From NCBI GenBank assembly GCA_027487835.1, contig JAIYCU010000025.1, forward strand, positions 85,890-126,944: a stretch of DNA of 41,055 nt, read 5' to 3'. The stretch's first letter is position 1. Every line of letters begins with the position of its first letter. The DNA is from Bacteroidota bacterium. Lineage in GTDB: Bacteria; Bacteroidota; Bacteroidia; UKL13-3. The notes below the pieces were generated by a model, which saw nothing but the letters and a program-made list of their open reading frames with translations, was not told the DNA's origin and did no database searches. A program made the translations under genes and the position numbers. This document shows positions 1 to 41,055 of the stretch, piece by piece.

Positions 1-930
1 ACTTTCATTGGCTAGGTCTTCCCTAAATAAAGTTCCAGGTTTTACTAATATGGTGTTTTGTAAAATCTCAGGATTTAGTTTGTAAGTATTGGGGAAGTAA
101 TAGAAGTCTTTTAAGAAAATACTGTCTTTCCCCCAAGAACTCGAGTCGATGCGGTTTGGTTCAACCCGAATCCCAATTTGCTTTATTGTATACGGTTTGA
201 ACCGATTAAAGTGAGTTGGATTTGCAATGTTAATGCCAAGGTCGGCTTGATAGTTTCCAATATTGGTATCGAGATCAAAATTTACCAAGTCTTTATTAAA
301 ATCAAAGTAACCTTGGTTTCTGTAGATATCTGCCAGCCTTGTTTTTTCTTTCAAGAAGCGCTCAAGGGTGGTGCGAAAGGTGTATTTTACAAAGGCATCA
401 TCCATGTTTTTGCGGGCAATGGAATCAAGAATCCTATCTGATATATGGAGACTAACCTCCCTTATTTTATAAGGAGTATTTGGCTTAACCAAATAGCTAA
501 CCCTTTTTTTATGCAATCTTCCTTTTACCTCATAAGTAATTTCTGGATAATAAAATCCTTGTGTTCTAAGATAACTTTTGATTCCTAAGATGGAGGATAA
601 AATAAGTGAAGAGTCTAATATTACGGGTGCTTCCCCTACATTTATTTGAAAAAATCTACCCAAGCGCGAATTAGGAAAATTACCACCCAACTTATACGAG
701 CGCAAGCCAATTCTAGTAATGCCTACTAATTTTTTATTTGGTTTTTGTTTAAGGTAATCGTCTAAGTTTGGTCCTAATAGAACTGCATCTCTGCTTCCTT
801 CTACTTTTATATTATTTTCAAATAAAAATGCACCTTCTTTTCTAGCAAGTTTTGGTAAATTGCAGGCCTGCAAAAAAATAGTGAGCAAAAGCAACACATA
901 TATAGCGCGTATTTTTATCAAGGCCGACAT
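1..930 (-). CDS. tamL: TamL-like outer membrane assembly lipoprotein (BamA/TamA superfamily), 3' end outside window
   Basis: The minus-strand frame is open from an ATG at 930 to the left edge (310 codons, no stop seen), so this is the N-terminal part only. Residues 1-22 form a lipoprotein signal ending in the lipobox LQAC. The following sequence has POTRA-like character, with phrases such as GFYYPEITYEVKG and ILVKPGTLFRED that resemble the repeats preceding an Omp85 barrel. In Bacteroidota such lipoproteins (TamL) lie in the outer membrane and are thought to help assemble surface proteins. The barrel would lie outside the window. The 5' end overlaps the divergent methyltransferase gene by 50-71 bp. 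The family call is from sequence character and the typical TrmH neighbour; the N-terminus alone cannot separate TamL from other BamA-like lipoproteins. Confidence 0.72.
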   Translation of the reverse strand, partial: MSALIKIRAIYVLLLLTIFLQACNLPKLARKEGAFLFENNIKVEGSRDAVLLGPNLDDYLKQKPNKKLVGITRIGLRSYKLGGNFPNSRLGRFFQINVGEAPVILDSSLILSSILGIKSYLRTQGFYYPEITYEVKGRLHKKRVSYLVKPNTPYKIREVSLHISDRILDSIARKNMDDAFVKYTFRTTLERFLKEKTRLADIYRNQGYFDFNKDLVNFDLDTNIGNYQADLGINIANPTHFNRFKPYTIKQIGIRVEPNRIDSSSWGKDSIFLKDFYYFPNTYKLNPEILQNTILVKPGTLFREDLANES

Positions 931-1654
931 TAAATTTATCAAATCTTTAAGCGAAAGAAGTTTTAGGGATGCAAATAAGCTATTTGTTGTCGAAGGTAAC
1001 AAATCTGTGCTTGATATCTTAGCTTCTGAGCTAAAGGTAAGGCGTATTTTCTGTTTATCCAGCTGGGTAAACAAGCAAAATCCCTCCACCCTAATTGATA
1101 TTGAGTTGAGCATTGTGAGTCAAAAGGAGTTAGAACAACTCACTTCCCTTAAAAGTACGAGAGAAGTGATAGCGGTTTGTGAGATGCCAGTGCTTCGGTT
1201 CAACCCGAAACAATTAAAAGGGCTAAGCCTAGCAGTAGATACCTTGCAAGACCCAGGTAATTTAGGTACCTTGATTCGATTAGCGGATTGGTATGGAATA
1301 GAAACTATTTTATGCTCTGCTAATACGGTAGATTGTTATAATACAAAGACCATTCAGGCTACTATGGGTTCTATTGGTAAAGTGAAAGTTTTTTATGGCG
1401 ATTTGCGAGACTGGCTGCAAGCGTCTGGATTGCCTGTTATTGCAGCCGTTATGAATGGAACACCTGCAAGAAAGTTTACTTTCCCATCAGATTGTATTTT
1501 AGTAATTGGCAATGAAGGGCAGGGCATTAGTGAAGAATTAGAAGGCATAATGCACCAATCCATTACCATTGAAAGGAGAGGAACGGCAGAAAGCTTAAAC
1601 GCAGCTGTAGCAGCCACCATTTTGATAGACCGGTATTTTGGTCAGGTTTCTTAG
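860..1654 (+). CDS. TrmH/SpoU-family RNA 2'-O-ribose methyltransferase
   Basis: This is a SPOUT-class methyltransferase that would transfer a methyl group from SAM to a ribose 2'-OH in rRNA or tRNA; the exact substrate is not readable. An N-terminal substrate-binding part contains IKFIKSLSERSFR and LFVVEGNKSV. The C-terminal trefoil-knot domain carries the three SpoU motifs: LQDPGNLGTLIRLADW, VIGNEGQGIS and ESLNAAVAATILIDRY. Length (264 aa) is normal. The start is uncertain: ATG 860 and GTG 881 are the only in-frame initiators before the conserved IKFIKSL. Either one lies inside the divergent lipoprotein gene, so the two 5' ends overlap head to head. Lon follows after 60 bp and may be co-transcribed. 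Confidence 0.88.
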   Translation: MQACKKIVSKSNTYIARIFIKADIKFIKSLSERSFRDANKLFVVEGNKSVLDILASELKVRRIFCLSSWVNKQNPSTLIDIELSIVSQKELEQLTSLKSTREVIAVCEMPVLRFNPKQLKGLSLAVDTLQDPGNLGTLIRLADWYGIETILCSANTVDCYNTKTIQATMGSIGKVKVFYGDLRDWLQASGLPVIAAVMNGTPARKFTFPSDCILVIGNEGQGISEELEGIMHQSITIERRGTAESLNAAVAATILIDRYFGQVS

Positions 1655-1714
1655 TGCTTGGCATAGCAATTGCAATTTTAAACCCTGCCTGTTTTAAACA
1701 ACAATAATAAAGAT

Positions 1715-4195
1715 ATGAATAAAGAGCGCGACGCCTTGATTTTTAGCAATATACTTTCGGATGAAGGGGATTCTTCAGACTTTATTTCCTTGTTAAGTCA
1801 AGAAGAAGAAGACCAAATGAACAAAGAAGACATGCCGGAAATGCTGCCAATATTACCGCTTCGGAATACCATATTGTTTCCTGGCGTAGTAATTCCAATA
1901 ACAGTAGCGAGGGATAAATCCATTCAGTTATTAAAAGAAGCCAATAAATCTGCAGATAAACTAGTAGGCGTTGTGGCACAAAAGTCTTCAGAAATTGAAG
2001 AACCCATGCGAGAAGACTTATATGAAATTGGAACCATGGCAACCATTTTACGCATGATTAAAATGCCTGATGGCAGTACCATGGCGGTTATTCAAGGGAA
2101 GCGTAGGTTTAAACTTACGGGTCAAATGCTAACCGAACCTTATTTGAAATCTTCCATTTTGCCTTTGCAAGAGCCAGATTTAGTAGAAAGTGAAGAAACG
2201 CGTGCCATGTCAGAATCTATTAAAGATTTTGCACAGCGTATTATCAATGTATCGCCACATATTCCTAGTGAAGCCGCTAGCGCCATCAAGAAAATTAAAA
2301 GTCCAACTTTCCTCATCAATTTTGTGGCTTCTAACTTAAATGCAGAGCTATTCATTAAGCAAGAAATCTTAGAAGAGTTGAGTTATAATGCCCGGGCGCA
2401 CAAAGTTTTGGATGCCCTTAAAAAGGATTTTCAATTCACAGAACTAAAAGCACAAATTGAGAGTCGCGTGCGCGGCGACTTAGACAAACAACAAAGAGAT
2501 TATTTTTTACATCAACAAATAAGGGCTATTCAAGAAGAACTTGGCGGCGAAAGCCCTGAGCGTGACATAGAAAATCTTCAGAAAGCTGCCGCTGAAAAGA
2601 AATGGGATGCTAAGGTTTCTGAAGCATTTAATAAGGAGCTAGAGCGCTTGCGCAGAACCAATCCAATGGCACCAGATTACAGCATACAACTCAATTATCT
2701 ACAATTGTTATTAGACCTCCCTTGGAATGATTATAGCACTGATAATTTTGATTTGAAACATGCGGAACAAATTTTAGATGAAGATCATTTTGGCTTAGAA
2801 AAAGTAAAGCAAAGAATACTGGAATACTTGGCTGTGTTGAAGCTTAAAAATGATATGAAAAGCCCTATCCTTTGTTTGTATGGCCCTCCAGGGGTGGGCA
2901 AGACTTCCTTGGGTAAGTCGATAGCCAAAGCATTGGGCAGAAAATATGCGCGTGTTGCGCTGGGCGGACTTAGCGACGAGAGTGAAATCAGAGGCCACCG
3001 TAGAACCTATATTGGTGCCATGCCTGGCAGGGTAATCCAAAACCTTAAAAAGGTTAAAACCAATAATCCTGTATTTGTATTAGACGAGGTAGATAAAATG
3101 GGTACTAGCTTTAGGGGTGACCCTAGCAGTGCTTTGCTTGAAGTGTTAGATCCTGAACAAAATGGAACCTTTTATGATAATTATGTAGAGATTGAATATG
3201 ATTTGTCGCATGTAATGTTTATTGCAACGGCCAATTCTTTGGATAGCATTCAGCCTGCTTTATTAGACCGCATGGAAATTATCGAAATCAATGGATATAC
3301 CATGGAAGAAAAGGTTCAAATTGCCAAGAAGTATTTGATTCCAAAGCAAAAGACAAATCATGGATTAAAGAAAGGCGATTTTGAATTAGTTGATAACATC
3401 CTATCTAAGATAATTGAAGGATATACCCGAGAAAGTGGGGTGCGCGGATTAGAAAAGCAAATTGCTTCTGTAGCGCGACACATTGCACGCGAAAAGGTTC
3501 TTGGTTCAAAATATGTAAAGAAAATTTCTGAAGAAAAATTAGTGCAAATTTTAGGAGCTGAGCGTGGCGAAAAAGAAATTTACCAAGGAAATGATGTGGC
3601 AGGTGTGGTAACAGGTTTGGCTTGGACCAGCGTTGGAGGTGAAATCCTTTTTGTAGAAAGTATTCTTTCTAAAGGAAAGGGTAAACTTACCTTAACTGGA
3701 CATTTGGGTGAGGTAATGAAAGAATCTGCTATTACTGCCTTGAGTTATTTAAAAGCCAATTGCCACAAGTTATCCATCGACGAACGCATATTCGACCAGT
3801 ATGATTTACATATTCATGTTCCCGCTGGGGCAGTGCCTAAAGATGGCCCTTCTGCAGGGGTAACTATGCTTACTTCCCTGGCTTCGGTGTTTACCCAAAG
3901 AAAGATAAGACCACATATGGCCATGACAGGTGAGATTACCTTGCGTGGAAAGGTTTTGCCAATTGGCGGTGTTAAAGAGAAAATTCTAGCAGCCAAGCGT
4001 GCCGGCATTACAGATATCCTGTTATGCGAAGCCAATAGAAAAGATGTCTTAGAAATAAAAGCTGATTACCTAAATGAGCTCAATTTTCATTACGTAAAAG
4101 AAATGTATGAAGTAATAGATTTTGCTTTGCTTCCAGAAAAAGTAAAACAACCTATTCAGTTTCAGTTAGACTCAGCGTCAAAAGCAGTAAATTAA
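1715..4195 (+). CDS. lon: ATP-dependent endopeptidase La (Lon protease)
   Basis: Lon is a cytoplasmic AAA+ serine protease that degrades misfolded and regulatory proteins. The order is: an acidic N-terminal extension of about 45 residues, as is common in Bacteroidota; the substrate-recognition domain starting LPILPLRNTILFPG; a coiled segment (QQRDYFLHQQIRAIQEELG); the AAA+ module with Walker A GPPGVGKTS at about 390-398 and Walker B VFVLDEVDKM; and the protease domain. The catalytic dyad is Ser713 (in DGPSAG) and Lys756 (in GGVKEKILAA), with the usual 43-residue spacing. At 826 aa it is full length and intact. The convergent pseudouridine synthase gene ends 3 bp beyond its stop, leaving no room for a dedicated terminator. 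Confidence 0.98.
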   Translation: MNKERDALIFSNILSDEGDSSDFISLLSQEEEDQMNKEDMPEMLPILPLRNTILFPGVVIPITVARDKSIQLLKEANKSADKLVGVVAQKSSEIEEPMREDLYEIGTMATILRMIKMPDGSTMAVIQGKRRFKLTGQMLTEPYLKSSILPLQEPDLVESEETRAMSESIKDFAQRIINVSPHIPSEAASAIKKIKSPTFLINFVASNLNAELFIKQEILEELSYNARAHKVLDALKKDFQFTELKAQIESRVRGDLDKQQRDYFLHQQIRAIQEELGGESPERDIENLQKAAAEKKWDAKVSEAFNKELERLRRTNPMAPDYSIQLNYLQLLLDLPWNDYSTDNFDLKHAEQILDEDHFGLEKVKQRILEYLAVLKLKNDMKSPILCLYGPPGVGKTSLGKSIAKALGRKYARVALGGLSDESEIRGHRRTYIGAMPGRVIQNLKKVKTNNPVFVLDEVDKMGTSFRGDPSSALLEVLDPEQNGTFYDNYVEIEYDLSHVMFIATANSLDSIQPALLDRMEIIEINGYTMEEKVQIAKKYLIPKQKTNHGLKKGDFELVDNILSKIIEGYTRESGVRGLEKQIASVARHIAREKVLGSKYVKKISEEKLVQILGAERGEKEIYQGNDVAGVVTGLAWTSVGGEILFVESILSKGKGKLTLTGHLGEVMKESAITALSYLKANCHKLSIDERIFDQYDLHIHVPAGAVPKDGPSAGVTMLTSLASVFTQRKIRPHMAMTGEITLRGKVLPIGGVKEKILAAKRAGITDILLCEANRKDVLEIKADYLNELNFHYVKEMYEVIDFALLPEKVKQPIQFQLDSASKAVN

Positions 4196-4198
4196 TCC

Positions 4199-4930
4199 TT
4201 AGGCATCATACTTATCCAAAAGCTTCAATAGAATTGCGAAGTCTTTTGGGTAAGGCGCTGTGATGTTATATTCCTTCTCCAAAACAGTGAATTGAATTTG
4301 CGAAGCATGCAAAGCAACGCGTTTCATCATAGGGTCTGCATTCTCCCATTTGCCTTCTTTAAATTTGCTTTTAAACTGAGATAAATAAGGCATTTTTCCA
4401 CCATAGGTTGTGTCTGCTACCAGTGGAAAATTTTGAGAAGCAAGGTGAATTCTAATTTGGTGTAACCTTCCAGTAACAGGTTCGGCTTGAACCAAGGTAT
4501 GATGCCGAAAATTCTTTAACGTATGAACGATGGTTTCAGAAGGCTTACCTTCTTTAAGGTCTATTTTAGCAATTCCTTTAGCGGTTTGACCCAAAGGGAT
4601 TTTAATGTTCAAATCAGTTACGTTTAAATTACCCTGCACTACAGCATGGTAAATTTTCTTTACCATTCTTTTCTCAAATGCAATGGCCATTTCTCTATAA
4701 ACCACTTCGTTTTTCGCAATAACCAACATGCCGCTGGTTTCTTTATCTAACCTATGGCAAAGTTGTAGGTTTTCATCATGTTTTTTGGCTTGGCGAATAA
4801 TTGAGAAAACATCACCATGCCTATCGTCTAAAGAAGAATAATGCGCGGGTTTATTGATAAAAATAAAGTTGTCATCTTCTTCAATAATTAATTCTTTAAA
4901 AGGAATAACCTTTGGTTTATCATATATCAT
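4199..4930 (-). CDS. RluA-family RNA pseudouridine synthase
   Basis: The enzyme isomerises uridine to pseudouridine in rRNA or tRNA. The signature HRLDKETSGMLVIAKN is present, with catalytic Asp62 in HRLD. The conserved segments FINKPAH, PVTGRLHQIRIHLA and PLVADTTYGG also fit the RluA group. No S4 domain precedes the catalytic core, so at 243 aa it resembles compact RluA/RluC-type stand-alone enzymes. Its ATG shares one base with the stop of the upstream ABC-F gene (TAATG), which suggests translational coupling and a two-gene ribosome-related operon. The exact target nucleotide cannot be read from sequence. Confidence 0.93.
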   Translation of the reverse strand: MIYDKPKVIPFKELIIEEDDNFIFINKPAHYSSLDDRHGDVFSIIRQAKKHDENLQLCHRLDKETSGMLVIAKNEVVYREMAIAFEKRMVKKIYHAVVQGNLNVTDLNIKIPLGQTAKGIAKIDLKEGKPSETIVHTLKNFRHHTLVQAEPVTGRLHQIRIHLASQNFPLVADTTYGGKMPYLSQFKSKFKEGKWENADPMMKRVALHASQIQFTVLEKEYNITAPYPKDFAILLKLLDKYDA

Positions 4931-6828
4931 TATGCACCTCCTAATTCTGATAATTCTAGCCAGCGTAACTCTTTTTCATCTAGCATAGCCTTATTGTTCT
5001 CAATGTCTTTGCTCCATTTTAGGAGTTCTTCGTGGTTGTTGCTGCCCGCAGAAAGCAATTGTTCAGTTGCTGAGATTTGTTTTTGTAAGGCACTTATTTC
5101 ATTGCCCAATAGTTCTAACTCTCTTTGCTCTTTAAAACTTAACTTCTTAGCAGGAAGGGGCGTTTCTTCTTTGCTTTCTTTGGCAGGATTATTTTTTTTA
5201 TTAGGATTTTCCTTTTTCCCTTTCGCTTCTTCTAATTCATTTAGGTAATCTTGGTAGTTGCCATTAAAATCTCTGATATAGCCATTGCCTTCAAAAACAA
5301 ATAGTTTATCTACCAAGGTATCCATAAAGTAACGGTCGTGGGTTACCACCAATAAACAACCTTCATAGCTATCTAAAAATTCTTCTAATACATTTAATGT
5401 TTGGATATCTAAATCATTGGTAGGTTCATCCAAAATTAAGAAATTAGGTTTTTGCATAATGATGGTTAGCAAATAGAGTCTACGTTTTTCACCACCACTT
5501 AAAGTACTCACCCATGCATGTTGTTTTTTAGGGTCAAACAGAAACATAGTTAACAAGGCAATGGCAGATATTTTTTGACCTTTACCTACCTCTAAGTATT
5601 CTGCAATGTCTGTGATAACTTCTATAACACGTTTGTCTTCTGTTAGTTCAAGTCCGCGTTGCCCATAATAGCCAAACCTAACTGTATCGCCTTTAACCAC
5701 CTTGCCGCTGTCTTGCGTTTCTATGCCTTGCAATAGGTTGAGGAAGGTAGATTTACCAATTCCATTTTTGCCTATAATTCCAATTCTTTCGCCAGGGGTG
5801 AATAGGTAGTCAAAGTCTTCTACAATTAGAAGTTCGCCATACGATTTCTTAAGCTGTTGCACCTCTAGAATTTTATTTCCAAGGCGTTGCATTTTCATTT
5901 GAATTTCAACTTGCTTATCGTCCTTTTTAAAGGAGGCTTTTTCTTTTGTTTCGTAATAGGCTGTGATTCTACTTTTGCTTTTAGTGGTTCTGGCTTTGGG
6001 TTGGCGGCGCATCCACTCCAATTCTTTTTTTGCAAGCTTTCTAGCTTCATCAGCCTCGCGGGCTTGGTTAGCTTCTCTGGCATCTTTTTTCTCTAAGAAG
6101 TAAGCATAATTTCCGCGGTAGATAAAGAGCTTACCAAGGTCTATTTCTATAATTTCATTACAAACATTATCTAAAAAATACCTGTCGTGGGTTACCAAAA
6201 GTAGGGTAGTGTCCATTACTTTTAGGTAGGCTTCTAGCCATTCAATCATTTGAATATCCAAGTGATTGGTGGGCTCATCCATGATTAACAAATCTGGATT
6301 ATGAATGAGCACTTTTGCCAATGCCAATCGTTTTTTCTGGCCACCAGAAAGGGAATTGGTTTTTTGTAGCAGGTGATGTTGTAAATTGAGTTGTGTAAGA
6401 ATGGTATGCACACGGTTTTCAATATCCCAAGCATTGGCATTGTCCATTTCTTCCATGCAGCGTTGCATTTCGTCTTGAACCAAAGGATTTTCTGGGTCCT
6501 CTTCCATTTTCTCCAAACTGAGTTCATAACGGGCTACAATCTGAAGGAGGGCATTATCAGAAAAGAAGACGGCATCCCAAATGGTAAGTTCAGGGTCAAA
6601 TTCAGGTTCTTGTTCAAGGTAAGCCCATTTGATGTTTTTATCAATGGTAACAGAGCCTGCGTCTGGGTCGTCAACCCCTGTAAGGATTTTAATTAAAGAT
6701 GTTTTACCCGTTCCATTTTTAGCAATCAGGGCAATTCTTTCGCCTTTTGCTATACTAAGGTCTATTTTTTCAAAAAGGATGCGTTCGCCAAAACGCTTCA
6801 TCAAATTCTCGGCACGAAGGTAAATCAT
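4930..6828 (-). CDS. ABC-F family ATP-binding protein (Uup-like)
   Basis: This is a soluble tandem-ATPase protein of the ABC-F class, whose members act on the ribosome or in replication and recombination (Uup); it has no transmembrane segments. Domain 1 has Walker A AKNGTGKTS at about residues 36-44, signature LSGGQKKRLALAK and Walker B LLIMDEPTNHLD. A charged interdomain linker follows (about 240-310). Domain 2 has GIIGKNGIGKST, LSGGEKRRLYLL and FLILDEPTNDLD. Residues from about 535 form a lysine/glutamate-rich coiled C-terminal extension, as in Uup. Length is 632 aa. A sequence TATCTTCG, one mismatch from the TAnnTTTG element, lies only 4 bp upstream of the ATG (6833-6840), so the transcript may be leaderless. 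Confidence 0.94.
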   Translation of the reverse strand: MIYLRAENLMKRFGERILFEKIDLSIAKGERIALIAKNGTGKTSLIKILTGVDDPDAGSVTIDKNIKWAYLEQEPEFDPELTIWDAVFFSDNALLQIVARYELSLEKMEEDPENPLVQDEMQRCMEEMDNANAWDIENRVHTILTQLNLQHHLLQKTNSLSGGQKKRLALAKVLIHNPDLLIMDEPTNHLDIQMIEWLEAYLKVMDTTLLLVTHDRYFLDNVCNEIIEIDLGKLFIYRGNYAYFLEKKDAREANQAREADEARKLAKKELEWMRRQPKARTTKSKSRITAYYETKEKASFKKDDKQVEIQMKMQRLGNKILEVQQLKKSYGELLIVEDFDYLFTPGERIGIIGKNGIGKSTFLNLLQGIETQDSGKVVKGDTVRFGYYGQRGLELTEDKRVIEVITDIAEYLEVGKGQKISAIALLTMFLFDPKKQHAWVSTLSGGEKRRLYLLTIIMQKPNFLILDEPTNDLDIQTLNVLEEFLDSYEGCLLVVTHDRYFMDTLVDKLFVFEGNGYIRDFNGNYQDYLNELEEAKGKKENPNKKNNPAKESKEETPLPAKKLSFKEQRELELLGNEISALQKQISATEQLLSAGSNNHEELLKWSKDIENNKAMLDEKELRWLELSELGGA

Positions 6829-6888
6829 GCGGCGAAGATAGTTTCAAAAATGGGGATTGCCTAAAGTGGCTTGTGGAATTGCTATGGA

Positions 6889-6918
6889 TTGAATAAACAC
6901 ATTTAATGAGTAAATTTG
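6889..6918 (+). promoter_or_regulatory. Bacteroidota-type promoter for the DUF808 gene
   Basis: TTG at 6889-6891, a 19-bp spacer, and TAAATTTG at 6911-6918 match the TTG-N19-TAnnTTTG pattern of the primary sigma factor in this phylum exactly. The expected start of transcription is near 6924, leaving a leader of about 20 nt before the ATG at 6947. Confidence 0.65.
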
Positions 6919-6946
6919 TTGCCTTAGTATAATTTATTTAAAAAAT

Positions 6947-7807
6947 ATGGCATCAGGCTTTTTTGCAATTTTAGATGATATCGCGGCTTTGATGGACGAT
7001 GTGGCCGTTACCTCTAAGATTGCTACCCAAAAAACTGCAGGTATTCTTGGCGATGATTTGGCTGTAAATGCAGAAAAATCCACTGGATTTGTATCATCCA
7101 GAGAGATTCCCGTTTTATGGGCAATTACCAAGGGTTCTTTTATTAATAAGTTAATTATTGTTCCAATTGCTTTGCTGCTTAATGCTTTTTTACCCGCAGC
7201 CATTAAAGTAATCTTGGTTTTAGGCGGGTTTTACCTTGCCTATGAAGGCGTAGAAAAAATTGTAGAATTCTTTTTTCATAAAAAGGAAGCTGCAGCCCCA
7301 GATACAGACTCACTTACTGAAAATCCAGATTTAGAAAAGGCAAAGGTTAAATCTGCCATTACAACTGATTTTATCCTTTCTGTTGAAATTGTAATCATTG
7401 CGTTGAGTACAGTGTTAGATAGTAACCTTACCATGCAAATACTAACTGTTTCTATAGTTTCTATTATTGCTACAGTAGGTGTTTATGGCCTTGTTGCTTT
7501 GATTGTTCGCATGGATGATTTAGGATTTTTACTCATTGCAAAATCTAAGGGGAAAGGTTTTATATCCACTTTGGGTGCTACTTTGGTAAAAACCCTTCCC
7601 ATTATTATTAAGTTTTTTGCGGTGGTAGGAACAATTGCTTTGCTATTGGTTTCAGGCGGGATATTTTCCCATAATATCGACTTTCTGCACCATGTTCTAC
7701 CTGCATGGCCATCCATGGCCAAAGAATTTATATTCGGTATTTTAGGTGGCCTAGTTTTATTGACCTTGTTGGAAGGTGGTAAAAAATTATTGGGCCTTTT
7801 TCGTTGA
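6947..7807 (+). CDS. DUF808 (YedI-like) inner membrane protein
   Basis: The N-terminus, with FAILDDIAALMDDVAV followed by KTAGILGDDLAVNAEK, is characteristic of the DUF808/YedI family. These are polytopic inner membrane proteins whose biochemical role is not established. Several hydrophobic helices are visible: about residues 65-100, 145-190 and 205-285, with a charged loop at 103-125. At 286 aa it is close to family length. The start is supported by a perfect promoter at 6889-6918. It stands alone: the PadR gene downstream is 113 bp away and has its own regulatory region. Confidence 0.88.
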   Translation: MASGFFAILDDIAALMDDVAVTSKIATQKTAGILGDDLAVNAEKSTGFVSSREIPVLWAITKGSFINKLIIVPIALLLNAFLPAAIKVILVLGGFYLAYEGVEKIVEFFFHKKEAAAPDTDSLTENPDLEKAKVKSAITTDFILSVEIVIIALSTVLDSNLTMQILTVSIVSIIATVGVYGLVALIVRMDDLGFLLIAKSKGKGFISTLGATLVKTLPIIIKFFAVVGTIALLLVSGGIFSHNIDFLHHVLPAWPSMAKEFIFGILGGLVLLTLLEGGKKLLGLFR

Positions 7808-7871
7808 TTGATCTCTAAGTAGTTTTTTGTTTTTTAATTTTAAATGCTTGTTTATTAATGCTTTGATATTA

Positions 7872-7922
7872 ATACATAAGAATCCTATGTAATAAAACTT
7901 GATACCTAAGAGTTTTATGTAT
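7872..7922 (+). promoter_or_regulatory. Two 21-bp palindromic operators, probably for the PadR regulator
   Basis: Sites lie at 7872-7892 and 7902-7922, with starts exactly 30 bp apart. Combining them gives a perfect palindrome: ATACATAAGA, one central base, then its reverse complement TCTTATGTAT. Each site departs from it at only two positions. The second site overlaps the ATG at 7921, which favours the downstream ATG at 7948 as the true start. A weak promoter (TTG 7863-7865, TATGTAAT 7886-7893) would overlap the first site. Autoregulation is an inference from PadR-family behaviour. Confidence 0.6.
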
Positions 7923-7947
7923 GTTTGTGGAGGTAAAAATTAAAACA

Positions 7948-8298
7948 ATGCTTTATTCATCAGAGCTTATTAAGGGAACACTTCGCACCATCATTTTAAA
8001 ACTTTTGTGTGATCAGCAAAAGATGTACGGTTACGAAATAACCCAAACGGTAAAGGACTTAACCCAAGGCCGGATTCAACTTACAGAAGGTGCATTGTAC
8101 CCAACCTTGCATGCCATGGAAAGTGAAGGCTTGCTTACAACCGAGGTCGAATATATTGGAAAACGGGTAAGAAAATATTATTCGGTAAGCAAACAAGGAA
8201 AGGCAAAGGCCGGAGAAAAAATCAATGAGTTTGCAGAATTTATGGAAACAATGCGCGTATTGTTAAACTTAGATTTAGGCACCCTAAAGGTACAATAG
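7948..8298 (+). CDS. PadR-family transcriptional regulator
   Basis: This is a small winged-helix repressor of about 116 aa. The hallmark pattern is complete: KGTLRTIILKLLCDQQKMYGYEI, then LTEGALYPTLHAMESEGLL (the recognition-helix region) and GKRVRKYYSVSKQGK (the wing), with a C-terminal dimerisation helix. An in-frame ATG at 7921 would add nine residues, but it lies within the second operator palindrome, and the family normally begins just before SSELIKGTL, so 7948 is preferred. It abuts the next gene without a gap (TAG then ATG), the usual arrangement of a PadR regulator with the membrane protein it controls. The effector is unknown. Confidence 0.9.
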   Translation: MLYSSELIKGTLRTIILKLLCDQQKMYGYEITQTVKDLTQGRIQLTEGALYPTLHAMESEGLLTTEVEYIGKRVRKYYSVSKQGKAKAGEKINEFAEFMETMRVLLNLDLGTLKVQ

Positions 8299-9435
8299 AT
8301 GTATCAAATAAGCAGCGAACAAATAGATTATATGCTAGCGCAAATTACCCTGCAGGGTATTAGCGACGAAGGCCTTCGGGATAGCATACTCGACCATGTT
8401 TGCTGCCTCATTGAGAATAGCCAGGAGCCCATTGATGATTTTGAGCATTGTTTTGAAAGTTACCTTAAAAAGTTCTACCAAAAAAATCTTGAGGAGATTG
8501 AGGTAGAAGCACATTTATTAATCAACTTTAAAAACTACTATCAAATGAAAAAGTTCATGTTATTGAGCGGCATTGCCGGGGCAGGTATATTGGCTATTGG
8601 CAATATTTTTAAATTTATGCATTGGCCTGGTACTGCCATTCTAATCTTGTTGGGAATATTACTGTTATCGATGGTATTTATTCCGCTGTTATTTTTTATC
8701 AAACTTAAAGAAAACCCAGTGGGCACGCAAAAGTGGCTGCTGTCATTGGGTACTTTGCTTGCAATTTCATTTTGTTTTAGTGTTCTCTTTAAAATTATGC
8801 ATTGGCCTTATGCTAATATGCTTGGAAACATTAGTGTTTTTGGTACTATTTTGGTTTTTGTGCCAATTTATCTTGTGAATAGCTTTAAAACAAAAGACCA
8901 ACAAACCAATGCATTGATTACGGTTATATTAATTGTGGCGGCTGCAGGAATGTTGTACTCTTTAATGGCAACAAGGTTGTCGCATAGTTTACAAGAAGCA
9001 CCATGGATGGTATTGCATCAGAATGAACAATCAAGCCAACAATTTAAGGCTTACAGTAGTCAAATCTTTGGTTCAGACAGTAGCCAAAATGGCAAGCAAA
9101 AAATGGCTCAATTTAATTTGCTAAACAAGCAAACAGAAGCCCTTAAAAATTATTTGTTTCAACGCATTGTGAAGTCCAATGAAAACTATCAACTTGAAGT
9201 TTTAAAAGATTGCAATCCCAATGATTTGGTTACCTCTGTTTTACTACCAAGCGACCAAAGTCAGGTGAAGGCCTTGGAGGAATTTGAGCAGGCGCTCAAT
9301 CAAATTTATGGCAACAAGGAGAAAGATGTTAAATGGGCGAAAAGGGAATTATTTGGCATGCGCAACTCAGATATATTTATGCTCTTAAACGATATTGAGA
9401 AGGAAGCGATTTTGCACTTGCTAAAAGACAAATAG
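8299..9435 (+). CDS. PadR-associated membrane protein with HAAS-like N-terminus and GldL-like HWP motifs
   Basis: I do not recognise a specific function. Residues 1-80 are soluble and helical with GLRDSILDHVCCLIE, resembling the HAAS-type domains found beside PadR regulators. Four hydrophobic segments follow at roughly 85-215. Two of them are preceded by a matching motif, FKFMHWPG and FKIMHWPY, the same aromatic HWP signature seen at the start of the gliding/T9SS motor subunit GldL and related Bacteroidota membrane proteins. The C-terminal 150 residues are polar and probably lie on one side of the membrane. The gene directly follows the PadR stop codon and is surely co-transcribed. It is a candidate target of PadR-controlled envelope adjustment. 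Confidence 0.72.
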   Translation: MYQISSEQIDYMLAQITLQGISDEGLRDSILDHVCCLIENSQEPIDDFEHCFESYLKKFYQKNLEEIEVEAHLLINFKNYYQMKKFMLLSGIAGAGILAIGNIFKFMHWPGTAILILLGILLLSMVFIPLLFFIKLKENPVGTQKWLLSLGTLLAISFCFSVLFKIMHWPYANMLGNISVFGTILVFVPIYLVNSFKTKDQQTNALITVILIVAAAGMLYSLMATRLSHSLQEAPWMVLHQNEQSSQQFKAYSSQIFGSDSSQNGKQKMAQFNLLNKQTEALKNYLFQRIVKSNENYQLEVLKDCNPNDLVTSVLLPSDQSQVKALEEFEQALNQIYGNKEKDVKWAKRELFGMRNSDIFMLLNDIEKEAILHLLKDK

Positions 9436-9471
9436 AAGTGGGTGAGTGCAGGGTTGAACCAATCGTTAATT

Positions 9472-10911
9472 TTAGGTGCCACAAAAAGTAGCATAGCTAA
9501 TTTCAAATTCTTCTGGTGGAGGAAGTGTAAAATGTTTTAGATTTTCTTGGTATTGATAGGGATTTTGCAACACTTTTAGCAGTTGTTCAAATTTTGTAAA
9601 ATCTCCTTCAGCTGCTTTTTCTAAGGCTTTCTCCACCAAATAATTTCTAGGAACAAAAGCAGGATTATTCTCTTTCATGATTTTTTGGGCCTGCGCCATT
9701 CCTGTTGAATTATGAATAAGCGATTTCCAATTTTCTAACCAATTTTTAAATTCATCAGAATTCATCATTGGATTGCCTTCCTCGAATTGGTTTTGGCTGA
9801 GCGCAAAAAAGGTATTGGTATAATCTAATTTTAGCAGACTCATCAGCGCCAATAGCTCATTTACCAAGGAATAGTTTTCGGGTGAAGCATTTTCGATGCC
9901 CAATTTAAGCAGCATCATTTTATAATACTTTTTGTGCCAAATATCTTCAAACCCGTCTATAGCTTCTTGTGCTATTTGTAAAGCTGTTTCTGGTTCAGGA
10001 TGCAGCAAGGGCAGCAAGGATTCTGCAAATTTAGCTAGGTTCCATTTAATAATGCTAGGCTGATTGCCAAAGGCATAACGACCTTGGGTATCAATAGAGC
10101 TGAATACCGTTTTTGGATGATAAACATTCATAAAAGCACAAGGTCCGTAATCAAATGTTTCTCCACTAATAGCAGTATTGTCTGTGTTCATCACGCCATG
10201 AATAAAGCCAATTCGCATCCATTCTACTACTAGTTCTATTTGAACCAACATCACTTTTTTTAGTAAAGCCAAGGCTTGGTTTTCTTCTTGTTTAACTTCG
10301 GGATATAGGCGCTGAATGGTATAATCCATTAGGGCTTTCATGTCTTCGCTTGACCCAAAATACCTAGCATATTCAAAGGTGCCAACACGTATATGACTTT
10401 TCATGAGTCTAAGCAAAAAGGCGCCCTCATGTGGCTTTTCGCGCTGCACCCATTCTCCTGTTTTAACCACCGCCAAGCTTCTAGAACTTTGCACCTTAAG
10501 TGCGTGCATGGCTTCGCTCATTAAATACTCTCTCAATACAGATTTTAAAGTGGCCTTGCCATCTCCACCTCTTGAATAGGCCGTTCTGCCGCTTCCTTTT
10601 ATTTGAAGGTCATATCGTTGTTTTGCTGCACCAACATATTCTCCCACCACAATGGCTCTGCCGTCTCCTAGCCTGGTAAAATGTCCGAATTGATGCCCTG
10701 CATAGGCTTGCGCAAAAGACCCAGCTGCATCGTTTGTGTCTTGGTTCAACCAGAAGGATATAAACTCTTGGGGATTTATAAACGGAATATTGAGTTCATC
10801 TAGTAAAGATTGGTTCAGCAATAACAGTTCTGGATTATTAAACGAACTGGGTTTTACCTTTTGATAAAAAGCAGTTGGTAGCGATAAATAAGAATATTCT
10901 AAATCAATCAT
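9472..10911 (-). CDS. selO: Protein adenylyltransferase SelO (YdiU family)
   Basis: SelO is a pseudokinase that transfers AMP from ATP to Ser, Thr or Tyr of target proteins. The core motifs are intact: YAGHQFGHFTRLGDGRA, DLQIKGSGRTAYSRGGDGKA, LREYLMSEAMHAL, and the active-site segment HGVMNTDNTAISGETFDYGP. The sequence ends CGT, so Cys477 is third from the C-terminus, the position held by selenocysteine in animal SelO. Length (479 aa) is typical. TACCTTTG on the minus strand at 10919-10926 lies only 7 bp before the ATG, so the mRNA may be almost leaderless. It is convergent with the PadR operon, ending 36 bp away. Confidence 0.96.
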   Translation of the reverse strand: MIDLEYSYLSLPTAFYQKVKPSSFNNPELLLLNQSLLDELNIPFINPQEFISFWLNQDTNDAAGSFAQAYAGHQFGHFTRLGDGRAIVVGEYVGAAKQRYDLQIKGSGRTAYSRGGDGKATLKSVLREYLMSEAMHALKVQSSRSLAVVKTGEWVQREKPHEGAFLLRLMKSHIRVGTFEYARYFGSSEDMKALMDYTIQRLYPEVKQEENQALALLKKVMLVQIELVVEWMRIGFIHGVMNTDNTAISGETFDYGPCAFMNVYHPKTVFSSIDTQGRYAFGNQPSIIKWNLAKFAESLLPLLHPEPETALQIAQEAIDGFEDIWHKKYYKMMLLKLGIENASPENYSLVNELLALMSLLKLDYTNTFFALSQNQFEEGNPMMNSDEFKNWLENWKSLIHNSTGMAQAQKIMKENNPAFVPRNYLVEKALEKAAEGDFTKFEQLLKVLQNPYQYQENLKHFTLPPPEEFEISYATFCGT

Positions 10912-10918
10912 GGTAGGG

Positions 10919-10926
10919 CAAAGGTA
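10919..10926 (-). promoter_or_regulatory. -7 element (TACCTTTG) directly before selO
   Basis: The minus strand reads TACCTTTG, an exact TAnnTTTG match, ending 7 bp before the selO ATG. No TTG is found at the standard distance upstream. If used, transcription would start within a few bases of the start codon. Confidence 0.4.
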
Positions 10927-10993
10927 AGGGGATATCTAAAAATAACCCATCGTCTACATTTGTAGCAAATTGCGATATGTTAGGGTTCACCTA

Positions 10994-11662
10994 TTACAAT
11001 CTATCCAGATCTACAAAAATAATTTGGAGGTCTTTTTTACAGGGGTAAAAAGAAAAAGTAAAGTATTTCATAGACGGGCTATTGAATTGATACTGTATAC
11101 CCGATTGGATGCTTCCATTGATTTCTTTCCAATCTGCGCGTCCAAACCTATGATAGACTGCTATTTCTTCTCCATCCTTAAAGGGACCCTGTCTATAGTT
11201 GATGCCAAATGCTGGGATATATAGTGAAGCATTGGCATAATCTTTAGATGTTTTGATACGGAAGGAAACATTTATAGAGTCATCTTTTAAATTAACATTT
11301 CCTATGTCTTTGTTTTCATATTTAGGAAGGTATAGTGTAATGCCACCTGAAGCGGGTTCAATATTAAAAAAATCGTCGTATAAAGCTTTATAAGTTAACT
11401 CAAAATAGCCTTCTGCATCGGTGCTTATGGTTTCTGTTTCGGTATAGGTTGGACTATCATCGCCATAATTAAAACTGCGCGTTACTTTTAGGTTCTCGTT
11501 TGGCATAATTAACTTGTGTTCACAATCGTTGTAAGCCCTTCCTTTAATAGTAAAGAATTTGCCATAATTCAAATCCTCATCCTTTTCGCAGGAAGTAAAT
11601 AAAATGAGGAGGATGAAAGTGGCTATAAAAGCCGTTGATATGGGATAGTATCTGTTTTTCAT
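10994..11662 (-). CDS. Secreted lipoprotein of unknown function
   Basis: Residues 1-25 form a lipoprotein signal with lipobox LFTSC, followed by the acidic EKDED, which in Bacteroidota often directs lipoproteins to the cell surface. The mature part (about 197 aa) is rich in alternating polar and hydrophobic strands with many aromatic residues. The phrase TISTDAEGYFELTYKALYDD resembles carboxypeptidase-regulatory-like or transthyretin-like beta domains that occur in many Bacteroidota lipoproteins. I recognise no catalytic motif. The gene stands alone, 189 bp downstream of the tRNA on the same strand and beyond its terminator. Confidence 0.7.
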   Translation of the reverse strand: MKNRYYPISTAFIATFILLILFTSCEKDEDLNYGKFFTIKGRAYNDCEHKLIMPNENLKVTRSFNYGDDSPTYTETETISTDAEGYFELTYKALYDDFFNIEPASGGITLYLPKYENKDIGNVNLKDDSINVSFRIKTSKDYANASLYIPAFGINYRQGPFKDGEEIAVYHRFGRADWKEINGSIQSGIQYQFNSPSMKYFTFSFYPCKKDLQIIFVDLDRL

Positions 11663-11721
11663 AGTCTTAAAATATGGTTCAAAAATGAATTTAAAATTAG
11701 CCTATTTTTCGAAAAGAAAAG

Positions 11722-11767
11722 TTATGCGGAGAATAAACCGCGTATTCACCGCATTTTATGCGGAGAT
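11722..11767. repeat. Short direct/inverted repeats TTATGCGGAGA upstream of the lipoprotein gene
   Basis: TTATGCGGAGA occurs at 11722-11732 and 11757-11767, and CCGCAT at 11749-11754 forms a 6-bp hairpin with ATGCGG (11758-11763) around TTT. The stretch lies between the lipoprotein start (11662) and the tRNA terminator. It may be a regulatory site for the lipoprotein or a second stop signal; nothing else is visible in this gap. Confidence 0.4.
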
Positions 11768-11817
11768 TAGGCAAAATGTATTTGAATGAATTAAAGATTC
11801 AAAGTGCGCTAAAAAAC

Positions 11818-11850
11818 AAAAAGCTGTCAATATTGACAGCTTTTCTTTTT
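11818..11850 (-). terminator. Rho-independent terminator of the tRNA gene
   Basis: AAAAGCTGTCAA and its complement TTGACAGCTTTT enclose a 2-nt loop, a stem of about 12 bp. On the minus strand the stem is followed by a T-rich run (TTTTTGTTTTTT). It starts 3 bp after the mature tRNA end. The sequence is also T-rich on the plus strand, so it could work in both directions. Confidence 0.8.
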
Positions 11851-11852
11851 AG

Positions 11853-11924
<72 letters not shown>

Positions 11925-12005
11925 ATATATCTTAAGTTTTAAAAACTACTTTCGCTTGTTTCCCTTATTGATTTTGAATCTTATTTCTCTACCTATTTGG
12001 GACTG

Positions 12006-12035
12006 CAAAGATATTAAGCTTTCTTTGCTGTGCAA
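12006..12035 (-). promoter_or_regulatory. Promoter of the initiator tRNA gene
   Basis: On the minus strand TTG (12035-12033), a 19-bp spacer and TATCTTTG (12013-12006) match the Bacteroidota consensus exactly. Transcription would begin near 12000, about 75 nt before the tRNA. It lies in the leader of era, which is transcribed the other way. The era promoter itself is less clear; a weak candidate is TTG 11997-11999 with TTTCTTTG 12020-12027. Confidence 0.65.
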
Positions 12036-12050
12036 ATAAATTATTAAAAT

Positions 12051-12929
12051 ATGTCGTTTCAGTCTGGTTTTGTGAGTATTATTGGTAAACCCAATGTAGG
12101 AAAGTCAACTCTTTTGAATGCTTTACTAGGTGAAAAGCTAAGTATTGCCACCCCAAAAGCCCAAACAACTCGACACAGAATTAAAGGAATTCTTAATAAA
12201 CCAAACTTTCAAATGGTATTTAGTGATACCCCTGGTATCATTGAACCTAAATATAAATTGCAAGGCAGCATGATGCAGTTTGTAAATGAAAGTTTGCAAG
12301 ATGCTGACTTGGTTTTGTTTTTAACCGACTTTAGCGAATGGAATGAAGAAGCAGAAATGCTGGAGCGCTTGAAAGTAGTTAAGGCGCCAATGATTTGCCT
12401 ATTGAATAAAATTGATGAACATGCGCAAAATGTAGTAGAAGACAAACTCAACTTCTGGCGCAAGCAAGGTTTCTTTAAACAGGTAATTCCTGTTTCTGCG
12501 CTTAATAAATTTAACACAGAGCTTCTTGTAAGCAGTGTTTTGGAATACCTACCGCAGGGAGCACCTTATTACGATGTTGAACAACTTACGGATAGAAGTG
12601 AGCGTTTTGTTGCCTCAGAAATCATCAGAGAGAAAATAATGGTGCGCTATAAAGAGGAGATTCCTTACAGCGTGCAAGTGGAAATAGAATTGTTTAAAGA
12701 AGAAAAGGACATTATTCACATCCATGCCTTGATTTATGTTTTGAGAGATTCTCAAAAACAAATTATGATTGGGCGCGGTGGCAATGCTTTGAAACAAGTT
12801 GGGATTGCAGCCAGAAGGGATCTTGAACAATTTTTCAAGAAGAAGATTTTTCTTAAAACCTTTGTGAAGGTTAAAGAAGATTGGAGAGATAATACTAAGG
12901 CCCTTAAAGATTTCGGTTACGAAGGGTAA
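12051..12929 (+). CDS. era: GTPase Era, 30S ribosome maturation
   Basis: Era binds the 3' end of 16S rRNA during small-subunit assembly. The GTPase domain shows G1 GKPNVGKST (12-20), G2 QTTRH, G3 DTPG, G4 NKID and G5 SAL. The C-terminal KH domain contains VLRDSQKQIMIGRGGNALKQVG, the RNA-binding loop with its GxxG. At 292 aa it is of normal length. It is a single-gene unit here, with a strong terminator 12 bp downstream of its stop. Confidence 0.98.
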   Translation: MSFQSGFVSIIGKPNVGKSTLLNALLGEKLSIATPKAQTTRHRIKGILNKPNFQMVFSDTPGIIEPKYKLQGSMMQFVNESLQDADLVLFLTDFSEWNEEAEMLERLKVVKAPMICLLNKIDEHAQNVVEDKLNFWRKQGFFKQVIPVSALNKFNTELLVSSVLEYLPQGAPYYDVEQLTDRSERFVASEIIREKIMVRYKEEIPYSVQVEIELFKEEKDIIHIHALIYVLRDSQKQIMIGRGGNALKQVGIAARRDLEQFFKKKIFLKTFVKVKEDWRDNTKALKDFGYEG

Positions 12930-12941
12930 ATAACTAAATAG

Positions 12942-12975
12942 AAAAGCTGTCATAACTGACGGCTTTTTTGTTTTT
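12942..12975 (+). terminator. Rho-independent terminator of era
   Basis: AAAAGCTGTCA pairs with TGACGGCTTTT (one G-T pair) across a 4-nt loop and is followed by TTTTTGTTTTT. The stem resembles the tRNA terminator at 11818-11850 (both have AAAAGCTGTCA), so the two flanking terminators may be related copies. Confidence 0.85.
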
Positions 12976-13054
12976 AGAAGAATACAAAAAACTTGTTAGT
13001 GGAAGAGTTTATAGTTTATGATTTGTATTCTGCGTTAACCAATCACTCCATAGT

Positions 13055-13384
13055 GCAAATAGGAATGCTGCTATGTCAATTATGAAGTGTTCCATGTAGC
13101 AAATAGGAACGTTGCTATGTCAATCATGAAGCGTTCCATAACGCAAATAGGAACGCTGCTATGTCAATCATGAAGCGTTCCATGTAGCAAATAGGAACGC
13201 TGCTATGTCAATCATGAAGCACTCCATAGCGCAAATAGGAACGCTGCTATGTCAATCATGAAGCGTTCCATGTAGCAAATAGGAATGCTGCTAAATCAAT
13301 GATGAAGCACCCCATGGTGCAAATAGGAATGCTGCTATATCAATCATGCAGCACTCCATGTAGCAAATAGGAATGTTCCTATTC
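13055..13384 (+). repeat. 44-bp tandem array, eight units, each a potential hairpin
   Basis: Units start at 13055, 13099, 13143, 13187, 13231, 13275, 13319 and 13363, exactly 44 bp apart; each begins GCAAATAGGAA. In the best units GGAACGCT pairs with AGCGTTCC 16 nt later (for example 13150-13157 with 13174-13181). The joint before each unit alternates strictly: CATAGT, CATAAC, CATAGC or CATGGT before odd units and CATGTA before even ones, so the higher-order period is 88 bp. The last unit is replaced by a tight hairpin, AATAGGAA-TG-TTCCTATT (13366-13383). The array fills most of the space between the convergent era and 305-aa genes. Because 44 is not a multiple of three, it is not a peptide repeat. 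Confidence 0.93.
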
Positions 13385-13427
13385 AAATGATGAATCAAAT
13401 GAGATGGCATTAATGGAAGAAGCGTCT

Positions 13428-13451
13428 CATCAATTCATCAATTCATCAATT
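13428..13451 (+). repeat. Three copies of the 8-bp repeat CATCAATT across a stop codon
   Basis: CATCAATT occurs three times without gaps at 13428, 13436 and 13444. The stop codon of the minus-strand 305-aa gene (13438-13440) lies within it, so gain or loss of a unit would alter the last residues of that protein. Confidence 0.75.
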
Positions 13452-14355
13452 CTATTTTACTCTTTTCTATATTTATGTATTGGCCTGATGAAACCCTCTT
13501 GGTTTGAATACCTTTTACTAGCCAGCCTTTGTTATCGATAGTGGCTTGTGTATGAATTTCGTTTTTTAGGTTTTTTAATTCTTCTTTTTTAGGTGCTGGG
13601 GTTTTCATCGTTTTTGATAAACGAAGTAGATAATCATACATTAATTCTGTAAGTTCGGCTGGGTCCACCTTTTGCAAGGCAGAAAGTTCTACCGTTGAAT
13701 CAGTTAAATTAATCTTTTCAAGCTCAGTTGTCAATTTTGCAAATAGCGGCTCCTCACTTAAAAGATTAGGCACTTGAATCTCTGCTTCCTCTTTTTCTTT
13801 AAGTTTAAATTTTGCACCATGGAAATAGAAATACTGCTGAATTTCTTTTAATCCCATTTGCTCAATCCCTTCCTTAGTAAGAAAAATATTTTCAAATGTT
13901 TTAAGTGCTGCCGAAATTTCAGGCGACTTAAATTCCTTTTTTAGGATGGAAAAGGCCTTTTCCATCTTTATTTTTATTTCTAACCAATTCGAAACTTCTA
14001 TAAATCCACCCAGTTCATCTGTTCGGCAGATGACTTTTAAATCTTTAAATATTTGGTAGATTTTTAGGGTTAAAGGATCTTTACTTTTTGTTTGTATATA
14101 CTTATAATGCCATTCTATCGAATAGTATGTTTCTGCGGCTTCAAGCACTGTTAGGTCTATTTCATAAACTGCGCTATCTTTTGATAATATTTGCTTTCCA
14201 TTTTGTTTGGCTTTCTCTATTACAATCCGGTAAGTTTTCTTTTCTCCCTTATTCCAGTATCCAACTACTTGTGCAGTTGAATCGAGCATGTTAATCTGTG
14301 CAACACTTGTGAACCCAAAAGAAATTAATATTAAAAGTACGCAAATGTATTTCAT
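13438..14355 (-). CDS. Secreted protein of unknown function
   Basis: A clear signal peptide occupies residues 1-19 (cleavage after FTSVAQ). The mature protein is about 285 aa, soluble, lysine/glutamate-rich and without a recognised motif. The beginning, VVGYWNKGEKKTYRIVIEKAK, followed by a tyrosine-rich strand EAAETYYSIEWHYKYIQ, suggests a beta-rich periplasmic fold, with a helical middle. The final ten residues are affected by an 8-bp tandem repeat. It stands downstream of the DUF1801 gene on the same strand with a 33-bp gap. Confidence 0.7.
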   Translation of the reverse strand: MKYICVLLILISFGFTSVAQINMLDSTAQVVGYWNKGEKKTYRIVIEKAKQNGKQILSKDSAVYEIDLTVLEAAETYYSIEWHYKYIQTKSKDPLTLKIYQIFKDLKVICRTDELGGFIEVSNWLEIKIKMEKAFSILKKEFKSPEISAALKTFENIFLTKEGIEQMGLKEIQQYFYFHGAKFKLKEKEEAEIQVPNLLSEEPLFAKLTTELEKINLTDSTVELSALQKVDPAELTELMYDYLLRLSKTMKTPAPKKEELKNLKNEIHTQATIDNKGWLVKGIQTKRVSSGQYINIEKSKIELMN

Positions 14356-14388
14356 GACTATTTATGTGTTGTTAGGTTAAAATATAGG

Positions 14389-14817
14389 CTATTTCACCCC
14401 AATCCATTCCTTAATAATTTCTGCTAATTCGGCCTTGGTTTGCTCAATCTCTTTGATGGATTTATAGGTTATAACAGCCCTGTCATTTTCAATCCATTTT
14501 AAGATTTTACTCTTATGGGTTATAATTCTTTCTAAAGGTTCTTCTTGTTTTTTTGCGCCTCTGTGAAATATTAATTGCACCTGTTTATGGGTGGTTGGCT
14601 GAATGCGCATGGTTATTCTATCCTGCTTTTTGTAACTATAGTTTGGACCATTCCATTTAATATTTTCTTCAAGGTTCTCATCTGTTAATAAAATATAAGT
14701 TCTTAATTGATCAATTTCTCTATAAAAGGGATGATTTTGTTCATCTAAAAACTCAGTAACCTCATGATTTAAGTTATCGGGAACAACTACAGGAATTATT
14801 ATAGGCTTATTTTTCAT
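14389..14817 (-). CDS. DUF1801 (YdhG-like) domain protein
   Basis: This small soluble protein (142 aa) carries the DUF1801 pattern: REIDQLRTYILLTDENLEENIKW, then NGPNYSYKKQDRITMRI and VQLIFHRGAKKQ. The family is widespread but no activity is established; it is related in fold to frataxin-like proteins. The minus strand reads TATTTTTG at 14825-14832, only 7 bp before the ATG, so this may be a leaderless transcript. Confidence 0.8.
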   Translation of the reverse strand: MKNKPIIIPVVVPDNLNHEVTEFLDEQNHPFYREIDQLRTYILLTDENLEENIKWNGPNYSYKKQDRITMRIQPTTHKQVQLIFHRGAKKQEEPLERIITHKSKILKWIENDRAVITYKSIKEIEQTKAELAEIIKEWIGVK

Positions 14818-14824
14818 ATGGAAA

Positions 14825-14832
14825 CAAAAATA
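14825..14832 (-). promoter_or_regulatory. -7 element (TATTTTTG) directly before the DUF1801 gene
   Basis: This is an exact TAnnTTTG match on the minus strand ending 7 bp before the start codon. A matching TTG is not found 19 bp further up. Confidence 0.38.
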
Positions 14833-14864
14833 GCAATTAAGCCTTAAAGTGATACAGAATTAAC

Positions 14865-15470
14865 TCACAATTTCACAAAGCCTATATTTAGCAATATGCT
14901 ATCTTTTGAAAGGCTTAAACTGTTAATCCTGTTCCTATGTTCTCCTACGCTGCTTGGTGCGCTTAAACTGCCTTTTACGGCAGCCTGATTGTTTTCAGGC
15001 GCTTGGCTCATTTGCTTGTCTTGTGCCTTTGTGCGTTTAATGTGATTACTTTTTGTTTTTGAAGACCAAATATATACGGTATCACTGATCCGTTTTTCTA
15101 TGGGCTTTTCTACCCAAATGGTGTCTATCATGGCGGTTTGTAAACCTGCTTCTTTTTTGTTTGGACTACTCCATATTAATTGTCCAATAATAGCCAATAT
15201 TAAAATGCTTGCCGCTTGCCAAATTGGAATGGAATTTTTCCAAAAGGCCTTTACTGGCTTTGGTTTGGGTAGCTTATTCAATAGCAATTCTTCAATGCTA
15301 TTTTTTCGGCTTTGGTTCAAACCAGAGATAGCCTTATTTAAAGTTTGCAAGCCTGTAAATTCTTCTGAAGATAAAAATTGCAATACCAATGCTTGTTCCT
15401 CTTCTGTTAAGCTTTCAAAAGTGTTTTGACCCAATAAGTCGTATAGTTTTTCTTCAGATAAATTATCCAT
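14865..15470 (-). CDS. Putative membrane anti-sigma factor
   Basis: The protein has an acidic cytoplasmic N-terminal region of about 75 residues, one transmembrane helix near residues 80-100 (IWQAASILILAIIGQLIW), and a basic, low-complexity periplasmic tail ending LLNIGFVKL. This topology, and an 8-bp overlap with the end of the upstream ECF sigma gene, are the arrangement of sigma/anti-sigma pairs in Bacteroidota. I see no zinc-binding HxxxCxxC motif, so it would be a non-ZAS type. The function is inferred from context and topology. Confidence 0.62.
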   Translation of the reverse strand: MDNLSEEKLYDLLGQNTFESLTEEEQALVLQFLSSEEFTGLQTLNKAISGLNQSRKNSIEELLLNKLPKPKPVKAFWKNSIPIWQAASILILAIIGQLIWSSPNKKEAGLQTAMIDTIWVEKPIEKRISDTVYIWSSKTKSNHIKRTKAQDKQMSQAPENNQAAVKGSLSAPSSVGEHRNRINSLSLSKDSILLNIGFVKL

Positions 15471-15999
15471 GATAGTTTAGCTTTTCTTTAATTTTTTTAA
15501 GTAGATAATACAAGCCAGATTTTACTGAGCCTTCTGGGATGTTCAAAATTTCTGCGGTCTCTTTTGTGCTAAGTTGCTGCTCAAATTTAAGTACAAAGAG
15601 TTTTTTCTCTTTATCGTTTAACTCCTTAAAAAGCTTGCCAATTCTTGCTTTAAGTAGTTTCGCATCTAGCTCTATATTGGCATTTACACTGGTAACAGAG
15701 GTAGCATGTTGACCTGCCAAATGGCTTTGAGTGGCCTGTTGCTTTAGTCGGTTTTTGCAGCGGTTGGCCGTTAAAGTAAACACCCAAGTGCTAAATTTTT
15801 GATTGGCGTTAAAGTGCTGTGGCTGCTCAATAATTTTAGTGAATACTTCTTGCACAATGTCTTCAGCCTCTGCTTTGTTATACATAAATTGCTGAGCAAA
15901 CCAGCACAGTTTATCAAAGTATCGATGATACAATATTGAAAACGAATGCTGGTTTCCTTGCAATAATTCTTGATAAAGCTGTTCGTCTGTTGCCGTCAC
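15463..15999 (-). CDS. ECF-type RNA polymerase sigma factor
   Basis: Region 2 is at about 22-58 (LYHRYFDKLCWFAQQF then EAEDIVQEVFTKI), with the -10 recognition segment FSTWVFTLTANRCKNRLKQQ. Region 4 is at about 135-175 (FEQQLSTKETAEILNIPEGS then VKSGLYYLLKKIKEKL). At 178 aa and without region 3, it is a typical extracytoplasmic-function sigma factor. It sits between an upstream secreted protein gene (3-bp gap) and the downstream putative anti-sigma gene (8-bp overlap), so the three form an operon. The inducing signal is unknown. Confidence 0.94.
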   Translation of the reverse strand: MTATDEQLYQELLQGNQHSFSILYHRYFDKLCWFAQQFMYNKAEAEDIVQEVFTKIIEQPQHFNANQKFSTWVFTLTANRCKNRLKQQATQSHLAGQHATSVTSVNANIELDAKLLKARIGKLFKELNDKEKKLFVLKFEQQLSTKETAEILNIPEGSVKSGLYYLLKKIKEKLNYHG

Positions 16000-16002
16000 T
16001 CC

Positions 16003-17178
16003 TTATTGGTTTAGGTAGTCTGCTGTTTCCTTTTCTTCCTCTCTGCCTTTTACAATACTGAGTATTTGAAGTTTTATTTTATCAGCTTTGCTCGTTTCTC
16101 CGCATAATTTATAATGTTCCCAAAGTTTAACCATTGGAACCACATAGTTCATATTGCTTTCCTTGGCATAATAGCTACTCAAATCAAAATAAAAATCCTT
16201 GTCTAAATAATCTAATGCATAATTTAACTCAAAGTTTTTTCTTAGCAAAGCCACATTATCTATATTGGTTTTACTGTATTGATAGCATAGTCCGGTTAGG
16301 TAAAAGTTGTTTTGATTCTCTTGCGCATACAAATCGCCGCAAGTTACTGCAATGTAAACAGGAGATTTGTATTTGTTTTGTGAGAGGATATCTAGCATCT
16401 CTGTTCTCATTCTTTTTTCGCCTGCTTGGTATTCTTCCATTGTAATGGGAAATGGCTTTTTAAAGGGTTCAAAAGGCTTGAGTCCAAGTTCTGCAAACAT
16501 GGTATTTCTATAGCCGTCTAAATAAAGTAAGCTGGTGTTTAATAAGGTTACATCTTTTCTTATGCCACGTTGTTGCAAGAGCCAAATGGGGTAGGTATCA
16601 TTGTCTCCATTGGTAATAAGAATGGCATTTGGTTCAAGGCCAATAAGCACATTGTAATTGTAGTATAATAGTCCGGGAGAGTAGGCGCCAAGGTCTAACC
16701 ACTTTTGCAGGAATTCGGCTTTCTTCTTATGGTTTCTTTCTTGCTCATATAAAATTACCGCATCGGGCAAATATTCGGTTCTGCCCTCACCAAGTTCAAT
16801 GGCTTTAAGTAGATACTTTTTGTATTCAAGGCTATTGCCGCCTGTCATCCATTTGCAAAGGTTAAATTCATACGACTGAGGGACATTTTTTTCCATTTCA
16901 TCCACAAGGTCCTTAAGTGCAGAGTCTTTGGCGTCTTTGCTTCTGGTATCGGCAGGGTTTAGTCTACTAAGATTTCTGCTAACCCTGTAATAGTTATACC
17001 AGGCGCTAGCATTGTTTTTGTCTTTGTCAAGGGTTTGTTTCCAAAGTTGTTGTTGTTTTAAATACCAATCGGTTGGTTTTAATTCAATGGCAAAGCCAAG
17101 TATGGGTGCTGGTTTTTCGGTTTGACCCAAAGCCGTAACGCTTAAAAATAGAAGGATAAGAGCTGAAAATATTCTCAT
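16003..17178 (-). CDS. Secreted protein related to the C-terminal part of DUF2723 proteins
   Basis: A signal peptide spans residues 1-18 (ending VTALGQ). The middle region is helical and TPR-like (KNNASAWYNYYRVSRNLSR). Residues around 180-215 read AILITNGDNDTYPIWLLQQ followed by RGIRKDVTLLNTSLLYLDGY. That phrase is the hallmark of the soluble C-terminal region of Bacteroidota DUF2723 membrane glycosyltransferase-like proteins, but here it occurs without the multi-helix N-terminal half. The gene heads a sigma/anti-sigma operon, so it may be part of the signalling system. The molecular function is unknown. Confidence 0.65.
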   Translation of the reverse strand: MRIFSALILLFLSVTALGQTEKPAPILGFAIELKPTDWYLKQQQLWKQTLDKDKNNASAWYNYYRVSRNLSRLNPADTRSKDAKDSALKDLVDEMEKNVPQSYEFNLCKWMTGGNSLEYKKYLLKAIELGEGRTEYLPDAVILYEQERNHKKKAEFLQKWLDLGAYSPGLLYYNYNVLIGLEPNAILITNGDNDTYPIWLLQQRGIRKDVTLLNTSLLYLDGYRNTMFAELGLKPFEPFKKPFPITMEEYQAGEKRMRTEMLDILSQNKYKSPVYIAVTCGDLYAQENQNNFYLTGLCYQYSKTNIDNVALLRKNFELNYALDYLDKDFYFDLSSYYAKESNMNYVVPMVKLWEHYKLCGETSKADKIKLQILSIVKGREEEKETADYLNQ

Positions 17179-17224
17179 AGCAAATTATATTAATGCTACT
17201 TATACACTTCAGCAAGGGTTTGGT

Positions 17225-18466
17225 TCAAACCGACACCTGATTTTTAAGTGTAAAGTAAAAAGTTGTGCCAATTTTTGGCGTAGATTCTAACCAAATTTTG
17301 CCACCTAATAATTCTATTTTCTCTTTAACAATGGCTAGTCCAATGCCATTTCCTTTCTTCCCAAATCTATCTTTATTGGTAAGGATTTTAAACATGTCAA
17401 AAATCTTCTCTTGGTGTGCTGGGTCAATGCCTTCGCCATTGTCTTTAACACTAACAAGGATTTCATTTTCTTTTACCGTAATACTTATTTCAATTTTAAT
17501 ATGTGGTTTAAAATTGTATTTGGCGGCATTACTTATAAGGTTAAGCAGTATTTGGGTAAGGGCAGTAAGATTGGTATAAATGGTTTCTAATTCAAGGTTA
17601 AATATTAATTCAAAGTTTTCATAACCAATCAGCATTGCCTTAAGTTCATTGCAAAAATCTGTTAGGTGAATGGCGCTTGGGTTATCAGAAATTGCCTTAT
17701 CAGATTTGGCATATTGAAGCAAAGCATTTATCAGGTCATTCAGTTTAATGGAGGCTTTTTTAATGTTTTCTGCCAAGAAAATTCCTTCTGTATCCAGTTG
17801 CGCGCTATGATCTTCTAATAAAAAAGTGCTTAGCGACAGGATGTTTCTAATGGGCGATTTAATATCATGTGCCGCTATCATTGCAAAGTTTTCGAGTTTA
17901 GCATTTTTTTCTTGCAGTTGAAGGAGCGATTGTTCCAATTCTTTCTTCTTCTTGCGCAAGGCCAGTAGTGCCAAAGTATGATTGCTTAGCACCCTTAAAG
18001 CATCCAGTTGGCTTTCGGTTAAATCATGTGGTTTATCGTCTAAAACACACAAGGTTCCTAAGGCAAAGCCGTCTTCTGTTTCAAGTGGTATGCCTGCATA
18101 AAATACAATATTGGGTTGACCCGTAACCATGGGATTATCATGAAAACGAATGTCTTTTCGGGCATCTTCAACGATAAAAATTTCTTTAGGCGAATTGATT
18201 GCATGCGCACAAAAAGCATATTCTTTTGGTGTTTCTGAAACTGATATTCCAACTTTTGATTTAAACCATTGTCTTTTGTTATCAATTAAAGAAATAAGGG
18301 ATATTTTAGTTTGACAAATTTGTGCAGCAAGACTGGTAATATTATCATATTCTATCTCTGATAAGGTATCTAGTATGGCATAGTCTTCTAAGGCCTTTAA
18401 GCGCTCTTGTTCATTGATGGTTTCGTTTGCAGTTATCACGAGGATGGGGTATTTTAAACCCTTCAC
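17225..18466 (-). CDS. Cytoplasmic GAF-domain sensor histidine kinase
   Basis: A GAF domain covers about residues 37-172 (ICQTKISLISLIDNKRQWFK, then FYAGIPLETEDGFALGTLCV). A short coiled linker leads to the HisKA domain with phospho-acceptor His200 in MIAAHDIKSPIRNI. The HATPase domain follows with N box LLNLISNAAKYN, G1 DNGEGID and G2 GKKGNGIGLAIV. There is no transmembrane segment. No response regulator lies nearby, so it is an orphan kinase. The GAF type is common in kinases that respond to small molecules or redox state, but the ligand is not readable. Its stop codon lies inside one of the repeated GGTTCAAACC palindromes (17222-17231). Confidence 0.9.
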   Translation of the reverse strand: MKGLKYPILVITANETINEQERLKALEDYAILDTLSEIEYDNITSLAAQICQTKISLISLIDNKRQWFKSKVGISVSETPKEYAFCAHAINSPKEIFIVEDARKDIRFHDNPMVTGQPNIVFYAGIPLETEDGFALGTLCVLDDKPHDLTESQLDALRVLSNHTLALLALRKKKKELEQSLLQLQEKNAKLENFAMIAAHDIKSPIRNILSLSTFLLEDHSAQLDTEGIFLAENIKKASIKLNDLINALLQYAKSDKAISDNPSAIHLTDFCNELKAMLIGYENFELIFNLELETIYTNLTALTQILLNLISNAAKYNFKPHIKIEISITVKENEILVSVKDNGEGIDPAHQEKIFDMFKILTNKDRFGKKGNGIGLAIVKEKIELLGGKIWLESTPKIGTTFYFTLKNQVSV

Positions 18467-18484
18467 AAAAATAACTGTTTACCC

Positions 18485-19252
18485 TTAATAAACGCCAATT
18501 AAATAATTTTCTAGTTTATTCATAAGGCTCGGTTCAAAGGGGAGCCATTGTTTGGCCTCTCTTATCCAAACTTCTGTGGCACTTGGTGCAATTTGCAATT
18601 TATAATCAAACTTGGGTATGCGCGTGCTAAAGTAGCCTGGGTAGTAAAATTGATGATTTTTGCTTAAGGCAAGTTCAATTTTTTTCATAATGAGCCATTT
18701 GCCAAGGCTATATTTTTTATAGGCTGGGTCGAAGCAATTGATAATCCCTGCGCTGCAATCCTCCGCTTCATCAAAAAGGCCAAAGGCAATTAATTCTTTT
18801 TGATGATAAAGATTGATGGCGGTTGAGTTAAAATAATCTGAACCATCCAAGTCGAATAAATAATTGAAAAGGCTTGGAGAGGCATCAAAATCAATACCTG
18901 TTAAGTATTTATCATACAGGTTTTCATAGGTTTCGTCGTAAGAAAATGGCGTAACTTCTAGTGTGAAATTTCGATCGATATAACTTTGAAAGGGGTGTTT
19001 TTTGCCTATCGAAAATTTATGAAGGTTTACCCTTAGCCAAAAAACGGGTCCTACCTCATTGCCCATGTATTGAAAATAGCCTGAAGGATGAATCAAATCT
19101 TCTGGCCTGCGTTGCATGCCTTCCATCATGATAAAATCAGTAGTCATTAAGATTTGCTGCACCCTATACCAGCCTCCCTCGAGAAATTCTCGGTACTGCT
19201 GTTCATTTATTTTTTCTTGCAATAGTATTTTCTGGTAGAACACAGAAGGCAT
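18485..19252 (-). CDS. Arginyl/leucyl-tRNA--protein transferase-like (ATE/Bpt family)
   Basis: The C-terminal half looks like the GNAT-type domain of aminoacyl-tRNA protein transferases: AFGLFDEAEDCSAGIINCFD, KYSLGKWLIMKKIELA, and FYYPGYFSTRIPKFDYKL followed by PSATEVWI, close to the ATE1/Bpt pattern GYYI-x-KMxYK. The N-terminal half (LEGGWYRVQ, FWLRVNLHKF, NFTLEVTPF) is consistent with it. Such enzymes add Arg or Leu to protein N-termini to mark them for degradation. The N-terminal cysteine pairs typical of eukaryotic ATE1 are absent. The kinase gene follows after 18 bp. The activity needs testing; the family placement is reasonably firm. Confidence 0.62.
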   Translation of the reverse strand: MPSVFYQKILLQEKINEQQYREFLEGGWYRVQQILMTTDFIMMEGMQRRPEDLIHPSGYFQYMGNEVGPVFWLRVNLHKFSIGKKHPFQSYIDRNFTLEVTPFSYDETYENLYDKYLTGIDFDASPSLFNYLFDLDGSDYFNSTAINLYHQKELIAFGLFDEAEDCSAGIINCFDPAYKKYSLGKWLIMKKIELALSKNHQFYYPGYFSTRIPKFDYKLQIAPSATEVWIREAKQWLPFEPSLMNKLENYLIGVY

Positions 19253-19264
19253 TGGCGCAAGATA

Positions 19265-19375
19265 CTAAAACTTATTTTATCTAAATTGATAATCTACCCC
19301 ATATACTTGGGTTAGCAAGGTTTGTTTGCCATCTAAAATTTTGTAAACTTTTGGCTCTTGCAAGCCTTCCAATAA
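19265..19375 (-). pseudogene. Possible protein-coding remnant (about 37 codons, no start)
   Basis: In the 137-bp gap between the porin and transferase genes, one minus-strand frame reads KNIQSLLEGLQ, EPKVYKILDGKQTLLTQVYG and VDYQFR before a TAA. It has protein-like composition but no start codon, and it runs back into the porin 3' end in a different frame. It could be the tail of a decayed gene or chance. Confidence 0.2.
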
Positions 19376-19389
19376 TGATTGTATATTTT

Positions 19390-20808
19390 TTAGAAATGGT
19401 AGTTAATAACAAAATTGTATAAACTCATATCAACTTTATTAAAAACAAAGCTGTTATTTTTATAATTGCTTCCCATCTGGCCTTTGTACACATACATAAG
19501 TTGGAAGTCAATTCCTTTCAAAAAACCGTGTGCTTGGTAGCGAATATCGGCATTAAATTGCCAATAGGAAGGAAAGGCATATTTATTCATTTCGGTATTT
19601 GAAATGGCAGGGAGGTAAAATCTACCATAGCTAATATCGCTTTTAAAGCCTGATTTTCCGAATTTTTTCCCATATACAGCAGTTATTGCATGGAGGTCGG
19701 CATACCCTTCATTGCGTTCCCTAGGCATGAAGGTAAAGAATGGGTCGCGGCCCCATTCTCTGGGCATCAAATATCTGCCATGTTTTGTAATTCTGTTGTA
19801 ATTGACTTGGAAAGAGCCTATGTTTTTGTTTTCAATTTCAAGTCTGCCACCTAAAGTATAGGATTTATGTTCTTTAAGCATATAGGTGTTATTTTGGTTT
19901 TCATGTCCACCAAAATTATTTGCTTGTTGCCTAGTAGCTTGGAATCCAGTTTTTAGTTTTGTTGCCTTGTTTAAATTAAATTGATGTTGGTATTGAATTA
20001 GGCTTGAGTTAAAGATGTTCTCTACTAAAATATTCCAAATTTGAAGTTCGTGCTTGTTTTTAAATTGGTGCGTAAAACCTGCATAAAATACACCTTTACT
20101 TTGAAGGTTTCCAGCATAATTAGATTTGTTACCATAGGGATTCACGCCACTAGCATACAGGCCGATTGATTCTCCAATGTTAAACCACCTGAAAGTACTT
20201 CTAGGTGATATTTTATATAAGTAGCCAAGGTCAATTTTAGTGTTTTTTATTTCATTGTAGCTCACCACAATTCCATCTACTAGGGTGGGTCGCATTCTGG
20301 CATCTTGCGGGTTAATAAAAGGTGTTCTGATATGTTGTTTCCCAAATTTAATATTGGATTTTTTATAGTTATACTTTAGGTATAAATCTTCTAATCTATT
20401 TAAATCACTTTGATTGCCTGGGTTTTCCATGTCAAATAGGCCCAATTCATATCTAGATCCTTGGCCTGTTAAGGCATCTTTATTGTTGAGGTTAGAAGCG
20501 TAAAGCTTATAAACAAAAAAACCGCTTATGCCCATTTGGAAGTTTTTGAATTTCCCTGTTTCATAGCCTATTCCCATTCCAAAGGCATGGGCAAAATAGT
20601 CGCTCAGTTGATCTGCATTATTGGTTAAAGAAAAGTAACTGCGGGCATGGCCATAAAAATTGCCATTTCTAAAGAAGTGTTGCAGGTTGTTAGTATCAGC
20701 AAGATTTTCGTTCCTTTCTGTATAATGCTGATAGGGTAAGTTTTGTGCCAACAGGGTTTGGGTCAAACCGCATAAAATTAGCCCAAAGGTTTGAATGAAT
20801 TTCCTCAT
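19390..20808 (-). CDS. OprD-like outer membrane porin
   Basis: A signal peptide (residues 1-21, ending LLAQ) precedes a beta-barrel of about 450 residues that ends in an aromatic residue (NYHF), as expected of an outer membrane protein. The opening FFRNGNFYGHARSYFSLTNN, then AFGMGIGYETGKFKNFQMGI, and GKQHIRTPFINPQDARM resemble the OprD porin family of substrate-specific channels. It lies 17 bp downstream of the persulfide dioxygenase gene and is likely read from the same Crp/Fnr-controlled promoter, which suggests a role in passage of a sulfur compound. Family call moderate, substrate unknown. Confidence 0.65.
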   Translation of the reverse strand: MRKFIQTFGLILCGLTQTLLAQNLPYQHYTERNENLADTNNLQHFFRNGNFYGHARSYFSLTNNADQLSDYFAHAFGMGIGYETGKFKNFQMGISGFFVYKLYASNLNNKDALTGQGSRYELGLFDMENPGNQSDLNRLEDLYLKYNYKKSNIKFGKQHIRTPFINPQDARMRPTLVDGIVVSYNEIKNTKIDLGYLYKISPRSTFRWFNIGESIGLYASGVNPYGNKSNYAGNLQSKGVFYAGFTHQFKNKHELQIWNILVENIFNSSLIQYQHQFNLNKATKLKTGFQATRQQANNFGGHENQNNTYMLKEHKSYTLGGRLEIENKNIGSFQVNYNRITKHGRYLMPREWGRDPFFTFMPRERNEGYADLHAITAVYGKKFGKSGFKSDISYGRFYLPAISNTEMNKYAFPSYWQFNADIRYQAHGFLKGIDFQLMYVYKGQMGSNYKNNSFVFNKVDMSLYNFVINYHF

Positions 20809-20825
20809 TAAAAAATAGCCAAAGC

Positions 20826-22241
20826 TTATTTTAAAACTTTACTTTGACAAACAAAATTGGTTTTAGGAACTTCTGTTTTTGCAATAGCATTAAAACCACC
20901 CTCTACTTCGCTAAAATTTCTATACCCTCTTGCCTGTAAAATACTTGCGGCAATCATGCTTCTATACCCACCAGCACAATGCATAAAGAAATGCTCTTCT
21001 GGATTAATGTCTTTAACCCATTCATTGATGAAGGCTAAAGGTTTGCTATAAGCTTCTTCAACATGTTCGGCAGCATATTCTGTTTCTTTGCGTACATCAA
21101 TAATTTTGCTTTCGCCAATTTTAACTTCCTTGGCAAAGGTTTCTGCATTGATGCGGTTAACAGTATCCACTTCCATTCCTGCAGCTTGCCAAGCGTTAAA
21201 TCCGCCTTTTAGGTGGCCAATTACGTTGTCAAAACCAACACGACTTAAGCGGGTAACGGCTTCTTCTTCCTTTCCTTCGTCTGCAATTAGGAGAATAGGT
21301 TGTTTAACATCTACTATCATTGCGCCTACCCATGGTGCAAAATCTCCGTTTAGGCCAATATTGATGCTTTGTGGTACAAATCCTTTGTAGAAATCACCTG
21401 CGCCTCTGGTATCTAAAATTAATGCAGCACTTTCCTCAGCCGCAGCTTCAAAGGCAGAAGGTTCAAGTGCACGCATCCCATTGTTTAGGACAGATTCAAA
21501 ACTTTCATACCCTTTTTTATTCATGGCTACGTTCATACCAAAATACCCTGGAGGAGGTAATAATCCATCTGTAACCTCTTTTACAAATTCTTCTTCCGTC
21601 ATGTCGGCGCGCAAGGCATAATTGTTTGCTTTCTGCTCGCCAATGGTAGATACGGTTTCCTTGCTCATGTTTTTACCACAAGCCGAACCAGCGCCATGCG
21701 CAGGGTAAACTACCACATCATCTGCCAATGTCATGATTTTGTTTCTTAAAGAATGAAACAAAGTGGCAGCTAATTGCTCTTGGGTCATGGATGCTGCTTT
21801 TTGGGCCAAATCGGGTCTGCCTACATCTCCAATAAACAAAGTATCGCCACTAAAGATGGCATGGTCTGTTCCGTTTTCATCTACTAATAAATAAGTAGTA
21901 CTTTCCATGGTATGACCAGGTGTATGAAGGGCTTTTATTTTGATAGCGCCAATTTCAAAAATTTGACCGTCTGTGGCTACTATGCACTCAAATTCTGGGG
22001 CAGCATTTGGTCCGTAGATAATAGCAGCACCAGTTTTCTTGCTCAAGTCTAAATGTCCGCTTACAAAGTCGGCATGAAAATGTGTTTCAAAGATGTATTT
22101 GATGGTAACGCCATCTTTCTCTGCACGGTCTAGGTAAGGCTGCACTTCTCTGAGCGGATCAATAATTGCGGCTTCGCCATTGCTGGTAATGTAATAGGCA
22201 CCTTGTGCCAAACATCCCGTATAAATTTGTTCTATTTTCAT
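20826..22241 (-). CDS. Persulfide dioxygenase-rhodanese fusion (CstB-like)
   Basis: The metallo-beta-lactamase-fold domain (about 1-245) has the ETHE1-type pattern: THFHADFVSGH (His54, His56, Asp58, His63), LHTPGHTMEST, and FSGDTLFIGDVGRPDL. This class oxidises glutathione or CoA persulfide to sulfite using Fe(II). Two rhodanese-like domains follow. The first (about 265-355) lacks a cysteine in its active loop (LLIADEGKEEEA) and is a pseudo-domain. The second (about 370-471) has catalytic Cys422 in MHCAGGYRS. MBL, inactive rhodanese, active rhodanese is the same order as in CstB of Staphylococcus aureus. A promoter with two Crp/Fnr palindromes lies upstream; the porin gene follows after 17 bp. 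Confidence 0.93.
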   Translation of the reverse strand: MKIEQIYTGCLAQGAYYITSNGEAAIIDPLREVQPYLDRAEKDGVTIKYIFETHFHADFVSGHLDLSKKTGAAIIYGPNAAPEFECIVATDGQIFEIGAIKIKALHTPGHTMESTTYLLVDENGTDHAIFSGDTLFIGDVGRPDLAQKAASMTQEQLAATLFHSLRNKIMTLADDVVVYPAHGAGSACGKNMSKETVSTIGEQKANNYALRADMTEEEFVKEVTDGLLPPPGYFGMNVAMNKKGYESFESVLNNGMRALEPSAFEAAAEESAALILDTRGAGDFYKGFVPQSINIGLNGDFAPWVGAMIVDVKQPILLIADEGKEEEAVTRLSRVGFDNVIGHLKGGFNAWQAAGMEVDTVNRINAETFAKEVKIGESKIIDVRKETEYAAEHVEEAYSKPLAFINEWVKDINPEEHFFMHCAGGYRSMIAASILQARGYRNFSEVEGGFNAIAKTEVPKTNFVCQSKVLK

Positions 22242-22275
22242 GATAGATATATGTTGTTGTTTATAAAAGGTATTA

Positions 22276-22283
22276 CGAATTTA
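22276..22283 (-). promoter_or_regulatory. Putative -7 element of the persulfide dioxygenase gene
   Basis: The minus strand reads TAAATTCG, one mismatch from TAnnTTTG. A start near 22270 would place the first Crp/Fnr palindrome at about -42, the class II activator position, and no TTG is needed at -33. Confidence 0.45.
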
Positions 22284-22303
22284 AGGTCCAAAAGGGAGTA
22301 GTT

Positions 22304-22349
22304 GTGTAACAATTGTTACACCAAAGGTTTTATGCAACAATTGTTACAT
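22304..22349 (-). promoter_or_regulatory. Two Crp/Fnr-type palindromic operators
   Basis: GTGTAACAATTGTTACAC at 22304-22321 is a perfect 18-bp palindrome. ATGCAACAATTGTTACAT at 22332-22349 is the same site with a single mismatch. Their centres are 28 bp apart. They have the TGT-N10-ACA form recognised by Crp/Fnr proteins and lie between the exporter stop and the persulfide dioxygenase start. The regulator encoded 1 kb away (23240-23887) is the obvious candidate. Confidence 0.75.
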
Positions 22350-22365
22350 GGGTTTGAGTCCAATT

Positions 22366-23169
22366 CTATTTGAAGAAAATTTCTTTGACAATAATGTAAA
22401 TGCCCATTACCAATACAAACCAGCCAAAACCGGTTTTGAGTTTTGTGGCAGCAATTTTCTTTGATAGATAAATGCCAACAAAAATTCCTGACACAGCGGC
22501 AGCTGTAAAAATGGCTAGTAAGTTCCAGTCAATTGCATTCCCGCCTTGAACATCGCCAATAAAACCAATAAGTGATTTGGCGGCTATGATAAATAGGGAA
22601 GTGCCTACTGCTAGTTTCATTGGCATTTTGGCCAATAATACAAGTGCAGGAATAATTAAAAATCCTCCTCCGGCGCCAACTAAGCCTGTTAAAATACCAA
22701 CCACTGTTCCTTCCATAAGTATCATTGGATAGTTGTAGGTCATGGGTGTATCTTCTGCAGGTATTTCAGTGGTTTTACTTGGCTTAATCATCGAGTAAGA
22801 GGCCATTAACATAACCAATGCAAATAGTAACATTAAGGCAATGGGTTTGGTAATGGCAAAACTACCAAGAGTGATAATTTCTTGAGGGATAATAGGGACG
22901 ATCCACATTCTGGTTATGTAAACAGCCGCAATAGATGGAACACCAAAAATAAGCACAGTTTTAAAATCAACCTTACCTGCCATGGCATTCTGAATGCCAC
23001 CCACTAAAGCTGTAGTACCTACAATAAAAAGAGAATAAGCAGTGGCCGAAACAGGGTTAACCCCCATAATATAAACCAAAATAGGTACGGTTAAAATTGA
23101 CCCACCGCTACCAATTAATCCTAGTGAGATTCCCACTAAGGCAGCTAAAATATATCCTAGTATTTCCAT
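22366..23169 (-). CDS. TauE/SafE-family sulfite (or organosulfonate) exporter
   Basis: This polytopic inner membrane protein (267 aa, about eight hydrophobic helices) carries the twin motifs of the family in each half: LGLIGSGGSILTVPILVY at 16-33 and GLVGAGGGFLIIPALVLLAK near 163-182. Family members export sulfite, sulfoacetate or related anions. Next to a sulfite-producing persulfide dioxygenase the likely job is to remove sulfite. A Crp/Fnr-like site and a GACCTTTG element precede it. Its leader (AAACAACAACAA before ATG) resembles that of the dioxygenase gene. Confidence 0.9.
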   Translation of the reverse strand: MEILGYILAALVGISLGLIGSGGSILTVPILVYIMGVNPVSATAYSLFIVGTTALVGGIQNAMAGKVDFKTVLIFGVPSIAAVYITRMWIVPIIPQEIITLGSFAITKPIALMLLFALVMLMASYSMIKPSKTTEIPAEDTPMTYNYPMILMEGTVVGILTGLVGAGGGFLIIPALVLLAKMPMKLAVGTSLFIIAAKSLIGFIGDVQGGNAIDWNLLAIFTAAAVSGIFVGIYLSKKIAATKLKTGFGWFVLVMGIYIIVKEIFFK

Positions 23170-23187
23170 TTGTTGTTGTTTGTGCTA

Positions 23188-23232
23188 CAAAGGTCTATTG
23201 GATAATTTTAGGACTTGGTTACAAAAGTTACA
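23188..23232 (-). promoter_or_regulatory. Promoter of the TauE/SafE gene with a degenerate Crp/Fnr site
   Basis: The minus strand has TGTAACTTTTGTAACC (23232-23217), matching 12 of 16 positions of the strong site TGTAACAATTGTTACA, and GACCTTTG (23195-23188), one mismatch from TAnnTTTG. With a start near 23183 the site would be centred at about -42, as at the neighbouring promoter. Confidence 0.5.
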
Positions 23233-23239
23233 GTTTAAT

Positions 23240-23887
23240 TTATTTTACAATAATCAGCTCAATCGTATTTCTATGCAACTTTACTTTGCCCGCAATTTCC
23301 ATTTGTTTGAGTAATCTTGAAATTACAACCCTGCTAGAATTTAAGTCTCTGGCAATTTGCTCATGGGTAAGTGCAAGTAAATTGGATTGTTGACTATTTT
23401 TTAGCTTCATTAAATAGTATTCCAAACGTTCATCCATGGCGTGAAATGCTACACTTTTTAGGGCATCTAGCAATTCTTGGAACCGGTTGCGATAACTTTC
23501 TACCACAAAATAATACCAAGATTTATATTTTGTCATAAAGGTTTCCATTACTTCTAAAGGAACCATTATGGCTTCTGTTTCTTCGGTAGCAAAGGCTTCT
23601 AAATCACTTTTCTTATTTCTGGTAGCACAAATAAATGACATGGCACATGCCTGCCCTGGTTCTAAGAAATACATAAAAAACTCTTCGCCTTCTTCGCCTT
23701 CTGTATAAATTTTAACCCTGCCACTAGTGATAAGCATGGTAGATTTCATGTACTGACCACTCCTTATAATTGCTTCACCAGGTTTAAATGTTCTTAGGGT
23801 GCAATGCTTTTCTATGCTATCTACCAGGTCGTTTTCAAACTGAGGAAAATAAGTGTTGAGTTTTTCCCGAATTGGCATCTTAAACAA
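23240..23887 (-). CDS. Crp/Fnr-family transcriptional regulator, probable sulfur-stress sensor
   Basis: An N-terminal cyclic-nucleotide-binding-type beta-barrel (about 15-125) has GEAIIRSGQYMKSTMLITSG and is followed by the C-terminal winged helix, with recognition helix region THEQIARDLNSSRVVISRLL (about 173-192). It lacks the N-terminal cysteine cluster of Fnr, so an iron-sulfur cluster of that kind is unlikely. Instead Cys81 and Cys87 in CAMSFICA sit where the cyclic-nucleotide pocket would be, which could allow thiol or persulfide sensing. The regulator lies beside its likely targets. Its start overlaps the end of the DUF805 gene by 8 bp, so those two are co-transcribed. Confidence 0.88.
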   Translation of the reverse strand: MFKMPIREKLNTYFPQFENDLVDSIEKHCTLRTFKPGEAIIRSGQYMKSTMLITSGRVKIYTEGEEGEEFFMYFLEPGQACAMSFICATRNKKSDLEAFATEETEAIMVPLEVMETFMTKYKSWYYFVVESYRNRFQELLDALKSVAFHAMDERLEYYLMKLKNSQQSNLLALTHEQIARDLNSSRVVISRLLKQMEIAGKVKLHRNTIELIIVK

Positions 23888-24251
23888 TTATTTGCTTTGG
23901 ATTTGCGCCAAATTTGTTGTTGCCTGCTTCTGAATCGGTGGCATACCAAATGATTAAAGGAATTGCGCCAATAATGGTAAAGCCAATTAAAATCCACCAA
24001 CCACTTCTACCTGTATCATGCAATCGCCTAATAGAAACTGCTAATTGAGGCAATAGGGTCAAAACGCCATAAATGGTTGCAATCGGGCCAGAATTTGTAC
24101 CTTCAAAATTTAGCCCAAGCAAACTATCAGCCATGGCACAAATAATTATAATAATGGCTTGAACCAAAACAAAGTACCAATATTCGGCTCTTCTAGACCG
24201 TCCGCGAAAAATGGCGTAACCTTTTAATGCGAGTAAGTAATAATTCATCAC
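23880..24251 (-). CDS. DUF805 inner membrane protein
   Basis: A small membrane protein of 123 aa with the DUF805 pattern: GRSRRAEYWYFVLVQAII near the N-terminus, then AVSIRRLHDTGRSGWWILI and a polar end containing GNNKFGANP. Three to four helices. Function is unknown across the family. It overlaps the Crp/Fnr gene by 8 bp and lies 21 bp after the FGE-like gene, so all three could be one transcript. Confidence 0.9.
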   Translation of the reverse strand: MMNYYLLALKGYAIFRGRSRRAEYWYFVLVQAIIIIICAMADSLLGLNFEGTNSGPIATIYGVLTLLPQLAVSIRRLHDTGRSGWWILIGFTIIGAIPLIIWYATDSEAGNNKFGANPKQIIV

Positions 24252-24272
24252 GGCGCAAGTTAAGGAATAAAT

Positions 24273-25034
24273 TTACTCTATCATAATTTGCATGAAAACC
24301 CTAAAGCCCACAAGTGGGCAAGGCAAGTAACTAGGAAAGAACTCGTTTTGACTATCTCTACTAAAATAGTAAGGATTTGAGGCAAAATTACCACCCACAC
24401 AATCTCCTTTGCTACTCACCATTTCACTTACATTTCCTAGGGCGTGGTACAAAGGTGTATTTCCTTGTATGTGTTTTTTAGCACTTACCTTTTTTACAAA
24501 AGGAAACTTTGTTTTGCCATTTTGAATTTTTACTTGCTTGGGCTTTTTTACATAGGCATTGCCCCAAGGAAAGCTATCGATGGTATGGAGGCCGTAAACA
24601 GCCTCATTCCATTCTTTTTTGCTAGGAAGCCTGAATATAACTTTTTTAAAGGTTCGGTTAGGGTTTAAATGATATTGCTGAGTTAACCAATTGCAATAAA
24701 AATTGGCCTGCTCATAACTAATATTAACCATTGGATAATTTGCATACTTCTTGGCAGAAAAATACTTTTTTTGAAGTTTTAGATTTGCCTTTTTCCCATT
24801 TTCCCATTTGGCCGTATCTGGCAATAGGCTATACTGCAAATCAGGCCGACGCTGTTTAATATCTTGCAAAAAAGCTTGGTAATCGGCATTGGTGGTTTCA
24901 AATTTACAGGCATATAATTTGGGTTCAACCCGAACGAAAAATTGAACGATATCATTGCTTTGATGATGCCTTTGCGCGCTGCTATTTGTAGCAATTGTGA
25001 ATAATAATAAAATAATTAAAACAAGTTTATTCAT
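24273..25034 (-). CDS. Secreted FGE/SUMF1-fold protein without the catalytic cysteines
   Basis: A signal peptide (1-20, ending NSSAQ) precedes a formylglycine-generating-enzyme fold: YACKFETTNADYQAFLQDI, MVNISYEQANFYCNWL, RLPSKKEWNEAVYG, FPWGNAY, GNVSEMV and the closing GFRVF. The cysteine pair of true FGE (CxxxxC before the final GFR) is replaced by NPYYFSRDSQN, so sulfatase activation is unlikely. Similar inactive folds occur in Bacteroidota as GldJ/GldK-type structural lipoproteins, but this protein has no lipobox. Length 253 aa. Role unknown. Confidence 0.72.
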   Translation of the reverse strand: MNKLVLIILLLFTIATNSSAQRHHQSNDIVQFFVRVEPKLYACKFETTNADYQAFLQDIKQRRPDLQYSLLPDTAKWENGKKANLKLQKKYFSAKKYANYPMVNISYEQANFYCNWLTQQYHLNPNRTFKKVIFRLPSKKEWNEAVYGLHTIDSFPWGNAYVKKPKQVKIQNGKTKFPFVKKVSAKKHIQGNTPLYHALGNVSEMVSSKGDCVGGNFASNPYYFSRDSQNEFFPSYLPCPLVGFRVFMQIMIE

Positions 25035-25101
25035 CTATTTTATGAATTTTAAATACAATTTCGACTGCGCTAATGTAACTTTTAAAGAGGTATTTATAAT
25101 A

Positions 25102-25131
25102 TTGAAAATCCCATTCTTCTAGTTACCTTTG
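25102..25131 (+). promoter_or_regulatory. Promoter of the heavy-metal efflux operon
   Basis: TTG at 25102-25104, a 19-bp spacer and TACCTTTG at 25124-25131 match the phylum consensus exactly. The predicted start (about 25137) coincides with the GTG start codon at 25136 of the first gene, so the mRNA would be leaderless or nearly so. Confidence 0.65.
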
Positions 25132-25135
25132 TGTT

Positions 25136-25528
25136 GTGTTAAAACAGTTTCATCGCAATAGTACGTTTCTGCTTCTGGGGTTTTTCCTAGTGAGTTCGTT
25201 ATTGCCTGGTTTTGGCACAGAATTTAAGAAGTTGCCCTCTTTGGTCAATCATTACCAACATCATTTAGAAGACCACGAGTCTGTTGGTTTCATTGATTTT
25301 TTAGCTTTGCATTACGACAGTGAAAGTGAGCACACCAAGTCTGAATCACACGAAGATTTGCCATTATTTCAAGGAGCAGCAAGTGTGTTTTATGCCATTG
25401 CGCATGAGCCCTTTAGTTTGCGCATGGTTCCGCCCACAAATAATAAAGAAGCGTTAAAAGTTCTTCCTGAGAATTTATATGCATATTCACCTGTTGGTGC
25501 ATTGTTTCAGCCGCCTAAGCAGGCTTAA
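25136..25528 (+). CDS. Small exported histidine/acid-rich protein of the metal efflux operon
   Basis: This 130-aa protein begins with a GTG. An N-terminal hydrophobic signal (FLLLGFFLVSSLLPGFG) is followed by a segment rich in His, Asp and Glu: NHYQHHLEDHES, then LHYDSESEHTKSESHEDL, a likely metal-binding region in the periplasm. No known domain is recognised. It sits 82 bp upstream of the CzcA-type permease gene and shares its promoter, so metal binding or sensing in the efflux system is a reasonable guess. No ATG is available in the signal region, and the promoter abuts the GTG, supporting that start. Confidence 0.68.
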   Translation: MLKQFHRNSTFLLLGFFLVSSLLPGFGTEFKKLPSLVNHYQHHLEDHESVGFIDFLALHYDSESEHTKSESHEDLPLFQGAASVFYAIAHEPFSLRMVPPTNNKEALKVLPENLYAYSPVGALFQPPKQA

Positions 25529-25610
25529 TCCATTTACACAGTTTTTCAAATTTTTAGTCGGTTTCGGTTTGAACCAAACCCCATTTTCAGTTAATAATAG
25601 TTAGAAAAGT
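25529..25610. other. Intergenic spacer holding one copy of the repeated GGTTTGAACC motif
   Basis: The 82-bp gap within the metal efflux operon has no promoter match or hairpin. It contains GGTTTGAACC at 25566-25575, one of the few non-coding copies of the dispersed palindrome. Confidence 0.5.
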
Positions 25611-28600
25611 ATGCTTAATGCAACAATTCAATTCTCTATTAAAAACAAACTCATTATAGGTTTATTTGTGTTGTTTTTAATAGGATATGGTAGCTACCAA
25701 TTTACTAAGCTACCTATAGATGCTGTGCCAGATATTACAAATAATCAGGTATTAGTCATCACACAATCTCCTTCCCTAGGCGCGCCAGACATCGAGCGCC
25801 TCATTACCTTTCCCATTGAACAAGCCCTCAGCAATATTCCTGGGAAAATAGAAATCAGAAGTTTTTCACGTTTTGGTTTATCCTTGGTTACCATCGTTTT
25901 TAACGACGAAACAGATGTGTATTGGGCACGTAACCAAGTAACCGAACGCTTAACCGGAGTGCAAAGTTTAATTCCTGCCAGTATTGGTGTGCCAGAATTA
26001 GGTCCTGTTACCACAGGCCTTGGCGAGATATATCAATATGTATTACGCCCTAAAAAGGGCTATGAAGAGAAATATGATGCACAAGCCTTAAGAACCTTGC
26101 AAGATTGGATTGTACGCCGACAATTGTTGGGAATTGAAGGCGTAGCCGATGTAAGTAGTTTTGGGGGCTATTTAAAGCAAATAGAAATAGCTGTAGACCC
26201 CGCTAGGCTTTCGGCCCATGGCCTAAGTTTGGATGAGGTTTACACGGCCATTCAACGGAATAACCAGAATGAAGGGGGCGCTTATATTGAAAAGGGTTCC
26301 AATGTTTTGTATATACGCACAGAGGGTCTTATTACAGAATTAGATCAGCTAAAGCAAATTGCTATAAAATTAACTCAAACGGGCACGCCATTACTACTAA
26401 AAGATATTGCAGAAGTTAAAATTGGTCATGCTACACGTTATGGAGCCTTAGTTTATAACGACAAAGCAGAAGTAGCAGGCGCTGTTATCATGATGCTTAA
26501 AGGGGCCAATAGCAATGTGGTGATTAAAAATGTAAAAGAAAAGATAGCACTCATTAAGCAAACCTTGCCAGAAGGGGTGGAGTTGGAAGCTTTTTTGGAT
26601 CGAACCAAAATGGTGAATAATGCCATTGGGACAGTTGAAACCAACTTAGCAGAAGGGGCTTTGATTGTGGTGTTTATCTTGGTTTTATTTTTAGGTAATC
26701 TTCGGGCCGGATTTTTAGTGGCCTCGGTTATTCCCTTGTCTATGTTGTTTGCCATAATAATGATGAACCTCTTTGGCGTGAGTGGGAATTTAATGAGCTT
26801 GGGTGCCCTAGATTTTGGTTTGATTGTAGATGGGGCTGTAATTATTGTAGAGGCCGTTATGCATTTTCTAACCCAAAGTAAAAAGTTGCAAGGTCATTCT
26901 CATCTTTCTCAAGATAAAATGGACCATGAAGTTGGAAATGCGGCAGGCAGAATGATGAATGCAGCCGTTTTTGGACAACTCATTATTCTTATTGTTTACC
27001 TGCCTATTTTTAGTTTGCAAGGCATAGAAGGTAAAATGTTTAAACCCATGGCACAAACAGTGGCCTTTGCCTTGGTGGGTGCATTTCTTTTGTCACTTAC
27101 GTATGTGCCAATGATGAGTGCATTATTGCTTAAAAACATTTCACATGAGCCCAATTTTGCAGATAAATGGATGCATAAACTTGAGAGATGGTATGAGGCT
27201 CAATTGCAAAAAGCACTTCGCATTTCTAAACAATTGGTAATTGCTTTATTGTTATTTTTTGCCTTGTCTATTTATGTGTTAACTACGCTTGGAGGTGAGT
27301 TTATTCCTTCATTAGAAGAAGGTGATTTTGCAGTAGAAACGCGTGTTCTAACGGGCAGTAATCTTAAAGTTAGTGTGGCTTCTGCCCAAGCTGCAGCAAA
27401 GGTTATTCTTGAAGAATTTCCTGAGGTAGAAAAGGTGGTTACTAAAATTGGCAGTGGCGAGATTCCTACCGATCCAATGCCTATTGAAGCCATGGATATG
27501 ATGATTATCTTAAAGGATAAAAAGGAATGGACATCGGCTTCCTCCTTTAATGAATTGGCTGAAAAAATGAGTGAAGCCTTACAAGCAGTGCCAGGTGTAA
27601 CATTTGGATTTCAATATCCAGTTCAAATGCGCTTTAATGAACTTATGACAGGTGCAAGGCAAGATGTAGTATGTAAGATTTTTGGAGAAAATTTAGATAC
27701 CCTTGCTCATTTAGGGAAACACTTGGGTGAATTATCCCATTCTATTGAAGGCGCCAAAGATGTTTATGTAGAAAGTATCTTAGGAATGCCGCAAATTGTA
27801 GTGAAATATAAACGAGAGGTATTGGCACAATATGGCTTGCAAATAGACGATGTAAATGCCATTGTAAACGCTGCATTTGCCGGTAAAAAGGCGGGTTTGT
27901 TTTTTGAGGCAGAAAGAAGATTTGATTTGGTAGTTCGCCTTTCAGAGGCAAACCGCAAAACTGAAGCTGACATTCAAGATTTATTGATTCCAACCCCCTC
28001 ACACCAATTCGTACCCTTGAGGCAATTGGCAGAAGTAAGTGTTATTAATGGCCCAAATCAAATTCAAAGAGAAGATGCTAAGCGTCGCATGATTGTTGGT
28101 TTTAATGTAAGAGGTAGAGATGTTCAAAGCATTGTGCAAGACCTTCAAAAACAAGTAAAAGAAAAAATCAAATTACCACCAGGATATTATATTACGTATG
28201 GAGGTTCTTTTGAAAACTTAGAAGCAGCCAAAAGCCGCCTGGCGATTGCTGTGCCAATTTCTTTGTTGTTAATTCTTATTCTCTTATACTTTGCTTTTAA
28301 ATCGTTACGCCAAGGATTATTAATTTATTCTGCCATTCCATTATCTGCCATGGGGGGAATCTTTGCTTTGGCCTTGCGAGGCTTGCCATTTAGTATTTCT
28401 GCAGGCATTGGATTTATTGCTCTATTTGGGGTAGCGGTATTGAATGGAATTGTATTGGTAACAGAGTTTAACAGGCAATTGCAATTACCTGAAAGTAATT
28501 TAAAAGACGCCGTGTTAAAAGGGGCAAAGCTCCGACTTAGACCCGTGTTAATGACAGCTGCGGTTGCCTCTCTTGGTTTTTTACCTATGGCACTGAGTAA

Positions 28601-29939
28601 TGGAGCAGGTGCAGAGGTGCAAAGGCCCTTGGCTACTGTTGTAATTGGAGGATTACTTATCGCAACCTTGCTTACCTTATTTATTTTACCCGTTTTATTT
28701 GTTTGGTTTGAACGCAAAAAACATACTTCACCACTCCCTAAAATAGTTGTTTTATTTGCGCTATTGTTTGGTTCAAACCAACTAATTACGGCACAGCAAT
28801 CTATTACCTTGGCAGAGGCACAATCGCTATTGAAACAGCGTAATCCAAAATTGGAGGCCGCTAAATTGCAAGTTTTGTATGCGCAAAAAATGTCTAAACA
28901 AGCCTATGCAATTCCCCAAACAAATTTGAGTTTTGAGCAAGGGCAATTTAACAGTGCCTATATTGACAAGCGTTTTGATATTTCTCAAAATATCGATTTT
29001 CCATCCTTGTATCATAGACAGAAACAATTGCTTAAACAAGAGTGGGCGATTGCTCAAACCCAACAAGTGCTTACAGAAAAAGAACTTGAAGCAGAACTTA
29101 CACTTGCATTTACCGAGTTGCTTAAAATTCAATTATTAGAACAGTTGTATTTGGAAGCTGATACACAAATGGTGCAATTGATAGAGTTGGCCAAGTTGCG
29201 AAATAAAGTAGGAGAGACAGACCTCACCGAAATTGCCTATTTGAGTCAGCTGCGTGCCGAAACCCTTTATCAATTAAATCAATTACTTTCTAGTAAGTAT
29301 GCCTTTAACCTAAGAATGCAATTGCTTTTAGATAGCGATACACTTTATGTGCCTAAAGGAGATTTACAATTGACAAAACCTACTGAGTCTGTAGGTATTT
29401 CTCAAAGTTTACCTGCTACTTTACTCAGTCAGCAAAGTAGTTTAGCACAACTAAATTATCGCATAGAGAAAGCCAAGTTAATGCCAGACATCTTTTTGGG
29501 TTATGGTAATTTATCTATCACTGGAATTGGCAATGACAATATTTATTATGGCTCAGATAAACGCTTTCAAACCTTTCAAGCAGGGATAGGTGTGCCCTTG
29601 TTTTTTGGTTCGAACCAAAACCGAATTGACGCAGCAAAAATTGGCGTTAAAATGAGCGAGCGTAATTTAGCCTATAATTTAAAACAACTAAGCCAACAAC
29701 AATTGCAACTCAAAGAACAATTGCAGAGACAAGAAAATTTAGTGCAATATTTTAAAGTAAATACATTGGTTCAAGCCATTCAATTAAGAGAGGCTGCCAT
29801 TAAACAATACCAAGCGGGACAAATAAACTACTTGTCGTTTATGCTTTTGTGGAATCAATATATACAAACCCAAACCAGGTATTTAAGTATGGTTCAAACC
29901 TATAATGAAATCATTATTCAATTAGAAAAAATCAATTAA
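25611..29939 (+). CDS. CzcA/CusA-type heavy-metal RND permease fused to a TolC-like outer membrane factor
   Basis: Residues 1 to about 1035 are a heavy-metal RND proton antiporter: N-terminal FSIKNKLIIGLFVLFLIGYG, and in the fourth membrane helix DFGLIVDGAVIIVE with Asp401, Asp407 and Glu414, matching the proton-relay residues of CzcA (Asp402, Asp408, Glu415). A second-half helix motif (GFIALFGVAVLNGIVLVTEF) follows. Then comes KIVVLFALLFGSNQLITAQQ (about 1044-1063), which looks like an internal signal peptide, and a coiled-coil TolC/CusC-type domain to residue 1442. One polypeptide thus carries inner and outer membrane parts, a fusion known in Bacteroidota. It is followed one base later by the adaptor gene. 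Metal specificity (Cu/Ag, Zn, Co, Cd) is not readable. Confidence 0.95.
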   Translation: MLNATIQFSIKNKLIIGLFVLFLIGYGSYQFTKLPIDAVPDITNNQVLVITQSPSLGAPDIERLITFPIEQALSNIPGKIEIRSFSRFGLSLVTIVFNDETDVYWARNQVTERLTGVQSLIPASIGVPELGPVTTGLGEIYQYVLRPKKGYEEKYDAQALRTLQDWIVRRQLLGIEGVADVSSFGGYLKQIEIAVDPARLSAHGLSLDEVYTAIQRNNQNEGGAYIEKGSNVLYIRTEGLITELDQLKQIAIKLTQTGTPLLLKDIAEVKIGHATRYGALVYNDKAEVAGAVIMMLKGANSNVVIKNVKEKIALIKQTLPEGVELEAFLDRTKMVNNAIGTVETNLAEGALIVVFILVLFLGNLRAGFLVASVIPLSMLFAIIMMNLFGVSGNLMSLGALDFGLIVDGAVIIVEAVMHFLTQSKKLQGHSHLSQDKMDHEVGNAAGRMMNAAVFGQLIILIVYLPIFSLQGIEGKMFKPMAQTVAFALVGAFLLSLTYVPMMSALLLKNISHEPNFADKWMHKLERWYEAQLQKALRISKQLVIALLLFFALSIYVLTTLGGEFIPSLEEGDFAVETRVLTGSNLKVSVASAQAAAKVILEEFPEVEKVVTKIGSGEIPTDPMPIEAMDMMIILKDKKEWTSASSFNELAEKMSEALQAVPGVTFGFQYPVQMRFNELMTGARQDVVCKIFGENLDTLAHLGKHLGELSHSIEGAKDVYVESILGMPQIVVKYKREVLAQYGLQIDDVNAIVNAAFAGKKAGLFFEAERRFDLVVRLSEANRKTEADIQDLLIPTPSHQFVPLRQLAEVSVINGPNQIQREDAKRRMIVGFNVRGRDVQSIVQDLQKQVKEKIKLPPGYYITYGGSFENLEAAKSRLAIAVPISLLLILILLYFAFKSLRQGLLIYSAIPLSAMGGIFALALRGLPFSISAGIGFIALFGVAVLNGIVLVTEFNRQLQLPESNLKDAVLKGAKLRLRPVLMTAAVASLGFLPMALSNGAGAEVQRPLATVVIGGLLIATLLTLFILPVLFVWFERKKHTSPLPKIVVLFALLFGSNQLITAQQSITLAEAQSLLKQRNPKLEAAKLQVLYAQKMSKQAYAIPQTNLSFEQGQFNSAYIDKRFDISQNIDFPSLYHRQKQLLKQEWAIAQTQQVLTEKELEAELTLAFTELLKIQLLEQLYLEADTQMVQLIELAKLRNKVGETDLTEIAYLSQLRAETLYQLNQLLSSKYAFNLRMQLLLDSDTLYVPKGDLQLTKPTESVGISQSLPATLLSQQSSLAQLNYRIEKAKLMPDIFLGYGNLSITGIGNDNIYYGSDKRFQTFQAGIGVPLFFGSNQNRIDAAKIGVKMSERNLAYNLKQLSQQQLQLKEQLQRQENLVQYFKVNTLVQAIQLREAAIKQYQAGQINYLSFMLLWNQYIQTQTRYLSMVQTYNEIIIQLEKIN

Positions 29940-29940
29940 A

Positions 29941-31089
29941 ATGAAAATTCTTAAAAGCTATAAATATATTTCTTTAGCATTGGTATTAGGTATTTATTTA
30001 GGGGCATGTTCTCCTTCAAAACCTACCGAAGCAAGTGTTGAAGAGCCTAATAAAGACGGCGTTTCTGTAGATTCTTTGCAGGCTAAGAACATTGGCTTAA
30101 CCCTCACAAAATTTGAGGTAAAAGATATACGTGCGCACCTTAAAGTAAAGGGTAAAATTGATGTTCCACCTCAAAATATGTATTCTTTAAGTTTGCCTTT
30201 AGGAGGTTACTTAAAATACACCAAGTTGTTGCCAGGTATGCACTTTAATAAAGGCGATGTGATTGCCTTAATTGAAGATCCAAAGTTTATTGAAATTCAA
30301 CAGCAATATCTTGTGGCAAAAAGTAAACAACAATTACTTAAAGCAGATTTTGAACGTCAAAATACTTTGTTTGAAGCCAAGGCTGTTAGCGAGAAAGTAT
30401 TTCAACAAGTAAAGTCAGATTACCAAACTCAGCAGGTAACCTTGCGTGCCTTAGAGGAACAACTTAAACTGATAGGCATAAATCCACTTACATTAACTGC
30501 CGAGAATTTATCTGGTACCATTCCCTTGCGGGCCCCTATAAATGGATTTGTTGGTAGGGTAAATGCCAATACTGGCAAGTACTTTTCGCCTACAGATGTA
30601 TTATTTGAGCTGGTGAATCCAGAGGATATTCATTTGAGTTTAAATGTTTTTGAAAAAGACATCAATGAGTTAGAAATTGGGCAGAATGTGACAGCTTATA
30701 CCAATGCTGCTTCGCAGAAAAAGTATAAGTGCGAAATCATATTAATTGGCAAAGAAGTATTAGAAGACAATAGTGTTAATGTGCATTGTCATTTTGATTC
30801 GTATGATAATAAGTTAGTGCCCGGTACCTATATGAATGCCGAAATTAATAAAGTGTATAAGGCTGCTTTTACTTTGCCTGAAACAGCTATCCAATATTGG
30901 GAAGCCAAACCGGTAATTTTTATTAAGGAGGGGGAAGGATTTAAAATGCAAACGGTAGAACTTGGGGTAAGTGAGAAGGGTTTTGTACAAATAATTTCCC
31001 CAGAAGCAAGCTGGTTGCAAGCTAGCATTGCTGATAAAGGTTCTTATGCCTTACTCATGAAACTTAAGAATGCTGCTGAAGAAGAGTAA
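29941..31089 (+). CDS. Periplasmic adaptor (membrane fusion) lipoprotein of the metal RND pump
   Basis: A lipoprotein signal (1-23) ends in lipobox YLGAC. The body has the order of CzcB/CusB adaptors: barrel-sandwich strand SLSLPLGGYLKYTKLLPGMH, an alpha-hairpin (QQQYLVAKSKQQLLKADF), second lipoyl half TIPLRAPINGFVGRVNANTG, then beta-barrel (ISLNVF-like HLSLNVFEKDINELEIGQ) and a membrane-proximal end. At 382 aa it is full length. It starts one base after the permease stop. Its last 26 bp overlap the convergent oxidoreductase gene. Confidence 0.93.
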   Translation: MKILKSYKYISLALVLGIYLGACSPSKPTEASVEEPNKDGVSVDSLQAKNIGLTLTKFEVKDIRAHLKVKGKIDVPPQNMYSLSLPLGGYLKYTKLLPGMHFNKGDVIALIEDPKFIEIQQQYLVAKSKQQLLKADFERQNTLFEAKAVSEKVFQQVKSDYQTQQVTLRALEEQLKLIGINPLTLTAENLSGTIPLRAPINGFVGRVNANTGKYFSPTDVLFELVNPEDIHLSLNVFEKDINELEIGQNVTAYTNAASQKKYKCEIILIGKEVLEDNSVNVHCHFDSYDNKLVPGTYMNAEINKVYKAAFTLPETAIQYWEAKPVIFIKEGEGFKMQTVELGVSEKGFVQIISPEASWLQASIADKGSYALLMKLKNAAEEE

Positions 31090-32191
31090 GTAGTTTTTTT
31101 GCAACTTTGCTTCCAATGGCTACGCCCATGCCATTTAAGCGAGCGCCTACATAAATGCGCTCGCTTACTTTTTTTATAAGGGCTTGTTTTTTGCCACCAA
31201 ATGCCATTATCCCACTCCAATGGTAATCAATTTCAAAAGGTGTTTGGTAGAGAATCGTTTCTTCGAGGTATTGTTTTAGTTTATGTAAGATTGGTGGGTT
31301 CGAACCAAATTGAGTGGTACTTTCTCCTTCAAAATCTAGGTTGCGTCCACCTCCAAAAATGATGCGATTATTTATGTTTCTAAAATAATAGTAGCCTTCA
31401 TCAAAGCTAAATATGCCCTTTATTTTAAGTTGCTCAATGGGTTTGGTTACTACCACCTGACCTCTTCCTGGTTCAATTTCTTCATCAGGTAAAAATTTCT
31501 TAGTAAAGGCATTGGTGCACAAAAAAACGTGCTTGGCTTTAAAGGTAATTGCTTCACAATTCACACTCACCACTTGGTTTTCTTCTTCAAGGCTATGGAC
31601 GTTGGTATTTGTGAAGATTTGTACACCTTTACTAGAGCAAAGTGCAGATAAAGATTGCATCATTTTGCCAGTATCTATTTGTCCTTCATGTTTGTTTTTT
31701 ATTATTGTTTTAATATGTTTCGGGTTGAACCCAAAAGCCTTGTTTGCATTAGCCTCAATGGAGAATGTTGCTCTTCCTAAGAGGCTTTTCAAGCATTGGT
31801 TCATTTCTTCCATATCAGCTAAAAACACATCATCTTGTTGCTGAAAGATTAATTCATACCCACCGTATTCTTGAAAGTCAATTGCCTTATCGCCTAAGCG
31901 CTGTCTAAGTATTTGTAAGCCTTCCCAACGGTCTTCAATTAAACTCAGAAATGCCTCATCACCCATTAAATTGCGATCAACAATTTTTTCACTTAAGGAA
32001 CCAATACAGGCAAAGCCTGCATTTTTTGTGGAGGCCCCACTTGGAAAGATACCGCGTTCTAGGATGGCAATTTTTGCGTTTGGAAATGCAGTTGCCAATT
32101 CTATACCTAATGATAAGCCTGTTATTCCAGCCCCTAGAATAATATAATCATAGGCAAGGTAAGATGATTTTTCCCAATAACTTAGTTGCAT
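31064..32191 (-). CDS. FAD-dependent amine/amino-acid oxidoreductase (DAO family)
   Basis: A Rossmann FAD-binding start (YDYIILGAGITGLSLGIELA, then IAILERGIFPSGASTKNAGF) and the closing MGVAIGSKVAKKLL are those of the glycine oxidase/D-amino acid oxidase family, whose members oxidise the C-N bond of amino acids or N-methyl amines. Length 375 aa, intact. It begins 3 bp after the MocR gene on the same strand, so the two form an operon, and the regulator may control amino-acid oxidation. The substrate is not readable. Its 3' end overlaps the convergent adaptor gene by 26 bp. Confidence 0.88.
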   Translation of the reverse strand: MQLSYWEKSSYLAYDYIILGAGITGLSLGIELATAFPNAKIAILERGIFPSGASTKNAGFACIGSLSEKIVDRNLMGDEAFLSLIEDRWEGLQILRQRLGDKAIDFQEYGGYELIFQQQDDVFLADMEEMNQCLKSLLGRATFSIEANANKAFGFNPKHIKTIIKNKHEGQIDTGKMMQSLSALCSSKGVQIFTNTNVHSLEEENQVVSVNCEAITFKAKHVFLCTNAFTKKFLPDEEIEPGRGQVVVTKPIEQLKIKGIFSFDEGYYYFRNINNRIIFGGGRNLDFEGESTTQFGSNPPILHKLKQYLEETILYQTPFEIDYHWSGIMAFGGKKQALIKKVSERIYVGARLNGMGVAIGSKVAKKLLTLLQQHS

Positions 32192-32194
32192 ATT

Positions 32195-33676
32195 TTATAT
32201 CGTTTGAAGCGCAGTTTGCATGCGTTGAAGTTTATTTTTGATAATATTTTTTTGGATAGAACAATGACCCAATATTAATCCTTGTTCTTTGCTTTCGTTA
32301 ATAAAGCACTTATTAAAGGAATGCGCACTTAGATTGTGCTTATTGAGTAAACTTACTAATTCCTTATCCGTTTTTTGGTTACCAAACTTTACCAATGTTT
32401 GTAAACTAAGGGTTTCATTAGGATGTAATTCCCACCCTGTTCCTTCAAATACTTCTTTAAAGGTTTGATCAAAAAACTGCTTGCGTTCTTTTGTAACTGC
32501 AATAAGGTTATGCAGATGGTTGTGCATTACTTTTTTTTCTATGAATTGGTTCAATACAAATTGAACTGAGGGTGCAACAAATCGATGTGAATGTTTGAGC
32601 ATTATTTCAAGGGGCACTCTAATTTGTGGTGGAACTATCATATATCCAATCCTAAGTGATGGATGTAATATTCTGTTGAAGGTGCCTAAGTATATGGTGC
32701 TATTATTTTTGTCTAAACTAAATAAAGCAGGTAATGGATTTTCCCAGTTATTTAGTTCATGTTCATAATCGTTTTCTATGATAAAAGCATTCTTCTCATT
32801 TGCATACGCTAATAATTCTAAACGCCTATCAAATGGCATTTTGATGCCATAAGGGTAATGGCATGAGGGAGTAATATGAATGAGTTTAGGATGATAATTT
32901 CCTTTTTTCATGGCATCTACCTTAATGCCTTTTTTATCGATTGGCACGCCAATAATTTTTGCCATTAATCCTTTAAATACTGCATGCACATTAGGGAAAG
33001 TTGGGTTTTCTAAACAAACGGCTTCCCCTGGGTTTACTAGCATAGTGCCTAATAAATATAAGGATTGTAGAGAACCTGATACAATCATAACCTGACTAGG
33101 GTCGCACGTGATATTGCGTGTTAGGGCTAAATAGTTTGCGATGTTTAACTTTAATTTCTCTATACCTGAAGAAGGTGAATAGGCTAAGTTAGAAAATTTA
33201 ACTTCCTTCCAATACATATTGGTGAGGTTTTTCCATTGGGTGACAGGAAAAATATCTAAGGGTGGCAAACCCGGACTAAAAGCTAAATTTTCTCTGCTGT
33301 TTGAAACATTAAAATTGCTTAGCTTTAAAAATGATTTGCCTATATCAGAAAGTTGCGCACTATTAGTTGATGCGATAGGGGTGTGGCTTGTTTTTTCTTC
33401 AACTTTTGTTTTTACCAAATAGCCAGAACTTTTCAAGGCTATTAGTAAGCCATCCAATATCAAAATATCATAAGCCCGAAGTACCGTGCTTCTAGAAATA
33501 CCTAATGCATTTGCTAAGATTCTAGTGGGTGGAAGTATACTGTTTTCTGGTATTTCTACCTTTATAATCATTTTTGAAAGTAACTTGTAAAGTTGTATAT
33601 ATAGTTTGTCTGCCTGTTTCGTATTCGTAATGCTCTCTTGATAGGCTTCTGAGATTTTCTTTAAGAGAATAGGCAT
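32195..33676 (-). CDS. MocR-type (GntR-aminotransferase) regulator lacking the PLP lysine
   Basis: Residues about 22-90 are a GntR winged helix (LPPTRILANALGISRSTVLR). Residues about 130-490 are a fold-type I aminotransferase-like domain with SGSLQSLYLLGTML, ITPSCHYPYGIKMPFDRRLE and IIENDYEHELN. In MocR proteins the lysine that binds pyridoxal phosphate lies in the motif GTFSK before the P-x-LR-GY segment; here it reads GTFNRILHPSLRIGY, so the position is Arg335 (codon AGA). The frame is otherwise intact at 493 aa. It may sense a ligand without forming the internal aldimine. It is divergent from the LTD/DcuC/IadA operon and co-transcribed with the FAD oxidoreductase. Confidence 0.88.
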   Translation of the reverse strand: MPILLKKISEAYQESITNTKQADKLYIQLYKLLSKMIIKVEIPENSILPPTRILANALGISRSTVLRAYDILILDGLLIALKSSGYLVKTKVEEKTSHTPIASTNSAQLSDIGKSFLKLSNFNVSNSRENLAFSPGLPPLDIFPVTQWKNLTNMYWKEVKFSNLAYSPSSGIEKLKLNIANYLALTRNITCDPSQVMIVSGSLQSLYLLGTMLVNPGEAVCLENPTFPNVHAVFKGLMAKIIGVPIDKKGIKVDAMKKGNYHPKLIHITPSCHYPYGIKMPFDRRLELLAYANEKNAFIIENDYEHELNNWENPLPALFSLDKNNSTIYLGTFNRILHPSLRIGYMIVPPQIRVPLEIMLKHSHRFVAPSVQFVLNQFIEKKVMHNHLHNLIAVTKERKQFFDQTFKEVFEGTGWELHPNETLSLQTLVKFGNQKTDKELVSLLNKHNLSAHSFNKCFINESKEQGLILGHCSIQKNIIKNKLQRMQTALQTI

Positions 33677-33718
33677 AATTGGTATTTAAATAATTTAATA
33701 ATTGGTATGTCAAATATA
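33675..33718 (-). promoter_or_regulatory. ATACCA direct repeats and -7 element at the MocR start
   Basis: On the minus strand ATACCAATTAT occurs twice in the same orientation (33708-33698 and 33685-33675), 23 bp apart, about two helical turns. The second copy touches the start codon. TATATTTG (33718-33711) is an exact TAnnTTTG match just upstream. The MocR protein GabR is known to bind direct ATACCA repeats, so these are probable autoregulatory sites; they may also act on the divergent operon at 33781. Confidence 0.55.
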
Positions 33719-33780
33719 GAGGAATGCCACATTACTTTGAATGAATTATTAAGCAAATTGTTATTTAAGTTATATTCTTT

Positions 33781-35718
33781 ATGAAAAGATTTCTATTCAT
33801 TTTTGTTTTTGCATTATTAATGGCAGCGCATGCGCAAGCGCAGTTAATCATTAATGAAGTATTATATGATCCTTCTAATACACTGTTGGAAGGAGATGCC
33901 AATGGAGATGGCGTATACAGTCAAACTGAGGATGAATTTATTGAGTTTGTAAATACTGGTAACGCAAGTTTGAATTTAAGTGGCTATCAAATTTGGGATG
34001 ATACCTTAATCGGAACTTTAGTTTATACAATTCCAGCAGGAACTATTCTTCCCCCCCAAGGTGCTTTAGTTGTTTTTGGAGGTGGTAAGCCTGTTGGTTT
34101 ATTTGGTGGTGCTTTGGTTTTAGCAGATACAGGGGTTTCTGGTTTGAACCTAAATAATTTAGGTGAAGTGATTGCAATCAAAGATAGTTCGGGAAAGACT
34201 ATACTCACTTTTAATTCGGATGCATTGTCGAATAATCCCAATGAATCCTATACTCGGAACCCTGATTTAATTGGCGCTTTTGTGCAACACACTGCCATAA
34301 ATACATTTAAATACACTCCGGGAAGAAAAGTAAATGGAGGCAGTTTTATTACAACGCCAAGTAAGCTGATTACTTTTAAGGTAGATGTAAATGCCTTGAC
34401 TTCATTGATTGATAGTGTGTTTGTGGTAGGAAATTTTAATCAATATTGTAACACATGTAATCCTTTGACAGATGCCAATAAGGATGGATTGTGGGAATTG
34501 ACTTTGCCCCTTGCTAGTGATACACTTACTTATAAATTTGCCTATAAATCTGTTGCTAATTATGTGCAAGAGCAATTTACCAGCGTTGGCATTTGTACGA
34601 AATTTGAAGGCGCAAGCATCTATAGGTTTGCGATTGTTAAAGCAGATTCTTCTTTAAGAAATACTTGCTTTGAATCATGCGCACCTTGCATGAATCAATT
34701 ATCCTTAAAAGGAATTACAGATTTTATTACACCAGCTGCTGGCTCATCTGGCAAAGCTATTTATCTTGTTGCCAATGAGGCAATACCTAATTTAAGTATT
34801 TACGGATTAGGTATTGCCAACAATGGAGGCGGAACGGATGGCCAAGAATACCGCTTTCCAAACATAGCTGTTCCACAAAATGGTCAGATTATTTTGGCGA
34901 GAGATACTACTGCTTTGGCCACTTACATGAGTAGTTGTTGGTCTAAATTTACTGTTATTTTGGTAGATACCATTGGTGTTGTCAACCAAAATGGAGATGA
35001 TGCCATAGAGCTTTTCAGAGTAGGAGAATCTGTTGAAACCTTTGGGGATGTAAATGTGGATGGTTCTGGCGAGGACTGGGAATATACTGGCTCATGGGCC
35101 TATAAAAATTCCGCTGCCAAATGGATGGTAGGTGCAGTTAATTGCACGGATAGTAGTACAACTATTTTTGATACAGATTGTGTTTTTCCAATTTGCTTGG
35201 GTGCAAAGGTAAGCTCTATTGTGGTTTCGGGTCAAAACAACGACTCTACCATTACCCAAAATGCGGGTACTTTGCAAATGATTGCTAATGTTCTGCCTGC
35301 TGATGCCGAAAATAAAAATGTAACTTGGGAGGTGAGTAATTCGGCAATCGCCACAATTTCAAATACAGGTTTATTAAGTGCAGTTGCAAACGGAACTGTT
35401 ATTGTTAAAGCTATTTCCAAGGACGGAAGCGGAATAGAAGGGGTTAGAAGTATAACCATTACAGGGCAATCCAACAGCCTATCTGCGCAAGAAATAGTAG
35501 GATTACAATGCTTTCCAAATCCTGTAGAAAGAACATTATTTCTTGATTCACCCCTGGCAATTGATTTTTACACTTTGTGCACACTGCAAGGGGCAATCAT
35601 TAAATCAGGAAAGCTAGCGCTTCCTCAAATCGATTTTAGTGAAATTCCAGCCGGTGTTTACTTGTTAGATTTAAAATTTAAAGAACAAACCTTTAGGCGT
35701 AAGGTTGTGAAAAATTAA
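33781..35718 (+). CDS. Secreted multidomain protein: LTD domains, Big2 domain, T9SS sorting tail
   Basis: A signal peptide (1-20, ending AHAQAQ) is followed by a lamin-tail domain (about 21-190) with LIINEVLYDPSN, EGDANGDGVYSQ and DEFIEFVN. A region at 195-300 resembles a small beta-domain with four cysteines. A second, more distant LTD-like stretch covers about 310-420 (KAIYLVANEAIPNL, DAIELFRVGE). A Big2-type immunoglobulin domain is at about 475-560 (ITQNAGTLQMIANVLPADAE). Residues 577-645 form a type A T9SS C-terminal domain (CFPNPVERTLFLD then AGVYLLDLKF). It should be exported and attached to the cell surface or released. It heads the right-hand operon. Confidence 0.85.
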   Translation: MKRFLFIFVFALLMAAHAQAQLIINEVLYDPSNTLLEGDANGDGVYSQTEDEFIEFVNTGNASLNLSGYQIWDDTLIGTLVYTIPAGTILPPQGALVVFGGGKPVGLFGGALVLADTGVSGLNLNNLGEVIAIKDSSGKTILTFNSDALSNNPNESYTRNPDLIGAFVQHTAINTFKYTPGRKVNGGSFITTPSKLITFKVDVNALTSLIDSVFVVGNFNQYCNTCNPLTDANKDGLWELTLPLASDTLTYKFAYKSVANYVQEQFTSVGICTKFEGASIYRFAIVKADSSLRNTCFESCAPCMNQLSLKGITDFITPAAGSSGKAIYLVANEAIPNLSIYGLGIANNGGGTDGQEYRFPNIAVPQNGQIILARDTTALATYMSSCWSKFTVILVDTIGVVNQNGDDAIELFRVGESVETFGDVNVDGSGEDWEYTGSWAYKNSAAKWMVGAVNCTDSSTTIFDTDCVFPICLGAKVSSIVVSGQNNDSTITQNAGTLQMIANVLPADAENKNVTWEVSNSAIATISNTGLLSAVANGTVIVKAISKDGSGIEGVRSITITGQSNSLSAQEIVGLQCFPNPVERTLFLDSPLAIDFYTLCTLQGAIIKSGKLALPQIDFSEIPAGVYLLDLKFKEQTFRRKVVKN

Positions 35719-35738
35719 TTTGTTAAATATTAGCGTTC

Positions 35739-36692
35739 ATGAAAATTAAAAATAATTATGTTTTGATGTTGTTTTGTTTGGTTGCCTTAGCTGCATGTAA
35801 AACAGAAGATGTTTTACCCATTATAAAACCAGACTTGGGTAGTTTAGTCAGCTTATCAGTTAATGCAAATAACGTTGCCGAGGCTGGTGGAACGGCAGAG
35901 CTCACTGCAAGCCTGTCAAAGCCTTCAAGCGTTGATGTAGTGGTTACGTTAGGCTATGCCGGTAAAGCTAGTATAAACAATGATTTTAGTTCTAATCTTA
36001 CCCTTGTAATTTCTGCTGGCAGCCTTTCAATTACTACCACTTTATTGACAATACAAGATACCTTAAAAGAAGGTGTAGAGGATATCATAATTTCTATTGA
36101 TACGGTTACTGGAGGCACAGAAGATGGTATACAATTACTTGGACTCAATATAGAGGATGATGATGCACCTCCTTCATTTAATTTATTACTCAATGAAATT
36201 TTATATGATCCTTCTAACTCAGGATTAGATGGAGATGCCAATGGCGATGGTGTTTACGCACAAAATCAAGATGAGTTTATTGAGTTAATTAATAACTCCT
36301 CTAAACCTATTGATATTAGTGGTTTTAGAGTGTATGATGCTACAGGTTTGTCAACAAGTTCGCCTAATCATTTGGTTCCAAAAGGTACTATTATTCAACC
36401 GCAAAAGGCATTGCTTATTTTTGGAGGGGGAACGCCTACCGGAAGTTTTGGTGGAGCAACTGTGCAGACCTCAAGTTCCGGTGATTTAAACCTAAATAAT
36501 GCTGGGGATGTGTTAACCATTACGGATAGTTTAAACAATGTTGTCATTACTTTAGATATAACACCTTTGTCTGATAACCCGAATGAATCCTATACTAGAA
36601 ATCCTGATTTGATTGGAAATTTTGAACAACACACAACTTCCACTACACTCAAATTTTCGCCCGGTACAAAAATTAATGGCAGTCCGTTTTAA
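35739..36692 (+). CDS. Surface lipoprotein with Calx-beta-like and LTD domains
   Basis: The lipobox is LAAC (residue Cys20 region: LVALAACKTED), with an acidic following stretch. A Calx-beta-like domain covers about 35-135 (AEAGGTAELTASLSKPSS, then DTLKEGVEDIIISIDTVTGG). Residues about 148-317 are an LTD domain that is a clear paralogue of the first domain of the preceding gene: both have NE-x-LYDPSN, GDANGDGVY, FGGG-x-P-x-G-x-FGGA and NPNESYTRNPDLIG. It lies 20 bp after that gene and 11 bp before dcuC, inside the operon. A ligand-binding surface role is inferred; the ligand is unknown. Confidence 0.8.
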   Translation: MKIKNNYVLMLFCLVALAACKTEDVLPIIKPDLGSLVSLSVNANNVAEAGGTAELTASLSKPSSVDVVVTLGYAGKASINNDFSSNLTLVISAGSLSITTTLLTIQDTLKEGVEDIIISIDTVTGGTEDGIQLLGLNIEDDDAPPSFNLLLNEILYDPSNSGLDGDANGDGVYAQNQDEFIELINNSSKPIDISGFRVYDATGLSTSSPNHLVPKGTIIQPQKALLIFGGGTPTGSFGGATVQTSSSGDLNLNNAGDVLTITDSLNNVVITLDITPLSDNPNESYTRNPDLIGNFEQHTTSTTLKFSPGTKINGSPF

Positions 36693-36703
36693 TTAGCTAA
36701 GGA

Positions 36704-38077
36704 ATGCACTATTTAGGACTTGTCATATCAATAGTTTGTATTGCCATTGTTGCAAAATTATTGCTTAAAGATTTCTTCCCACAAGCAGTTTTATTGATAG
36801 CTGGTATCGTAATGCTCTTTGCGGCTAGCTTATTACAAAAGCCTATTCCAGAAAGTGAAGCTACTACAGGTTTTGTTTTATTGGATATTTTTGAGTTTAT
36901 CAAAAATGCCTTCTCAAAAACCAACGCAAATGTTGGGCTTATGATTATGACCATCGGAGGGTTTGTAGCTTACATGGACAAAATTGGTGCATCAGAAGCC
37001 CTTGTAAAGGTTGCTTTAAGGCCTTTGGCTTTTCTTAAAAAGTACCCCAATATTGCTTCTGTAGCTGTTATACCCATTGGTCAATTAATTTTTATTTGTG
37101 TTCCCTCAGCTGCTGGTTTTGGATTGCTCCTTATGGCTTCTGTTTTTCCTATTTTAGTAAATCTAGGGGTAAGCAGATTGGCCGCAGTTGCCATCATTAC
37201 TGGATGTACTTCTTTTTGTATTGGGCCTGCTTCTGTAATTACTGCGTCTGCTGTTCAAATTGCACAAATAGAAACGGTGCCGTATTTCATTCATCAACAA
37301 ATTCCTATTGCCATCATATTAAACTTAGTATTGATGATTTCATATTTTTTCGTCAATAAATACTACGATAAAAAAGATGCACTTCAATCCATAGAAGTGA
37401 AAGAAAAACCAAAGGCGACTTTTATTGCACCACCTATTTACGCCATTTTACCCGTTCTCCCGCTAGTTTTATTGCTCACCTTTTCAGGTGTATTAGAAGT
37501 GTTTCCAATCAAATTAAAGATAGAAACTACTACGGCCATGTTGCTTAGTTTGTTTGTTGGTTTATTATTTGAATTGGTTCGAACCAAAGATTTTAAAGCG
37601 CTTTTTGCTTCTTTTAAAGTGTTTTTAGATGGAATGGGCGAAATGTTTAAATCTGTTGTTTCACTCATTATTGTAGCAGAAATTTTTGCCAATGGTTTAA
37701 TTGCATTAGGTTTTATGGATGGCCTCATTGCCTTGTCGCAAGGCGCAGGCTTAAATGCAAAAGGCATTGGGATTATCATGACACTCATGATATTTTTTGC
37801 TGCCATTCTAATGGGTAGTGGCAATGCAGCTTTCTTTGCTTTTGGTCCGCTCATTCCTAATGTAGCTAAACAATTTGGCGTATCTAGCACTTCCATTCTA
37901 TTACCCATGAATTTATCAGCTTCAATGGGCAGAGCTATTAGCCCCATCGCAGGCGTATTAATCGCTACTGCAAACGTAGCAGGCGTTCCTGTTATTGAAG
38001 TTGTCAAACGAAATTTAATTCCAGTTTGCGCTGTGTTACTTACCTTACTAATTTACCATTTTGGACTATGCTTTTAA
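36704..38077 (+). CDS. dcuC: DcuC-family C4-dicarboxylate transporter
   Basis: This inner membrane protein of 457 aa with about 12 helices follows the E. coli DcuC pattern: DIFEFIKNAF near 62, GLMIMTIGGFVAYMDKIGAS, SAAGFGLLLMASVFPILVNL, the central AIYAILPVLPLVLLL-type hinge (PPIYAILPVLPLVLLL), GSGNAAFFAFGPLIPNVAKQ and SMGRAISPIAGV. DcuC-type proteins move fumarate, succinate, malate or aspartate, often in exchange. It overlaps the isoaspartyl dipeptidase gene by 10 bp, so the substrate here is likely aspartate or a related compound. The location between surface lipoproteins and a peptidase supports that. Confidence 0.9.
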   Translation: MHYLGLVISIVCIAIVAKLLLKDFFPQAVLLIAGIVMLFAASLLQKPIPESEATTGFVLLDIFEFIKNAFSKTNANVGLMIMTIGGFVAYMDKIGASEALVKVALRPLAFLKKYPNIASVAVIPIGQLIFICVPSAAGFGLLLMASVFPILVNLGVSRLAAVAIITGCTSFCIGPASVITASAVQIAQIETVPYFIHQQIPIAIILNLVLMISYFFVNKYYDKKDALQSIEVKEKPKATFIAPPIYAILPVLPLVLLLTFSGVLEVFPIKLKIETTTAMLLSLFVGLLFELVRTKDFKALFASFKVFLDGMGEMFKSVVSLIIVAEIFANGLIALGFMDGLIALSQGAGLNAKGIGIIMTLMIFFAAILMGSGNAAFFAFGPLIPNVAKQFGVSSTSILLPMNLSASMGRAISPIAGVLIATANVAGVPVIEVVKRNLIPVCAVLLTLLIYHFGLCF

Positions 38078-39207
38078 TTAAAAATGCAAACGTATATTCC
38101 CCTTCGCCACTCGGGAAAAAAGATATATTAATGGGCAATGGAAAGATTTTGGCCATTCAAGACCAAATTCTTAACCAAGATAAGCTTTTTACCGAATGGG
38201 ATGCCAAGGAAAAAATTGTTTGCCCAGGTTTTATAGATCAACATATTCATATCATTGGTGCAGGTGGCAAACATGGCTTTGCTTCCATGACACCAGAAAT
38301 AAAATTATCAGACCTTATTGCTTGTGGTAGCACAACTGTAGTTGGATTATTAGGAACAGATGGCGCCTCGCGCAGTATTAAAAGTTTATTTGCAAAAACA
38401 AAGTCCTTGGAAAGTGAAGGGATTACAGCCTATATGTTCACTGGTTATTATGGGCTAGATCCTGTTTACATTACAGAATCTGTTCAAGAGGATATGATTT
38501 TTATAGAACCTGTGCTGGGATGCAAAATTGCTATTACAGATATACGTTCATCTTACCCAACCGACTTAGATTTGCTCAGAATCCTTCGTCAAGTAAAAGT
38601 AGGTGGAATGCTTGCTAGTAAAAAAGGAATTCTACACTTGCATTTAGGAGCACTTAAAACTAAAATGGATATTTTGTTTAGGTTGGTAGAAGAACACGAA
38701 TTTCCAATTTCCCATATTTCCCCTACCCATGTAGCAAGAACAAAAGATCTTTTTGACCATGCCATTGCTTTTGCCAAACTAGGAGGGATGATTGATATTA
38801 CTACTGGCGCATCTAAGTACACCGAACCTTACAAGGCAGTTTTGTATGCACTTGAACAAGGTGCTTCGATGGATAAAATGACTTTTAGCAGCGATGGAAA
38901 CGCTGGCTTAGATAAACTTGATGATAAAGGAAACTTAATTGGTTTTCGCCGCGCACCTATCGACCAAAATTACCTGCAAGTAAAAGCGCTAATAAATAAT
39001 TCTACAGTTAAAATTGAAGAAGCAATTAAACTAATTACTAGCAACCCTGCTGCCAATCTTGGACTTAAAAATAAAGGGGCAATTAAGCTTGGTTATGATG
39101 CTGATTTCTGCTGCCTAGATAAGGATTTCACCCTTTGTGATGTGATAGCTAAAGGCAAATTGATGATGGAAAATTCCCAAGTAATTGCCAAAGGACATTT
39201 TGAATAA
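38068..39207 (+). CDS. iadA: Isoaspartyl (beta-aspartyl) dipeptidase
   Basis: IadA hydrolyses beta-aspartyl dipeptides to aspartate and an amino acid. It is an amidohydrolase of 379 aa when started at ATG 38068; an upstream ATG at 38026 lies in the transporter reading region and would add a hydrophobic stretch foreign to the family. The metal site shows GFIDQHIHIIGAGG (His59, His61), GCKIAITD with a lysine in the position of the carbamylated one, HLHLG, ISPTHV and FSSDGN (the catalytic Asp). TTVVGLLGTDGASRS and SKKGILHLHLG match the E. coli enzyme closely. It overlaps dcuC by 10 bp and is followed by a porin gene after 7 bp. Confidence 0.95.
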   Translation: MLLIKNANVYSPSPLGKKDILMGNGKILAIQDQILNQDKLFTEWDAKEKIVCPGFIDQHIHIIGAGGKHGFASMTPEIKLSDLIACGSTTVVGLLGTDGASRSIKSLFAKTKSLESEGITAYMFTGYYGLDPVYITESVQEDMIFIEPVLGCKIAITDIRSSYPTDLDLLRILRQVKVGGMLASKKGILHLHLGALKTKMDILFRLVEEHEFPISHISPTHVARTKDLFDHAIAFAKLGGMIDITTGASKYTEPYKAVLYALEQGASMDKMTFSSDGNAGLDKLDDKGNLIGFRRAPIDQNYLQVKALINNSTVKIEEAIKLITSNPAANLGLKNKGAIKLGYDADFCCLDKDFTLCDVIAKGKLMMENSQVIAKGHFE

Positions 39208-39214
39208 ACAAACC

Positions 39215-40516
39215 ATGAAAAAATCACTCATACTCGTTTTTCATTTTACCTTATTGGCTTTGTTTGGTTCAAGCCAAAACCCAGTTTTAAATAAATATAC
39301 TTTTGGGGAAGGATTAAAATTTACCGATAAGCATAACTCAACTTATACCCTTGCAGGTTTTATTCAGCCTTCTTTGGAGATAAAAAAGTATAATGATGAT
39401 ACCATTCAAGATACCTATTTAAGGTTTAGAATGCGCAGGTTGAGATTGAGACTTTCTGGAGATTTACCTAAGTATAAGTTGCAATATCGCTTGCAAGCAG
39501 ATTTGAGTGGAACACCTGAAATTGGAGATGAAACTAGCTTCATGCTTTTTGATGCTTGGGTGGCTTATGACCCAACTGATTTCTTGCAAATTAAATTTGG
39601 GCAAAGCTCTTCTCCCACAGAAAATTTGGAAATACTTATGATTTCAAATAGTCTGCAATTGCCCGAAAGGAGCAGACTTACCTCAGCCTTTGCGGTGTTT
39701 AGAGAGTTTGGACTTTTTGTTTCGGGCGAGGTTAGGTTCAACCGAAACCTTATCTTAAAACCTGCTTTAACACTCACAAATGGCGATGGGCCAAATACCT
39801 TTAATAAGGACCTTGGTGGTTTTAAATACGGTGGAAGGTTAGATATATTAACGTTTGGCAAGTTTAGCAATATGGGGCAATTTCGCCAAGGTGATATTGT
39901 GAGGGAACTTACCCCTAAGCTTTTGATTGGTTTTACCTATAGCAAAAACGTGGGTGTAAGCAGTAGAAGGGGAGAGGCAAGCGGTGCCATCCTTTATTTA
40001 GATAAGAATGGTAACAATGCCTTGCCAACTTACACGAAGTATGGGGTAGATTTTCTATTCAAGTACAGAGGTTTTAGTGCCATAGGAGAGTTTTTATATG
40101 GCACTGCCAGCGTGCCTTCTAGCATCACTACAAGGGTTAGAAATGATGGCAGTACTTCCAATTCATTTCTTGTAAATGGTTTACAGGATGTAAGCAATTA
40201 TGTAAAAGGCAGAATGATGTTGGGCAAGGGTTATAACATTCAAGCAGGTTATATTTTTAAGAATAAATTTTCTTTGGACGCACGCTATACCCAATTAGAT
40301 GCTGATGTAAATTCATTCTTAAATAACCCTACGTTTTACAACCGACCAAAATATTATACCATCGGATTGTCTAAATACCTGAGTAGAAATTATGGTTTTA
40401 AAATTCAAGGTTCCTTAACCTATGTTAAACTTGGTGCTGGCAGCCTTGACATTGCTGATAATCCAATTTCTAACAATGAGTTTATCACTAACATCATGAC
40501 TACTTTTACTTTCTAA
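39215..40516 (+). CDS. OprP/OprO-like outer membrane porin
   Basis: A signal peptide (ending LFGSSQ) precedes a beta-barrel of about 410 residues. Features of the Porin_O_P family include DTYLRFRMRRLRLRLSGDL, YRLQADLSGTPEI, FLQIKFGQSSSPTE and a final phenylalanine (MTTFTF). In other bacteria such porins pass phosphate or other anions; here the operon points to an acidic peptide or dicarboxylate. The ATG at 39215 (MKKSLILVF) is chosen because an ATG at 39185 lies inside iadA and would put ten polar residues before the signal peptide. Length 433 aa. Confidence 0.8.
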   Translation: MKKSLILVFHFTLLALFGSSQNPVLNKYTFGEGLKFTDKHNSTYTLAGFIQPSLEIKKYNDDTIQDTYLRFRMRRLRLRLSGDLPKYKLQYRLQADLSGTPEIGDETSFMLFDAWVAYDPTDFLQIKFGQSSSPTENLEILMISNSLQLPERSRLTSAFAVFREFGLFVSGEVRFNRNLILKPALTLTNGDGPNTFNKDLGGFKYGGRLDILTFGKFSNMGQFRQGDIVRELTPKLLIGFTYSKNVGVSSRRGEASGAILYLDKNGNNALPTYTKYGVDFLFKYRGFSAIGEFLYGTASVPSSITTRVRNDGSTSNSFLVNGLQDVSNYVKGRMMLGKGYNIQAGYIFKNKFSLDARYTQLDADVNSFLNNPTFYNRPKYYTIGLSKYLSRNYGFKIQGSLTYVKLGAGSLDIADNPISNNEFITNIMTTFTF

Positions 40517-40518
40517 CA

Positions 40519-41055
40519 ATGAGAAAAATCGCTGTCATATTTCTTCTGTTTTTTTGGTTTGGTTTTGTACAAGATTTTAGTCCGCAATCCAAAGAAATAA
40601 CCCAAAAGTTTTTTCCAGAGTTGGAGATAGACATGCAAACGCCTGCCTTTAAAAAGAGCAAAGGTTTCACTAACTATGAAGAAATGTTGGCCTTTTTAAA
40701 TGCGCTTAAACAACAGCATCCTGATGTAATGGACATCAAGTTTATTGGTGAAAGTCAGAAAGGAAAGGCCATACCCATGGTTGTACTCAATAGTAATAGT
40801 AAGATTAAGAAGTTACGGGTTTGGTTTCAGGGTGGCTTGCATGGCGATGAAATGGCAAGTACAGAAGGGATGTTTTATCTTTTAGATAGGTTATTAAATG
40901 ATAGTACTTATCGTTACTTACTCAATAAATTAGAAATAGCCATTGTTCCCATGGCAAATATTGATGGCTATGAAAAAGAAGACAGGTATGCCGCCAATGG
41001 TTTGGATTTAAACAGAGATCAAACCAAGTTAATCATTAAGGAAAGTGTTTTTTTA
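40519..41055 (+). CDS. M14-family zinc carboxypeptidase, 3' end outside window
   Basis: The first 179 codons are present. A signal peptide (about 1-18) is followed by an M14 domain: KQQHPDVMDIKFIGESQKGK, WFQGGLHGDEMASTEGMFYL with zinc ligands His108 and Glu111, and ANIDGYEKEDRY then GLDLNRDQTK. These enzymes remove C-terminal residues from peptides. It begins 2 bp after the porin stop and is part of the same operon, making an extracytoplasmic peptide-trimming step likely. The active-site Glu and third zinc ligand would lie beyond the edge. Confidence 0.9.
   Translation, partial: MRKIAVIFLLFFWFGFVQDFSPQSKEITQKFFPELEIDMQTPAFKKSKGFTNYEEMLAFLNALKQQHPDVMDIKFIGESQKGKAIPMVVLNSNSKIKKLRVWFQGGLHGDEMASTEGMFYLLDRLLNDSTYRYLLNKLEIAIVPMANIDGYEKEDRYAANGLDLNRDQTKLIIKESVFL

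Follow-up and report, generated by a model that had tools for sequence, protein, structure and literature searches.

In the parts of the literature available to us, the control of persulfide metabolism in bacteria is explained by CstR, BigR/SqrR, FisR and other regulators, and not by a Crp/Fnr switch (PMC8148161, PMC9774590, PMC7315123). In the cst system of S. aureus (CstR, CstB, TauE) a dioxygenase-rhodanese and a TauE protein are placed under one regulator and serve persulfide detoxification, according to the excerpts consulted (PMC7315123, PMC8148161); CstR and SqrR/BigR are described there as repressors (PMC8148161). In A. baumannii, as far as the available portion of the report goes, the sigma-54 activator FisR and the ArsR-family repressor BigR control genes for persulfide dioxygenase (PDO), SQR, TauE and YeeE/YedE proteins (PMC7315123). 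The DNA analyzed here, a stretch of 41,055 nucleotides from a Bacteroidota bacterium (the window), carries a PDO gene and a TauE gene next to the gene of a putative Crp/Fnr-type protein, with palindromes in front of both. The question is whether such a protein controls persulfide detoxification in these bacteria, in which manner, and in response to what signal.

All genes of the locus are read from the minus strand, in the order regulator, TauE, PDO and OprD-like porin (Table 1), and the functions that the sequence-only reading had given to the first three agree with the open frames and their Pfam domains. The PDO combines metallo-beta-lactamase and rhodanese domains, as required of a CstB-like enzyme, and has the solved relatives 3tp9 and 3r2u, the second of which we take to be CstB; its enzymatic function is only inferred. 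From the short same-strand gap, the porin possibly shares a transcript with the PDO. The open frame of the regulator extends to 23887 (215 aa) and its start is most likely the ATG at 23878, judging from the nearest relatives; residue numbers given below are counted from the 215-aa frame that starts at 23887. Elsewhere in the window, a 1442-aa open frame (25611-29939) was recognized by eye as an RND-type metal efflux pump with a C-terminal TolC-like outer-membrane fusion.

Table 1. Genes and predicted promoter elements of the persulfide locus, in window coordinates
Feature	Positions	Strand	Observation
OprD-like porin, directly 3' of PDO	19390..20808	-	Pfam OprD 8.8e-16; placed by coordinates
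Persulfide dioxygenase (PDO), CstB-like architecture	20826..22241	-	Pfam Lactamase_B and 2 Rhodanese stretches
PDO -7 element	22283-22276	-	TAAATTCG; predicted start 22271; identical element in L002 and L003
PDO-promoter regulator site (predicted)	22304..22321		perfect 18-bp palindrome GTGTAACAATTGTTACAC; centre -41.5; relatives also have a site at the equivalent position before PDO
Second palindrome	22332..22349		ATGTAACAATTGTTGCAT on minus strand; one mismatch; centre -69.5
TauE/SafE-family exporter, putative sulfite/thiosulfate	22366..23169	-	Pfam TauE 1.2e-39
TauE -7 element	23195-23188	-	GACCTTTG; predicted start 23183; 81/113 promoters have TTTG at this 25-nt spacing
TauE-promoter degenerate site (predicted)	23217..23232		TGTAACTTTTGTAACC on minus strand; two mismatches to TGTAAC-N4-GTTACA; centre -41.5
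Crp/Fnr-type regulator gene	23240..23878	-	Pfam cNMP_binding 3.7e-13, HTH_Crp_2 3.4e-08

The regulator meets the definition of the Crp/Fnr superfamily, given that a cNMP-binding-type domain is followed by a Crp-type HTH and that Pfam places it above both cut-offs; a structural model (pLDDT 88.5) submitted to a fold search is predicted to have the Crp/Fnr fold. The search ranked many Crp/Fnr entries nearly equal and did not narrow the family. Against the NCBIfam models of named members that were tried, the protein scored far below the cut-offs: the cAMP receptor protein CRP (43.7 bits, equivalog cut-off 266), NtcA (34.4 bits, equivalog cut-off 244.95) and the Fe-S oxygen sensor FNR (27.2 bits, subfamily cut-off 228). 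FNR carries an N-terminal cysteine cluster; the cysteines of the window regulator are only C29, C81 and C87. An identity with CstR, BigR/SqrR or FisR was rejected as well, since Pfam (E ≤0.001) detected cNMP_binding and HTH_Crp_2 and no other regulator domain. The Crp/Fnr type proposed by the sequence-only reading is therefore upheld by domains and predicted fold.

The three palindromic copies which that reading had described are present within one base; the perfect and the one-mismatch palindrome lie between TauE and PDO, and the degenerate one before TauE. In the two nearest relatives, loci L002 and L003, a second site with two mismatches is also found before PDO, 28-29 bp upstream, and a two-mismatch site before TauE recurs in L002, L003, L005, L006, L007 and L009. 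In the window the 16-bp pattern is weakly enriched: with up to 3 mismatches it occurs at 29 places against 20.06 expected, and 3 of 100 shuffles reach 29. Genome-wide there is no enrichment (with up to 2 mismatches, 199 per strand, fewer than the 275 of the reversed control), so that the motif is unusable without the -7 box. Perfect palindromes of 18 bp or longer number four in the window, and of 40 simulated sequences 31 had none, 7 had one and 2 had two. Given this weak enrichment, the window by itself is no proof of function, and the proof comes from conservation at a fixed position.

Long palindromes as such are commoner in the window than in simulated sequence. A 14-bp palindrome, TTGGTTCGAACCAA, has two copies in the window (29603-29620 and 37574-37587), one of them extended to 18 bp and both inside long open frames; genome-wide it occurs 7 times, against 0 for the same letters backwards. 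Further perfect 18-bp palindromes, GCTGTCAATATTGACAGC and TGGAAAAGGCCTTTTCCA, are located at 11823-11840 and 13947-13964.

For the search of related loci the regulator was used as the sole bait. The protein or a relative, distant paralogues included, was found in 50 of 60 related genomes (E ≤0.001); scanning named genomes with a profile gave 577 confirmed candidates, of which the best 80 were analyzed as loci; they belong to Flavobacterium, Pedobacter, Chitinophagaceae, Dyadobacter and others. Among these best 80 of 577, TauE was present in 63, PDO in 50, either of them in 68 and both in 45 (thresholds: 40% identity over 100 aa for TauE, 50% over 40 aa for PDO). Several of the 80 loci are shortened by contig ends; in the 60 that are full-length, TauE or PDO was found in 53. 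Unsupervised counting of palindromes in the intergenic DNA of the 80 loci identified GTGAC-N4-GTCAC in 23, and this was the top palindrome not composed purely of A/T among the matches listed (the top three for each spacer from 2 to 11).

The position of the site was analyzed in 126 promoters, 65 of TauE homologues and 61 of PDO homologues, taken from regulator-bearing loci, the two of the window included; promoters were excluded if the homology match did not begin at query residue 1, if identity was below 42%, or if E exceeded 1e-15. The site TGTRAC-N4-GTYACA, with at most 2 mismatches, is present in 101 of the 126, against 3.3 expected from mononucleotide shuffles, and absent at that stringency from the other 25. 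The spacing was determined in 113 promoters; of the 126, 10 were left out for exceeding 3 mismatches and 3 for having less than 34 nt downstream. A TTTG follows the site at 25 nt in 81 promoters and at 26 nt in 8, that is, in 89 of 113, whereas shuffles gave a mean of 2.9 and a maximum of 9. Of the two bases TA that open the -7 box, the A is kept in 89% and the T in 30%, and a TTG near -33 is not in excess (6 of 89 promoters; shuffles 11.6 on average, range 3-20). The check that the sequence-only reading had proposed, a search of related genomes for the site in front of PDO and exporter genes, was strongly positive, and the distance to the -7 box is locked.

The -7 box of F. psychrophilum, TAnnTTTG, spans -12 to -5, according to the part of the report at hand (PMC9723704), and this placement puts the centre of the near sites at -41.5 and gives the predicted starts of Table 1. 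The starts are derived from the published coordinates and are unmapped; the earlier estimates, a distance of about 42 bp with starts at 22270 and 23183, are hardly changed by them. A site near -41.5 together with a conserved -7/-10 element defines a class II promoter activated by a Crp/Fnr protein, and both are found here, with one spacing in 81 of 113 promoters and one more nucleotide in 8. The distance of -41.5 is the classical one for class II activators in E. coli. In the absence of transcript data, the predicted geometry is that of class II, as deduced from the fixed spacing and the published place of the box. Judged by these comparisons, the same type of regulator, putative binding site and promoter layout is found before such genes across much of Bacteroidota.

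The site is not identical in all loci. The recognition helix of the window regulator is SSRVVISRLL, in which the first V is residue 187; most orthologues have Glu at this position (106 of the 134 aligned regulators, the other 28 having Val). In CRP, residues 180, 181 and 185 contact TGTGA. The relation of residue 187 with the site was assessed with a pattern that is neutral at the test positions, and the truncated locus L009 as well as 25 composites (a composite being a regulator site plus the spaced TTTG) inside long open frames were excluded. A G.C pair occupies the test position in 72 of 73 E-type loci versus 1 of 12 V-type loci (Fisher 7e-12, uncorrected for kinship). In the E-type loci, with 100 sites, position 3 is G or A and position 12 is C or T; of the 14 sites in V-type loci, 13 carry A at position 3 and none carries C at position 12. 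With at most one mismatch, G-type sites in E-type loci number 39 in 209 kb of intergenic DNA versus 1 in 705 kb of coding DNA, and A-type sites in V-type loci 8 in 25 kb versus 0 in 74 kb.

On the tree, residue 187 switched at least four times and the site agreed in three of four independent pairs, too few for significance. The close sisters L013 (V) and L018 (E) have sites that differ as predicted, before orthologous PDO and YgaP-like genes. There are exceptions: L028 has V with a G site, L020 has E with an all-A/T site, and in the genome of the window itself the sites before a YgaP-like gene and a second PDO gene carry the E-type G.C pair despite the V-type regulator. Residue 187 (Val/Glu) thus appears to track one base pair of the site, a relation that relies on few independent switches. 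The window has the minority, V-type version of the regulon; the sequence TGTAAC-N4-GTTACA, which the sequence-only reading had proposed to look for in related genomes, holds in the window and does not hold in most orthologous loci, where TGTGAC-N4-GTYAC is found instead.

Composites were then searched as DNA only in 395 genomes of the class to which the window belongs. There were 114 exact E-type composites, whereas the reversed pattern gave 20 (hand count). They were present in 67 of the 228 genomes that have a relative of the regulator (E ≤1e-30) and in 11 of the 167 that have none, again uncorrected for kinship. Twelve of the 114 come from a single family (f9), look GC-rich and are perhaps due to chance. 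The genes behind 30 of the 114 were identified: 5 PDO, 3 TauE, 5 YgaP-like, 1 rhodanese, 3 OsmC, 2 AhpC, 2 DUF6132, and one each of a pyridine-nucleotide oxidoreductase, a thioredoxin, a SoxA/TsdA cytochrome, a CDO-like fusion and an outer-membrane efflux protein (OEP); three proteins were without family and one composite without gene. In the vicinity of the regulators, single rhodaneses, a YeeE-like sulphur-transport protein, a YgaP-like protein and a thioredoxin (Pfam) are also found behind the composite; of 28 unassigned proteins behind such composites, 5 were submitted to Pfam and the rest judged by eye. V-type composites were not enriched in the 395 genomes (67 versus 69 for the reversed control, by hand count); among 30 of these 67 loci, 14 precede a protein similar to the rhodanese/TauE/PDO/DUF6132/TsdA-like set, and of the other 16, 10 lie inside open frames longer than 150 codons.

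In the genome of the window, composites with at most one mismatch do not exceed the reversed control (6+6 = 12 versus 7+11 = 18). Seven of the 12 are inside long open frames and five are before genes, namely TauE, PDO, the second PDO (contig C35), the YgaP-like gene (C10) and a gene whose product has no family; what these genes are is informative, although their number is not above control. The second PDO, an enzyme assigned by Pfam (locus L120 on contig C35, 43-1464), has a composite promoter and is on a different contig from the regulator, with SPFH-like and methyltransferase-like open frames, recognized by eye, as neighbours. The finding stands and reaches further than the sequence-only reading could tell: it is a regulon, present in many Bacteroidota, whose code is readable.

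DUF6132, a small family of unknown function, appears recurrently after the composite (L156 and L157 by Pfam; L183, L197, L207 and L208 by BLAST), and may be part of persulfide metabolism.

From these results we consider it very probable that the Crp/Fnr-type protein of the window is a local activator of persulfide detoxification, acting in class II fashion and belonging to a wider Bacteroidota regulon. A dimer of the regulator would bind sites of the type TGTRAC-N4-GTYAC at -41.5 before TauE and the CstB-like PDO and, so bound, would replace the -33 element and contact RNA polymerase at the weak -7 box. In many Bacteroidota, relatives of the regulator would control the same genes and, in addition, single rhodaneses, YgaP-like membrane proteins, YeeE-like transporters and thiol genes, among them OsmC, peroxiredoxin, thioredoxin and TsdA-like ones; the signal would be persulfide or polysulfide, read by C81 and C87. 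Linkage, conserved sites, fixed spacing, gene content and the link between residue 187 and the base pair are established by comparison. Direct binding by the neighbouring regulator, and activation instead of repression, are well supported inferences for which there are no binding or transcript data.

Other explanations concern either the sites or the signal. Since the window has as many as four perfect palindromes at least 18 bp long, and such palindromes are not rare in it, those between TauE and PDO could be suspected of forming a transcription terminator or of being mere chance. A scan of 22200-23300 detected nothing that resembles a terminator, on which ground that reading is rejected, and conservation (101 of 126 promoters with the site, 89 of 113 with the fixed spacing) contradicts chance, so that we give practically no credit to this explanation. 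The sites might be bound by a Crp/Fnr protein of the cell encoded elsewhere. The genome does contain a second HTH_Crp_2 protein, presumably FNR-like, and two of its own sites carry the E-type base; nonetheless the helix of that protein, TETVIRLL, is unlike both the V and the E types, the bases of the site vary with residue 187 of the regulator linked to them, and genomes that have a relative of this regulator contain composites more often (67 of 228 versus 11 of 167), all of which makes a foreign binder very unlikely. A repressor that sits on the promoter and is released by persulfide, in the manner of CstR or BigR, would fit the overlap of the -41.5 site with the -33 region and the mode of action described for CstR and SqrR/BigR in the excerpt cited above (PMC8148161). 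This reading is improbable to us, given that the exact spacing of -41.5, the lack of TTG excess at -33 (6 of 89) and a -7 box whose first base is degenerate fit a promoter that depends on an activator.

A more serious alternative accepts that the regulator binds the sites and assigns it a different signal (redox state, NO, oxygen, sulfite or thiosulfate), the persulfide genes being part of a wider thiol-stress response. Crp/Fnr proteins respond to many signals, which speaks for it, as does the presence of OsmC, peroxiredoxin and thioredoxin genes behind the composite promoter. A Crp-like protein of A. baumannii is itself persulfidated and its activator is unknown, according to the consulted part of PMC7315123, which also leaves room for this alternative. 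Against it, the genes adjacent to the regulator are mainly TauE and PDO, one or the other being found in 68 of the 80 loci (best 80 of 577), and PDO, TauE, YgaP-like and rhodanese genes make up 14 of the 30 identified behind composites. We regard a different signal as quite possible, without being the reading that we would expect to hold.

For persulfide or polysulfide as the signal read by C81 and C87 there are no signal data; this step of the model is plausible and inferred, and we lean towards it only slightly. C81 and C87 are invariant in alignments of 18 and 40 sequences, and among the 134 aligned regulators C81 is present in all and C87 in 124. Loci L031-L110 are biased for the pair because one scan pattern contained it; L002-L030 and L123-L147 come from whole-protein searches. 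In the structural model C81 is placed just before, and C87 within, helix 82-90 of the sensor domain, and both fall in the cyclic-nucleotide-binding-type domain (residues 32-120, Pfam), in a region that, judging from the CRP fold, would be near the place of the nucleotide in CRP. Of the 10 regulators that lack C87, three still have the composite in their loci, L024 in front of a rhodanese gene assigned by Pfam and L020 and L028 in front of genes that look rhodanese-like by eye, so that the cysteine pair is not strictly required. As a sign of persulfide sensing, conservation of these residues is only suggestive.

The persulfide regulators cited at the outset, CstR in S. aureus and FisR or BigR in A. 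baumannii, act on the set of genes that is assigned here to the Crp/Fnr protein, and differ from it in family: CstR is a CsoR-like repressor, whereas the window regulator is a Crp/Fnr protein with class II activator geometry, and the families and promoter types of FisR and BigR are unrelated to those of the window. The proposal of the sequence-only reading that a Crp/Fnr-type control would be a solution other than CstR, BigR/SqrR or FisR gains support from the comparative sites and their spacing. No Crp/Fnr regulator of PDO genes was found in titles and abstract beginnings of the openly licensed PMC articles listed, and a publication elsewhere is possible; the combination of a Crp/Fnr switch, this site and this promoter layout before persulfide genes was not found described. 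In form, a close comparison is NtcA, a CRP-family activator of cyanobacteria, which in the portion of the source available uses a GTA-N8-TAC site near -41.5 (PMC3898017). The perfect palindrome before PDO is also a perfect GTA-N8-TAC, and an alignment shows R-V in the recognition helix of NtcA as in the window protein. In contrast, NtcA answers 2-oxoglutarate levels and controls nitrogen genes, as the same excerpt states (PMC3898017), and two aligned NtcA chains have no C-x5-C pair.

The closest solved relative is 3dv8, a Crp/Fnr protein of Eubacterium rectale from structural genomics (4.4e-31 with the profile), which keeps the C-x5-C spacing (CLLSASC); it is from what we take to be another phylum, and the title of the structure names no function. 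A broader possibility is that a Crp/Fnr lineage with an invariant cysteine in the region of the ligand pocket, mostly as C-x5-C, is a general sensor of reactive sulfur in which cysteine chemistry replaced cyclic-nucleotide binding. Its scope would include the relatives found in 228 of the 395 sampled genomes and the unexplained 3dv8; we offer it tentatively, as a claim that stops somewhat short of being probable. Its promoter code (the residue 187-base pair link and the fixed -41.5) would make the regulon readable from DNA across the phylum. Control by a Crp/Fnr protein would in any case provide the Bacteroidota with a regulator of persulfide genes, with a promoter code open to the prediction of regulons, and reactive sulfur would join the signals read by this superfamily. 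In a group of sister regulators (L014-L016, L021, L024, L025 and L028-L030), the sequence CIMSFLGG is found in place of the C-x5-C motif.
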